This document shows, in pieces, positions 1-48,308 of a DNA stretch of 48,308 nucleotides; positions within the stretch are counted from its first letter, which is position 1, and each line of letters begins with the position of its first letter. Source of the stretch: Bacteroidota bacterium (GTDB taxonomy: Bacteria; Bacteroidota; Ignavibacteria; Ignavibacteriales; Ignavibacteriaceae); contig JAKAKL010000034.1 in NCBI GenBank assembly GCA_021824565.1, positions 1 to 48,308 on the forward strand, in the 5' to 3' direction. A program made the translations under genes and the position numbers. The notes beneath the pieces are model-generated. The model was not told the DNA's origin. It ran no database searches and saw only the letters and a program-made list of their open reading frames with translations.

Positions 1-33
1 TTCTTTTTGACTCATTGTCAGTATTCCTTCCAT
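1..33 (-). CDS. Transposase N-terminus (partial)
   Basis: Only the first 11 codons are visible, reading MEGILTMSQKE from an ATG at 33 down to 1. An AGGAG ribosome-binding site at 42-46 sits 8 bases upstream of the ATG, so this is a plausible real start. The N-terminus resembles ISNCY/IS1202-like transposases, which begin with a similar LTMSQKE segment before a helix-turn-helix and an rve integrase core. The rest of the protein is outside the window, so whether it is intact cannot be said. The start is well supported; the family is inferred from very few residues. Confidence 0.5.
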   Translation of the reverse strand, partial: MEGILTMSQKE

Positions 34-76
34 TGCGAGAACTCCTTTTTTCTGAGTTCTCTAATTTAATTTTTAC

Positions 77-118
77 TGACATTTCTACTGAGTCCAATCT
101 ATGACATTTCTATGGAGT
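77..118. repeat. Two direct 17-bp repeats in the IS end
   Basis: TGACATTTCTACTGAGT at 77-93 is followed 8 bases later by TGACATTTCTATGGAGT at 102-118. The two copies differ at two of 17 positions and are phased by 25 bp. Their place upstream of the transposase start suggests transposase-binding sites at the element end. That role is inferred. Confidence 0.6.
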
Positions 119-235
119 TATTACAAATCAATTTAAAGAGTCCAAATTTATTTTGTTACTTTAAAATTTTATTATAATTTAATTGCTTTAATAAAGTTGC
201 AAAAGTATTTTCGCAAAAAAAATTTGGAGCGTTTA

Positions 236-2050
236 ATGGCTATTTTAAAAGCATGCAGAACAATTCCTGAGCTTTTTCTATTCTTAACCGAAAGATTCAG
301 CGGTATAACTGATAAGTATGTTCTAAAAAGGAAAATCGAAAGCAAGTATGTCGGCATTACCCATAAGGAATTCAGAGATCATACCGAAAGTTTTGCCTAC
401 GGATTGCTCGCTCTGGGAATAAAGAAAAAAGACAACATAGCAATTATTTCTGAGAATAGACCGGAGTGGGTTTATTCGGACATGGCTATTTTAAGCATCG
501 GCGCTGTTGATGTTCCTCTTTACCCTTCATTAACTTCAGACTCTATCGAATTTATCTTAAACAACTCTGAATCAAAAGCGATTGTTGTTTCAAACAAATT
601 TCAGCTAAATAAAATTTTAAAAATTAAAGATAACTGCCGGCATTTAAAATATATTATTATGCTGAATGAAAAAGATTCCATTCATGATAATAAACAAATC
701 CATACTTTTTCCGAAATCCAGGAAATGGGTATAATGTTCAAGTCAAACAATCCAGGGTTATTTGAAGACAATATCAGGCAAGTAAAAGAAAATGATCTTT
801 GCACAATAATTTACACTTCCGGAACTACCGGGGAGCCTAAAGGAGTTATGCTTTCCCACAAGAATATTTTATCGAATGTAAATTCGGCGTTGGTTGCTTT
901 CCCAATTACTGAAAAAGATGTTTTCCTTTCTTTTCTTCCGCTCTGTCATATTTTTGAAAGAATGGCAGGCTATTATACTGCGTTCGCGTCAGGCTGTACC
1001 GTTGTTTATGCAGAGAGCATTGAATCTGTTGCGCAAAATTTAGTTGAAGTTCAGCCGACAATAATGTCAACGGTTCCGCGCTTATTTGAAAGAATCTATT
1101 CCAAAATAATAAAGAACATAGACAGCCAGCCTGCATCAAAACAAAAAATATTCTATTGGGCGGTTGAGATAGGCAAACAATATGCAATTGCAAAACACAG
1201 TGGCAGTGTTTCGATAACTTTATTAATCAAACATAGATTAGCTGATAAGTTAGTTTTCAAAAAGCTGCAGGAAAAGATGGGCGGCAAAATGCGATTCTTT
1301 ATATCAGGCGGAGCACCGCTCTCAAGAGAACTTGGCGAATTCTTTGAAGCGATCGGAGTTTTTATTATAGAAGGCTATGGTTTGACAGAATCGGCGCCGG
1401 TGCTTGCTGCGAACAAAGTCGATGATTTCAAATTCGGAACAGTAGGAAAAATTTTTCCAGGCGTTGAAATTAAAATTGCCGGCGACGGGGAAATTCTAGC
1501 GCGCGGTCCCAATATCATGCTTGGCTATTATAAGAACAAAAAAGAAACCGAGGAAGTTTTGAAAGACGGCTGGCTTCATACCGGAGACATTGGAGTTTTC
1601 GACGCCGAAGGGTTCTTAATGATTACCGACAGGAAGAAGCATTTATTCAAGACTTCTACCGGAAAATATATTGCGCCGACACCAATTGAAAATTTATTCC
1701 TCGCGAGCAAATATATAGACCAGTTCGTTCTTGTCGGGGATAGAAGAATGTTTTTAAGTGCACTAATAGTTCCTGACTTTGAGGCAATAAAAGAATACGC
1801 CGATTCAAATAATATTTCTTACTCTAATTTGGAAGAGCTGGTAAAAAGCAAGGAAATTTACGAGCTTATAGAAAAAGATATGGGAAAGATTCAAAAGAAA
1901 CTCGCCAATTTTGAACGTGTCAGAAAATTTGCGCTGCTGGATAAGCCCTTTGCTTTGGAAGAAGGAGAAATTACTCCAAGCTTAAAAATTCGTCGTAAGG
2001 TTGTCGAAGAAAGATATAGACATCTGATAGATGAAATGTACAGCAACTAA
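236..2050 (+). CDS. Long-chain fatty acid--CoA ligase (AMP-forming)
   Basis: This enzyme activates fatty acids to acyl-CoA via an acyl-adenylate, using ATP and CoA, probably at the inner face of the membrane. Visible motifs are the AMP-binding P-loop YTSGTTGEPKG at about residues 193-203, the GYGLTESAPV motif near 380, a GWLHTGDIG segment and a DRKKHLFKTSTGKYI core lysine region. The length of about 604 residues matches FadD15/FAA-type synthetases. The frame could begin at a TTG at 197, but the ATG at 236 has GGAG at 226-229 with 6-base spacing, so I chose 236. It stands alone, just downstream of the IS end, so insertion could affect its expression. The chain length of the substrate cannot be told from the sequence. 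Confidence 0.93.
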   Translation: MAILKACRTIPELFLFLTERFSGITDKYVLKRKIESKYVGITHKEFRDHTESFAYGLLALGIKKKDNIAIISENRPEWVYSDMAILSIGAVDVPLYPSLTSDSIEFILNNSESKAIVVSNKFQLNKILKIKDNCRHLKYIIMLNEKDSIHDNKQIHTFSEIQEMGIMFKSNNPGLFEDNIRQVKENDLCTIIYTSGTTGEPKGVMLSHKNILSNVNSALVAFPITEKDVFLSFLPLCHIFERMAGYYTAFASGCTVVYAESIESVAQNLVEVQPTIMSTVPRLFERIYSKIIKNIDSQPASKQKIFYWAVEIGKQYAIAKHSGSVSITLLIKHRLADKLVFKKLQEKMGGKMRFFISGGAPLSRELGEFFEAIGVFIIEGYGLTESAPVLAANKVDDFKFGTVGKIFPGVEIKIAGDGEILARGPNIMLGYYKNKKETEEVLKDGWLHTGDIGVFDAEGFLMITDRKKHLFKTSTGKYIAPTPIENLFLASKYIDQFVLVGDRRMFLSALIVPDFEAIKEYADSNNISYSNLEELVKSKEIYELIEKDMGKIQKKLANFERVRKFALLDKPFALEEGEITPSLKIRRKVVEERYRHLIDEMYSN

Positions 2051-2082
2051 TAAAAGTTTTTTGTATTATGCAGAAACTTTTA
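2051..2082 (+). terminator. Weak AT-rich hairpin after the acyl-CoA ligase
   Basis: The arms TAAAAGTTT (2051-2059) and AAACTTTTA (2074-2082) are perfectly complementary with a 14-base loop, directly after the stop codon. No T-run follows and the stem has a single G:C pair, so it may not terminate. Confidence 0.2.
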
Positions 2083-2145
2083 TGTTCACACAGTAATTTA
2101 TTTTTTTATTTGACTCATTTTTTTTAATCTTAGCCAATAGCCAAA

Positions 2146-2877
2146 ATGCTTATCTTAAAGTCCCAGCTTTTGAATAAATATCAAGAAATAATTTTCGGGT
2201 TAAACACAAAAATCGGAGGAGGCAGAAATAAACCGTTTTATTTTAATATGTCAAATTCTGTCGGCGATGAAAAAAGGAGTGTTGATGAAAACAGAAAATT
2301 GTTTTTCAATGCGCTTGGACTGCGTGAAGAAAACGTTGCGCTGCAAAAACAGATGCATAGTGATGTTGTTACATATGTTAGTAAAGGCGGAATCTGCGGC
2401 GAAAGTGACGCAATGATTACCGACAAAAATAATTTGGGCATTGCAGTAAGTACAGCCGATTGTGCAGCCATTTTCCTTTATGATAAAAAAAATAAAGTCA
2501 TTGCCGGTGTTCATTCCGGTTGGCGCGGTTCGGAGAAAAAAATTTTGTTAAAAACTCTGCAGAAGCTAACAAGCGATTTCAATTCTTCTGCAGATAATTT
2601 AACTGCTTACATTGCACCGGCAATCACACAAAAAAATTATGAAGTCGGTAGAGAAGTTGCTGATTTATTTGATAAAAAATACATATCGGAGAACGACGAG
2701 AAATTTTATCTGGATGTTTCGCAAGTTAATTACGATATTTTGGTTAATTTTGGATTACAGAAAAATCATATTCAGCAATCGAAGCTATGCAGCTATGAGC
2801 AAAAAAACTTGCTTCATTCATTCAGAAGAGACGGATTAAATTCCGGAAGATCTTTCGGCATAATCGCAATGAAGTAA
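2146..2877 (+). CDS. pgeF: Purine nucleoside phosphorylase, YfiH/PgeF laccase-domain family
   Basis: Proteins of this family (YfiH, PgeF, FAMIN) have purine nucleoside phosphorylase and deaminase activity. They were earlier called polyphenol oxidase; the E. coli member has also been linked to removal of misincorporated serine from peptidoglycan precursors. The conserved metal/active-site triad is visible as His71 (QMHSD), Cys106 (TADCAA) and His123 (GVHSGWRG), and the C-terminus has HSFRRDG...GRSFG. The 243-residue length is normal for the family. The ATG at 2146 has no clear ribosome-binding site. It leads a co-directional run into the folate genes, with a 47-base gap. The family is certain; the physiological substrate here is not. 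Confidence 0.9.
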   Translation: MLILKSQLLNKYQEIIFGLNTKIGGGRNKPFYFNMSNSVGDEKRSVDENRKLFFNALGLREENVALQKQMHSDVVTYVSKGGICGESDAMITDKNNLGIAVSTADCAAIFLYDKKNKVIAGVHSGWRGSEKKILLKTLQKLTSDFNSSADNLTAYIAPAITQKNYEVGREVADLFDKKYISENDEKFYLDVSQVNYDILVNFGLQKNHIQQSKLCSYEQKNLLHSFRRDGLNSGRSFGIIAMK

Positions 2878-2924
2878 TTGGAAATCGATAAAAAATATTT
2901 CGCATTTTATTAAAAGGATTTTTT

Positions 2925-3296
2925 TTGGAAAATATAATTAGAATTAAAAAAGCGACTTTCTATGCTTACCATGGAGTTCTTTCCGAAGAACAAAGCGTAG
3001 GCGGAAAATTTGAAGCAGACGTAGATATCTATACAAATTTTTCAAAGGCTGCCGAGCATGACAGCTTAAGAGAAACGGTAAATTACGATAGGGTGTACAA
3101 ATTTGTTTACCAGCTCGCTCTCGAACAGAAATATTATTTGATCGAAACCCTTGCCGCTAAAATTGCTGACGAGCTATTGAAAAAATTTCCTTTGATTGAT
3201 AAAGTAGCTGTTAGGATAAGAAAAAATAATCCTCCGCTTGGCGGAGTTGTCGATTGTGTTGAAGTTGAAGTGATCAAATCGAAAGATGAGATTTAA
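2925..3296 (+). CDS. folB: Dihydroneopterin aldolase
   Basis: FolB cleaves 7,8-dihydroneopterin to 6-hydroxymethyl-7,8-dihydropterin and glycolaldehyde in cytosolic folate synthesis. The AYHGVLSEEQ motif with conserved Glu22 near the N-terminus and the RIRKNNPP segment with Lys100, the expected catalytic lysine, are both present. At 123 residues it is a standard single-domain subunit, which usually forms an octamer. Translation starts at TTG (2925) after AAAAGGA at 2912-2918; no ATG precedes the conserved region. folK follows after 4 bases, giving the next step of the same pathway, so co-transcription is very likely. Confidence 0.93.
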   Translation: MENIIRIKKATFYAYHGVLSEEQSVGGKFEADVDIYTNFSKAAEHDSLRETVNYDRVYKFVYQLALEQKYYLIETLAAKIADELLKKFPLIDKVAVRIRKNNPPLGGVVDCVEVEVIKSKDEI

Positions 3297-3300
3297 TTAA

Positions 3301-3816
3301 TTGAGAAGAACTGATATTACAAGTAACATATACATAGCGCTTGGCTCCAATAGAGGCAATAAAATTGAATATCTGCATAAAGCCGTTAAAGAATTGCTCG
3401 ACGATGCAAATTGCAGGGTTGAGAGTGCCTCTTCAATCTATGAGACGAAGCCATACGGAATAAAGGAGCAGGAAAACTTTTACAATGCAGTAATTAAGAT
3501 TTCGACATCATATAAGCTGACTGAGCTTTTTTATTCATTAAAAGAAATTGAAAAAAAAATCGGCAGGTCGGGCGGGATAAAATGGGGACCGAGGGAAATC
3601 GATCTTGACCTTCTGTTTTTCGGCGACACAGTTTATTCTGACGATAGAATTTCCGTTCCGCATAAAGAAATTACAAAAAGGGATTTTGTTCTGGTTCCAC
3701 TTTGTGAAATCGCACCTAATTTAATTCATCCTGTTTTAAATAAAAAAATTTCTGATATTTGTATTGAAGAAAATGAAAAGACAATTATCCGGAAAATCGA
3801 GGAAAAGATTTTATAA
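3301..3816 (+). CDS. folK: 6-hydroxymethyl-7,8-dihydropterin pyrophosphokinase (HPPK)
   Basis: FolK transfers pyrophosphate from ATP to 6-hydroxymethyl-7,8-dihydropterin, making the substrate for dihydropteroate synthase. The N-terminal IYIALGSNRGN segment binds pterin, and the signature GPREIDLDLL at residues 96-105 supplies the two Mg-binding aspartates. The 171-residue length fits the single-domain enzyme. It starts at TTG, 4 bases after the folB stop, with only a weak ribosome-binding site, which suggests translational coupling. FolP is not in the window. The deoxynucleoside kinase follows after 17 bases. Confidence 0.94.
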   Translation: MRRTDITSNIYIALGSNRGNKIEYLHKAVKELLDDANCRVESASSIYETKPYGIKEQENFYNAVIKISTSYKLTELFYSLKEIEKKIGRSGGIKWGPREIDLDLLFFGDTVYSDDRISVPHKEITKRDFVLVPLCEIAPNLIHPVLNKKISDICIEENEKTIIRKIEEKIL

Positions 3817-3833
3817 CTTTTTAGAGAAATAAA

Positions 3834-4496
3834 TTGAGCGAAAATTCTGAAATAAAATATATTGCTATAGAAGGAGTTATCGGAGCCGGCAAAACGTCTC
3901 TTGCAAGAAAGTTGAAGGAAAAGCTGAATGCTGAACTTGTGTTCGAGCAGTTTGATGCGAACCCATTCCTTGAAAAGTTTTACTCCGACCGTAAGAGATA
4001 TGCGTTTCAAACTCAAATGTTCTTCTTGATAAACAGGTTTACACAGCAGCAGCAGCTCAACCAGGAGAATCTTTTTACGGATTACATCGTCTGCGATTAT
4101 GTTTTTGAGAAGGATAGAATTTTTGCTTATTTAAATTTAAGCGGAGAGGAACTAAAACTATACGAAAGCATTTTCCCATTGCTCTCAAGAAATTTAAGAA
4201 AGCCGGATCTTGTTGTTTTTCTCCAATCCAGCGTTGAACGTTTAATGTTCAATATTAAAAAAAGAAACAGGAAGATTGAGAGAAATCTTACAATTAATTA
4301 TATCGAAGAATTAAGCGATGCTTATACTCATTACTTCTTTAGATATAACAGTACTCCGCTGTTAATTGTTAATTCGACTGAAATTGATTTTGTAAACAGC
4401 GAAAATGATTTTGAAGAATTATTTAAGCAAATTTTTAGAGAAGATAGAGGCTTAACTGAATATTTTAAGCCCGAATCAAGAAGGATTATAGGATAA
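3834..4496 (+). CDS. Deoxynucleoside kinase (dNK family)
   Basis: The protein phosphorylates deoxynucleosides at the 5' position using ATP, for salvage into dNTP pools. The P-loop GVIGAGKTS is at residues 14-22, followed by a substrate-binding FEQFDANPFLEKFY region, an FQTQMFFLINRF helix and an arginine-rich lid (KKRNRKIERN). The 220-residue length matches bacterial deoxyadenosine/deoxyguanosine kinases. It starts at TTG and no ATG precedes the P-loop. Its stop overlaps the start of the next gene (TAATG), a sign of translational coupling. Whether it prefers dA, dG or dC cannot be read from the sequence. Confidence 0.9.
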   Translation: MSENSEIKYIAIEGVIGAGKTSLARKLKEKLNAELVFEQFDANPFLEKFYSDRKRYAFQTQMFFLINRFTQQQQLNQENLFTDYIVCDYVFEKDRIFAYLNLSGEELKLYESIFPLLSRNLRKPDLVVFLQSSVERLMFNIKKRNRKIERNLTINYIEELSDAYTHYFFRYNSTPLLIVNSTEIDFVNSENDFEELFKQIFREDRGLTEYFKPESRRIIG

Positions 4497-4708
4497 TGAT
4501 CGAGTTACTTTTCTGGGGATTTATGATTTATATTATTTTCAAAGGGGTGGGACTTTTCCTTAGATTTTTTATTCCGTCGGTTAGAGATGAATCCAAACCA
4601 GGACAAAAGCAAAAGAATAATCAAAGAAATTACGAATCAAAATATAAAGACGCTCAAGAAGTTGAGTACACTGAAATAAAATCAGATCAAGAAAACAAAA
4701 AAGAATAA
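4496..4708 (+). CDS. Small membrane protein, DUF4834-like
   Basis: This 70-residue protein has one hydrophobic N-terminal segment (about residues 2-27, WGFMIYIIFKGVGLFLRFF), then a charged, Lys/Glu/Gln-rich tail that is probably disordered and cytoplasmic. The pattern resembles DUF4834 proteins of Bacteroidota, though the match is by layout more than by motif. Its ATG overlaps the stop of the upstream kinase by one base, and the glycosyltransferase begins 11 bases after its stop, so it belongs to the same transcript. The function is unknown. Confidence 0.7.
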   Translation: MIELLFWGFMIYIIFKGVGLFLRFFIPSVRDESKPGQKQKNNQRNYESKYKDAQEVEYTEIKSDQENKKE

Positions 4709-4719
4709 TTCTTGTACTG

Positions 4720-5832
4720 ATGGCAAAAGAAAACATCATTTCAAAGTTGGTTTATAAGATAACTGAAAAAATTTTTGCCGTAAGTGAGGACGGGAGCCGA
4801 CATATAAATAATCCAAGAAATTTCCTCATCATCCGGCAGCACAATCAGCTTGGCGATCTGCTTGCCGGCGTTTCGCTGTTCAGAGCAATAAAAGAAACTT
4901 TCCCGGAAAGCAGAATAACTCTTGTGGTAAGCCCGGAAAACTATTTCGGAATTACGAAGAATAAATTTATAGACGAATATTTTGTCTTTGATAAAAAAAA
5001 GATTTTCAACCCGGTCTATTTTGACAGAGCTGCAAAATTATTAAGCAGAAATTACGATGTAGTTATAGTACCGGTAACAGTTTCAGTTTCATTTACCAGT
5101 AATTTGCTTGCACGTTTAGCAAATGCAAAAACTCGCATCGGACCTAATTCGCTCGACGGCAATTTGAATAAAAGTAAATTCCTTTTCGACAGAAGAGTTG
5201 ACTTAGACTGGCGGCAGCACCCTGATTCAAATGTTGCCGAAAGAATACTTGACATCGTTAAGCCTTTTGGCATTAGCACTAATAATTACCGCTCCGAGAT
5301 TTCTTTTGATAATGATGATTTAATGACCGCCGAAAATTTTTTAAGACAATTGTCGTACGAACCTGCTAAATTGCTGGTCGGAATTCACCCCGGAGCAGGC
5401 AAAATTCCAAACCGGTGGTCTCTCATAAAATTTGTTTCTTTGATAAAAAAACTCGGCGACAATTTCCCATCAGTGTTTTACTTAACCGGCAGCAGCGCTG
5501 ACGCTGAAGAAATAAATTATCTAACGCAAAATATTTCTTTCAAGATAGGGACATTCCTAAATAGAACAATTCCGCAGGTTGCAGCGTTAATATCTAAATC
5601 AAATTTATTTATTACTAATGATACAGGTATTATGCACGTTGCCGGTGCGACAGACACTTCACAAATTTCAATCTTCGGACCGACCAATCCTTACAACTGG
5701 GCGCCGATTGGAAGCAATAAAATATTTATTAGGAAGTCCGAACTAATTGATGAAATTACTGTCGATGAAGTATATGAACTTTGCATAAAATTGATTTCTG
5801 AAAAAGTTGGGAATACCGGCAATGTCATATAA
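4720..5832 (+). CDS. Glycosyltransferase family 9 (heptosyltransferase-like)
   Basis: GT9 enzymes transfer heptose or a related sugar to the lipopolysaccharide core from a nucleotide-activated donor, at the inner face of the inner membrane. The N-terminal domain opens with an IRQHNQLGDLLAG acceptor-side loop. The C-terminal donor domain has GIHPGAGKIPNRW around residue 223 and NDTGIMHVAGA with FGPTNPYNWAP near the end, both typical of WaaC/WaaF/RfaQ proteins. The length of 370 residues is normal. It overlaps the start of the ppx/gppA-like gene by 11 bases. Which sugar it moves is unknown, and no other LPS genes are nearby. Confidence 0.88.
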   Translation: MAKENIISKLVYKITEKIFAVSEDGSRHINNPRNFLIIRQHNQLGDLLAGVSLFRAIKETFPESRITLVVSPENYFGITKNKFIDEYFVFDKKKIFNPVYFDRAAKLLSRNYDVVIVPVTVSVSFTSNLLARLANAKTRIGPNSLDGNLNKSKFLFDRRVDLDWRQHPDSNVAERILDIVKPFGISTNNYRSEISFDNDDLMTAENFLRQLSYEPAKLLVGIHPGAGKIPNRWSLIKFVSLIKKLGDNFPSVFYLTGSSADAEEINYLTQNISFKIGTFLNRTIPQVAALISKSNLFITNDTGIMHVAGATDTSQISIFGPTNPYNWAPIGSNKIFIRKSELIDEITVDEVYELCIKLISEKVGNTGNVI

Positions 5833-6787
5833 ATATCTTGCGGCAATTGACATAGGCACTAATTCTTTTCACATGATTATAGCAAAAATTCTTGACGACG
5901 GCTCTTTCAGAATTGTGGATAGAGAAAGAGAAGTAATCAGGCTCGCTTCTTTGACCGGGAATAATTTAAGCTTAATAGAAGAAGAAGAAATTTTAAGGGC
6001 AATAAGAATTTTAAAGAAGTTTAAGAAAGTTGCAATATTTTATAATGCTGGAATACAAGCAAGAGCAACTAGCGCAGTGCGCGAGGCGATAAATAAAGAT
6101 GAATTTATTAAAAGAGTTTTCGCTGAAACAGAAATACAAATAGAAACAATCAACGGCAGCGAAGAAGCAAGATTAATATATCTTGGAATATCGAAAGCAT
6201 TACCGCTGCACGATAAAAAATCTCTTTGTATTGATATTGGCGGCGGAAGTACTGAATTTGTTCTAGCAGATAAAGGCAATATTATATACGCAGAGAGCGT
6301 AAAGATCGGCGCAGTAAGGCTGAGCAAGAAATTTTTTGACGATTATATTCTAACGGAAAATTCCATTAGAGAATGTTCGGATTATGCAGGACAGCAAATT
6401 TTATCGAACCGGAATATAAATTTCAAAGAGAATTTTGACGTCGCCGTCGGCTCGTCCGGCACTATTGAATCGGTTGCGGCAATGTCTGCTGCAAAAAATA
6501 AATGGGAGGCAGAAAAATCATTAAATAATTTTGTTTATTCAAAACAAGATTTGGAAGAAGTCGCCGATATAATTTTAGAGAAAAAAACTTCAAAAGAGAG
6601 ATTAAAAATAAAAGGACTTGAGGCAAAGCGCGCAGACATTATACCAGGCGGCGTAATAATTCTTAAAAAGATTTTTGAAATTTTTAGTATTGAAAAAATT
6701 ACAATCTCTGAGTTTGCTCTGCGCGAAGGAATTATTATGGATTTTATATCTAAGAATGGTTCACCATCTCCAAACTTTTTTTCATAA
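5822..6787 (+). CDS. Ppx/GppA family exopolyphosphatase
   Basis: Ppx/GppA phosphatases hydrolyse terminal phosphates of polyphosphate and/or pppGpp. The ASKHA fold is shown by AAIDIGTNSFHMII at the N-terminus, CIDIGGGSTEFVLA in the middle and GSSGTIESVAAM further on. At about 321 residues it holds only the two ASKHA lobes and lacks the C-terminal HD-like domains of E. coli Ppx and GppA, as is common in short-form family members. A TTG at 5807 could be used, but I chose the ATG at 5822. It overlaps the preceding gene by 11 bases and ends the run. Polyphosphate versus pppGpp preference is open. Confidence 0.9.
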   Translation: MSYKYLAAIDIGTNSFHMIIAKILDDGSFRIVDREREVIRLASLTGNNLSLIEEEEILRAIRILKKFKKVAIFYNAGIQARATSAVREAINKDEFIKRVFAETEIQIETINGSEEARLIYLGISKALPLHDKKSLCIDIGGGSTEFVLADKGNIIYAESVKIGAVRLSKKFFDDYILTENSIRECSDYAGQQILSNRNINFKENFDVAVGSSGTIESVAAMSAAKNKWEAEKSLNNFVYSKQDLEEVADIILEKKTSKERLKIKGLEAKRADIIPGGVIILKKIFEIFSIEKITISEFALREGIIMDFISKNGSPSPNFFS

Positions 6788-6888
6788 AAAATCTATTATC
6801 TCTTTAAACAGTTCTTTTAAAACCATAATTTAGTCTTAAGAAGTTAACTAAATAATTTATTCACTATACATTCTCGAAGAGGGATTAA

Positions 6889-7812
6889 ATGGAACGAAGA
6901 GAATTTATAAAGAAAAGCGCATCTGTTGCGTTCGCAATTGGTGCATCATCTGCATTCGGAAACTTTTCCGATTTGCTTGCACACAATTATACCCCGGCAA
7001 AAAAGAATTATGATCTCGTAGCCGTCAAAGGAGGCGAGCCTGATGTTATGTTCGACAAGGCAATTGCTTCTTACGGCGGAATGGCTCATTTTGTCAAAAA
7101 GGGTCAAACGGTTGTTGTAAAACCAAATATAGGCTGGGATGTTTCACCTGATCGCGCAGGCAACACTAATCCTAAATTGGTAGAGAGAATTATTCAGCAC
7201 TGCTTTAATGCCGGAGCAAAAGATGTTTATGTATTTGATCATACTTGCGATAACTGGACCCGATGTTATTCCGATAGCGGCATAGAGCGCGTAGTTAAAG
7301 ATGCTGGAGGTAAAATCGTTTCGGGCGAAACTGAAAATTATTACAATGAAGTGGATTTTAAAGGCGGAAAAATAATGAATAAAGCCAAAGTGCATGAACT
7401 TATTTTAAGCGCCGACGTTTTTATTAACGTGCCGATTTTAAAACATCATAGTTCTTCAAGGATGACAGCATCTATGAAAAATCTGATGGGAATAGTTTGG
7501 GATCGCGGTTATTGGCATCAAAATAATCTGCATCAATGTATCGCGGATTTTTCATTGTTTAGAAAGCCCGATTTGAATATTGTAGATGCTTATCAAGTAA
7601 TGAAAAGGAACGGACCGCGAGGAGTTTCTAAAGACGATTTAGTTCTAATGAAATCCCAAATTCTTTCAACCGATATTGTAGCCGCTGATTCCGCCGCAGC
7701 CAGGCTTTTTGGAGTCGAACCAAACGATATTCCGTATATTAAAATTGCAGATGAAATGAAGATTGGAATTAAAGATTTAAGCAAACTAAAAATAAACCGG
7801 ATAATTTTGTAG
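6889..7812 (+). CDS. DUF362 protein with a twin-arginine signal
   Basis: The N-terminus MERREFIKKSASVAFAIGAS carries a Tat-type RRxFIKK motif and a hydrophobic stretch. The protein is therefore probably exported folded, often meaning with a bound metal centre. The rest matches DUF362: VVVKPNIGWD at about residue 75, PKLVERIIQHC, an NVPILKHH segment and STDIVAADSAAARLFG. An RBS-like GAGGGATT precedes the ATG. The gene for a membrane polyferredoxin begins 5 bases after its stop. Such pairing suggests a redox role at the membrane, but the reaction of this family is not known. There is no 4Fe-4S motif in this protein itself. Confidence 0.85.
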   Translation: MERREFIKKSASVAFAIGASSAFGNFSDLLAHNYTPAKKNYDLVAVKGGEPDVMFDKAIASYGGMAHFVKKGQTVVVKPNIGWDVSPDRAGNTNPKLVERIIQHCFNAGAKDVYVFDHTCDNWTRCYSDSGIERVVKDAGGKIVSGETENYYNEVDFKGGKIMNKAKVHELILSADVFINVPILKHHSSSRMTASMKNLMGIVWDRGYWHQNNLHQCIADFSLFRKPDLNIVDAYQVMKRNGPRGVSKDDLVLMKSQILSTDIVAADSAAARLFGVEPNDIPYIKIADEMKIGIKDLSKLKINRIIL

Positions 7813-7817
7813 CTGCT

Positions 7818-9383
7818 ATGAAACTTGCTTCTTTAAAGAAGTTAAGAGTAGTTATTTCTCTTATTTTTTTTATTTCTATAACAGCTCTTTTTCTAGATTA
7901 CGGCAATATTCTTTCTCCGAAGTTCACAAACTATTTTGTATATCTCCAATTTATTCCGTCGATTTTAAAATTCATCGGCATAAAAAACATAAGCTTTATC
8001 GGATTTATATTCGTAGTAATAATTACAATTACTTTTGGAAGAGTTTATTGCTCCACTATTTGTCCGCTTGGAATATTGCAGGATGTGCTTTCTTATCTTG
8101 CCAGGAAAATAAAAAAGAAAAAATATTACAGCAATTTAAAACCATATAAAATTTTAAGATACTCTTTCCTTGTTTTACCGCTAGTCTTTCTTTTCTTCGG
8201 AAGTATTTTTTTTATAAATCTTCTTGATCCGTATAGTAATTTTGGGAGGATCAATACCTGGCTCTTTAAGCCGGTACTAATTTGGTTTCATAATTATGCC
8301 GCTTCAATCTTAATCCAAAATAAAATCTATTTAATAAGCCCGGTAGAATTATTTTTTGTTAAAACATATTTAATTCTATTCCCTCTCGCATTTTTTTCCC
8401 TAATAGCTTTTATGTCATTAAGACAAGGAAGAATTTATTGCAACACTGTATGCCCGGTTGGAACGCTGCTCGGTTTAATTTCCAAATTTTCCATTTTTAA
8501 AATTCAGATAGAAAAGAGCAACTGCATAAGCTGTAAATTATGTGAGCGAGTTTGTAAAAGCGGCTGTATCGACCGTAAAAATAAACTTATTGATTTCGAC
8601 CGCTGTGTGAACTGCTACAATTGCCTTACGGTGTGCCCCACTGACGGAATAAAATATAAATTTCGATTTGATCATCACCTAAATTCAGAGATAAAAGAAG
8701 TCGACTATAAAAAGAGAAAATTTATAGCAAGTATTATTTTTTTTATCTCTGGTCTCAGCACACTTACTCGTGCTCAGAAAAAAATAGTAAGTAAACTTCC
8801 TAGCAAAATTTCTATTTTTAAAAAGTTTCCGGTTTCGCCGCCTGGTTCTTTGAGCCTGAAGCATTTTACAGAAAAATGTACCGCGTGTCATTTATGCGTA
8901 AGTTCTTGTCCGTCGCAGGTTATTCAGCCTTCCTTTCTAGAATATGGATTTTTGGGAATGCTGCAGCCAAGAATGGACTATAACGTCAGCTTTTGCAATT
9001 ACGACTGCGTGATTTGCACTGAAGTTTGCCCAAGCGGTGCAATACTTCCTATTCAATTAAGTAAAAAAAAATTAACTCAACTTGGCAAAGCAAAATTTGT
9101 AAAAGACAATTGCATTGTATATACCGAAAAAACTGACTGTGGAGCCTGTTCGGAGCATTGCCCGACAAAAGCAGTTAACATGATTCCGTATGTTAATAAT
9201 CTCGTGATTCCTGAAGTTAGCGAAGAATACTGTATCGGCTGCGGTGCTTGTGAATACTCATGTCCTGTAAAACCGTACAAGGCTATATATGTTGAAGGAA
9301 ATTATGTCCATTTAACAGCTAAGAAAAAAGAAGTAAAAAAGATAGATGAGAAAGTCGATTACAAACAAGACTTCCCTTTTTAA
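7818..9383 (+). CDS. NapH/RnfC-type membrane polyferredoxin (4Fe-4S)
   Basis: The N-terminal part has four to five membrane segments, with two CxxxCP(L/V)G loops (YCSTICPLG and YCNTVCPVG) as in NapH/MauN/CcoG-like quinol-oxidising proteins. Then come several ferredoxin-type motifs: CISCKLCERVC, CVNCYNCLTVCP, CTACHLCVSSCP, CVICTEVCP, CGACSEHCP and CIGCGACEYSCP. A further hydrophobic stretch (IASIIFFISGLS) lies between the second and third. It likely passes electrons between the quinone pool and a periplasmic or cytoplasmic partner. The DUF362 protein 5 bases upstream is the obvious candidate partner. The stop overlaps the convergent oxidoreductase gene by a few bases. The acceptor is unknown. 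Confidence 0.88.
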   Translation: MKLASLKKLRVVISLIFFISITALFLDYGNILSPKFTNYFVYLQFIPSILKFIGIKNISFIGFIFVVIITITFGRVYCSTICPLGILQDVLSYLARKIKKKKYYSNLKPYKILRYSFLVLPLVFLFFGSIFFINLLDPYSNFGRINTWLFKPVLIWFHNYAASILIQNKIYLISPVELFFVKTYLILFPLAFFSLIAFMSLRQGRIYCNTVCPVGTLLGLISKFSIFKIQIEKSNCISCKLCERVCKSGCIDRKNKLIDFDRCVNCYNCLTVCPTDGIKYKFRFDHHLNSEIKEVDYKKRKFIASIIFFISGLSTLTRAQKKIVSKLPSKISIFKKFPVSPPGSLSLKHFTEKCTACHLCVSSCPSQVIQPSFLEYGFLGMLQPRMDYNVSFCNYDCVICTEVCPSGAILPIQLSKKKLTQLGKAKFVKDNCIVYTEKTDCGACSEHCPTKAVNMIPYVNNLVIPEVSEEYCIGCGACEYSCPVKPYKAIYVEGNYVHLTAKKKEVKKIDEKVDYKQDFPF

Positions 9384-10432
9384 TCAATTCTAAAATCGAC
9401 AACTCTTTTTTTGTCATTGCTTTCAATTGCGAGTTCAATTATTCTCATTGCGATTAATGCATCTTCAGGTCTTACTGTTGGTTCTTTTCTATTTATTATT
9501 GCTTCATAAATATCTTCAAAATAGTTTTGGTAGCATCCTGCAAGAGTTTCTATTTTCCCATTATACTCAGAACCTTTCACATTCGTATCAAGATATCCCC
9601 AATATTTTTTTTCTTCTTTTCCCCATTGAACTCCCGGCGTATAACCGGATGCTTTTAAAGTTTCTTCCTGCGGATCTAAACCATTCTTTATGAAAGAACC
9701 TTCAGAGCCGAAAATCGCAAATCGGGCAAGAGATTGTTTATATAAATAGCCGCTGTTCAAAACAACTTTTAATTTTCCGTAACCAAGTATCAACTCAAAA
9801 TTATCGATTATCTTTCCGTTGTCTCTTTGTATTCGCAAGCCGGCAAAGATAGTTTCCGGCTGACCGAACAGAACACAAGCCTGATCGATCAGATGCGGTC
9901 CGATGTCAAATAAAAGCCCGCTGCCATAATCATCAATTTCCTTCCATGAATTTGGCTTGATGAAATTTCTAAAACGATCAAAATGCGAATGATACTCTAC
10001 TAAAGTTCCCAGTAATTTTTCTCGTATAATTTTCTTTACCGTAAGAAAGTCTCCATCCCACCTTCTATTATGATATGGACTTAAAACCAGGCTTGATTTC
10101 TTTGCAATGGCGGTTAAATCTTTTGCCTCAGCGCTTGTACACGTGAAAGGCTTTTCAATAATAACGTGCTTGCCTGCAGAAAGAGCCATCTTACCATATT
10201 CATAATGCGTTGAATTCGGCGTAGTGATTATTACTAATTCAATTTCATCATCTTCTAAAATATCTTCAAACTTTTTTACGACTTTTACATAAGGATATTT
10301 TTCTCCAGATTTCTCTGAATGCCTTTCCATTATTTTTACTAATTTAAATTTTGGATCAGCATCGATAAAAGGCGCATGAAAATATTCACCAGACATTCCG
10401 AATCCTGCTATTGCTGTTTTAATTATTCGCAT
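9380..10432 (-). CDS. Gfo/Idh/MocA family oxidoreductase
   Basis: This is an NAD(P)-dependent sugar or cyclitol dehydrogenase of the Gfo/Idh/MocA family. The Rossmann motif AIAGFGMSGEYFHAPF is at residues 8-23 and the family signature IIEKPFTC is near residue 90-97. SPYHNRRWDGDF and LLFDIGPHLIDQA complete the usual active-site region. The G-M-S-G..FHAPF form resembles YdgJ/IolW-type dehydrogenases, so inositol-like or sugar substrates are possible but unproven. At 350 residues it is full length. It lies 38 bases downstream of the ygiD-like gene on the same strand, so the two may be co-transcribed. Confidence 0.9.
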   Translation of the reverse strand: MRIIKTAIAGFGMSGEYFHAPFIDADPKFKLVKIMERHSEKSGEKYPYVKVVKKFEDILEDDEIELVIITTPNSTHYEYGKMALSAGKHVIIEKPFTCTSAEAKDLTAIAKKSSLVLSPYHNRRWDGDFLTVKKIIREKLLGTLVEYHSHFDRFRNFIKPNSWKEIDDYGSGLLFDIGPHLIDQACVLFGQPETIFAGLRIQRDNGKIIDNFELILGYGKLKVVLNSGYLYKQSLARFAIFGSEGSFIKNGLDPQEETLKASGYTPGVQWGKEEKKYWGYLDTNVKGSEYNGKIETLAGCYQNYFEDIYEAIINRKEPTVRPEDALIAMRIIELAIESNDKKRVVDFRID

Positions 10433-10470
10433 GAATCAACTTTAATATTATTATTATTTTGAAATATAAA

Positions 10471-11274
10471 TTAGGTCCCGATCTTCAGAGACGTCATAGA
10501 AATTGAGCCTAGCTCGGTCTTGTCATTAAACAAAGTGATTTGATCATCCTCATTTTTTAAGCCGAGTACATATAACAGCGGCAAAAAATGCTCCGGTGTT
10601 GGTATTGCAAGCTGAACTTCTCTTCCTAAATTTTTATAAGAAATTAATTTTTGATGATCACCATTTAAAACAAGCTGTTTTATTTTTTCATTTGCTTCAA
10701 TTGCCCATTCATAATTTTCAGTGCTATTCCAATTTATCATTCTAAGATTGTGAACAATATTTCCGCTTCCAATAATTAAAACACCTTGCTTTCTTAAAGA
10801 TGAAAGTTCTTTTGCAAGTTCATAATGCATTTCTGGAGGCTTGCCGTAATCGAGACTCATTTCAACAATCGGAATATCTGCTGAAGGATATAAATGTTTG
10901 ACCACACTCCAGCAGCCATGATCAAGCCCCCAGTTAAAGTCCCTCTCGACTTTTGTTTTAGTTACTATTTTTTGAGTTTCATTTGCAAGCAAAGGATCGC
11001 CGGGCGCAGGATATTCAACATCAAACAACTTTTGAGGAAACCCGTAAAAGTCGTGAATCGTTTTAGGCTTTTCCACTGCGGTTACAAATGTTCCGTTAGT
11101 TTCCCAATGCGCTGAAATACAAAGAATAGATTTTGGCTTTGGCAGGGTTAAAGCGATTTGGCGCCAACCTTCTGCAAATTCGTTCTCCGCTATCGCGTTC
11201 ATAGGATTGCCGTGTCCGACAAATAATAGCGGCATAATTTTACCGGAATCTTTTTGAACCTGTAAGTTTTTCAT
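10471..11274 (-). CDS. ygiD: 4,5-DOPA-extradiol-dioxygenase-like protein (LigB family)
   Basis: YgiD-type enzymes are Zn or Fe extradiol ring-cleavage dioxygenases of the LigB fold. Metal-binding and catalytic histidines appear in FVGHGNPMNAI (near residue 20), ISAHWETNG (near 55) and LDHGCWSVVKHLYP (near 118-131), with a GSGNIVHNLR segment further on. The length of 267 residues is standard. The E. coli enzyme opens L-DOPA in vitro; its natural substrate is unclear, so the same holds here. No obvious catechol pathway genes are nearby. Confidence 0.88.
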   Translation of the reverse strand: MKNLQVQKDSGKIMPLLFVGHGNPMNAIAENEFAEGWRQIALTLPKPKSILCISAHWETNGTFVTAVEKPKTIHDFYGFPQKLFDVEYPAPGDPLLANETQKIVTKTKVERDFNWGLDHGCWSVVKHLYPSADIPIVEMSLDYGKPPEMHYELAKELSSLRKQGVLIIGSGNIVHNLRMINWNSTENYEWAIEANEKIKQLVLNGDHQKLISYKNLGREVQLAIPTPEHFLPLLYVLGLKNEDDQITLFNDKTELGSISMTSLKIGT

Positions 11275-11340
11275 TTCTTTAAAAATCCATATTACTTTCC
11301 AAAAATATAATATTTAAATTAACTTCAAAAAGTGAATTTA

Positions 11341-11841
11341 TTAATGTAAGACTTTACTCAACAATTTAGGAAATGTGCGATTTTGTCTTGTTTTCGCATT
11401 CTGCGTTTCTATTTTTGTGTTTTCTGTTTTGAAAAACACATTCTTTAATTCTTTTATTGCATTATTTAAATTTTTTACCGGCTTAAAAAATTTTTTTATT
11501 TCATTCTACAATTTTTTTTCGGCGCCTTTCGATTTTTTTATCGCGTTTTTCGTTTCTTTGTTCGCTGCTTTCAATTTGAACGTTGCTTCCTTCAATTCGA
11601 AATCTGCTCCCGGAGAATTTTTTATCGCGTTCTTCAATTGTTACTCTGCATTCTCCGTTTCTTTGTCCGCTGTTTTCAATTTGAACATTGCTTCCTTCAA
11701 TTTGAAAATTACTTAGAAAAAATCTTTTTTCGCTTACAAAATTTTTTTTATTGCATAGTAAGATTCTTATCTATCGAGAAAAAATTCCTTTGAAGCATTC
11801 TTTAAATCTTTTACAATAATAAAAAAAATTTTTATTGCATC
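11341..11841 (-). pseudogene. Decayed lysine-rich repeat (coiled-coil-like) reading frame
   Basis: One minus-strand frame (from 11841 down to a TAA at 11341) reads as Lys/Ala/Glu-rich repeats such as FELKEATFKLKAANKETK and NAIKKSKGAEKK. It is broken by in-frame stops at 11767-11769, 11734-11736, 11713-11715, 11641-11643 and 11506-11508. Two copies of a 52-bp block (11551-11602 and 11656-11707) are 105 bp apart, a multiple of three, so the repeats stay in frame across a stop. This suggests a former amphipathic-helix or coiled-coil protein that has decayed. The Phe-rich plus-strand frame at 11375-11716 is its antisense shadow. No start codon with an RBS is visible, and the original function is unknown. 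Confidence 0.45.
11551..11707. repeat. Two copies of a 52-bp block with a 105-bp period
   Basis: The block starting CGTTTCTTTGTTCGCTGCTT at 11551-11602 recurs at 11656-11707 with only a handful of mismatches. Flanking TTTTTATCGCGTT occurs before both copies, at about 11535 and 11618. The spacing keeps the minus-strand frame, which fits duplication of a protein repeat rather than a random noncoding repeat. Confidence 0.6.
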
Positions 11842-11988
11842 TTAAGAATTGGAAAATACATTCTATGGAGACTTGTGGTGAAAATCCTATTATATTATTT
11901 TTTAATTTGTGAATTTTCATTAATCAAACAACGCATGGAAAGTAATCTTCCATGTAAAATCAATATAAACAAACTTAGAGGTGAAATT

Positions 11989-12486
11989 ATGTTGAAAGAA
12001 ACAATTCAAAAGATGTTGAATCAGCAATTGAACGCTGAACTTTATTCATCGTACGAATACCTCGCCATGTCGGCTTATTTTGAATCAGAAAATCTAAGCG
12101 GATTTTCAAACTGGATGGGCATTCAGTCGCGTGAAGAATACGGACATGCAATGAAGTTTTATAATTACCTTCTTGAAGCACGCGGCACAATTAATTTTTC
12201 ACAAATAGATGCGCCGAAAGTCGGCTGGAAATCGGTCGAAGGAGTTTTTCAAGATACTTTTAAGCATGAGCAGAAAGTAACTGAATCTATCTATAAACTT
12301 GTTGACCAGGCAATTACTGAAAAAGACCATGCAACAAATATTTTTCTTCAATGGTTCGTAACGGAACAAGTTGAAGAAGAATCAAATGCAATGAAAATCC
12401 TAGATAGAATAAAATTAATCGGCGATAATAAAAGCGGTCTGCTTTTGCTTGATCATGAATTAGGACGGCGGGCTGCGGCAAAATAA
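11989..12486 (+). CDS. ftnA: Ferritin (non-heme, iron storage)
   Basis: Ferritin oxidises Fe(II) at a ferroxidase site and stores it as mineral in a 24-subunit cytosolic shell. The four-helix motifs are visible: LNAELYSSYEYLAM with the first iron-binding Glu, SREEYGHAMKFYNYL (ExxH), and WFVTEQVEEESNA. The frame is open from a GTG at 11875. The ATG at 11989 has GAGGTG at 11978-11983 and gives a 165-residue protein starting MLKETIQKMLNQQ, which matches the family, so I chose it. It stands alone between the decayed repeat region and alaC. Confidence 0.95.
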   Translation: MLKETIQKMLNQQLNAELYSSYEYLAMSAYFESENLSGFSNWMGIQSREEYGHAMKFYNYLLEARGTINFSQIDAPKVGWKSVEGVFQDTFKHEQKVTESIYKLVDQAITEKDHATNIFLQWFVTEQVEEESNAMKILDRIKLIGDNKSGLLLLDHELGRRAAAK

Positions 12487-12612
12487 TTTTTCTTGCGATC
12501 AGGTATCTTCAATAGAATTTTTATTCAATTAATCTGCAAAATGATTTGAAATAAATTTTTTAAACTGAAAAATTATTATAATTGTTTTCACAATAATTTT
12601 TTGTAGATAGAA

Positions 12613-13785
12613 ATGAAATTTGCTAAAAGGTTAGACAGGCTTCCTCCATATCTTTTTGCCGAGCTCAACGCGATCAAGCTTCAAAAAAGACAGCAAGGCG
12701 TAGATATCATTGATTTAGGAATGGGAAATCCTGATCAGCCCACACCGGCTTTTATTATTGATAAACTTAAACAAACTGTTGATGATCCTAAGACTCATCG
12801 TTATTCGAGATCAAAAGGAATCTCAGCCATTCTTAAAGCGATCTCGCGTAAATATAAACGCGACTTTGACGTTGACATTGATCCGGAAACTGAAGCGGTT
12901 GCAACTATCGGAAGTAAAGAAGGACTTGCGCATCTTTGCCTCGCTACTCTCGATGCCGGCGACGTGGTTCTTGTTCCTAATCCAACTTACCCAATACATA
13001 TTTACGGCGTTATCGCAGCCGGTGCAAATGTTATTTCTATTCCTCTGAGCGCTGAAAATAATTTCGTACCGGACATTTCATTAATTACCCGCGACATGTG
13101 GCCCCAGCCTAAAATGCTGATCCTAAATTTTCCGGCGAACCCAACTACCGCAGTTGTCGATCTGGATTATCTCAAAGAAATTGTTTCATTCGCCAAAAAG
13201 ACAAATATGATTATTGTTCACGATATGGCTTACAGCGACATTGTTTTTGATGGAACCAAAGTCCCATCGATTCTTCAGGTGCCCGGCGCAAAAGAAGTCG
13301 CAGTAGAATTTTTTACAATGTCTAAAAGTTATAATATGGCTGGCTGGCGAGTTGGATTTTGTGTGGGCAATTCTGAAATATGCAAAGCTCTTGCGAAGTT
13401 GAAAAGTTTTTATGACTATGGAATTTTTACTCCGATCCAGGTTGCCGCAATTGCAGCACTCGATTCTCCTCCTTCTGTCACCAAAGCAATCGCCGAAGTT
13501 TATACAAAGAGAAGAGACGTTCTTGTCGATGGATTGAACAATATCGGATGGAACGTTGCAAAGCCTAAAGCAAGCATGTTTGTCTGGGCGCCAATACCGG
13601 ATAAGTTTAGTGCAATGGGCTCAATCGAATTTTCAAAAATGCTGATCGATGAAGCAGAAGTAGTTACTTCACCCGGCGCAGCTTTCGGAGAATACGGCGA
13701 AGGCTATTTAAGAATTTCTATGGTTGAAAATGAGCAGCGCATTAAGCAGGCGGTTAGAAATATTAAAAAATTAATGGGCAAATAA
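12613..13785 (+). CDS. alaC: Alanine transaminase, AlaC family
   Basis: This PLP-dependent class I/II aminotransferase makes alanine from pyruvate and glutamate. It follows E. coli AlaC closely by eye: RLDRLPPYLFAELNAIK at the start, DLGMGNPDQPTP, TIGSKEGLAHL, PNPTYPIHIYG and FPANPTTAVV. The PLP lysine is K238 in FTMSKSYNMAGWRVGF. The length of 390 residues is close to the family norm. LL-diaminopimelate aminotransferases are related, so that activity is the main alternative. The eIF-2B-like gene follows after 26 bases. Confidence 0.9.
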   Translation: MKFAKRLDRLPPYLFAELNAIKLQKRQQGVDIIDLGMGNPDQPTPAFIIDKLKQTVDDPKTHRYSRSKGISAILKAISRKYKRDFDVDIDPETEAVATIGSKEGLAHLCLATLDAGDVVLVPNPTYPIHIYGVIAAGANVISIPLSAENNFVPDISLITRDMWPQPKMLILNFPANPTTAVVDLDYLKEIVSFAKKTNMIIVHDMAYSDIVFDGTKVPSILQVPGAKEVAVEFFTMSKSYNMAGWRVGFCVGNSEICKALAKLKSFYDYGIFTPIQVAAIAALDSPPSVTKAIAEVYTKRRDVLVDGLNNIGWNVAKPKASMFVWAPIPDKFSAMGSIEFSKMLIDEAEVVTSPGAAFGEYGEGYLRISMVENEQRIKQAVRNIKKLMGK

Positions 13786-13811
13786 AAAGAATATAAAAAC
13801 GAAAACTTCAA

Positions 13812-14594
13812 ATGGATAAAGAAGATTTTCTTAAAAAAATTCTTAATGATAAAACCTCCGGTTCAACCCAGCTGCTGTTAAATTTAAATAGAATAATTAA
13901 AAATAATATAAATGACGCATCGGAATTGAATTCAATTATTAAGGAATCCAAAAAGTATTTTATAACCTTTTCCGCAATTCAAAAGTATATCTCTCAAGTT
14001 GAAAAAATAAAGCACGACTCAAAGAAGTTAAAATATTTCGTGAGCTCATTTACAAATAATGAATATTCCCTCTTCGATGCCGTCTATAAAAATGCGCGAT
14101 CATACATAAAATATTTAAGAACAATATTAACTCTTTCTAACAGCAAAACTCTTCTTGAAATTTTTACTCTCTGGAAAAAAGATAATCCAAAAATTAAAAT
14201 TATAATCGCCGAGTCACGCCCGAGTTTTGAAGGTAGAATTATGGCGAAAGAATTGCTGCGTCGCGAAATAAATGTCGAAATAATTCCAGATGCCTCGGTG
14301 CCGAATTCAATTCAAAATGCCGATGCCGCAATTATCGGCGCTGATAAAATTTTACAGAATGGAAATGTTATAAATAAAATCGGCAGTTTAACCGCGGCGT
14401 TGTCCTGCAAATATTTTAATAAACCTTTTTATGTTATGGCTTCAAAAGAAAAATATAGTAACGACAAAGAACTTATTCAGCAAAAACAAAATCCGGAAGA
14501 GATCTGGAAGCATAAATCTCCTCTTTTAAATATAACCAACTTTTATTTTGAGGAGATCGACAAGAAATTGATAACAAAAATTATCACAAATTAA
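13812..14594 (+). CDS. eIF-2B alpha/beta/delta-like protein
   Basis: The C-terminal half matches the eIF-2B/ribose-1,5-bisphosphate isomerase/MtnA fold: IAESRPSFEGRIMAKELL around residue 136, PDASVPNSI, then ADAAIIGADKILQNGNVINKIGS near 175-197. The N-terminal 120 residues form a helical region. In bacteria this family comprises sugar-phosphate isomerases and proteins of unknown role, not true translation factors. It lies 26 bases after alaC and 29 before the peptidase gene on the same strand. The substrate is unknown; a methylthioribose-phosphate role is unlikely, because the protein is shorter than MtnA. Confidence 0.8.
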   Translation: MDKEDFLKKILNDKTSGSTQLLLNLNRIIKNNINDASELNSIIKESKKYFITFSAIQKYISQVEKIKHDSKKLKYFVSSFTNNEYSLFDAVYKNARSYIKYLRTILTLSNSKTLLEIFTLWKKDNPKIKIIIAESRPSFEGRIMAKELLRREINVEIIPDASVPNSIQNADAAIIGADKILQNGNVINKIGSLTAALSCKYFNKPFYVMASKEKYSNDKELIQQKQNPEEIWKHKSPLLNITNFYFEEIDKKLITKIITN

Positions 14595-14623
14595 TTCTCT
14601 CATTTACAACCATAGGATTTATT

Positions 14624-16780
14624 ATGAGAACAACAAAACAAATTATTCTACTGATCGTTTTTTCATCGCTCTTAGTATTTTCACAAAATAAATTACTTAC
14701 TATCCGTGATGTAACAACAAACGCATACCATCTTTATCCGGAAAATTTACATCAGCTTGCTTTCCGCCCCGGCACTGATGAAGTTTCGTTTGTTCAAAAC
14801 AAAGAGGACAAAAATATTTTAGCCGAAAAAAATTTTCAAACCGGTAAAGAAGAAACTCTGCTTTCGCTGGATGCTCTAAACGAAAAACTTGTTTCAGCTA
14901 ATGCTAAATCATTAGCATCTTTCCCGGAGTTTGAGTGGGACACCAATAATTCTTTTCACTTTTGGAACGGCGACACGCTGTGGAATTATAACTTCGACGG
15001 CAATTCCCTTTCCTTTCTAAACGGCGTAAAAGAAGGCGCTGAAAATATTGACGCTCCGGATAACAACCATGCTGCTTATACAATTAAGAATAATCTTTTT
15101 GTCGCCGTAAACAATCATCAGATTCAAATCACTAATGATACTAATGAAGGTATATTAAACGGACAGTATGTAAGCAGAAATGAGTTTGGAATTTTCAAAG
15201 GAACATTCTGGTCGCCGGACAAAAATTATCTCGCTTTTTATCGCAAAGATCAATCCAAGGTTACTGATTATCCTATCGTTGATATTGACTCGCGTCCGGC
15301 TAAGCTTGTAAATATAAAATACCCTATGGCAGGGATGACGAGCGAAGAAGTAACTCTGGGAGTTTATAATCTTAAAACCGGAAAAACTATTTTTCTAAAA
15401 ACCGGCGAACATACTGACCATTATTTAACCGGCGTAACATGGGATCCTTCGGAAAAATATATTTATATCGGCATACTAAACCGGGATCAAAATCATCTTG
15501 AAGAAATTAAATATGATATTTCCACCGGCGATTCTGTGGCAACATTGTTTGAAGAAAGAAATGATAAATATGTTCAGCCGCTTAACGGATTGTTTTTCGT
15601 AAAAGATCACCCTGATGAATTTTTATGGCTGTCACGACGCGATGGCTGGAACCATTTTTATCTTTATAATACTCAAGGGAAATTACTTCGTGAGCTTAAT
15701 AAAGGCGAGTGGGAAGTAACTGATTTTAACGGCTTCGACAAAAAAGGCGATCATCTCTTTTTTACAGCGGCAAAAGAAAGCCCGTTAGATCGGGACTTTT
15801 ACTCGGTCGATCTTAGTAGTGGAAAATTAAAAAAAATAACCGATGCTCCCGGTTATCATAATGTTATTATGGATGAAGACGGAAAATATTTTGTTGACAG
15901 TTATAATAGTTTAGAGGTGCCGCGCGTAATTAGAGTATGCGATGACGAAGGTAAAACTATTTCCACGCTTTTAACAGCCTCCGATCCGCTTGCTGATTAT
16001 AAAATTGGGAAAACAAAAATCTTCAAGCTGAAAAGTGAAGATGGTTTTGATCTTTATTGCAGAATGATTCTTCCGGCTGATTTTGATTCTACAAAAAAAT
16101 ATCCGGCGCTTGTTTATGTCTACGGCGGACCAGGAATTCAGCTTATAACAAACAGCTGGCTCGCTGGCGCAGGATTATGGCTTAATTATATGGCTGAACA
16201 CGGGTATGTTGTTTTCACGCTTGATAACAGAGGCTCTGCAAACCGCGGCTTGGCTTTTGAACAGGTTACTTTTAGACATCTCGGGACAAATGAAATTGAA
16301 GATCAAAAACTTGGAGTAAATTATCTCAAGTCGCTTAGCTTTGTAGATACATCAAAGTTAGGCGTAACTGGCTGGAGCTTTGGAGGATTCATGACTACAT
16401 CTTTGATGACACGTACTCCGGGCTTGTTCAAGGTAGCGGTAGCAGGCGGCTCTGTAATTAATTGGAAATATTACGAAGTAATGTACACTGAGCGCTACAT
16501 GGATACTCCGCAGCAAAATCCGGAAGGTTATGATGAGTCAAATCTTTTAAATTATGTCCAAAATTTAAAAGGAAAATTATTAATGATACATGGGACTTCA
16601 GACCCTGTTGTTGTCTGGCAGCATGATCTAATGTTTATTAAAAAATGCGCCGACCTTGGAATACCTGTCGATTATTTTGTTTATCCCGGACAGGAGCACA
16701 ACGTTAGAGGAATTGACACTTATCATCTTTACGATAAGATAACAAATTATTTTAAAGACTTTCTGCTTGAATCAAAATAA
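14624..16780 (+). CDS. Dipeptidyl peptidase IV-like S9B serine peptidase
   Basis: A signal peptide (MRTTKQIILLIVFSSLLVFS) sends this 718-residue protein out of the cytosol. The N-terminal about 430 residues form the DPP-IV beta-propeller (WSPDKNYLAFYR, YPMAGMTSEEVTLGVY, LSRRDGWNHFYLY). The C-terminal alpha/beta hydrolase domain has the triad Ser585 (GWSFGG), Asp660 (GTSDPVV) and His692 (GQEHNVRG). DPP-IV enzymes release Xaa-Pro dipeptides from peptide N-termini. An AGGATTTATT ribosome-binding site precedes the ATG. A strong terminator follows. In this kind of organism it probably works in peptide scavenging in the periplasm. Confidence 0.93.
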   Translation: MRTTKQIILLIVFSSLLVFSQNKLLTIRDVTTNAYHLYPENLHQLAFRPGTDEVSFVQNKEDKNILAEKNFQTGKEETLLSLDALNEKLVSANAKSLASFPEFEWDTNNSFHFWNGDTLWNYNFDGNSLSFLNGVKEGAENIDAPDNNHAAYTIKNNLFVAVNNHQIQITNDTNEGILNGQYVSRNEFGIFKGTFWSPDKNYLAFYRKDQSKVTDYPIVDIDSRPAKLVNIKYPMAGMTSEEVTLGVYNLKTGKTIFLKTGEHTDHYLTGVTWDPSEKYIYIGILNRDQNHLEEIKYDISTGDSVATLFEERNDKYVQPLNGLFFVKDHPDEFLWLSRRDGWNHFYLYNTQGKLLRELNKGEWEVTDFNGFDKKGDHLFFTAAKESPLDRDFYSVDLSSGKLKKITDAPGYHNVIMDEDGKYFVDSYNSLEVPRVIRVCDDEGKTISTLLTASDPLADYKIGKTKIFKLKSEDGFDLYCRMILPADFDSTKKYPALVYVYGGPGIQLITNSWLAGAGLWLNYMAEHGYVVFTLDNRGSANRGLAFEQVTFRHLGTNEIEDQKLGVNYLKSLSFVDTSKLGVTGWSFGGFMTTSLMTRTPGLFKVAVAGGSVINWKYYEVMYTERYMDTPQQNPEGYDESNLLNYVQNLKGKLLMIHGTSDPVVVWQHDLMFIKKCADLGIPVDYFVYPGQEHNVRGIDTYHLYDKITNYFKDFLLESK

Positions 16781-16795
16781 TTAAAAATACTTAAC

Positions 16796-16820
16796 AAAGC
16801 CGGACAAATGATCCGGCTTT
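16796..16820 (+). terminator. Rho-independent terminator after the DPP-IV gene
   Basis: The arms AAAGCCGGA (16796-16804) and TCCGGCTTT (16812-16820) pair perfectly around a 7-base loop, followed on the plus strand by TTATTTT. It ends the plus-strand transcript; the convergent MATE gene ends 6 bases away, but its T-run on the minus strand is weaker. Confidence 0.85.
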
Positions 16821-16825
16821 TTATT

Positions 16826-18163
16826 TTAAATTGAAATTAATTTTTTACTTCTCCTGTTAAATCTAAGTGTAAGCAAAACAGCAGAGGTAAGCAATCCAAG
16901 TAAGAGACCGATCCAGACTCCAATAACGTTTAGATGAAGAATAAAACCGAGTAAATATCCTGCCGGAAGTGCGACTACCCAGTATGCAATAAATGTAATT
17001 AAGGTCGGAACTTTTACATCCGTCAAACCTCGCAGGATTCCTATTCCTACTGCTTGCGTTCCATCAAAGATTTGAAATATCGCAGCTATGATTAATAACT
17101 GCGCCGCAATAGAAATTACGCCAGGATCGTTTATATAAAGAGAAGGCAAAAAATTGTGGAATAAAATAAATATAATTCCAAAGCACGCCATCAGCGCTGC
17201 GCCTAATCCAATAGCTGAGAAGCCCGCTTTGCGTACTTCGCTGATATTTTGTTTACCGAGAGCGTTGCCCACTCGAATTCCGCCGGCGCTCGATATTCCA
17301 AGAGTTATCATATAAGTAACAGACGCAAGGTTCATGGCAATCTGATGAGCCGCAAGCTGTTTCGTACCCAGCCAGCCTATCATTAATATTGCAAATGAAA
17401 ACGCACCCACTTCAAAAGCATATTGAAATGCGCTGGGAAATCCTAATCCAAGAATTTTTTTTATTACCGGAAAATTCATTTTTTTGAAAACGGGCAGCAC
17501 ATTAAAATCTTTATAATTTTTTGAATAGATTACGTACAACATCAGCCCGGCAGCCATAAATAAACGTGAAGAAAAAGTTGCCCAGCCGGAACCGTCTAAT
17601 TCCCATCTCGGAAAACCGAATTTGCCGTAAACTAAAACCCAGTTCATAAAAAGATTAATTACATTGGCGAGAATAGTAAAAACCATAGCAGGCCTTGTAT
17701 AGCTTAGTCCTTCAATAAATTGGCGGTAAGTTTGAAATAGCATCGAAGGCAAAATTGAAAGTCCAAGTATTCTGATGTACGAGATTGTTAGTGTAGTTAC
17801 TTTTACCGGCTCATTAAGATATTTTATGAGGTCTGAAAAAATATAAGTTGCCGCAAGCAAAACGATGCTTAACAAAAAATTTATCAGATGCGATTGATGA
17901 AAAATAGTCTGGCAATCCGAATATTTTTTTGCTCCTACTGCAATGGCAACCAAAGGGCTAACGGCATAAGAAACTCCGATACCGACGATAAGAATTAAAA
18001 GAAAAAGCCCATTGGCAAGAGAAGCAGCAGCTAACGGTGCCGCTCCAAGTCCGCCGACCATCATGCTGTCAACTACTCCCATCAGCATAAATCCAAGCTG
18101 CCCGACGCTAACAGGGAACGCTAATTTTATGGTGCTAACGACATGTTCTTTAATAGTATGCAT
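16826..18163 (-). CDS. MATE family efflux transporter (NorM-like)
   Basis: This multidrug/toxin exporter exchanges cations for Na+ or H+ across the inner membrane. The 445-residue protein has about twelve hydrophobic segments and the MATE motifs FPVSVGQLGFMLMGVVDSMMVG at the start and LAAHQIAMNLASVTYMITLG near residue 270. FQIFDGTQAVGIGILRGLTD lies in the second half. The two halves resemble each other, as expected. It is transcribed away from the small protein gene upstream, with a 121-base gap. Substrate is unknown. Confidence 0.92.
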   Translation of the reverse strand: MHTIKEHVVSTIKLAFPVSVGQLGFMLMGVVDSMMVGGLGAAPLAAASLANGLFLLILIVGIGVSYAVSPLVAIAVGAKKYSDCQTIFHQSHLINFLLSIVLLAATYIFSDLIKYLNEPVKVTTLTISYIRILGLSILPSMLFQTYRQFIEGLSYTRPAMVFTILANVINLFMNWVLVYGKFGFPRWELDGSGWATFSSRLFMAAGLMLYVIYSKNYKDFNVLPVFKKMNFPVIKKILGLGFPSAFQYAFEVGAFSFAILMIGWLGTKQLAAHQIAMNLASVTYMITLGISSAGGIRVGNALGKQNISEVRKAGFSAIGLGAALMACFGIIFILFHNFLPSLYINDPGVISIAAQLLIIAAIFQIFDGTQAVGIGILRGLTDVKVPTLITFIAYWVVALPAGYLLGFILHLNVIGVWIGLLLGLLTSAVLLTLRFNRRSKKLISI

Positions 18164-18284
18164 TGTATAACAAAATAAATTTTCTTAAATAAAATTTAAT
18201 AATAAAAGCGTAATAATTTTATAGAAGTAATTAATGTTAAAACCTCTCCCCTCTCAATAATTTTTCTTGGATAAATGATGTGGG

Positions 18285-18530
18285 TTAATTACTCTGGGTT
18301 GGCTGGCTCACAGGATTAGCATTGATAGATGTAAAACGATAATTTGCAGATGAACTTATACTGTCGATTTGCTTAATGGTAAGACTGTTGTAAGGGCTGG
18401 CGTATACTTTAGTAGAAACACTTTTCTCTATCAATGAATTGTTGCTCCCGGAAAAAGCACCCAGAACGAAAAGTCCGCCGAAAAGGAATAATAAACTTAA
18501 GAAAGCTATAATACTAATTAATAAACGCAT
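18285..18530 (-). CDS. Small membrane-anchored protein, unknown function
   Basis: This 81-residue protein has one long hydrophobic N-terminal segment (about residues 3-28, ending GGLFVLGAFSG) and a Ser/Asn-rich tail of 50 residues, probably periplasmic. A strong GGAAGGAG ribosome-binding site lies about 9 bases before the ATG, so it is likely a real gene. It has no lipobox. No family was recognised, and its neighbours (MATE exporter and a sensor kinase) do not point to a role. Confidence 0.6.
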   Translation of the reverse strand: MRLLISIIAFLSLLFLFGGLFVLGAFSGSNNSLIEKSVSTKVYASPYNSLTIKQIDSISSSANYRFTSINANPVSQPTQSN

Positions 18531-18777
18531 TTGTTAATTCTCCTTCCGTGTAAAAATTCCATCCGGAAGTTATTATATAAAAAATAGAAATTAAGCAGTT
18601 CTAAGATGGTTAATTACCTTCAAAGTATCAATAGTAAATTGAAGGACAATTATGCAGAAGCCGGTTAACAAAATTTAGAGAAACAAATAATGTAAGCACT
18701 TTACTAACTTTAAGGTTTATGAAGTAAAGATGTTTCCATTTTATTAAGAAACTGCTTCGTCAAAGAAGGAACTGTTT

Positions 18778-20703
18778 TTAATTATTTATAACTCCATTGA
18801 TGAACAATATTATTTCATCTTTCGTAAAAGGCTTTGTTATTAGTTCATTAAAACCGTTGTTTAATAAGTTATCCCTGTCGGATGGCAAAGCATATCCTGT
18901 TACTGCTGCAACCGGCATCCCCTTATGCTTATTATTTTTTCTAATTCGTTTAAGAGTTTCTACTCCGTTTATTCCGATTCCAAGGTTAATATCCATTAAA
19001 ACTAAGCGGTAGTTTTCATGATTTAATTTTTCAATTGCTTCTTCACCTGTAGCGGCATTATCAACAACAAACTTATCTTTCAAGAATTTTTTCATTAGGA
19101 AATAATTTACCTCGTTATCTTCAACGTATAAAATTTTTTCATGTGCTTGTTTATCTGAAGCTGGAACTCTGGGAGAATTATCATTGTCTTTATCCGGTAA
19201 TTTCTTTTGCATGCTTAACGGCAAATAGACATAAAATATTGTTCCTTTTCCTACCTCGCTTTCAAATTCAATTTTCCCGTTTAGTAATTCAATTATTCTT
19301 TTTGCAACTGGAAGACCAAGCCCGAGTCCTTCATACTTTCTTGAGTATCCTTCACTTACTTGTTTGAAATCTTCGAAAATATCCGGATAGCTATTTCTCG
19401 GAATTCCTATTCCCGTATCTTTAATGATAACTGCGCCATAATGTTTATTATATTTTTCAATCGATTTTATTTCGATTGTAATTTCTCCTTCACGTGTAAA
19501 TTTAAACGCATTATCGATAATGTTCATTAATGCTTGCTCAAAAAGCATTTTATCCGCGACAACGTCTATATCTTTTTTGTGTATCAACGTTTCAAACTTA
19601 AGTTTTTTATTTGCGGCGCTGTCTTCAAAAGACTCCGATATTGATTCTATTAAGCTATTCAATTTCACGTCGGCAAGATTTATTTCGGGAATGTTATTTT
19701 CTAACGCAGATAAGTTTAATATAGAACTGAGCGTGGTTAATAATCTTTTACCGGATATATATATTCTTGAGGCGTAATCTTTATGATCTTTGTCTTTTAC
19801 TTCGGATTTCAAAATTTCCGCAAAACCTATAATGCCGTTCATAGGCGTTCTAAATTCGTGACTCATATTCGAAAGAAAATTAGATTTTAGCTTGCTCATT
19901 TCTTCAGCTTTTAACTTAGCATCCAATAGTTCTTCTTCATATTTTTTCCGCTCAGAAATATCGCGCAGTACAATAATGATTTCACCGTTATTGTTTTCGT
20001 CTTTTAAGAATCTAAAAGAAGTCTCGCACCAAATATATGAGCCGTTTTTATGTCTAAATCTATATTCGAGAGTTCTCCTTTCTTTTTCAGAAATACTTTG
20101 GAATATTGTTTTAACATTCTCAACATCGTCTGGATGAATAAATGAAAAAATAGATTCGCCGGTTAATGATTCAATCCCGAATAAACTATAAGACGCTTTT
20201 GTTGCAAAAATGAAATCACCATTGACTGTTAGCTTGGAAATCAAATCGCTCGCATTTTCGGTAAGAATTCTGTATCTCTCTTCGTTTTTTTTCAGCTCTT
20301 CTTCAGCCCATTTGAGTTTCTTTTTTTCTTCGGATTCTTTTAATGCCCGTTTAACTGCCGACGGCAGCCTCTCCAATTTATGTTTTAAAACATAGTCAGT
20401 AGCACCTTGTGTTAAACTTGAAATTGCTACTTCTTCACCCATAGTACCTGAAACGAAAATAAAAGGAGCATCGCTTTTCCTTTCAGTTAAAATTCTCAAT
20501 GCTTCGGTACCTGTAAAGCCTATTAAGGTATGATCTGAAATTATTAAGTCATAACTGTTATGTTCAATGGCATCAATAAATTCATCTTCTTTTTTTACTA
20601 CTTTGATTTCCGGATTCAATCCGTTTGTAATCAAAATATGCTCAACAAGTTCTGCATCATAAATGTTATCTTCAAGATGAAGTATTTTTATCTTGTCTAA
20701 CAT
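18778..20703 (-). CDS. Hybrid sensor kinase: receiver - PAS - HisKA/HATPase - receiver
   Basis: The 641-residue protein has no membrane segment and so is cytosolic. It starts with a receiver (ILHLEDNIYDAELVE; phospho-Asp57 in ISDHTL), then a PAS domain with PAC (about 142-260, KNGSYIWCETSFRFL), then a short coiled coil. The HisKA domain carries His282 in SNMSHEFRTP; the ATPase has NIIDNAFKF, DTGIGIP and GLGLGLPVAKRI. The C-terminal receiver has Asp571 in LVLMDINLG. No DNA-binding output domain is present, so it must signal to a separate partner. No phosphotransfer or response regulator gene is adjacent. The input is unknown. Confidence 0.92.
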   Translation of the reverse strand: MLDKIKILHLEDNIYDAELVEHILITNGLNPEIKVVKKEDEFIDAIEHNSYDLIISDHTLIGFTGTEALRILTERKSDAPFIFVSGTMGEEVAISSLTQGATDYVLKHKLERLPSAVKRALKESEEKKKLKWAEEELKKNEERYRILTENASDLISKLTVNGDFIFATKASYSLFGIESLTGESIFSFIHPDDVENVKTIFQSISEKERRTLEYRFRHKNGSYIWCETSFRFLKDENNNGEIIIVLRDISERKKYEEELLDAKLKAEEMSKLKSNFLSNMSHEFRTPMNGIIGFAEILKSEVKDKDHKDYASRIYISGKRLLTTLSSILNLSALENNIPEINLADVKLNSLIESISESFEDSAANKKLKFETLIHKKDIDVVADKMLFEQALMNIIDNAFKFTREGEITIEIKSIEKYNKHYGAVIIKDTGIGIPRNSYPDIFEDFKQVSEGYSRKYEGLGLGLPVAKRIIELLNGKIEFESEVGKGTIFYVYLPLSMQKKLPDKDNDNSPRVPASDKQAHEKILYVEDNEVNYFLMKKFLKDKFVVDNAATGEEAIEKLNHENYRLVLMDINLGIGINGVETLKRIRKNNKHKGMPVAAVTGYALPSDRDNLLNNGFNELITKPFTKDEIILFINGVINN

Positions 20704-21286
20704 TTCTCGCCTGCTAAAAAAGTTTCACATTATTTAAGTTATTTAAAAAATATTTTTGAAAAGGATAATACTTGTATTTTACATTTCATTATTGTTTACA
20801 AAAAACTCATCACTGTATTAAGCGAAGGCGGCATTTGAATTAGTCTCTGATCAAAAGCTGAATTAAAATTTTTAAAAAATTCAGTAATTGTATTTAATTT
20901 AAATTTCATTGAAATGTAATTCTTTCCCCTTCTCCACCGGATAATATTTTTTGACTGAAAATCCCGCTTAGTTTTTATAGCGAAAAACTCTTTAAATATC
21001 ACAACATTAACATGCAGATTATATAGTATTTCAATATTCAATCCCATCATATAAGATATACCTAATACGTATCTGAATAGATAATTTACTCGTTTTTAAC
21101 TTAACCGATAAAATTGATTTAGTCAAGTTTTCATTTGTATCTAAAAATTCTTAGTCACAACTTCTTGGCAAAAATTTTTTTCATACTCAGTTTTCTTCAA
21201 CCGCTATCTTGATTTTTTCCCAGTGTTTTTATAAAATTATAGTAAACATTTGCACACTTTTAATATTTTTTCACTACTATCGCTAA
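20704..21286. other. Long intergenic stretch between the sensor kinase and the Y-family polymerase
   Basis: This 583-base, very AT-rich stretch lies between divergent genes and so should hold both promoters. The only open frame of note is minus strand 20796-21050 (84 codons, MMGLNIEIL start), with a weak AGG upstream. It resembles no family I know, so I do not call it. I see no tRNA, repeat array or strong hairpin. A clear LexA-type palindrome upstream of the polymerase was not found by eye. Confidence 0.6.
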
Positions 21287-22633
21287 ATGTCATTAAATAA
21301 ATTATTTATCGATTTTAATTCCTATTTTGCCTCTGTCGAACAGCAGATAAAACCTGAATTGCGAAATAAACCTGTTGGAGTTGTGCCGGTTATGGCAGAC
21401 ACTACTTGTTGCATTGCAGCAAGCTATGAGGCGAAAGCACGTGGTGTGAGAACTGGAACCATGGTGTCTGAAGCTAAAAAATTATGTCCTGGTATAAAAC
21501 TAATCGAAGCAGATCATAGAGTTTATATTCAATATCATCATAGACTTGTTGCAAAAGTAGAAGAATGCCTTCCTGTTGATAACGTCTGTTCAATTGACGA
21601 GATGGTGTGCAGCCTTATCGGGAAAGAACGAATACGTGAGAATGCAATTACAATTGCAAAAAACATAAAGAAAAAAATTAAAGAAGAAGTCGGCGAATAT
21701 CTCCGGTGTTCAATCGGCATTGGGCCAAATCAATTTCTTGCAAAAATTGGGACAAACATGCACAAGCCGGATGGCTTAGTTGTCATTGATGAAGAAAATC
21801 TTCCTCATTGTTTATATAAACTACAGTTTAAAGATATTTATGGCATTGGACGAAAAATGGAGTTGCGTTTACGACGTAATGGAATTTATTCCGTAAAAGA
21901 TCTTTGCGCAGCGGATAAAAATTCGCTCAGACATATTTGGGGCGGAATCGAAGGAGAAAGGATGTATGAGGAACTGCGCGGACAAATTGTTATTCATCCT
22001 CCCAAACACCGTTCTACTGTAGGACATTCTCACGTACTTCCGCCAAAACTAAAAAATAACGAAAGCGCTTATGCAGTGCTCCATCGACTGCTTCAGAAAG
22101 CTGCGATGCGACTACGATATCTTGGTTATTATGCCGGAGCCCTTGGCGTAGTTGTCAGGTATAAAGCTGATGATAAGACTTACACGTTTACGGACGGTTC
22201 TTTTAGCAATAAAAATATTAATAAATACGGACATATATACCACCGCCAGAAAAGTCTTAAATGGAAGAATCATATAACTTTCACACATACGCAAAATACC
22301 ATGGAATTTATAAAGGCACTTGATATAATGTGGACTGAAAATCCTTTCTTAACCGAATATTATTCCGGCAATATCAAAAAAAATATTCCTACTGCCGTAG
22401 CTGTAGTTCTGTTTAATCTTCTTGAAAAAAATTATGCGACTCTATCTATTTTCGATAACCCGGAAAAGAATAGGCTGCTATACAGTGCTATCGACAGACT
22501 GAATAAACGCTATGGATATTCGTCTATTTATTTCGGAGGCTCACACATCGCAAGAGATTCTGCTCCAATGAGAATTGCATTCACTCAAATTCCCAACCTG
22601 GAAATTGAAGATGATTATAAGGCGCGATTTTAA
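21287..22633 (+). CDS. Y-family DNA polymerase (ImpB/MucB/SamB-type)
   Basis: This is a translesion polymerase. It has the first carboxylate motif LFIDFNSYFASVEQQ (Asp9, Glu18), CCIAASYEAKARGVRTG and the second motif SIDEM with Asp104 and Glu105, followed by GIGPNQFLAKIGTNMHKPDGL. A helix-hairpin-helix-like segment (DIYGIGRKMELRLRRNGI) and the little-finger region around GHSHVLPP come next. The length of 448 residues is longer than classical DinB. The same sub-group is often mislabelled type VI secretion protein ImpB; nothing here supports secretion. The ATG at 21287 has no good ribosome-binding site. No UmuD, RecA or LexA gene is next to it. The convergent gene is copA. Confidence 0.88.
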   Translation: MSLNKLFIDFNSYFASVEQQIKPELRNKPVGVVPVMADTTCCIAASYEAKARGVRTGTMVSEAKKLCPGIKLIEADHRVYIQYHHRLVAKVEECLPVDNVCSIDEMVCSLIGKERIRENAITIAKNIKKKIKEEVGEYLRCSIGIGPNQFLAKIGTNMHKPDGLVVIDEENLPHCLYKLQFKDIYGIGRKMELRLRRNGIYSVKDLCAADKNSLRHIWGGIEGERMYEELRGQIVIHPPKHRSTVGHSHVLPPKLKNNESAYAVLHRLLQKAAMRLRYLGYYAGALGVVVRYKADDKTYTFTDGSFSNKNINKYGHIYHRQKSLKWKNHITFTHTQNTMEFIKALDIMWTENPFLTEYYSGNIKKNIPTAVAVVLFNLLEKNYATLSIFDNPEKNRLLYSAIDRLNKRYGYSSIYFGGSHIARDSAPMRIAFTQIPNLEIEDDYKARF

Positions 22634-22721
22634 GAAGATACTGCTCAAAAAGAAACAAATTAAATTTGATAACGGATAGTCTTTAATATCAGCCGGAATT
22701 TTCGCTGTGTTAAAATTCATT

Positions 22722-24980
22722 TTAACTTTTTTCTAATTTTGCTCTTCTTAAAAGAAGAGAATTGGAAACAACACTTACCGAACTAAAAGCCATAGCCGCT
22801 GCTGCATAAATTGGATTAAGAAACCCTAAAGCAGCAACAGGAATTCCGATAATATTATAGATGAAAGCCCAAAATAAATTCTGCTTTATTGTCTTCATTG
22901 TTTTCCGAGATAGCCGGATTGTACGCACGATTCCTATAAGATCCCCGCTGATAACAGCAATATCGGAAGTCTCTATAGCAACATCCGTTCCTGTGCCGAT
23001 TGCAATTCCCACATCTGCTGCCGCCAATGCAGGTGAATCATTTATGCCGTCTCCAACCATTGCTGCAAATTTTCCCGCACTTTGAATTCCCTTAACATGC
23101 ATAACTTTATCCTGTGGCAAAACCTCTGCAATTACTTTTTCAATTCCTGCTTGACTGGCTATCGCCTTTGCCGTTCTTTCATTATCGCCTGTTATCATAA
23201 TTATATCAAGCGACATTTTTTTTAATTGCTCTATTGCGCTTTTTGACGACGGCAAAATTGTATCGGCAATTGCAGTAATACCGATTAATTTTCCATCGCT
23301 TGCAACAAAGACAGGTGTTTTTCCTTCTTTCGATAATCTTTCCGAAATTTCGTTCGTACCATTTATACTAATAGAATGCTCTTTCATTAACGATTCATTA
23401 CCAACAATTATGCTGCGCAAATTGACTTTTCCTATTACTCCAAAGCCTGTTAATGAACTAAACGATTCTACGTTTTCCAATGAAATATTTTTCTTTTTTG
23501 CATAATCAACAATAGCCTGACCAAGCGGATGCTCGGATTTATTTTCAATTGAAGCCGCTGTTTTTATGAGATCGTCTTCATTGCTTCCGTTAAGCGCAAT
23601 CACGTTGGTCACTGAAGGTTTGCCCGAAGTAATTGTTCCGGTTTTGTCAAACACAACTGTATTTATTTTATATGCGTTCTCTAAACTTTCTGCATTCTTA
23701 ATTAATATCCCATTTGAAGCGCCCAATCCGCTTCCAACCATTATTGCCGTTGGAGTTGCTAAGCCCAATGCACACGGGCAAGCTATTACCAGCACAGCAA
23801 TAAAATTTATCATTGCAGAGGTAAAAGAGACACCTGCGGCAAAGTACCACATCAAAAAAGTTATTAAAGCAATTCCAATAACGACTGGCACAAACACCGA
23901 AGCAATCCTATCTGCCGTACTTTGTATAGGCGCTTTTGATCCTTGTGCCTTCTCAACCATTTTTACTATCTGCGAAATAAATGTATCTCTGCCAACCGCC
24001 GTAGTTTTAAATTCAATACTGCCGTTTTTATTTATGGTTCCCCCAATTACTTTATCACTTACATTTTTATCGATAGGAAAACTTTCGCCTGTTACCATTG
24101 ACTCATCAATTGAAGTCGTACCTTTTATTATTATTCCGTCTGTTGGTATCTTTTCTCCAGGTCTTACAATAACCGTTTCATTAACTAAGAGATCTTTGAC
24201 CGGTACATCCAATTCTATATCGTTCCTAACGACGCGTGCAGTCTTCGGTTGAAGCTTTATTAATTCTTTTATTGCCGAAGATGTTTTTTCTTTTGCCTTG
24301 GCTTCTAAAAGTTTTCCCATCAATATTAAAGTGATAATAGTCGTAGCGGTATCAAAATAAATATGCTCGCCCGTATTCGAAATCGAAAGCAGTTTAGGGA
24401 AAAGCACTGCGGAAGTACTGTATACATAAGCGGTACCGGTGCCGACCGCAACAAGTGTATTCATATCCGCAGAAAAATGTTTTAGTAGTTTCCACGCAGC
24501 GGAAAAAAATCTTTTTCCCGGAATGAACATTACCAGTGTAGCAGCAAGAAATAAAAGCCGGTCAATATATTCCGGAGCCAGCGGGCTCATAGTTTGAAAC
24601 CAGCGAGTCATGTCGACCATGCTAATAAACATCACCGGGACACTAATTATAGCTGCAAAAATAAATTCACGCCAAAGATGCAAATATGTTTTTTTTCTGC
24701 TTTCTTCTTCGCGTGAGTTAACTTCAATATCTTCAGCAGCAGATATAATTACATCTTTTGTTGGAAGAATAAGCTTATAACCTGCTACCTCTACAGCTTC
24801 AGAAAGTTTTGCTTCGCTCACAGCTTTAGAGTCGAATGAAAGTGTTACTTTTTCAGTAGCGATGTTTACATTCACGTCGGAAACGCCTTCCAATTTTTTT
24901 AATGCTTTTTCAACGCGGACGACACAGCTTGCACAAGTCATTCCTTCAACCGGAAGAGTTAGCGTTTTAATTTCCATCAT
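22722..24980 (-). CDS. copA: Copper-transporting P-type ATPase
   Basis: CopA exports Cu(I) across the inner membrane at the cost of ATP. In order: one HMA domain with GMTCASC (Cys16, Cys19), eight membrane segments, the copper-site CPC at 401-403, the phosphorylation motif with Asp445 in DKTGT, HPLGQA for nucleotide binding, and GDGINDSPAL. The 752-residue length is normal for a single-HMA CopA. The HMA protein gene lies 30 bases upstream, then the HMA-AraC regulator. These three form the copper module. Confidence 0.96.
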   Translation of the reverse strand: MMEIKTLTLPVEGMTCASCVVRVEKALKKLEGVSDVNVNIATEKVTLSFDSKAVSEAKLSEAVEVAGYKLILPTKDVIISAAEDIEVNSREEESRKKTYLHLWREFIFAAIISVPVMFISMVDMTRWFQTMSPLAPEYIDRLLFLAATLVMFIPGKRFFSAAWKLLKHFSADMNTLVAVGTGTAYVYSTSAVLFPKLLSISNTGEHIYFDTATTIITLILMGKLLEAKAKEKTSSAIKELIKLQPKTARVVRNDIELDVPVKDLLVNETVIVRPGEKIPTDGIIIKGTTSIDESMVTGESFPIDKNVSDKVIGGTINKNGSIEFKTTAVGRDTFISQIVKMVEKAQGSKAPIQSTADRIASVFVPVVIGIALITFLMWYFAAGVSFTSAMINFIAVLVIACPCALGLATPTAIMVGSGLGASNGILIKNAESLENAYKINTVVFDKTGTITSGKPSVTNVIALNGSNEDDLIKTAASIENKSEHPLGQAIVDYAKKKNISLENVESFSSLTGFGVIGKVNLRSIIVGNESLMKEHSISINGTNEISERLSKEGKTPVFVASDGKLIGITAIADTILPSSKSAIEQLKKMSLDIIMITGDNERTAKAIASQAGIEKVIAEVLPQDKVMHVKGIQSAGKFAAMVGDGINDSPALAAADVGIAIGTGTDVAIETSDIAVISGDLIGIVRTIRLSRKTMKTIKQNLFWAFIYNIIGIPVAALGFLNPIYAAAAMAFSSVSVVSNSLLLRRAKLEKS

Positions 24981-25010
24981 GTCTCCTTTTCGTTTAGAAA
25001 AATTTTCAGG

Positions 25011-25217
25011 CTAATTATTTATAACTTTATATCCTGCATTCTCAATAGCTGTTTCCAATTCTTTGAACGTAACTTTGCTCTCATCATATTCAACTTTGGC
25101 GCTTCCGATTTGCACGTCGCTCACTTTAACATCGTGTATCTTGCTTAACTCTTTCCTTACCGCCATAGCACAATGGCTGCACGACATTCCTTCTATTTTA
25201 ATTTCTTGAGTTTTCAT
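25011..25217 (-). CDS. copZ: Copper chaperone, CopZ-like HMA protein
   Basis: This 68-residue cytosolic protein is a single HMA domain. Its metal site is GMSCSHC with Cys13 and Cys16, the typical Cu(I)-binding pair, and the end ETAIENAGYKV is a standard HMA helix. It probably delivers copper to CopA, whose gene starts 30 bases downstream. A short inverted repeat (TCAGTC/GACTGA, 25222-25257) lies just upstream. A mercury or cadmium chaperone is possible but less likely beside a CPC ATPase. Confidence 0.9.
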   Translation of the reverse strand: MKTQEIKIEGMSCSHCAMAVRKELSKIHDVKVSDVQIGSAKVEYDESKVTFKELETAIENAGYKVINN

Positions 25218-25360
25218 TTTATCAGTCTTTCTTTTTTGTTTAACAATTTCTGACTGAAAAATAAATTATTAAAAAAGATAGTGTGTTATATAATTTTAGG
25301 AAAGATTTATAAATATTTTATATATGTGATCGATTGACTTCTGCCAAAGTGCAAAAGCGT

Positions 25361-25972
25361 TTAATCAGCATCCACTTTATCTAATGACCTGCGTGTATTT
25401 TCCGCGAGAGATTTAAATTGGCTTGCCGTAAGACCGGTTACCTTTCTAAACTGATTTGAAAGATGCTGGACGCTGCTGTAACCAATCTTGTACGCTATTT
25501 CACTTAAATTAAGTTCGCCATATTTCAACAACTCTTTCGCGTATTCGATTTTCTGTAGAATTATATACTGCTCAATCGTAATGTTCTCCACCGATGAAAA
25601 TAACGAACTTAGATATGAATAATCCAGACCCAGTTCTTTTGAAATATGATCCGAAAAATTATTCAGTTGTTGAGAAGTTGATTTTTCAGTCCTTACAAAT
25701 TCAATCGATAAAAGTTTTACCTTCTCTATTGTTCTTACTTTTTTATCCTCTATAAGTTCAAAGCCATTTCCTACTAGCACTTTTCTGATTTTGTCAATCG
25801 GCAATGTATTTATGTCACCGGTAACGACTACTTCTCCGAGCGAAATACTTCTGACATCAACGCTGAGTTTTTCCAGCTCTTCTTTAACAACCTTGATGCA
25901 ACGATTGCAAACCATATTTTTTACAATCAGTTTTGTTGTATGAACATCATTTGATAAAGCGGTCTTTTTCAT
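25361..25972 (-). CDS. HMA-domain AraC-type transcription regulator
   Basis: The first 65 residues look like an HMA fold with NMVCNRC (Cys22, Cys25) and VLVGNGFELIED. The C-terminal half is an AraC-type double helix-turn-helix: LSEIAYKIGYSSVQHLSNQFRKVTGLTASQF is the second, signature motif. At 203 residues there is no other sensor domain, so the HMA-like part is the likely metal sensor. It sits 143 bases upstream of copZ on the same strand, followed by copA. I infer that it binds Cu(I) or a related ion and controls copZ-copA. Similar proteins occur widely in Bacteroidota; direct proof of metal binding was not recalled. Confidence 0.88.
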   Translation of the reverse strand: MKKTALSNDVHTTKLIVKNMVCNRCIKVVKEELEKLSVDVRSISLGEVVVTGDINTLPIDKIRKVLVGNGFELIEDKKVRTIEKVKLLSIEFVRTEKSTSQQLNNFSDHISKELGLDYSYLSSLFSSVENITIEQYIILQKIEYAKELLKYGELNLSEIAYKIGYSSVQHLSNQFRKVTGLTASQFKSLAENTRRSLDKVDAD

Positions 25973-26261
25973 ATTTCTTTTTCAAAAATAATACTTCTTT
26001 AAATTTAATCTTTTTCATTAAGCAAAACAGCCGCATGAATCAGAATATGCTGTTAAACAAAATTTAAGAATTATATAGTTTATATTTTAACCTGATTTTA
26101 CGAAGTTGAATGACAAATTTATTTTCAATAACTTCACGCCCGCATAAACTACTAATTATTCTGGATTTTTATAATTTACGTTTTTAAAATGCATCAAAAA
26201 TGCTTTCAATATTATTCAGACCAATTACAAATTCTCTTTAATTATTTCATATAGGTGTAAA

Positions 26262-29200
26262 ATGAAACTTGCTAAAGTTCTTTCATTCATTTTTTTTCTT
26301 CTATTGCCGATGCTTATTTATTCTCAGAATGATCAATCCCAAAACGATCCGATGAATGCATCTACATTTAGCGGACTGGCGCTTAGGTGCATCGGTCCTG
26401 CAGTTACTTCTGGAAGAATTAGTGATTTTGCAGTTAATCCGGCTGATCCGGCAGAATATTTTGTAGCTACTGCTTCTGGTGGAGTCTGGAAAACTTCAAA
26501 TGATGGAACCACATGGGAACCGGTGTTCGATCACGAAGGTTCTTTCTCGATTGGATGTATCGCTATGGATCCAAATAATCCGCATGTAATATGGGTTGGA
26601 ACAGGCGAGAATAACAGTCAGCGAAGCGTTTCTTACGGCGATGGTATTTACCGCTCTGACGATGATGGAAAGACATGGAAAAATATGGGATTAAAATCTT
26701 CACAGCATATCGGTAAAATTATTATTGATCCGAAAAACTCCAGTGTTGTTTACGTTGCTGCTCAAGGTCCGCTGTGGGCTTCCGGCGGCGACCGCGGATT
26801 ATACAAAACAACTGACGCCGGAAAAACGTGGAAAGCAATTCTTACTATAAGCGAAAATACTGGCGTTAGCGATTTGGTCATGGATCCTCGCGATAATAAA
26901 GTTTTATATGCTTCTGCTTATCAAAGACGCCGCCACGTTTTTACTTTGATCGACGGCGGTCCCGAGTCTGCAATTTATAAAACTACTGATGCCGGAGAAA
27001 ACTGGGAAAAGTTAACCAATGGAATTCCCAAAGTTGACCTAGGCAGAATTGGACTTTCAATTTCACCTGTAAACCCGGATGTTCTTTATGCAATTATTGA
27101 AGCGGAAGGCGACAACGGCGGAGTCTTTCGTTCTACAGACAGAGGAGCTTCATGGGAAAAAAGATCAAGCTATATGACTACAAGCCCTCAATATTATAAT
27201 GAAATTTATTCCGACCCGAAAGATGTTGACAGAGTTTATGCGATGGACACTTACCTTCATGTTTCCAACGACGGCGGCAAAACCTTTATGCCGCTTGGAG
27301 AAAAGAACAAACATGTAGACAATCATGCAATATGGATTAATCCTAATAATACAAATTATTATCTCGTTGGATGCGACGGAGGAATTTATGAAACTTACGA
27401 TCGTGGAGCTAACTGGCTTTTTAAAAGCAATCTTCCCGTAACACAATTTTATAATGTCGCGGTAGATAATACGAAACCATTTTATTACGTCTATGGCGGA
27501 ACTCAAGATAATAACAGCCTTGGCGGACCATCGCAAACTATAAGCGCATCAGGCATCGTAAATTCAGATTGGTTTGTTACAACCGGCGGCGATGGTTTCT
27601 TTTCTAAAGTCGATCCAGAGGATCCAAATATAGTGTATGCAGAATCCCAGTATGGAGTTTTAGTTCGTTATGATAAAAAAAGCGGAGAGCAGCTTGGAAT
27701 ACAGCCGCAGCCGGCTGTGGGCGAAGCACCGTTTAGATGGAACTGGGATTCGCCTTTGATTATAAGTCATTTCAATCACGAAAAATTATATTTCGCTGCG
27801 AACAAATTATTTGAAAGCACTGACCGCGGAGATAGCTGGAAAGAAATCAGCGGTGACTTAACAAGACAAATAGACCGCGATAAATTAAAAGTAATGGGAA
27901 AAATTTGGAGCGTTGATGCTGTTGAAAAAAATGCGTCAACTTCTTTTTACGGAAACGTTGTTGCCCTTGCAGAATCTCCTTTGAAAGAAGGAACTGTTTA
28001 TACCGGCAGCGACGACGGACAAATCAGTATAACAATTAACGACGGCAAAACATGGGCTAAGTATGATAAGTTTCCAGGGGTGCCGGAGACTACTTATGTA
28101 AGCTGTTTAAGAGCTTCAAACTTTGAGGCAAATACAGTCTACGCTGCTTTTGATAATCATAAGCGAAATGATTTTGCTCCGTATATTTTAAAAAGTGATG
28201 ACGACGGCAAAACATGGAAATCCATTGCAGGCAATCTTCCAAAGAACGGATACGTGCACACAGTAATTCAAGATTATAAAAATCCTAATTTGCTTTTTGC
28301 GGGAACTGAATTTGGATTATTCTTTACTATTGACGGCGGTGAAAAATGGATTCAGCTTAAAGGCAAAATGCCGACAATTGCTGTAATGGATTTGGCAATT
28401 CAGAAAAAAGAAAATGATCTTGTACTAGCAACGTTTGGAAGAGGGTTTTATATACTTGATAATTACTCTCCGCTGCGTGATTTAACTGCTGACTCGCTTC
28501 AAAAAGAAAGTTTGCTTTTTCCTGTCAAGAATCCGTGGATGTTTATTCCTTCACAGCCTTTAGGTGACAACGGCAAAGCTGCTCAAGGCGCTGCCTATTT
28601 TACAGAGGATAATCCTCCTTTCGGAGCTGCATTTACTTATTATTTGAAAGAAACTATTAAAACAAAAAAAGATATCCGGCAGGCAAAAGAAAAGGAATTA
28701 ATCAAAGAAGATAAGCCGGTGCCTTTCCCTTCCGATAAAGAACTTCGAGATGAAGACAACGAACCGATCCCATATCTTTTATTCACTATTTATGACGATG
28801 CAGGAAATGTAGTTAGAAAATTGGTTGCAAAAGCCGACGCCGGCATTCATAGAATTACATGGGATTTACGTTATCCATCAACCAATCCGATAAAAAATGC
28901 AGGCAAAGAATTTTCAAATAATGAAGGCGGTATGCTTGTTCCGCCTGGCAATTATTATGTTACTCTTTCCAAATGTGTGGATGGAAAAATAATCATGCTT
29001 GACGGCGCACAGAGGTTTACTGCAAAAGTTCTAAGCAACTCTTCACTGCCGGATTCTGATAGAAGCAAGCTTGCGGCATTCCAGAAAAAGGTTTTTGAAT
29101 TGAATAGAGCAGTTATGGGCGCAGTTAATGCAGCAAATGATTTATCCAACAAAATAAAATTGATTAAAACTGCGCTCTTAAATACACCTGATGCGGCGTC

Positions 29201-29531
29201 TGATATGATTACCAAGGCTGATACAATAGATGCACAGATTGCCGGAATTATTCGAGCTCTTACCGGCGACAAAAGTTTGATTGACAGAAATATTAATGTC
29301 CCTCCTTCTATTGTTGATAGGGTTCAAAATATAATCGGTGATGAGTGGCAATCAACCTCTGCGCCTACTAAAACAGATGAAGATGATTATAACAACGCCG
29401 GGGAATTATTCTCGCCGGTTCTTTTGAAACTTAAATCTTTAATAAATGTTGATCTTAAAAATTTAGATAAAGAAATGGAATCTAAAGGCGCACCCTGGAC
29501 GCCAGGCAGGGTTCCTGATTGGCAGAAATAA
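26262..29531 (+). CDS. Secreted Asp-box (BNR/VPS10-like) beta-propeller protein
   Basis: A signal peptide (MKLAKVLSFIFFLLLPMLIYS) precedes a long repeat region with about eleven Asp-box motifs of the SxDxGxTW type. Examples are SNDGTTWEPV, SDDDGKTWKNM, TTDAGKTWKAI and SDDDGKTWKSI. They span residues about 70-720 and suggest one or two sialidase/sortilin-like propellers. The last 350 residues are a distinct domain containing DDAGNVVRKLVAKADAGIHRITWDLRYP (Ig-like) and helices. At 1089 residues it matches database entries called glycosyl hydrolase, but no catalytic residues of a sialidase are evident. It is probably a periplasmic or surface protein. A bidirectional terminator follows. Confidence 0.85.
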   Translation: MKLAKVLSFIFFLLLPMLIYSQNDQSQNDPMNASTFSGLALRCIGPAVTSGRISDFAVNPADPAEYFVATASGGVWKTSNDGTTWEPVFDHEGSFSIGCIAMDPNNPHVIWVGTGENNSQRSVSYGDGIYRSDDDGKTWKNMGLKSSQHIGKIIIDPKNSSVVYVAAQGPLWASGGDRGLYKTTDAGKTWKAILTISENTGVSDLVMDPRDNKVLYASAYQRRRHVFTLIDGGPESAIYKTTDAGENWEKLTNGIPKVDLGRIGLSISPVNPDVLYAIIEAEGDNGGVFRSTDRGASWEKRSSYMTTSPQYYNEIYSDPKDVDRVYAMDTYLHVSNDGGKTFMPLGEKNKHVDNHAIWINPNNTNYYLVGCDGGIYETYDRGANWLFKSNLPVTQFYNVAVDNTKPFYYVYGGTQDNNSLGGPSQTISASGIVNSDWFVTTGGDGFFSKVDPEDPNIVYAESQYGVLVRYDKKSGEQLGIQPQPAVGEAPFRWNWDSPLIISHFNHEKLYFAANKLFESTDRGDSWKEISGDLTRQIDRDKLKVMGKIWSVDAVEKNASTSFYGNVVALAESPLKEGTVYTGSDDGQISITINDGKTWAKYDKFPGVPETTYVSCLRASNFEANTVYAAFDNHKRNDFAPYILKSDDDGKTWKSIAGNLPKNGYVHTVIQDYKNPNLLFAGTEFGLFFTIDGGEKWIQLKGKMPTIAVMDLAIQKKENDLVLATFGRGFYILDNYSPLRDLTADSLQKESLLFPVKNPWMFIPSQPLGDNGKAAQGAAYFTEDNPPFGAAFTYYLKETIKTKKDIRQAKEKELIKEDKPVPFPSDKELRDEDNEPIPYLLFTIYDDAGNVVRKLVAKADAGIHRITWDLRYPSTNPIKNAGKEFSNNEGGMLVPPGNYYVTLSKCVDGKIIMLDGAQRFTAKVLSNSSLPDSDRSKLAAFQKKVFELNRAVMGAVNAANDLSNKIKLIKTALLNTPDAASDMITKADTIDAQIAGIIRALTGDKSLIDRNINVPPSIVDRVQNIIGDEWQSTSAPTKTDEDDYNNAGELFSPVLLKLKSLINVDLKNLDKEMESKGAPWTPGRVPDWQK

Positions 29532-29546
29532 TTTGTTCTCAAAAAA

Positions 29547-29569
29547 AAAGCCGGCACTTAGCCGGCTTT
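29547..29569 (+). terminator. Bidirectional rho-independent terminator
   Basis: The arms AAAGCCGGC (29547-29555) and GCCGGCTTT (29561-29569) pair perfectly around ACTTA. A T-run follows on the plus strand and an A-run lies before it, so it can also stop minus-strand transcription. It sits between two convergent genes, and its stem starts with the same AAAGCCGG as the terminator at 16796. Confidence 0.9.
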
Positions 29570-29581
29570 ATTTTTTTGCCG

Positions 29582-30820
29582 CTAAATTTCTTTTTCTATA
29601 TTTATTTTTTCTTTTGTTGAAGACTTCCTCTTAACAAGGATAACAATAATAATTATTATAAGTATAGGAACCACTATGTAAAGCCAGGAAAACGAACTTG
29701 GCATTGCAACGCTTTTCCATTGAGCAATCTGAGCGTCTATCGCGCTTATTTGTGATTCACTGATAAGTTTATTGTCCATCAAGAAAGGAATCCAATTAGG
29801 TTTAATATTTGCGGTCCAGACTGTGTCTACAAACGCTTTATAACTTCCTTTTGACTCTTCTTCATTTGTACTTGCATTTTGAATTTCATCATTTATAAAA
29901 GTAGTTATCGACTGAGAAAATTCTTCGCTGTTTGAAAACTGGTTTAGAATAATCCCATGCACAGCAAAGCACTGATTAATCGAGTTCCACGCCGCCTGCA
30001 TAATTGCGATATCCCATGATGTTAGTTCACCATCTATATCTTTTAAATTCTTTACATCTTCATGACGCCTTGAATAAATATTTATAATTTGCGGTCCGAC
30101 AACATTCCACATTTTTTTAAACTGCTGCTGCTGCCCTTTTATGGAATTAAGATCGTTTGGATTTAACGCCGCGGCACTGAGAAACTTAATGTTGTCGTCA
30201 ATAGACTTTTTAATATTGGAAATCATATCCAGTTTTTTTGTCCTGGAATAAATTTTTTGCTGCTCGCCGCTTGTTAAATTTTCATTGCCAATGAGGTTCG
30301 ACGGCATCAAACTGTCAATCATTGACATAATTAGCCTGTCCCTTTTTATTAGTGAATATCTCAGCTCCATGATTATTCTATTTAGCCTGGCAATATTGTT
30401 TTTGTCCTGCGTCTGCACTTGCTGCAACTGACTGAGTAAATCGGAGTTCCTTTTATTTAGAGTGTCTATTTGAGTTTGGAGCTGGGTAACTTGAGTTTGC
30501 AAAGTGGTAATCTGACCAAAATCCTGCTCACGTAGACCGATTGCATTGTTAAGTTTGGTGATAGTATCGTTAAAATTTTCAGGATAAAGGCTGTTGTCTA
30601 GCAATTGCTTTTTGGAGCTGTAATCATTGTTAAGCTGTTGAATCTGAGTTTTAAGTTGATCTAATTCGGCGGTAGTTGATGCACTTTTTATTGCAGCATC
30701 AATCTGATTTACTTTTGCTTTAAAATCCTGTACTGTCTGGTAGTCCTGCTGTGCTAAAGCAAATGAACCTAAAAATAAAAAAGCGAAAAATAACATAAAT
30801 AAAAAATTCATTGTTTTCAT
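29582..30820 (-). CDS. Exported coiled-coil protein with C-terminal membrane anchor, unknown function
   Basis: The 412-residue protein has a signal peptide (ends LGSFALAQQ), then about 140 residues of predicted coiled coil rich in Gln, Leu and Asn (TLQTQVTQLQTQIDTLNK). A helical domain follows, and one membrane segment near the C-terminus (WLYIVVPILIIIIIVILVKRK) with a short basic/acidic tail. The topology suggests a long periplasmic part anchored in the inner membrane. Its ATG overlaps the stop of the upstream lipoprotein gene (4 bases), so the two are almost surely made together. No family was recognised. Confidence 0.7.
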   Translation of the reverse strand: MKTMNFLFMLFFAFLFLGSFALAQQDYQTVQDFKAKVNQIDAAIKSASTTAELDQLKTQIQQLNNDYSSKKQLLDNSLYPENFNDTITKLNNAIGLREQDFGQITTLQTQVTQLQTQIDTLNKRNSDLLSQLQQVQTQDKNNIARLNRIIMELRYSLIKRDRLIMSMIDSLMPSNLIGNENLTSGEQQKIYSRTKKLDMISNIKKSIDDNIKFLSAAALNPNDLNSIKGQQQQFKKMWNVVGPQIINIYSRRHEDVKNLKDIDGELTSWDIAIMQAAWNSINQCFAVHGIILNQFSNSEEFSQSITTFINDEIQNASTNEEESKGSYKAFVDTVWTANIKPNWIPFLMDNKLISESQISAIDAQIAQWKSVAMPSSFSWLYIVVPILIIIIIVILVKRKSSTKEKINIEKEI

Positions 30821-31284
30821 TTTGCTTCCTCCTTCGCTATTCCCTTCTCAGTTAGGTTTACTTTCGAGCCGCCGTTATCTCCATAAACAAGCTCGATATA
30901 CGGCGGTCTTTGGTTAAAGGCTGGATTTACAATTCCGGCTTTCTTAGATATTTCTATTTTCTTTTCGAGACGCAGCGTTCCATTATCAATGCCGAACACA
31001 TAAACATTTCTAAAATTATTAGCTACCATAAAATAATATCCGTTTGAATTTCTAATAACTCTAAGCTGTTTGTTTTGATAGCCGAGCGAATCCCCGGTCT
31101 CTCCAATAAATAATGGGCGCGCATCAAAGCTCATTGAATAACGCTTGATATCAACTTTACCATTATTATCGACATTAGTTACAGATTCAATCGGCCAGGA
31201 AAAATCGGCAGGCTTTAGAATCAACGTAGAACATGCGGCAATAAATAGAAAGGAACCAATTAGCAAAAACTTGATGGTTTTCAT
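30817..31284 (-). CDS. Putative lipoprotein, unknown function
   Basis: The N-terminus MKTIKFLLIGSFLFIAACST has a clear lipobox (FIAAC, acylated Cys18), so the protein is a lipoprotein. The rest, to 155 residues, is beta-strand-like (GYYFMVANNFRNVYVFG) and ends in a short charged tail. It overlaps the gene of the coiled-coil membrane protein by 4 bases. A GGAGG-type ribosome-binding site (AGGAGGGTT) sits before the start. No family was recognised; a role in the cell envelope together with its partner is inferred from topology only. Confidence 0.7.
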   Translation of the reverse strand: MKTIKFLLIGSFLFIAACSTLILKPADFSWPIESVTNVDNNGKVDIKRYSMSFDARPLFIGETGDSLGYQNKQLRVIRNSNGYYFMVANNFRNVYVFGIDNGTLRLEKKIEISKKAGIVNPAFNQRPPYIELVYGDNGGSKVNLTEKGIAKEEAK

Positions 31285-31574
31285 GAACCCTCCTGTAATT
31301 GTGTAGTAATGTTTATTAAGATAAATTATTTAGAGCCACCCTTAACGAACACTGTAGGAACCTACCTGTTATAAAATTTGATTGCAATAATTTAGCTCAC
31401 ACATAACAATAAAACCATTTTAAAAATGACATTACTTTTTTTTTAGAAAACTCCAGCGAATAGCGAAAATGATGCGATTTTTTATCTAATTAACATGATG
31501 CAAATAGTTCTTAAAAGATTATTGATGTAGACTAATTATGACCGGAAAAATTTTTGCATAAAGGAATTTCCAAA

Positions 31575-33557
31575 TTAGTATGCAATAAGACGCAGTAGTT
31601 GTTCCTTAAATCTTTCCTTCGGCAAAAAAATTTTTTCAAGCGCAGAAGCAAAAGGAACCGGTGTATCAAGGCTTGCAGAGCGAACAACCGGAGCATCAAG
31701 ATACTCAAAACAGTTTTCTATTATCCAGGCAGAAATCTCAGATCCAATTCCTCCTGTTAAATTGTCCTCGTGAAGTATAATTACTTTGCCGGTTTTCTTA
31801 GTACTTTCTTCAACTGCTTTTTTATCCCACGGTGCAAGTGTTCTTAGATCAATTAAATCGGCTGATACGTTGAGAGACCGCAAAATTTCCATTGCCCAAT
31901 GAACTCCCATTCCATAAGTGACTACCGTTGCATCCTCGCCGGACAATAATAATTTTGCTTTGCCAATCTCAACGGTGTAATAATCATCCGGGATTTCTTC
32001 GCTTAACGCTCGATATAATAATTTGTGTTCGAAGTATAAAACAGGATTCGGATCTTCAATGGCTGCATTCAATAATCCTTTGGCATCATAAGGAAATGAT
32101 GGATAAACTATTTTTAGTCCAGGCGTATGAAAAAACCATGCTTCATTCGACTGCGAATGGAACGGTCCCCCTCCAGCACCTGCGCCGGTAGGCATTCTTA
32201 TTACTACATCGGCATTTTGTTTCCACCTGTAAAAAATCTTCGCAAGATTATTTACAACCTGGTTGAAGCCGCTCGATATAAAATCCGCAAATTGCATTTC
32301 TACTACAGATTTGCCGCCGCAAATAGAATATCCGAGTGCCGCACCTATTACAGCAGATTCACAAATAGGTGTATTGCGAATTCTTTCTCTGCCATATTTT
32401 TTAAATAAACCTTCGGTAACTTTAAACACGCCGCCGTACTCCGCTATATCCTGTCCCATTAAAATTAACTCCGGATATTTTTCGAGGCTTTCATCCAAAG
32501 CTTCACTAATCGCATTTATAAACTTCTTGGTCGATTTTTTAGCTGATGAAGGTTTTATTACTGCCTGATGAAACGGCGCGTACACATCAATAATTTCTTT
32601 TGTGGCATCTGGAATAATTTCCGGCTGTGCATCAGTAATTTCCCATTCTTTATCAATTAGTATTTTATACTTTTCTCTTTGTATAGTGATATAATCGTCG
32701 TTAATTATTTTTTCATTCTTAAGGAAGCATTCATAATTATTTACCGGATCTTTTTCCGCCCATTCTTCGAGAAGCTGCTTTGGAATATACTTTGTACCTG
32801 AAGCCTCTTCATGCCCGCGCATTCTAAAAGTAATTGCCTCAATCAAAACAGGGCGTGGTCTCTCTCGTATTTCTTCAGAATATTTTTTTACAATCGAATA
32901 AACCTCAAGAACATTATTACCTTGTACCTGCACTGCCTCTATTCCGTATCCGATCCCCTTGTCGATTAAATTTTTACAATTATACTGCTCTCTGGTTCCG
33001 GTTGAAATTGCGTAAGCGTTATTTTCAATTAAAAAAATTACAGGCAAGTTCCACACTGAAGCAACGTTAAGAGCTTCGTGAAAGTCACCTTCGCTTGTTC
33101 CGCCTTCTCCGGTAAAAACAAGTGTGCATTTTTTTTCATTTTGTAGAAGATGGTGCAGCGCAATTCCATCCGCTACTGCAAGCTGTGGTCCGAGATGCGA
33201 AATCATCCCGGCAATACGATGCTCCTTACTGCCGAAATGAAATGAACGATCACGCCCGTTTGTAAATCCTTCTGCCTTACCCTGGAACTGGGAAAATAAT
33301 TTATGAAGTTTTAAATTTCTTACTATAAAAATGCCGAGGTTCCGGTGCATGGGAAGTATATACTCATCCTGATTCATTGCCATTGCCGATCCGACTGAAA
33401 CGGCTTCCTGCCCCATACCGGAAAACCATTTGGTAATTTTTCCCTGTCGAAGAAGTCTCAGTTTCTTTTCTTCAATTAATCTCGGGAGAAGCAATTGATT
33501 GTAGAACTCTAATAATACTTCATTAGAGAAATCTTTTCTGTCAAATTTTATTTTCAT
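31575..33557 (-). CDS. 2-oxoacid dehydrogenase E1, fused alpha and beta subunits
   Basis: This 660-residue protein joins the alpha subunit (about residues 1-330) and beta subunit (about 340-660) of a thiamine-diphosphate E1. The alpha part has GMGQEAVSVGSAMAM and the TPP motif GEGGTSEGDFHEALN...NN. The beta part has LMGQDIAEYGGVFKVT, ADFISSGFNQVVNNLAK and the active-site-loop GGGPFHSQSNEAWFF. It most likely acts on branched-chain 2-oxoacids, but pyruvate cannot be ruled out. The usual E2 (acyltransferase) and E3 genes are not beside it. It is transcribed divergently from the NfeD gene. Confidence 0.9.
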   Translation of the reverse strand: MKIKFDRKDFSNEVLLEFYNQLLLPRLIEEKKLRLLRQGKITKWFSGMGQEAVSVGSAMAMNQDEYILPMHRNLGIFIVRNLKLHKLFSQFQGKAEGFTNGRDRSFHFGSKEHRIAGMISHLGPQLAVADGIALHHLLQNEKKCTLVFTGEGGTSEGDFHEALNVASVWNLPVIFLIENNAYAISTGTREQYNCKNLIDKGIGYGIEAVQVQGNNVLEVYSIVKKYSEEIRERPRPVLIEAITFRMRGHEEASGTKYIPKQLLEEWAEKDPVNNYECFLKNEKIINDDYITIQREKYKILIDKEWEITDAQPEIIPDATKEIIDVYAPFHQAVIKPSSAKKSTKKFINAISEALDESLEKYPELILMGQDIAEYGGVFKVTEGLFKKYGRERIRNTPICESAVIGAALGYSICGGKSVVEMQFADFISSGFNQVVNNLAKIFYRWKQNADVVIRMPTGAGAGGGPFHSQSNEAWFFHTPGLKIVYPSFPYDAKGLLNAAIEDPNPVLYFEHKLLYRALSEEIPDDYYTVEIGKAKLLLSGEDATVVTYGMGVHWAMEILRSLNVSADLIDLRTLAPWDKKAVEESTKKTGKVIILHEDNLTGGIGSEISAWIIENCFEYLDAPVVRSASLDTPVPFASALEKIFLPKERFKEQLLRLIAY

Positions 33558-33788
33558 ATTTGTTTATATAATTTCCGCAAATAATGGTGATAAGTTATTT
33601 CCTATTTTCCATTTCTCAAGTGAGCTATAATAAATTATTGATACATGTATTTGCCGCTTACATTTTTATATAAATTTTTTGTAGAAGTAATTGCTTTTGA
33701 TTCATGACAACCAGATTTATAATTTAATACAGCTTGCGCGGCTTTTATATTTTGCATAACTTAATGACGAATAATGTTCGGGGTTTGC

Positions 33789-35072
33789 ATGGCTAAAAGA
33801 TTTTACACATTATTATTATTTCTGATTCTGTCTGCACATGTTTTTTGTCAGACACAGAAAGTAGTTGTTTTAACACTCGACGGTGAAATTAATCCGGCTG
33901 CGTCAGATTATATAAGATCCGGTGTTGAATATTCAGTTAAGTCGGATGCTCAATGTATGATTCTAATGCTGAACACACCGGGCGGACTTTTAGAATCAAC
34001 AAGAGAAATAGTCTCTGATATACTACGCTCTCCAATTCCAATAATAGTTTACGTTGCTCCGCAGGGTTCGCGCGCCGCTTCTGCTGGCGTTTTCATTACG
34101 CTGTCTGCAAACATTGATGCAATGGCTCCCGGAACAAATATAGGTGCCGCACACCCTGTATCGCTCGGCGAGAAGATGGATTCAACTATGACTGAAAAAG
34201 TTACCAACGATGCCGCCGCCTTCATTAGATCAATAAGTGAAAAAAGAAACCGCAACGTTAAGTGGGCTGAAGAAGCTGTTAGAAGCAGTATTTCAATTAC
34301 TGAAACTGAAGCTCTAAAAGACAGCGTAATCGATCTTATCGCCGATAATATTAACGACCTTCTTGCGAAAATTGACGGAATGAAAATTACAACTGAAAGC
34401 GGCTCTGGTATACTTCACACTAAGGATTCAAAAATTGTTTACCTCGACATGAGCCTGCAGCAGAAACTGCTCAGCCTTCTAAGCGATCCGAATATTTATT
34501 ACATTCTTTTTATGCTTGGTACATTCGGGCTTTTATTTGAGCTGTATAATCCCGGCGCTATCTTTCCTGGTGTAATTGGAGTAATCTGCTTGATATTAAC
34601 TTTCTATTCAATGAACACGCTGCCGATCAATTACGCTGGACTTGCATTAATAATTTTTGGAATAGTTCTCTTTGTCTTGGAAATAAAAATTGTAAGTCAT
34701 GGGATATTAACAGTCGGCGGAGTTGTCTCATTAATACTCGGCTCTTTCATGCTAATAAATACAAACGCTTCTCTCGGCACAGTTGATATTTCTTGGGAAC
34801 TTATCATACTTGTTGCGGTTCTTACTCTTGGATTTTTTGCATTTGCTATCGGATACGGAATTAAAGCCCAAAAATTAAAGCCTAAAACTGGAGTTGAAGG
34901 GCTGCTGAATGCCGAGGGAGAAGCAATTTCTGATTTAACTCCGAAAGGACAAATTAGAGTTCACGGCGAAATTTGGAATGCCGAAAGTATCGACGGCAAT
35001 ATTTCCAGAGGTGAAAAAATTATTGTTACTGAAATATCTAATCTCAAATTATTAATACGCAGAGCCAAATAA
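33789..35072 (+). CDS. NfeD-family membrane serine protease (ClpP-like)
   Basis: The protein has a signal peptide (MAKRFYTLLLFLILSAHVFC), a ClpP/SppA-type protease domain, four hydrophobic segments (residues about 225-350) and a C-terminal OB-fold NfeD domain. Protease motifs are MLNTPGGLLESTREIV and RAASAGVFITLSANIDAMAPGTNIGAAHPV, where the Ser of AASAG and a later Lys form the expected dyad. An ATG at 33774 is in frame, but the ATG at 33789 has GGGG about 5 bases upstream and gives a normal signal peptide. The slipin gene follows after 24 bases; NfeD proteases cut stomatins, so they probably work as a pair. Confidence 0.9.
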   Translation: MAKRFYTLLLFLILSAHVFCQTQKVVVLTLDGEINPAASDYIRSGVEYSVKSDAQCMILMLNTPGGLLESTREIVSDILRSPIPIIVYVAPQGSRAASAGVFITLSANIDAMAPGTNIGAAHPVSLGEKMDSTMTEKVTNDAAAFIRSISEKRNRNVKWAEEAVRSSISITETEALKDSVIDLIADNINDLLAKIDGMKITTESGSGILHTKDSKIVYLDMSLQQKLLSLLSDPNIYYILFMLGTFGLLFELYNPGAIFPGVIGVICLILTFYSMNTLPINYAGLALIIFGIVLFVLEIKIVSHGILTVGGVVSLILGSFMLINTNASLGTVDISWELIILVAVLTLGFFAFAIGYGIKAQKLKPKTGVEGLLNAEGEAISDLTPKGQIRVHGEIWNAESIDGNISRGEKIIVTEISNLKLLIRRAK

Positions 35073-35096
35073 TATTTTGGCAGAAGGAGGCTTTCA

Positions 35097-35858
35097 ATGG
35101 ATACTATTTCTGTTTTCTTATTCATCATCATTTTCTTCGGTCTGTTTATACTAAGCAACTCGATAAGAATACTCCGTGAATACGAGCGCGGTGTTGTCTT
35201 TAGATTAGGAAGATTGATCGGCGCAAAAGGACCGGGGATAATTTTCCTAATCCCGATGATAGACCGGATGGTAAAGGTCAGTTTGCGAACGGTTGTAATG
35301 GATGTTCCGCCGCAAGATATTATAACTAAAGATAACGTCTCATTGAAAGTTAATGCTGTGGTTTACTTCCGTGTTGTTCAATCTGAGAAAGTAGTTGTTG
35401 AAGTTGAAGATTATTACGCTGCAACATCTCAAATATCCCAGACAACATTGAGAAGCATTATCGGTCAATCAACACTTGATGAACTTTTATCTGAACGTGA
35501 AAAAATTAATAGAGAGCTTCAGCAGATCATTGATGAACAGACAGAACCTTGGGGAGTTAAAGTAACTGTCGTTGAAGTAAAACAAGTCGACTTGCCGATT
35601 GAAATGCAGCGCGCAATTGCTATTCAAGCCCAGGCGGAAAGAGAAAGACGCGCAAAGATTATCAGCGCCGAAGGAGAGTTCCAGGCAAGCCAGAAGCTGT
35701 CGGAAGCCGCGGAAGTTATTGGCAAATTCCCGGTCGCAATTCAGTTAAGATTTTTGCAGACTCTTACTGAAATATCTTCCGATAAAAATTCTACCATCAT
35801 CTTCCCTGTCCCGATTGATCTTATTACACCTTTTATGAACAAAGATAAAAAAGATTAA
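35097..35858 (+). CDS. Slipin (stomatin/SPFH/band 7 protein)
   Basis: Slipins form oligomers on the inner membrane and organise membrane domains. The N-terminal hydrophobic segment (residues 4-21) is followed by [41 protein letters not shown] and the [18 protein letters not shown] helix typical of SPFH proteins. The length of 253 residues is normal. An AGAAGGAGG ribosome-binding site precedes the ATG. The partner NfeD protease is 24 bases upstream, an arrangement conserved in many bacteria and archaea. A terminator follows. Confidence 0.93.
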
Positions 35859-35866
35859 TTCCTTTT

Positions 35867-35886
35867 TGGGCGAAGAAATTCGCCCA
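35867..35886 (+). terminator. Rho-independent terminator after slipin
   Basis: The arms TGGGCGA (35867-35873) and TCGCCCA (35880-35886) surround a 6-base loop and are followed by TATTTTTTTC. Confidence 0.9.
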
Positions 35887-35964
35887 TATTTTTTTCATTC
35901 GGTTACAACCAATCACCATTTATTAGTCAAGCTTTTTATAAATTTGTGTCGCAATATTTAGTTT

Positions 35965-36615
35965 ATGAAAATGAAAAACTTCGACGGAATAATATTCGAT
36001 GTTGACGGTACCTTAACCTCGACGCACAATCTGATTTTCTCCTCGTTTAGAAAAATTGGTGAAAAATATTTAGGCAGAACATTGAACGACGCAGAAATCG
36101 CTTCCCATTTCGGTCCGCCGGAAGATACGATCCTTAAAGAATGGGGCAAAGAAAATTTTGAAGAAGCAAAAAGAGATTATTATAAATTTTATTCCGACAA
36201 TCATCAACTTGCAAAACTTTATCCCGGTATTAAAGAAGTTCTTCAGCTAATTAAATCGCGGGATATACTTACGGCTATCTTTACAGGCAAAGGAAGAACC
36301 GCTGCCGGCATTACTTTGGTCAAGTTTGGAATTAATGATTACTTTGACATGATTATTACTGGAGATGATGTAGTCAATCATAAGCCTAACGCCGAAGGTA
36401 TAATCAATTTTTTGGATAATTTTCATTTAAATAGAGAAAAAGTTTTGATGATTGGCGATCATCCTCAAGATATTTATGCCGCGCGCTCTGCGGGAGTAAA
36501 AGTAGCCTCGGCATTGTGGGACAGCTACGCTGTGGAAAAAGTTTTGTCACTTAAAAGTGACTATGTGTTCTACAAAGTGGGCGATCTTAAAAAATTCTTA
36601 GAAGAAAATATTTAA
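35965..36615 (+). CDS. HAD-superfamily hydrolase (phosphoglycolate phosphatase-like)
   Basis: This is a cytosolic phosphatase of the HAD fold. The nucleophile motif FDVDGTLT is near residue 12, the FTGKGR motif near 110 holds the Thr, and the MIGDHPQDIYAARSAGV segment near 170 is the Mg-binding motif. The 216-residue length and the helical cap between motifs 1 and 2 match subfamily I (Gph/pyrophosphatase PpaX). Either ATG at 35965 or 35971 may start it. It is a single gene, convergent with phoU. The substrate is unknown. Confidence 0.85.
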   Translation: MKMKNFDGIIFDVDGTLTSTHNLIFSSFRKIGEKYLGRTLNDAEIASHFGPPEDTILKEWGKENFEEAKRDYYKFYSDNHQLAKLYPGIKEVLQLIKSRDILTAIFTGKGRTAAGITLVKFGINDYFDMIITGDDVVNHKPNAEGIINFLDNFHLNREKVLMIGDHPQDIYAARSAGVKVASALWDSYAVEKVLSLKSDYVFYKVGDLKKFLEENI

Positions 36616-36679
36616 ATTGACTTCCAATCTGTCTTTAAAATTCCTATTAATAAAATGATAAAGATATAAATTTCATCCT

Positions 36680-37393
36680 TTAAGAATGAGCGTTTTCTTC
36701 TCCGGGCAATTGGTAATTCGAGAGTTTCTTTTTATGAGCTATGATTTCGGCATCGACTAAAAAGATTACATCCTCGGAAATATTCGTAGCGTGGTCGGCA
36801 AGCCGTTCTATTTGGCGCGCTAGAACTATTAAGTGAGAGCATACTTCGGCAAGCGTAGGATTTGCTTGAATCATCTCAACTAATTGTTTAAATATTTTTT
36901 TATTATAGTCGTCAACAATATCATCTTTCTTCCAGATTGTCTTGGCAATCTCCACGTCGCTGTTGATGAATGAAGTGATAGCATCTTTCACCATTTCACG
37001 AGCTATTTTAGCCATTTCCGGCAAATCGGTTTGTGTGATAATGTCTCTAAAGTTGTCTGTCTTCTTTATTCTCTGAACAATATTAACTGCAATATCGCCG
37101 CAGCGTTCAAGCTGGCTGTCTATTTTTATCGCTGTAAGTATATAACGGAGGTCGGATGCAACAGGTTGATATAATGCAAGCAGACTTTCACATTGAGCCA
37201 TAATCAGGTTGTCGTAAGCATCAACTTCCCTGTCTCGGTGCTTTATGTCCTTAAACAATCTTACTTCAGCATGTTCCATATCCTTAAAGCTGTTCTCTAC
37301 CTGTTCGTCAACAATAGACGCCATTTTATTAATGGTAGTCTTTAATTCATCAAGCTCTTTTTCAAAATGTCTTTCCATTTTTTTATCCTTCAA
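36680..37393 (-). CDS. phoU: Phosphate regulator PhoU
   Basis: PhoU links the Pst transporter to PhoR and represses the phosphate regulon when phosphate is enough. It is made of two three-helix bundles, and the repeated signature is visible: KDIKHRDREVDAYDNLI in the first half and WKKDDIVDDYNKKIF in the second. The 237-residue length is standard. It is the last gene of the pst module, 107 bases after the pstB stop; this gap contains an ACTTGA hexamer repeat. No phoR or phoB was seen in the window. Confidence 0.95.
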   Translation of the reverse strand: MKDKKMERHFEKELDELKTTINKMASIVDEQVENSFKDMEHAEVRLFKDIKHRDREVDAYDNLIMAQCESLLALYQPVASDLRYILTAIKIDSQLERCGDIAVNIVQRIKKTDNFRDIITQTDLPEMAKIAREMVKDAITSFINSDVEIAKTIWKKDDIVDDYNKKIFKQLVEMIQANPTLAEVCSHLIVLARQIERLADHATNISEDVIFLVDAEIIAHKKKLSNYQLPGEENAHS

Positions 37394-37423
37394 TAAAAAA
37401 CTTATATCAATTATTTATCTTAC

Positions 37424-37453
37424 TCTTGAACTTTAACTTACACTTGAACTTCT
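37424..37453. repeat. ACTTGA-type hexamer repeat between pstB and phoU
   Basis: Degenerate tandem hexamers ACTTTA, ACTTAC, ACTTGA and ACTT follow one another at 37430-37453, with a TTGA just before. The same order (ACTTAA, ACTTAC, ACTTGA, ACTTGA) occurs at 42596-42619. Its position is in the transcribed region between two genes of the pst module. Confidence 0.6.
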
Positions 37454-37500
37454 ACAGACTTTACCAACCCAAAGCGCAAATGTAATACAGTATTGAAAAT

Positions 37501-38316
37501 TTATCCGAATCTTCCTGTAATATAATCTTCAGTTTGTTTTTTCCCGGGAGCAACAAACATTTTTTTAGTTTCAGAATATTCTACTAATTCTCCCATATAA
37601 AAGAATGCAGTGTAGTCGCTGACTCTTGCAGCTTGCTGCATGTTATGGGTTACAATAACTATGGTATAATCTTTCTTGAGTTCAAAAATAAGTTCTTCAA
37701 TTTTTGTCGTAGAAATAGGATCGAGCGCGCTTGCAGGCTCGTCCATTAAGATAACTTCAGGATTAACCGCAATTGTTCTGGCGATACATAAGCGCTGCTG
37801 CTGTCCTCCGGAGATGTTTGCTCCGGAATCGTTCAAGTGATCTTTAACTTCATCCCAAAGCGCAGCTTGCTTTAAACTTTTCTCAACAATTTCTTTCAGC
37901 TTTTTTCTATTTCGAAATCCGTTCAGCTTTAATCCTGCTACCACATTATTTGCAATTGACATTGTCGGAAAGGGATTAGGCTTTTGAAATACCATGCCAA
38001 TTTTTTTTCTTATCAATACCGGATCGGTATCCATTACGTTCTCACCGTCAAGAGTAATTGAGCCTGTTATCTTGCCTCCGACAACTTCATGCATCCTGTT
38101 TATGCAGCGCAAGAACGTTGATTTGCCGCAGCCTGAAGGACCAATAATAGCGATTACTTTTTTCTCCGGGATATCAAGGTTTATATTTTTTAAGACTTTG
38201 TTCTTTCCAAAATATGCCTCAAGATTTTTTACGGATATCTTAATGTTATTAACTTCTTCGGCATAATGCCGCACGTTCGTTTCAATCATGCTTTGTGTAT
38301 CTATTTCAACTGTCAT
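37501..38316 (-). CDS. pstB: Phosphate ABC transporter ATP-binding protein
   Basis: PstB is the ATPase of the high-affinity phosphate importer. Walker [10 protein letters not shown], the signature [15 protein letters not shown] and Walker [13 protein letters not shown] are in place, and the ending DYITGRFG is typical. A TTG at 38322 gives six more bases, but I prefer the ATG at 38316 (MTVEIDTQS). It follows pstA by about 20 bases. The length of about 271 residues fits. Confidence 0.96.
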
Positions 38317-38335
38317 AACCAAAAATGCCTATTTC

Positions 38336-39199
38336 TCAAACTTTATATTTTGATCTTGTTATTATTCTAAATATTAAACTTAAAACTGAAATTAATAAAA
38401 TTAAAACTAAAGCCGCCGTCCATGCTTGATCATTCCAGTCTTTAAATGGAGCTGTAGAATATTCATAAATGTAAACGGTAAGCGAAGCCATCGGCTGGAA
38501 AACATTAGTAGACCAGAATCTATTGCCGAGCGCTGTAAACAGCAGCGGCGCCGTTTCTCCCGCGGCTCTCGAAAGCCCTAATAAAATTCCTGTCGCAATT
38601 CCTTTCCACGCTGTCTTTAGAATTATTAAAACGGTAGTTTTCCATTTGGGAATACCAAGCGCAAGTCCTGCTTCTCTATAAGATTGAGGAACAAGCTTTA
38701 TCATTTCTTCGGTAGTGCGCGTTATTGTCGGGATCATTAATATTGCAAGAGCAACTCCGCCTGCAAATGCTGAAAAATGTTTCATCGGAAGAACCACAAG
38801 TGTATATGCTACTACGCCGACAACAATCGACGGCACTCCGCTTAACACATCTGTAAGAAACCGAACCAACGAGCCAAATTTATTATGACCGAATTCGGAT
38901 AAATATGTTCCTGACATAATCCCAACAGGTATTCCAATCGCACCGCCGATTCCAACTAAGATTAATGTTCCTACGATAGCGTTTACCATACCGCCGCCTG
39001 GTTCTCCAATTGGAGTCGGAAGTTTAGTAAAAAAATTTAAGTTCAGATGGTCAATCCCTTTGGAGATTGTATAATAAAATACAAATATTAACGGCACCAA
39101 CGCTAATAATGCCGACAGAAAAGATAAAGACAGCATTATTACATTGGTAATTTTTCTTCTGTATAAGGATATTTTATTTAAGCCGGATTTGATTTCCAT
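38336..39199 (-). CDS. pstA: Phosphate ABC transporter permease PstA
   Basis: PstA forms the inner-membrane channel with PstC. Six membrane segments and the cytosolic EAA loop (SYREAGLALGIPKWKTTVLI) that contacts PstB are seen. A GTG at 39217 also starts this frame; I chose the ATG at 39199 (MEIKSG), which overlaps the pstC end by 22 bases. With about 287 residues it is full length. Confidence 0.94.
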   Translation of the reverse strand: MEIKSGLNKISLYRRKITNVIMLSLSFLSALLALVPLIFVFYYTISKGIDHLNLNFFTKLPTPIGEPGGGMVNAIVGTLILVGIGGAIGIPVGIMSGTYLSEFGHNKFGSLVRFLTDVLSGVPSIVVGVVAYTLVVLPMKHFSAFAGGVALAILMIPTITRTTEEMIKLVPQSYREAGLALGIPKWKTTVLIILKTAWKGIATGILLGLSRAAGETAPLLFTALGNRFWSTNVFQPMASLTVYIYEYSTAPFKDWNDQAWTAALVLILLISVLSLIFRIITRSKYKV

Positions 39200-40185
39200 T
39201 TTCTTTCCGTACTCCACACGAGCAAACGTGCAAGAATATTTATCAAAATTGTAATTACAAATAATACAAGCGCAAGTTCAATAAGCGCATTTAAATATAA
39301 ATCTGAAGTCGCTTCGGTAAACTCGTTGGCAAGCACACTTGCCATTGTGTAAGAAGGATCCAAAAGCGAAGCCGATATTTGAGGTCTGTTCCCTATAACC
39401 ATTGTTACCGCCATCGTCTCGCCGATCGCCCTCCCAAGTCCAAGCATTATCGCACCAAGCAAACCGGACTTTGCGTTGCCCAAAACTATTTTTGTAACCT
39501 CCCATTTTGTTGCTCCCAGCGCATAAGCAGCTTCTCTTTGTGTGTTTGGCACAGACTTTAAAATGTCTCTTGAGATCGAAGAAATTATCGGCAGCACCAT
39601 TATTGAAAGAATTACTGCCGCCGCAAGCATACCAAATCCATACGGCGCTCCTTGAAATAAAGGTGAGTTTGGAAAAGTATTTTGAAGTAATGGTTCAACA
39701 TTATCTCTTAACCATGGGACTAAAACAAATATTCCCCATAATCCGTATATTACGCTAGGAACTCCGGCTAATAGTTCGGTTAAAAATGAAAGCGGCTTTT
39801 CAAGCCACCCCGGTGCAATCTCTGAAAGAAATACCGCAACTGCAATCCCAAGCGGAACAGCGATAAGCAATCCAAGCAGTGAAGATACTATTGTACCATA
39901 AATTATCGGCAAAGCGCCGAATACTTCGTTAAACGGATCCCAAACTGAAGTTACTAAAAAATGGAAGCCGAATTTTTTAATCGACAATATGGAGTGCGAA
40001 TACATTTCCCACGCCATAAATAAAACTAAAAGAAAGACTAACATCGCAAAAAGCAATGTTAGTCTTTCAAAAATAAAATCTCCCAGATTATTATTTCCAA
40101 GTAGTTTCTTTATGAATGCAGAAGTTTTAGTTCTCTTATTTCTTTTTTCAAAATATTCTTTTGTTAATTCAGCATTTTCATTCAT
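39178..40185 (-). CDS. pstC: Phosphate ABC transporter permease PstC
   Basis: PstC pairs with PstA in the inner membrane. It has six membrane segments after a 40-residue charged N-terminus, and the EAA loop NTQREAAYALGATKWEVTKIVL is near residue 220. The LLGLGRAIGETMAVTMVIGN-type segment follows as usual. Its 335-residue length is normal. pstS lies 24 bases upstream and pstA overlaps its end, so they are co-transcribed. Confidence 0.95.
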   Translation of the reverse strand: MNENAELTKEYFEKRNKRTKTSAFIKKLLGNNNLGDFIFERLTLLFAMLVFLLVLFMAWEMYSHSILSIKKFGFHFLVTSVWDPFNEVFGALPIIYGTIVSSLLGLLIAVPLGIAVAVFLSEIAPGWLEKPLSFLTELLAGVPSVIYGLWGIFVLVPWLRDNVEPLLQNTFPNSPLFQGAPYGFGMLAAAVILSIMVLPIISSISRDILKSVPNTQREAAYALGATKWEVTKIVLGNAKSGLLGAIMLGLGRAIGETMAVTMVIGNRPQISASLLDPSYTMASVLANEFTEATSDLYLNALIELALVLFVITILINILARLLVWSTERKWKSNPA

Positions 40186-40209
40186 AAAATCTCATTTGAG
40201 CTAAAAAAA

Positions 40210-41256
40210 TTATTTAATTTTTTTACCGTTGCTGGTTATCATTGCTATCTTTTCCAGATCCAATTTCTGAACCGGCTTCGGAAGCGGAGCATAATAAAGA
40301 CTTGTAGCATCGTTCTGACCTTTTGTTACAGCCCACTTTAAGAACTTAACAAGAGATTCAGCGTGTGAATAATCTTTAATATCCTTAGGAACAACAATCC
40401 ATGAGAATCCGCAAATAGGATAAGAATTTTTTCCATCTGCATTAGTAATAACTGCGCGAAGATCGCTCGGCATGTGTTTAGCCGCGCCTGCAGCTGCTTC
40501 AGAAACTGTGTTAAAATTTACGTCAATAAAATTTCCCGCTTTATTCTTCATAGCACAATAAGGCAAATTGTTTTGCTTAGCATAAGCTAATTCTATGTAG
40601 CCGATTGCGCCTTGTGTCTGAGCAATAATTCCAGCAACTCCTTCGGTACCCTTAGCTCCAAGCCCGACTGGCCAGTTTACCGAAATGCTGTTGCCGACTT
40701 TCTTTGCCCATTCCGGGCTGACTTTTGACAAGTAGCTTGTAAATATAAATGTCGTTCCGCTGCCTTCTGAACGGTGTGCGACGAGTATTGCTTTGTTAGG
40801 AAGATTTCTGCCTGGATTTAATTTTACAAGTCTTGGGTCATTCCATTTTGTTATTTTTCCAAGATAAATATCCGCAAGAGTTTCGCCATCAAGCTTAATT
40901 CCTTGACCAACTGATGGTAAATTATAAGTAATGGCAACTCCGCCCATAATTATTGGAAGGTGAACAACATCAGTACCTCTTTTGGATTTAAATGTATTCA
41001 TCTGCTCTTCTGTTAATGGAGCATCGGAAGCGCCGAAATCTACAGTACCGGCTGTTAGCTGCTGAATACCGCCGCCGCTGCCGATTGAAGCATAATTAAT
41101 TTGTGTGCCTGTCATCTTGTTATATGTATCGAACCATTTTGAAAAGATCGGGTAATCAAAGGTTGAACCGGCACCCGTTAATCTCATCTGTGCAAATGAC
41201 GTCATCGAAAAAGCCGCAGCAATCATTAATGCTGTCGAAAAAATTTTGAATTTCAT
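40210..41256 (-). CDS. pstS: Phosphate-binding protein PstS
   Basis: PstS is the periplasmic phosphate-binding subunit of the Pst importer. A signal peptide (ends SMTSFAQ) is followed by LTGAGSTFDYPIFSKWF, the phosphate-contacting NYASIGSGGGI, FGASDAPL, HRSEGSGTTFIFTSYL and a PICGFSWIVVPKDI segment. It has 348 residues and no lipobox, so it is probably free in the periplasm. It lies between the porin gene, 43 bases upstream, and pstC. Confidence 0.96.
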   Translation of the reverse strand: MKFKIFSTALMIAAAFSMTSFAQMRLTGAGSTFDYPIFSKWFDTYNKMTGTQINYASIGSGGGIQQLTAGTVDFGASDAPLTEEQMNTFKSKRGTDVVHLPIIMGGVAITYNLPSVGQGIKLDGETLADIYLGKITKWNDPRLVKLNPGRNLPNKAILVAHRSEGSGTTFIFTSYLSKVSPEWAKKVGNSISVNWPVGLGAKGTEGVAGIIAQTQGAIGYIELAYAKQNNLPYCAMKNKAGNFIDVNFNTVSEAAAGAAKHMPSDLRAVITNADGKNSYPICGFSWIVVPKDIKDYSHAESLVKFLKWAVTKGQNDATSLYYAPLPKPVQKLDLEKIAMITSNGKKIK

Positions 41257-41299
41257 ATTATCTCCTACGTAAATATAAAAAATTAGTTGAATATATTAT

Positions 41300-42334
41300 T
41301 TAGAAACTTATGTAAAATGTAACACGTGCAAGTAAATCCGCAGTAGAATTGGAGTTGCCAAATGATACGGATTCAATGTTCGGCATAAAGTGAACATTCT
41401 TCTCAACGTTCCAATCTAAAGCGCCCATAATTAAACTTTGGGTAGCGAGTGCATAAGTTGAGTTCTTTGTTGACGCGTCAGTCGGCACGTAATTATCAAA
41501 CCTTCCAACAAGACGTAATTTATCCATAAGTGCAACCCATCCATTTAAGCTGAAACCGCTTTTTTGAACTGTCCCTGCGCCTGTACTTACTCCATTTACA
41601 AAATATTGACCGCCTAAGCTGAATGAGCTGTTTGCGTAGTTAACAATTACATCACCAACTCTATTATTAAGTCCGGCGGCTCCCGTGTTGTATTGTCCGT
41701 TCAGTAATATTGTAAATTCTTTTACCGGGTTGTATTGTAAATATAAATAGGCTGCTTTATACTTGTTTCCTGGTACGCTGTTGCCGCTGTTATTACCTAC
41801 CAGCAGTCCGGCTTTAAATTGACTTGAGAAAACTTGATTAAATGAAACGCCAAGATCTCTTGATGCTGAAATTCCATGTAAATCTTCGATAGTTTTTTCT
41901 ATCGGTCTATATCCAAATATTCCTTCTGCCATATTGATTTGAGGCGTTCCCTGGAGACCAATAATAATATTACCGCCTTCAGTAACATTTTTCCAGTTAA
42001 TAAAAGCATCCTTAATCATGGTTGAGAGTTTACCGTTGCCAAGATTAGATGCGCTTGGATCTGATTCAAAGCGAAACTGTGCAGTGAAATCAGGTGCTAT
42101 GTCGTATGCAGTTGTTAGATAGATACGTCTGTAATCAAATGCGCCCATGCTTTTCTGCAATTGTCCTGCAACTCCGTAAGTCGAAGTTGGATTTGTCGTA
42201 TTGCTGTTATCGTGATTCAGGACGTAATAATAGTCACCGAAAAACAATCCGCTGAATGTAGGTCCTTTACTCTGCGCATTGGCAAAGCCAGCGAACATCA
42301 TTAAAGCAAGGAAAAGTATTGATAAGTTTTTCAT
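41300..42334 (-). CDS. Outer-membrane porin, probably phosphate-selective
   Basis: The protein has a signal peptide (MKNLSILFLALMMFAGFANA) and a 320-residue body with alternating beta-strand patterns and a C-terminal RVTFYISF, the aromatic end expected for an outer-membrane barrel. It is the first gene of the pst module, directly before pstS, so passage of phosphate over the outer membrane is a sound inference. OprP/OprO-like porins share the role but the sequence similarity could not be judged. A Pho-box-like array lies 101-139 bases upstream. Confidence 0.85.
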   Translation of the reverse strand: MKNLSILFLALMMFAGFANAQSKGPTFSGLFFGDYYYVLNHDNSNTTNPTSTYGVAGQLQKSMGAFDYRRIYLTTAYDIAPDFTAQFRFESDPSASNLGNGKLSTMIKDAFINWKNVTEGGNIIIGLQGTPQINMAEGIFGYRPIEKTIEDLHGISASRDLGVSFNQVFSSQFKAGLLVGNNSGNSVPGNKYKAAYLYLQYNPVKEFTILLNGQYNTGAAGLNNRVGDVIVNYANSSFSLGGQYFVNGVSTGAGTVQKSGFSLNGWVALMDKLRLVGRFDNYVPTDASTKNSTYALATQSLIMGALDWNVEKNVHFMPNIESVSFGNSNSTADLLARVTFYISF

Positions 42335-42434
42335 ATTTCTTTCTTTTATTTGTTATTGGATAGTTGATTAATTTTATTCTGGTTAAAAAATAGAAAATTG
42401 ATGCGGTAATAATAGAGAGAAAATTATTTCTGTA

Positions 42435-42473
42435 TGTTAATGGAAGGTTACGCTTATATTAAGAAATTGTTAA
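42435..42473 (-). promoter_or_regulatory. Pho-box-like array: four TTAACA-type repeats with 11-bp period
   Basis: On the minus strand four hexamers TTAACA, TTAATA, GTAACC and TTAACA lie at 42468-42473, 42457-42462, 42446-42451 and 42435-42440, each exactly 11 bp apart (6+5). This is the spacing and motif of PhoP/PhoB-type boxes (TTAACA-N5, as in Bacillus). It lies upstream of the porin-pst-phoU genes. Binding is inferred. Confidence 0.65.
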
Positions 42474-42503
42474 GCGCCTGATAACCCTTTCTTAATAAAA
42501 AAG

Positions 42504-42536
42504 AAAAGCTGCCTCAATATTACCGAAGCAGCTTTT
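42504..42536 (-). terminator. Rho-independent terminator after the outer-membrane protein gene
   Basis: The arms AAAAGCTGC (42504-42512) and GCAGCTTTT (42528-42536) pair perfectly, and CTTTTTTATT follows on the minus strand. It separates the OMP transcript from the porin-pst promoter region. Confidence 0.85.
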
Positions 42537-42571
42537 TAGATTGTCCTAATTCATTCAACGTCTCACATGAA

Positions 42572-42625
42572 ACTTGAGCCAAAACTTGAACTTGAACTTA
42601 AACTTACACTTGAACTTGAACTTTT
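42572..42625. repeat. ACTTGA-type hexamer tandem repeat
   Basis: Seven consecutive hexamers run from 42584 to 42625: ACTTGA, ACTTGA, ACTTAA, ACTTAC, ACTTGA, ACTTGA, ACTTTT; a partial ACTTGAG precedes them at 42572. The array starts just after the OMP stop codon, so it is in the 3' untranslated part before the terminator. A shorter copy lies at 37424-37453. Confidence 0.75.
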
Positions 42626-42628
42626 ATT

Positions 42629-43996
42629 TTACTGTCCAAGATTAAAAGGATAAATAAAAGATACCTTAGGCTCAATTCTCTTTTGCGGCTGATAAGCTAC
42701 AATATTGCTGTTAGCGTCTCTAATAGGCGCCCATGTCCAGTTATAAAGCATCGAAACCAATAAGTAAGGAAGCGGTTTGTATCCGAATTCAAAATACATA
42801 TATGAATTGTTGTCTACCTTAAATAATTGGGATTCGGCTCCGATATTTATCTTATCATATCCTCCGCGAACAACCACCGGCATTTCCTGCGGAGAAACAT
42901 TCGCGACAAGATGAAGTTCCCCGCTGTTAGGAGTTTTATCGAGCCGCTGATAACTGCCGATTATATCCAGCAAACCAAGAAAATGCAGATCTAATTCTCC
43001 GAAATATCCGTTATCAGGATCTGTCATGCTGGCAAGTAAGTTTGCTTTGCTTGAAAAAGTTCCGGTTGCGGTATCATACTGGTATCTCTGAATTTCATAA
43101 AGAGAATTAAAGTATGATGGAATATACTGTGCCTTGTTAAATCTTCTTTCGAGCTTTGCGGATGCATTTAAAATTCCAAGCCCGTTCAGATCAAGCATTA
43201 TTCCCGTGGCAACCCCGCTGCCGTAGTTTATTATTTTAGAATAATCCGAGTACAATTCCAGATTAACAATACTCGAATGAACAATAGGCAAGCCTATGTC
43301 AACTCCTGCTATTTGCATTCTGCCTTTATCCACTTGCTGAAGATATGCATAACTTGCCAAGGGTGGTGGGTTATTAACCATAACTAGTTCAGATATTATT
43401 CCCGAATACTTGTTAAAATCTACGGCATAAGAAGCGCCAATTTCTAAATCACTAATTATGGGTACTTCAGCTAAAGCAGACCGCAGCGGTCTTACATAAA
43501 CTCTTGCCGCTGTGAGACCGGCTTCTCCAAATGTGCTGTATATTGATTCAAAGCCCGCGCTGCCGAAATCTATGTCCGCCACAAGCCCGATCTTTCTTGT
43601 ATCGATGCTCGGACTGTTGTTGTATTGATCCACAATTGTTCCGTGTCCAAGTGTGTAATAATCCAGCGCGCCAAGTTTTATATAAACAGGGTCATGTTTT
43701 TCCCCGTACCGGATATAGCGGATAATGCTGAGATAATCCGACAGTTCGTTAAAATCTTCTTTACGAATATTCCCGTTTTTATTTATGTTGAAATTTAAAT
43801 CCAGACCCATTCCCCAGTTGCCGAGAGAAAGTTCAGGCATGATCCGGACATTGTAATAAAGCTCGCCGTCAATCCAGTTTAATCCAAGCCCGCCGTCAAG
43901 CACGCCTTCGCCGGGTTTAGGATATAGTGGCGGTTCTTGAGAATATATCGGCTTAATAATGAATACAAAAAGGAACAGAAGAAAAAGCTTTTTCAT
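42629..43996 (-). CDS. Outer-membrane beta-barrel protein, unknown function
   Basis: The frame extends back to 44053, but the ATG at 43996 has AAAGGA about 7 bases upstream and yields a proper signal peptide (MKKLFLLFLFVFIIKPIYSQ), so I chose it (455 residues). The mature part is rich in amphipathic strand patterns with aromatic girdle residues, as in outer-membrane proteins, and ends FIYPFNLGQ. An acidic GKIxxEDF-like segment near residue 85-90 is not conclusive. No family was recognised. It is convergent-free and co-directional with the two T9SS proteins upstream, 33 bases after the small one. Confidence 0.7.
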   Translation of the reverse strand: MKKLFLLFLFVFIIKPIYSQEPPLYPKPGEGVLDGGLGLNWIDGELYYNVRIMPELSLGNWGMGLDLNFNINKNGNIRKEDFNELSDYLSIIRYIRYGEKHDPVYIKLGALDYYTLGHGTIVDQYNNSPSIDTRKIGLVADIDFGSAGFESIYSTFGEAGLTAARVYVRPLRSALAEVPIISDLEIGASYAVDFNKYSGIISELVMVNNPPPLASYAYLQQVDKGRMQIAGVDIGLPIVHSSIVNLELYSDYSKIINYGSGVATGIMLDLNGLGILNASAKLERRFNKAQYIPSYFNSLYEIQRYQYDTATGTFSSKANLLASMTDPDNGYFGELDLHFLGLLDIIGSYQRLDKTPNSGELHLVANVSPQEMPVVVRGGYDKINIGAESQLFKVDNNSYMYFEFGYKPLPYLLVSMLYNWTWAPIRDANSNIVAYQPQKRIEPKVSFIYPFNLGQ

Positions 43997-44085
43997 ATAT
44001 ACATCCTTTAAAAAATTGATGTACGAATATAGTAAAATATTTTTCAAGATCACGTACTTTTAGTCGCTAATTAATTGAGGAGCAA

Positions 44086-44754
44086 TTATTTAAGAAGTAC
44101 CATCGAATGTGTTTGCGCGTAGTTCCCGGCTGAAATTTTATAATAATAAACTCCGCTGCTGAATGCTGACATATCAATATTGATAGTGTACGTACCGGGT
44201 GACTTTGTCCCGTAGCTTTCTTCTTTAATTATCTTGCCGGCAGAATTATAAATCTTCAGATTTACTTCGCTGGCTTTAGTTAATGAGATTTGTACATTCG
44301 TACTTGGATTAAACGGGTTCGGATAATTATGCGAGACTGAAAAACCGTTTGGTATTATTTCTTTAATTTCCTTTATGCCAGTTATGACAGCTACTGTCAA
44401 CGTATCGGAATATTTATACCCGCCGTCGTTGTCAACTTGCTTCAAGCGGTAATAATACGTAAACCCTTTTGAAGCCGATGTATCCGTGTAAGAATAATAT
44501 TTGGGAGAGCTGCTTGAGCCGGCTCCCATAACAAAATCCAGATCGGGCCATGTGCTGTCGGAAGGATTATAACGTTCTATATAAAACCCGAAGTTGTTTA
44601 CTTCTGTAATAGTTTCCCACGATAGGAATACAGTGGTGTCTACTACTTGATAATTAAAATTGGTAAGCTCAATTGGAAGTGTATAATTTTGCGCATGAAT
44701 TTTTGCCGCAAAAAAAATCAAAAAGGCTAATAAGCAAAGTGTTATTCTTCTCAT
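44086..44754 (-). CDS. T9SS-exported protein with a type A sorting domain
   Basis: The signal peptide (MRRITLCLLAFLIFFAAKIHA) is followed by a fibronectin-III-like domain (LPIELTNFNYQVVDTTVFLSWETI) and then the sorting domain. The latter has the linker NYPNPFNPSTN and VYYYKISAGNYAQTHSMVLLK at the end. Such proteins are exported and attached to the cell surface by the type IX system. At 222 residues it is little more than Fn3 plus sorting domain. Its start overlaps the stop of the large protease gene (ATGA), so the two are translated together. Confidence 0.88.
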   Translation of the reverse strand: MRRITLCLLAFLIFFAAKIHAQNYTLPIELTNFNYQVVDTTVFLSWETITEVNNFGFYIERYNPSDSTWPDLDFVMGAGSSSSPKYYSYTDTSASKGFTYYYRLKQVDNDGGYKYSDTLTVAVITGIKEIKEIIPNGFSVSHNYPNPFNPSTNVQISLTKASEVNLKIYNSAGKIIKEESYGTKSPGTYTINIDMSAFSSGVYYYKISAGNYAQTHSMVLLK

Positions 44755-47700
44755 CTAACTATCGCTAATTTTTGAATTGAGGTATATGTTTTGTCGGCAA
44801 GCGTCGCGTAAATTTTATAGAAATAAACTCCGTTAGCCGCTAAGTCGCCGTCCTGATCGCGCCCATCCCAGTAAATTTTATTAAAATTATTTCGCAATGA
44901 AGAAGACGGAACATTTATTTCTTTGATCAGCCTTCCCGCAACGGTGTAAATTCTAATATTCAATTGATCAGGTATTTCTGTTAAAGTAAAAGTAAAATAT
45001 GTATATGAATTAAATGGATCGGGATAATTATAAATATTCATTACCTTCAAGCCGCTTGATACATAAAACATCTTCTGCAAATCCTGCGGCTGATTAACAA
45101 GGTTATTACCGGTAATTGAAAGTACATGCTGCCCGTCTTTTAATTTGATTCGTAAGCTGTCAATTACCTGCATATTAATAGTGTCATACCTTGGTGACAT
45201 CTCGGAATAATAAATTGGATTATTATCGATGAAGTAACTTACCTGAGAAGTATCCCTGTATGGAAATTGGAAACCATATTTCAGTTTGAACATGATTTCC
45301 GGATCGGAAGAAACATAATCGCCGTTATAAATATTATTTCCGTCAAAGGTTACTGAAACGCTTGCAGAAGAAACTAAAGTTGTAGAATCAATATATACTG
45401 AAAAAGACTTGTTGAAAATATTATTGTCTTTATAAATTTCCCGGACTTTATCATTTGGATCGATGTTAATTGAAAACGTTTTAATCCCCGGCTTCAAAGG
45501 TGTGTAATTTATATTGAACAGTTTTCTGCTGCCGGAATTTAAGCTGTCAACCAATTGATTGAGCAAAGTATCTTTTGAGCCGTCTTGATTAACCAAATTC
45601 ACCAGCACGTTAAAGCTGTCTGCCGGCGCTTCGCCGATATTATAAACATAAAATTGGAGGTTCTCGTTATTGCCAAGCAAAACTGAATCTTTTGAAATAG
45701 AGACTACTTGATAGTTAGTTCCCAGCTCCGGCAAACCGGTATAATTTATGCCGACAGAATTTATCGACGGAGAAACACCGGTTGATGAAGCCTGGATATT
45801 AGCTAATAATTTTATATCTGGATATTTCCCTGCATCGATAAAGCTTAAATCCGCAGTGCTGTCTGTTATCGTAAGATAACTTAATGTATCAACTGAACCA
45901 TCGATTTTGATACCTAACGGCTGGTACTTGATCGTTCCATCGCCTGGAATATTTTGAACCACGTGAAGCGACTGCCACTTTGAGGCTGGTCCAATGTTAT
46001 TAGTACTCATTATTCCATTTGACGGTTGAAAATAAAAAGTTGAATCGAGAGTTACTGGGATACCCGTACTGTTACGTTGAAGTCCTTCCTGGACAGTTCC
46101 CTTTATCGCTCCTTTCTGTCCTATTATCGCCCAAGAGTCTCTAAACTTTAACGAATCAATTAAAGTACTTCCCAAGGTTTTTATTGCAGTCTTCAACGCT
46201 GCGGTCATATTATTTGCAGCATCGTCTGATACTCCCATAACTACAATTCTGCCTAGTGGAATGGAGTTAATAAAATCAGCAAGCTGCTGCACGTTTGAAG
46301 GCTCACCAAATAAATAATAATAGGTCACCGTATCCAAGGCTAAAGTCTTTTGATCGAAAACCGCAATTCCCATCCCAGAAAAATAAGTTGATGGGAGAAT
46401 ATCATCTCCATTAATCATTATTATACAACTTGCACCTGCGATGCTGCCTTTTGAAACCACCGTTAGTTTCACAGAGTCTTGAGTAAGATGAAAATTACCG
46501 TTTGTATAACCTGTATTATGATTTATTTGGTTATCAAAAGACAAAGAGTCTGCAAGGTAAAATTTATAATTGCCTGAATTATAAAAAGACTTCGGCTGCG
46601 AGAATATTGAATTCTGATCATCGATTTTATAACGGGTCCAGTATCTGCTGCCGGGAGAAAGATTTGTAAAATTTAACCTCGTAACAAAAGGCTTGGAACT
46701 ATCGATATACTGACTATAAGTCTGGAAATCGGGCTGCTGCGAGGCTTGTACTAATATATTAAAGTTTGGAGACGTGTAAATTGTCGGATTAAGTATGTCT
46801 ATATAATTTAGAGCCGAGTTCTCAATCTTGTATGCGATTAAGTCATTAAGACTTGCTGAAGCGACGAAGAAAGATGTTTGGGCTGTATTATCTGTCTTAT
46901 ATATTTCATCAATATAATTATTCGGGTCAACTGTAACTTGAAGTGTATGCGTTCCTGGCGTGGATTTAACTTTTAACCACACACTAATAGTATCTGCAGC
47001 ATCAGGCATTTGTATAGTTATATTTTTTGTCTCCGTAGATTTGTCCGGCATTGTATGAACAACTGCTATCTGTACAGTATCGTTATTTACTATACCAAAG
47101 TTGTGCACAATAAACCTTGCTAATGTTGAATCCTGATTTGCGGTAATAGTGTTATCAAATGATATATCAGACGGCTGAATCTCCAGGTTTGGCTTGTTCG
47201 GGATTTTTATCTGAATAACCGGATCACCCAAAAGAGTATTTGTATAGGAAAAAACATTAAATACCTGCGAACTCCCGTATTCATTAAACATTTGAATTTT
47301 TGCATTTAAATGGGTTGCGCCTACCTGATGCAAGCTGTCAAATAAAAGAGTACGGTAAAATATTGGAGGAACTGTTGTAGCTGTAGTAGTAAAACCTAAT
47401 GATGAATTTCCGAGATAAGCAATTGCCTGCCCGGTGCTGCTCAATAAAAATCTTTCGCCGAAGCTGACAATATCAGGCTCGGCAAATTTATTCGTTGAAC
47501 AGCCGAAGTCGGTTATTAAAGAACTTTTTCCAGCACTGTTCTGAAGCTGGGTAGTTTCATTTATGCTGTTATCCCAGGTTGCTGTGCCGCTGTGTCCGAT
47601 ATAAGAAATAAAAACACCGCCGTTAGAAATAGCCGACTGCACTTGATCAGCAGTGTAAGGTCCAAAATTTGTCGTTGGAGTCGTGGTTTTATAAAAATGT

Positions 47701-48308
47701 GAGTATTCTCCGGCAATAGGTTTAGGCGCTAAAAGTTGAGAGATAATTGTATCATTCACTGCCTTTAGCTGATCTATTTGATATGGTACTGTAGGATCGC
47801 CGCCGGAGAAAAGCAAATATCTTTTATTGAACTCATCATAATTCTGGTTGTAATTATTTTCAACCTTGGATAAATAATAATCTAAATCAGCGGAATTGTC
47901 GATTGGTATTCTGCCAACCATCATTTGAGGAATTGCCAGAGTGCTGTCATCCCATATTGCATACCAGTTATCGCTTACCGGGTCGCCGTACGAAGGAACA
48001 AAATTACCGCCGCCAGCTACACCAGTTGTTTGATATACATAATGTTTATAATCATAGTCAGCGTCGCCGATTATTGTCAGATATGAAGGCTTAGGGCTCT
48101 GCCAGTTTTGATATGCTGTTTCTAAAAAGAGTTTTATTGATTCTGGTGTCGGAAAGCCAAATCCGAATTCATCATAAATATCATCTGCATTAATCAGCTT
48201 TGCCGAAACTGAATATAATGAAGAAATTTTTTGAATATAATTACTTGCGGACTGCATGAAGTCCGGGTGCGTAATCGCAATATAATCTGCTTGATTGCTT
48301 GAGTTTCT
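44751..48308 (-). CDS. Gingipain-like C25 cysteine protease, T9SS-exported (N-terminus outside the window)
   Basis: The frame is open to the right edge; the first visible residues include DYIAITHPDFM, a conserved C25 segment, so the start lies beyond 48308. The catalytic His (IGHSGTATWD, codon 47592-47594) and Cys (DFGCSTNKFAEP, codon 47499-47501) are present. Behind the protease come a CARDB-like domain, a FAM3/ILEI-like (GG) domain (about 46080-46530), a second CARDB-like domain and a C-terminal T9SS sorting domain (YNYPDPFNSYTYF to QKLAIVR). At least 1185 residues are seen. PorU sortase is a relative, but the C-terminal sorting domain argues against this role. Surface proteolysis is likely; targets unknown. 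Confidence 0.88.
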   Translation of the reverse strand, partial: RNSSNQADYIAITHPDFMQSASNYIQKISSLYSVSAKLINADDIYDEFGFGFPTPESIKLFLETAYQNWQSPKPSYLTIIGDADYDYKHYVYQTTGVAGGGNFVPSYGDPVSDNWYAIWDDSTLAIPQMMVGRIPIDNSADLDYYLSKVENNYNQNYDEFNKRYLLFSGGDPTVPYQIDQLKAVNDTIISQLLAPKPIAGEYSHFYKTTTPTTNFGPYTADQVQSAISNGGVFISYIGHSGTATWDNSINETTQLQNSAGKSSLITDFGCSTNKFAEPDIVSFGERFLLSSTGQAIAYLGNSSLGFTTTATTVPPIFYRTLLFDSLHQVGATHLNAKIQMFNEYGSSQVFNVFSYTNTLLGDPVIQIKIPNKPNLEIQPSDISFDNTITANQDSTLARFIVHNFGIVNNDTVQIAVVHTMPDKSTETKNITIQMPDAADTISVWLKVKSTPGTHTLQVTVDPNNYIDEIYKTDNTAQTSFFVASASLNDLIAYKIENSALNYIDILNPTIYTSPNFNILVQASQQPDFQTYSQYIDSSKPFVTRLNFTNLSPGSRYWTRYKIDDQNSIFSQPKSFYNSGNYKFYLADSLSFDNQINHNTGYTNGNFHLTQDSVKLTVVSKGSIAGASCIIMINGDDILPSTYFSGMGIAVFDQKTLALDTVTYYYLFGEPSNVQQLADFINSIPLGRIVVMGVSDDAANNMTAALKTAIKTLGSTLIDSLKFRDSWAIIGQKGAIKGTVQEGLQRNSTGIPVTLDSTFYFQPSNGIMSTNNIGPASKWQSLHVVQNIPGDGTIKYQPLGIKIDGSVDTLSYLTITDSTADLSFIDAGKYPDIKLLANIQASSTGVSPSINSVGINYTGLPELGTNYQVVSISKDSVLLGNNENLQFYVYNIGEAPADSFNVLVNLVNQDGSKDTLLNQLVDSLNSGSRKLFNINYTPLKPGIKTFSINIDPNDKVREIYKDNNIFNKSFSVYIDSTTLVSSASVSVTFDGNNIYNGDYVSSDPEIMFKLKYGFQFPYRDTSQVSYFIDNNPIYYSEMSPRYDTINMQVIDSLRIKLKDGQHVLSITGNNLVNQPQDLQKMFYVSSGLKVMNIYNYPDPFNSYTYFTFTLTEIPDQLNIRIYTVAGRLIKEINVPSSSLRNNFNKIYWDGRDQDGDLAANGVYFYKIYATLADKTYTSIQKLAIVR

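Follow-up and report, generated by a model that had tools for sequence, protein, structure and literature searches.

Conserved 11-bp repeats upstream of a porin-pstSCAB-phoU operon in Ignavibacteriaceae: a predicted Pho box in register with a TAnnTTTG promoter element

The window analyzed here, i.e. the whole stretch of 48,308 nucleotides from an Ignavibacteriaceae genome, carries a porin gene followed by pstS, pstC, pstA, pstB, and phoU (Table 1). This gene order, with a repeat array ahead of it, had been proposed in a preliminary description of the sequence and holds; the pst and phoU genes pass their NCBIfam cut-offs. The first gene of the operon matched no Pfam or NCBIfam family and no PDB sequence. 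Its structure model (30 aligned sequences, mean pLDDT 83.7) is a beta barrel, with the anion-selective porin 1e54 as top PDB match and the phosphate-specific porin OprP (2o4v) in 16th place. Judged by this predicted fold, operon gene 1 is a porin barrel. Although it lacks a Pfam or NCBIfam family, 80 loci in named genomes carry a relative.

The gene upstream of the array (42629-44053) had no Pfam match; by eye, a protein resembling its product also precedes the array at two further loci (L185 and L186). Between this gene and its terminator, an imperfect hexanucleotide tandem repeat of AACTTG-like units was noted (42571-42624).

Table 1. Features of the porin-pstSCAB-phoU locus and its upstream region, in positions of the window
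Feature	Position	Strand	Basis
Outer-membrane porin, operon gene 1	41300..42334	-	alignment to relatives, predicted fold
pstS	40210..41256	-	TIGR00975 above cut-off
pstC	39178..40185	-	TIGR02138 above cut-off
pstA	38336..39217	-	TIGR00974 above cut-off
pstB	37501..38322	-	TIGR00972 above cut-off
phoU	36680..37393	-	TIGR02135 above cut-off
Intrinsic terminator of upstream gene, ends immediately before array	42504..42536	-	terminator scan, fold z -3.81
Weaker upstream unit TTAAGA, in phase	42490..42495	-	sequence reading and relatives
Weaker upstream unit TTATCA, in phase	42479..42484	-	sequence reading and relatives
Array unit 1, TTAACA then ATTTC, best conserved unit	42468..42473	-	sequence reading and relatives
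Array unit 2, TTAATA	42457..42462	-	sequence reading and relatives
Array unit 3, GTAACC, poor match	42446..42451	-	sequence reading and relatives
Array unit 4, TTAACA, closest to promoter	42435..42440	-	sequence reading and relatives
Likely -7/-10 element TATTATTA, 26 nt after start of unit 4 (hexamer TATTAT)	42407..42414	-	register of group

Read 5′ to 3′ on the minus strand, the array runs TTAAGA-TTATCA-TTAACA-TTAATA-GTAACC-TTAACA, with units starting at 42495, 42484, 42473, 42462, 42451, and 42440, i.e. in steps of 11 bp. The four TTAACA-like hexamers previously described at 42435-42473 are present, the third of them (GTAACC) being a poor match. The count of four stands as such, but the array extends further than had been described, comprising up to six units when the two weaker ones reaching 42495 are included. 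Tandem direct repeats with an 11-bp period, as in Pho boxes, thus characterize the array. A three-unit TTAACA pattern (at most three mismatches) matched four times in the window, always inside the array, compared with a mean of 0.21 and a maximum of two matches in 100 shuffles. The upstream half of the array (42454-42500) doubles as an imperfect inverted repeat with 19-nt arms that are 84% complementary.

A PstS match at E ≤ 0.001 was found in 34 of the 61 genomes of the family. The orthologous set was restricted to 13 strong PstS matches with upstream sequence, counting the genome under study; 11 of these loci are headed by a porin gene and two (G038 and G023) by pstS. One genome in which the porin runs off the contig (G043) and genomes with PstS matches of E 1e-9 or weaker were excluded. 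Alignment of the upstream regions, a check suggested in the preliminary description, revealed the four-unit array at all 13 loci, with scores of 20-24 out of 24 against 13-17 for the best off-phase reading of the same stretch and strand. The loci share the core TTAACA-ATTTC-TTAACA. In the 12 aligned relatives, the ATTT directly after unit 1 is invariant, and the A following TTAAC is invariant in unit 1 and kept in at least 90% of cases in unit 2. With a profile derived from these 12 relatives (window omitted), the window array scored 32.3 bits, corresponding to a whole-genome E-value of 4.7e-7, while the runner-up reached 14.6 bits (E 0.19). The array is real: shuffles, profile E-value, and conservation all rule against chance.

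To see which genes follow such arrays, 97 related genomes were scanned with TTAACA-N5-TTAACA-N5-TTAACA, allowing at most one mismatch. The pattern matched 130 times in 60 genomes, against 17 matches of the backward control (the control was summed by hand), and the 130 matches merged to 91 arrays. At least 25 of the 91 lie on the same strand as a pst permease gene and less than 6 kb ahead of it, where approximately 0.08 would be expected if 1.2 pst loci are assumed per 3.9-Mb genome; this count includes one permease below the cut-off (G036:C82), without which it is 24. At least three further arrays lie near a pst permease gene on the opposite strand. For the other 66 arrays, no pst permease was present less than 6 kb downstream on the same strand among the matches listed.

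Thirty arrays were read together with their flanks, and 27 of them have a gene directly downstream. These genes comprise (i) 14 phosphate genes, namely eight for porins (assigned by alignment, except L091 by eye), two for PstS, two for phosphonate-binding proteins, one for a Na/Pi cotransporter, and one for a PhoU-like DUF47 protein; (ii) eight genes for TonB-dependent receptors carrying a CarboxypepD-like domain, whose link to phosphate is indirect; and (iii) five others, encoding a glycosyltransferase, an RpiR-type regulator, an M16 peptidase, and two proteins without family. We tie the TonB receptors to phosphate because at L197 and L199 the array-bearing receptor gene leads a cluster containing a porin gene and pstS (by Pfam for L199). 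Receptors of this type with a CarboxypepD-like domain recurrently carry a Pho-type promoter (L197, L199, L358, L359, and others). At L195 the array precedes an apparent phosphonate transporter (by eye), and at L180 it has a divergent response regulator/kinase pair on one side and, on the other, an outer-membrane-type gene without family that is followed by a PstS-like gene. Some arrays stand ahead of genes without a known phosphate link, encoding an RpiR regulator, an M16 peptidase, a histidine kinase, or a TetR protein. The search for TTAACA repeats near phosphate genes that the preliminary description had proposed thus came out in its favor, with arrays leaning strongly to such genes across the 97 relatives. 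A conserved position upstream of pst and other phosphate genes is a further trait shared with Pho boxes.

The distance between the array and the promoter was analyzed as well. A TATAAT-like hexamer was scored across 20 promoters of porin-pst or pst operons and peaked at exactly +26, counted from where the last unit begins (mean 2.09, best other offset -1.34); 15 of the 20 reached a score of at least 2. The five promoters without it were those of G023, of G018, which has its element at +15, and of G016, G042, and G061 (where the automatic pick of the last unit overshot). This peak had first suggested a sigma-70-like promoter, which was dropped, as the wider set fits TAnnTTTG at +15 or +26 better. 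TAnnTTTG is the -7 element of Bacteroidota sigma-A promoters; in Flavobacterium psychrophilum it spans -12 to -5 (PMC9723704, in excerpt). Among 48 distinct arrays (L085-L114 and L180-L199, chosen regardless of TAnnTTTG, with TA plus at least three of TTTG counted as a match), the element stood at +15 in 21 and at +26 in nine, the remaining 35 offsets together accounting for 10. These two positions therefore held 30 of the 40 occurrences over 37 offsets (8 to 44), compared with a mean of 1.0 and a maximum of six in 2000 shuffles of the tails, in a test that was defined after some of these promoters had been inspected by eye. A near-identical set of 50 arrays gave 23 at +15, nine at +26, and 10 elsewhere. 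At 77 of the 80 porin-bearing named loci there was enough upstream sequence; a four-unit score of at least 21 was reached in 32 on the coding strand versus nine on the opposite strand, and TAnnTTTG occurred at +15 in 21, at +26 in 10, and elsewhere in 14 (i.e. 31 of 45 at the two positions), in genomes that partly overlap the earlier sets.

The offset of +26 equals +15 plus 11, i.e. one helical turn, and the last unit occupies about the place of a -33 element, in two positions one turn apart. In the window, the -7 candidate TATTATTA is a weak match to TAnnTTTG. A fixed position beside a -10/-7 element is found in Pho boxes as well; the spacing of the present arrays differs from that described for E. 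coli. This geometry, the fixed distance between array and TAnnTTTG as observed in the genomes compared, is the main new result.

Repeats and promoter element were combined into the composite pattern TTAACA-N5-TTAACA-N9-TAnnTTTG, which, with at most one mismatch, matched 94 times in 69 of 395 genomes of the phylum, versus 17 times for the backward control (summed by hand). At 30 composite loci that were read, the downstream gene encoded a DUF47/PhoU_div protein in nine cases, PstS in four, a metallophosphoesterase in one, a TonB receptor in one, and other proteins in 10, with none in reach in five (L305 and L318 were assigned by eye). All 14 exact matches were read as well; they precede genes for five DUF47 proteins, one PstS-like protein, one pst-operon head, one 5′-nucleotidase, one protein of the Phosphoesterase family, three TonB receptors, one histidine kinase, and one TetR protein. 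In a genus of another class (g104, 61 genomes), the exact composite with Y for C gave 17 matches against one in the control, and all 17 precede DUF47 (11) or PstS (six) genes; since they trace back to a single genus and to two promoters conserved there, they do not count as 17 independent events. Genes of this genus were assigned by Pfam for L326 and L328 and otherwise by eye, L331 and L340 being the same sequence in one genome, with the gene start read. PhoU-like DUF47 genes with the composite promoter shortly before the start codon were observed in other families of the phylum (L301, L314, L317-L323, L325-L327, L331-L333, L335, and L337-L340).

The same repeats stand at a fixed promoter distance before phosphate genes elsewhere in what is very probably the Bacteroidota. 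We consider it likely that a Pho promoter of the form (TTAACA-N5)n-TTAACA-N9-TAnnTTTG exists throughout this phylum, in which PhoB repeats would replace the -33 element in two positions one helical turn apart and would control genes for pst systems, PhoU-like (DUF47) proteins, phosphatases, phosphonate uptake, and TonB receptors.

In the genome under study, the profile yielded 31 matches, and the neighbors of 30 were inspected; the window array alone was significant. Two weaker matches were nevertheless retained. The first (C34:15253-15292; 11.4 bits, E 1.9, 19th) has four in-phase units ahead of a gene for a calcineurin-like metallophosphoesterase (PF00149/PF12850), its location and its recurrence across the genus being the reasons for keeping it: among 10 metallophosphoesterase upstream regions, seven begin the array with TTAAC(A/G)ATTT, two are weaker, and one, that of a second copy in G031, lacks an array. 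Those seven arrays have a TAnnTTTG-like element (three or four of TTTG) at +15, as judged by eye. The second (C34:24054-24109; match at 24070, 14th) has four units and was retained for its -7 element, TACTTTTA at +15. The gene that follows shows a weak CDP-glycerol glycerophosphotransferase (Glyphos_transf-like) match and is the first of a glycan-biosynthesis cluster; possibly, this array marks a phosphate-controlled surface glycan. Matches on C56 and C114 were inspected and found without support.

Loose versions of the patterns are common in this AT-rich genome and show no enrichment: TTAAYA in three units with three mismatches gave 223 matches versus 319 for the backward control, and the loose composite gave 15 versus 16. 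Since real matches did not exceed the control in these scans, no large regulon is claimed for the genome itself. The same numbers are what would be expected if the repeats were a chance product or by-product of AT-rich intergenic DNA. Conservation, the profile E-value, the backward controls, the association with phosphate genes, and the constant spacing between array and -7 element all speak against such an origin, and we regard its probability as negligible.

The preliminary description had postulated a PhoB-like regulator encoded outside the window, and a PhoB/PhoR-like pair is indeed present there, at scores below the curated cut-offs. The best PhoB-like protein (G000:C17:25276-25962; L145:5277-5963, minus strand) is encoded by a gene that overlaps one for a histidine kinase (L145:4259-5284, minus strand). 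Against NCBIfam models, the regulator scored 232.1 bits for Bacteroides PhoB (cut-off 270), 230.5 for YycF, and 223.2 for PhoB, and the kinase 299.7 for PnpS (cut-off 400) and 256.7 for PhoR (cut-off 334.2). Both candidates therefore score best on models of the PhoB/PhoR type, yet under every listed cut-off. In the effector domain of the PhoB candidate, DRTVDVHIR is identical to E. coli PhoB, most of this stretch being common to other members of the family; the top matches in structural databases are other OmpR-family regulators. The candidate has matches at E 1e-60 in 83 of the 97 relatives. Regulator and array occur together in 56 relatives, the regulator alone in 27, the array alone in four, and neither in 10, a moderate co-occurrence (Fisher p 0.008, kinship ignored).

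The nearly equal scores on the YycF and Bacteroides PhoB models, the presence of at least seven full-length OmpR-type regulators in the genome, and the arrays preceding TonB receptors and a few non-phosphate genes would also fit another OmpR-family regulator (e.g. a WalR/YycF-like or envelope regulator) that binds the 11-bp repeats and happens to control phosphate genes. We consider this unlikely, as the gene content behind the arrays leans to phosphate (pst proximity, PstS, phosphonate-binding, Na/Pi, DUF47, and 5′-nucleotidase genes) and every exact match in g104 precedes pstS or a DUF47 gene. In addition, the response regulator divergent from the array at L180 is 49% identical to the PhoB candidate.

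On this evidence, the window array is very likely a Pho box, i.e. a head-to-tail operator of the PhoB type that would switch on porin-pstSCAB-phoU at low phosphate. The reading draws on the phased array, its conservation, its gene association, the promoter register, and the PhoB/PhoR-like pair. A Pho box could alternatively act mainly as a repressor site on a constitutive promoter, since a regulator bound so near the -7 element could in principle hinder the polymerase. The last unit, however, lies about at the -33 position, in two places one turn apart, and a scan of 42250-42700 revealed no promoter of the sigma-70 consensus, although the average in shuffles is just 1.5. The pst operons of known Pho regulons are, moreover, activated (PMC4415409, in excerpt), which together makes a repressor site very improbable. 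For the Pho box as an activator site, the following course can be proposed. Upon phosphate shortage, the PhoR-like kinase would phosphorylate PhoB, as in known Pho regulons. PhoB would then stack head-to-tail on the 11-bp repeats along one face of the helix, as their period and the known behavior of PhoB suggest, and would bring RNA polymerase carrying the housekeeping sigma factor to the -7 element, which begins 15 or 26 nt beyond the point where the last repeat starts. By contacting the sigma subunit near the -33 position, again by analogy with known Pho regulons, it would switch on the operon. The window promoter would use the +26 register.

In Bacillus subtilis, the PhoP box consists of TTAACA-type repeats with a period of about 11 bp and free 5-bp spacers. 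The array resembles it in the TTAACA hexamer, the 11-bp period, and the control of pst, which is predicted here. In contrast to the Bacillus box, ATTTC or ATTCC makes up most of the spacers that separate two perfect units, and TAnnTTTG follows downstream at +15 or +26. Of the Bacillus motif TTAACA-N5 invoked in the preliminary description, the hexamers are matched; the first spacer is not free, given the invariant ATTT after unit 1 in the 12 aligned relatives.

Further comparisons are based on excerpts of the cited papers. It is well established that Pho boxes are built of 11-bp units whose sequence varies by lineage (PMC4415409). The cyanobacterial SphR box is composed of CTTAACCT 8-mers with a 3-bp linker and shares with the array a TTAAC core, tandem 11-bp units, and pst genes downstream (PMC1906773). 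It differs in that an A follows TTAAC in units 1 and 2 of the array, without CCT, and it belongs to another phylum and another regulator. Because TTAAC-type boxes occur in cyanobacteria too, 'Bacillus-like' is just one comparison among others. The E. coli Pho box is CTGTCAT (PMC4415409; PMC1906773) and is described as lying 10 bp upstream of the -10 element (PMC1906773). Common to both are 11-bp head-to-tail units beside a -10 element and, in the candidate PhoB, the DRTVDVHIR stretch; in contrast, no TGTCA occurs in the units of the window array, and an 8-bp box would here sit 8 bp (or 19 bp) from TAnnTTTG.

Closer to the present organism, PhoB of Bacteroides fragilis gel-shifts a 512-bp pstC promoter fragment and is required for pstC expression (PMC3547664); the available text on this promoter contains neither 'consensus' nor 'TTAA' nor 'direct repeat'. 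In marine bacteria, one of the strains being a flavobacterium, plcP clusters have been reported to carry putative Pho boxes before the gene of a phosphate-starvation phosphoesterase; the excerpts do not give the motif (PMC4796936). The response of Flavobacterium johnsoniae to phosphate depletion involves phosphate-regulated TonB transporters, a pf12850 PlcP, and a PhoBR operon, in all of which it resembles the genes described here (PMC8115612); in the main text, as far as available, 'pho box' and 'promoter' are not mentioned. Among the open-access matches listed, including these three papers, no Pho box sequence stated for Bacteroidota was found in the excerpts. For this reason we set the array apart from known Pho boxes, as a predicted operator of the Pho-box kind with its own unit and spacer sequence and its own promoter register, to which PhoB is expected to bind.

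With a defined box and a set spacing to the -7 element, Pho promoters could be searched for by a model, and regulon members such as TonB receptors, PhoU-like proteins, and metallophosphoesterases may be predicted in uncultured Ignavibacteria. The register would offer a simple helical-phase test of how PhoB recruits a polymerase working on TAnnTTTG promoters. A puzzle also arises: the candidate PhoB shares DRTVDVHIR with its E. coli counterpart, but the box reads TTAACA instead of CTGTCA. If the phylum-wide Pho promoter holds true, phosphate regulons would become readable from sequence across the Bacteroidota.
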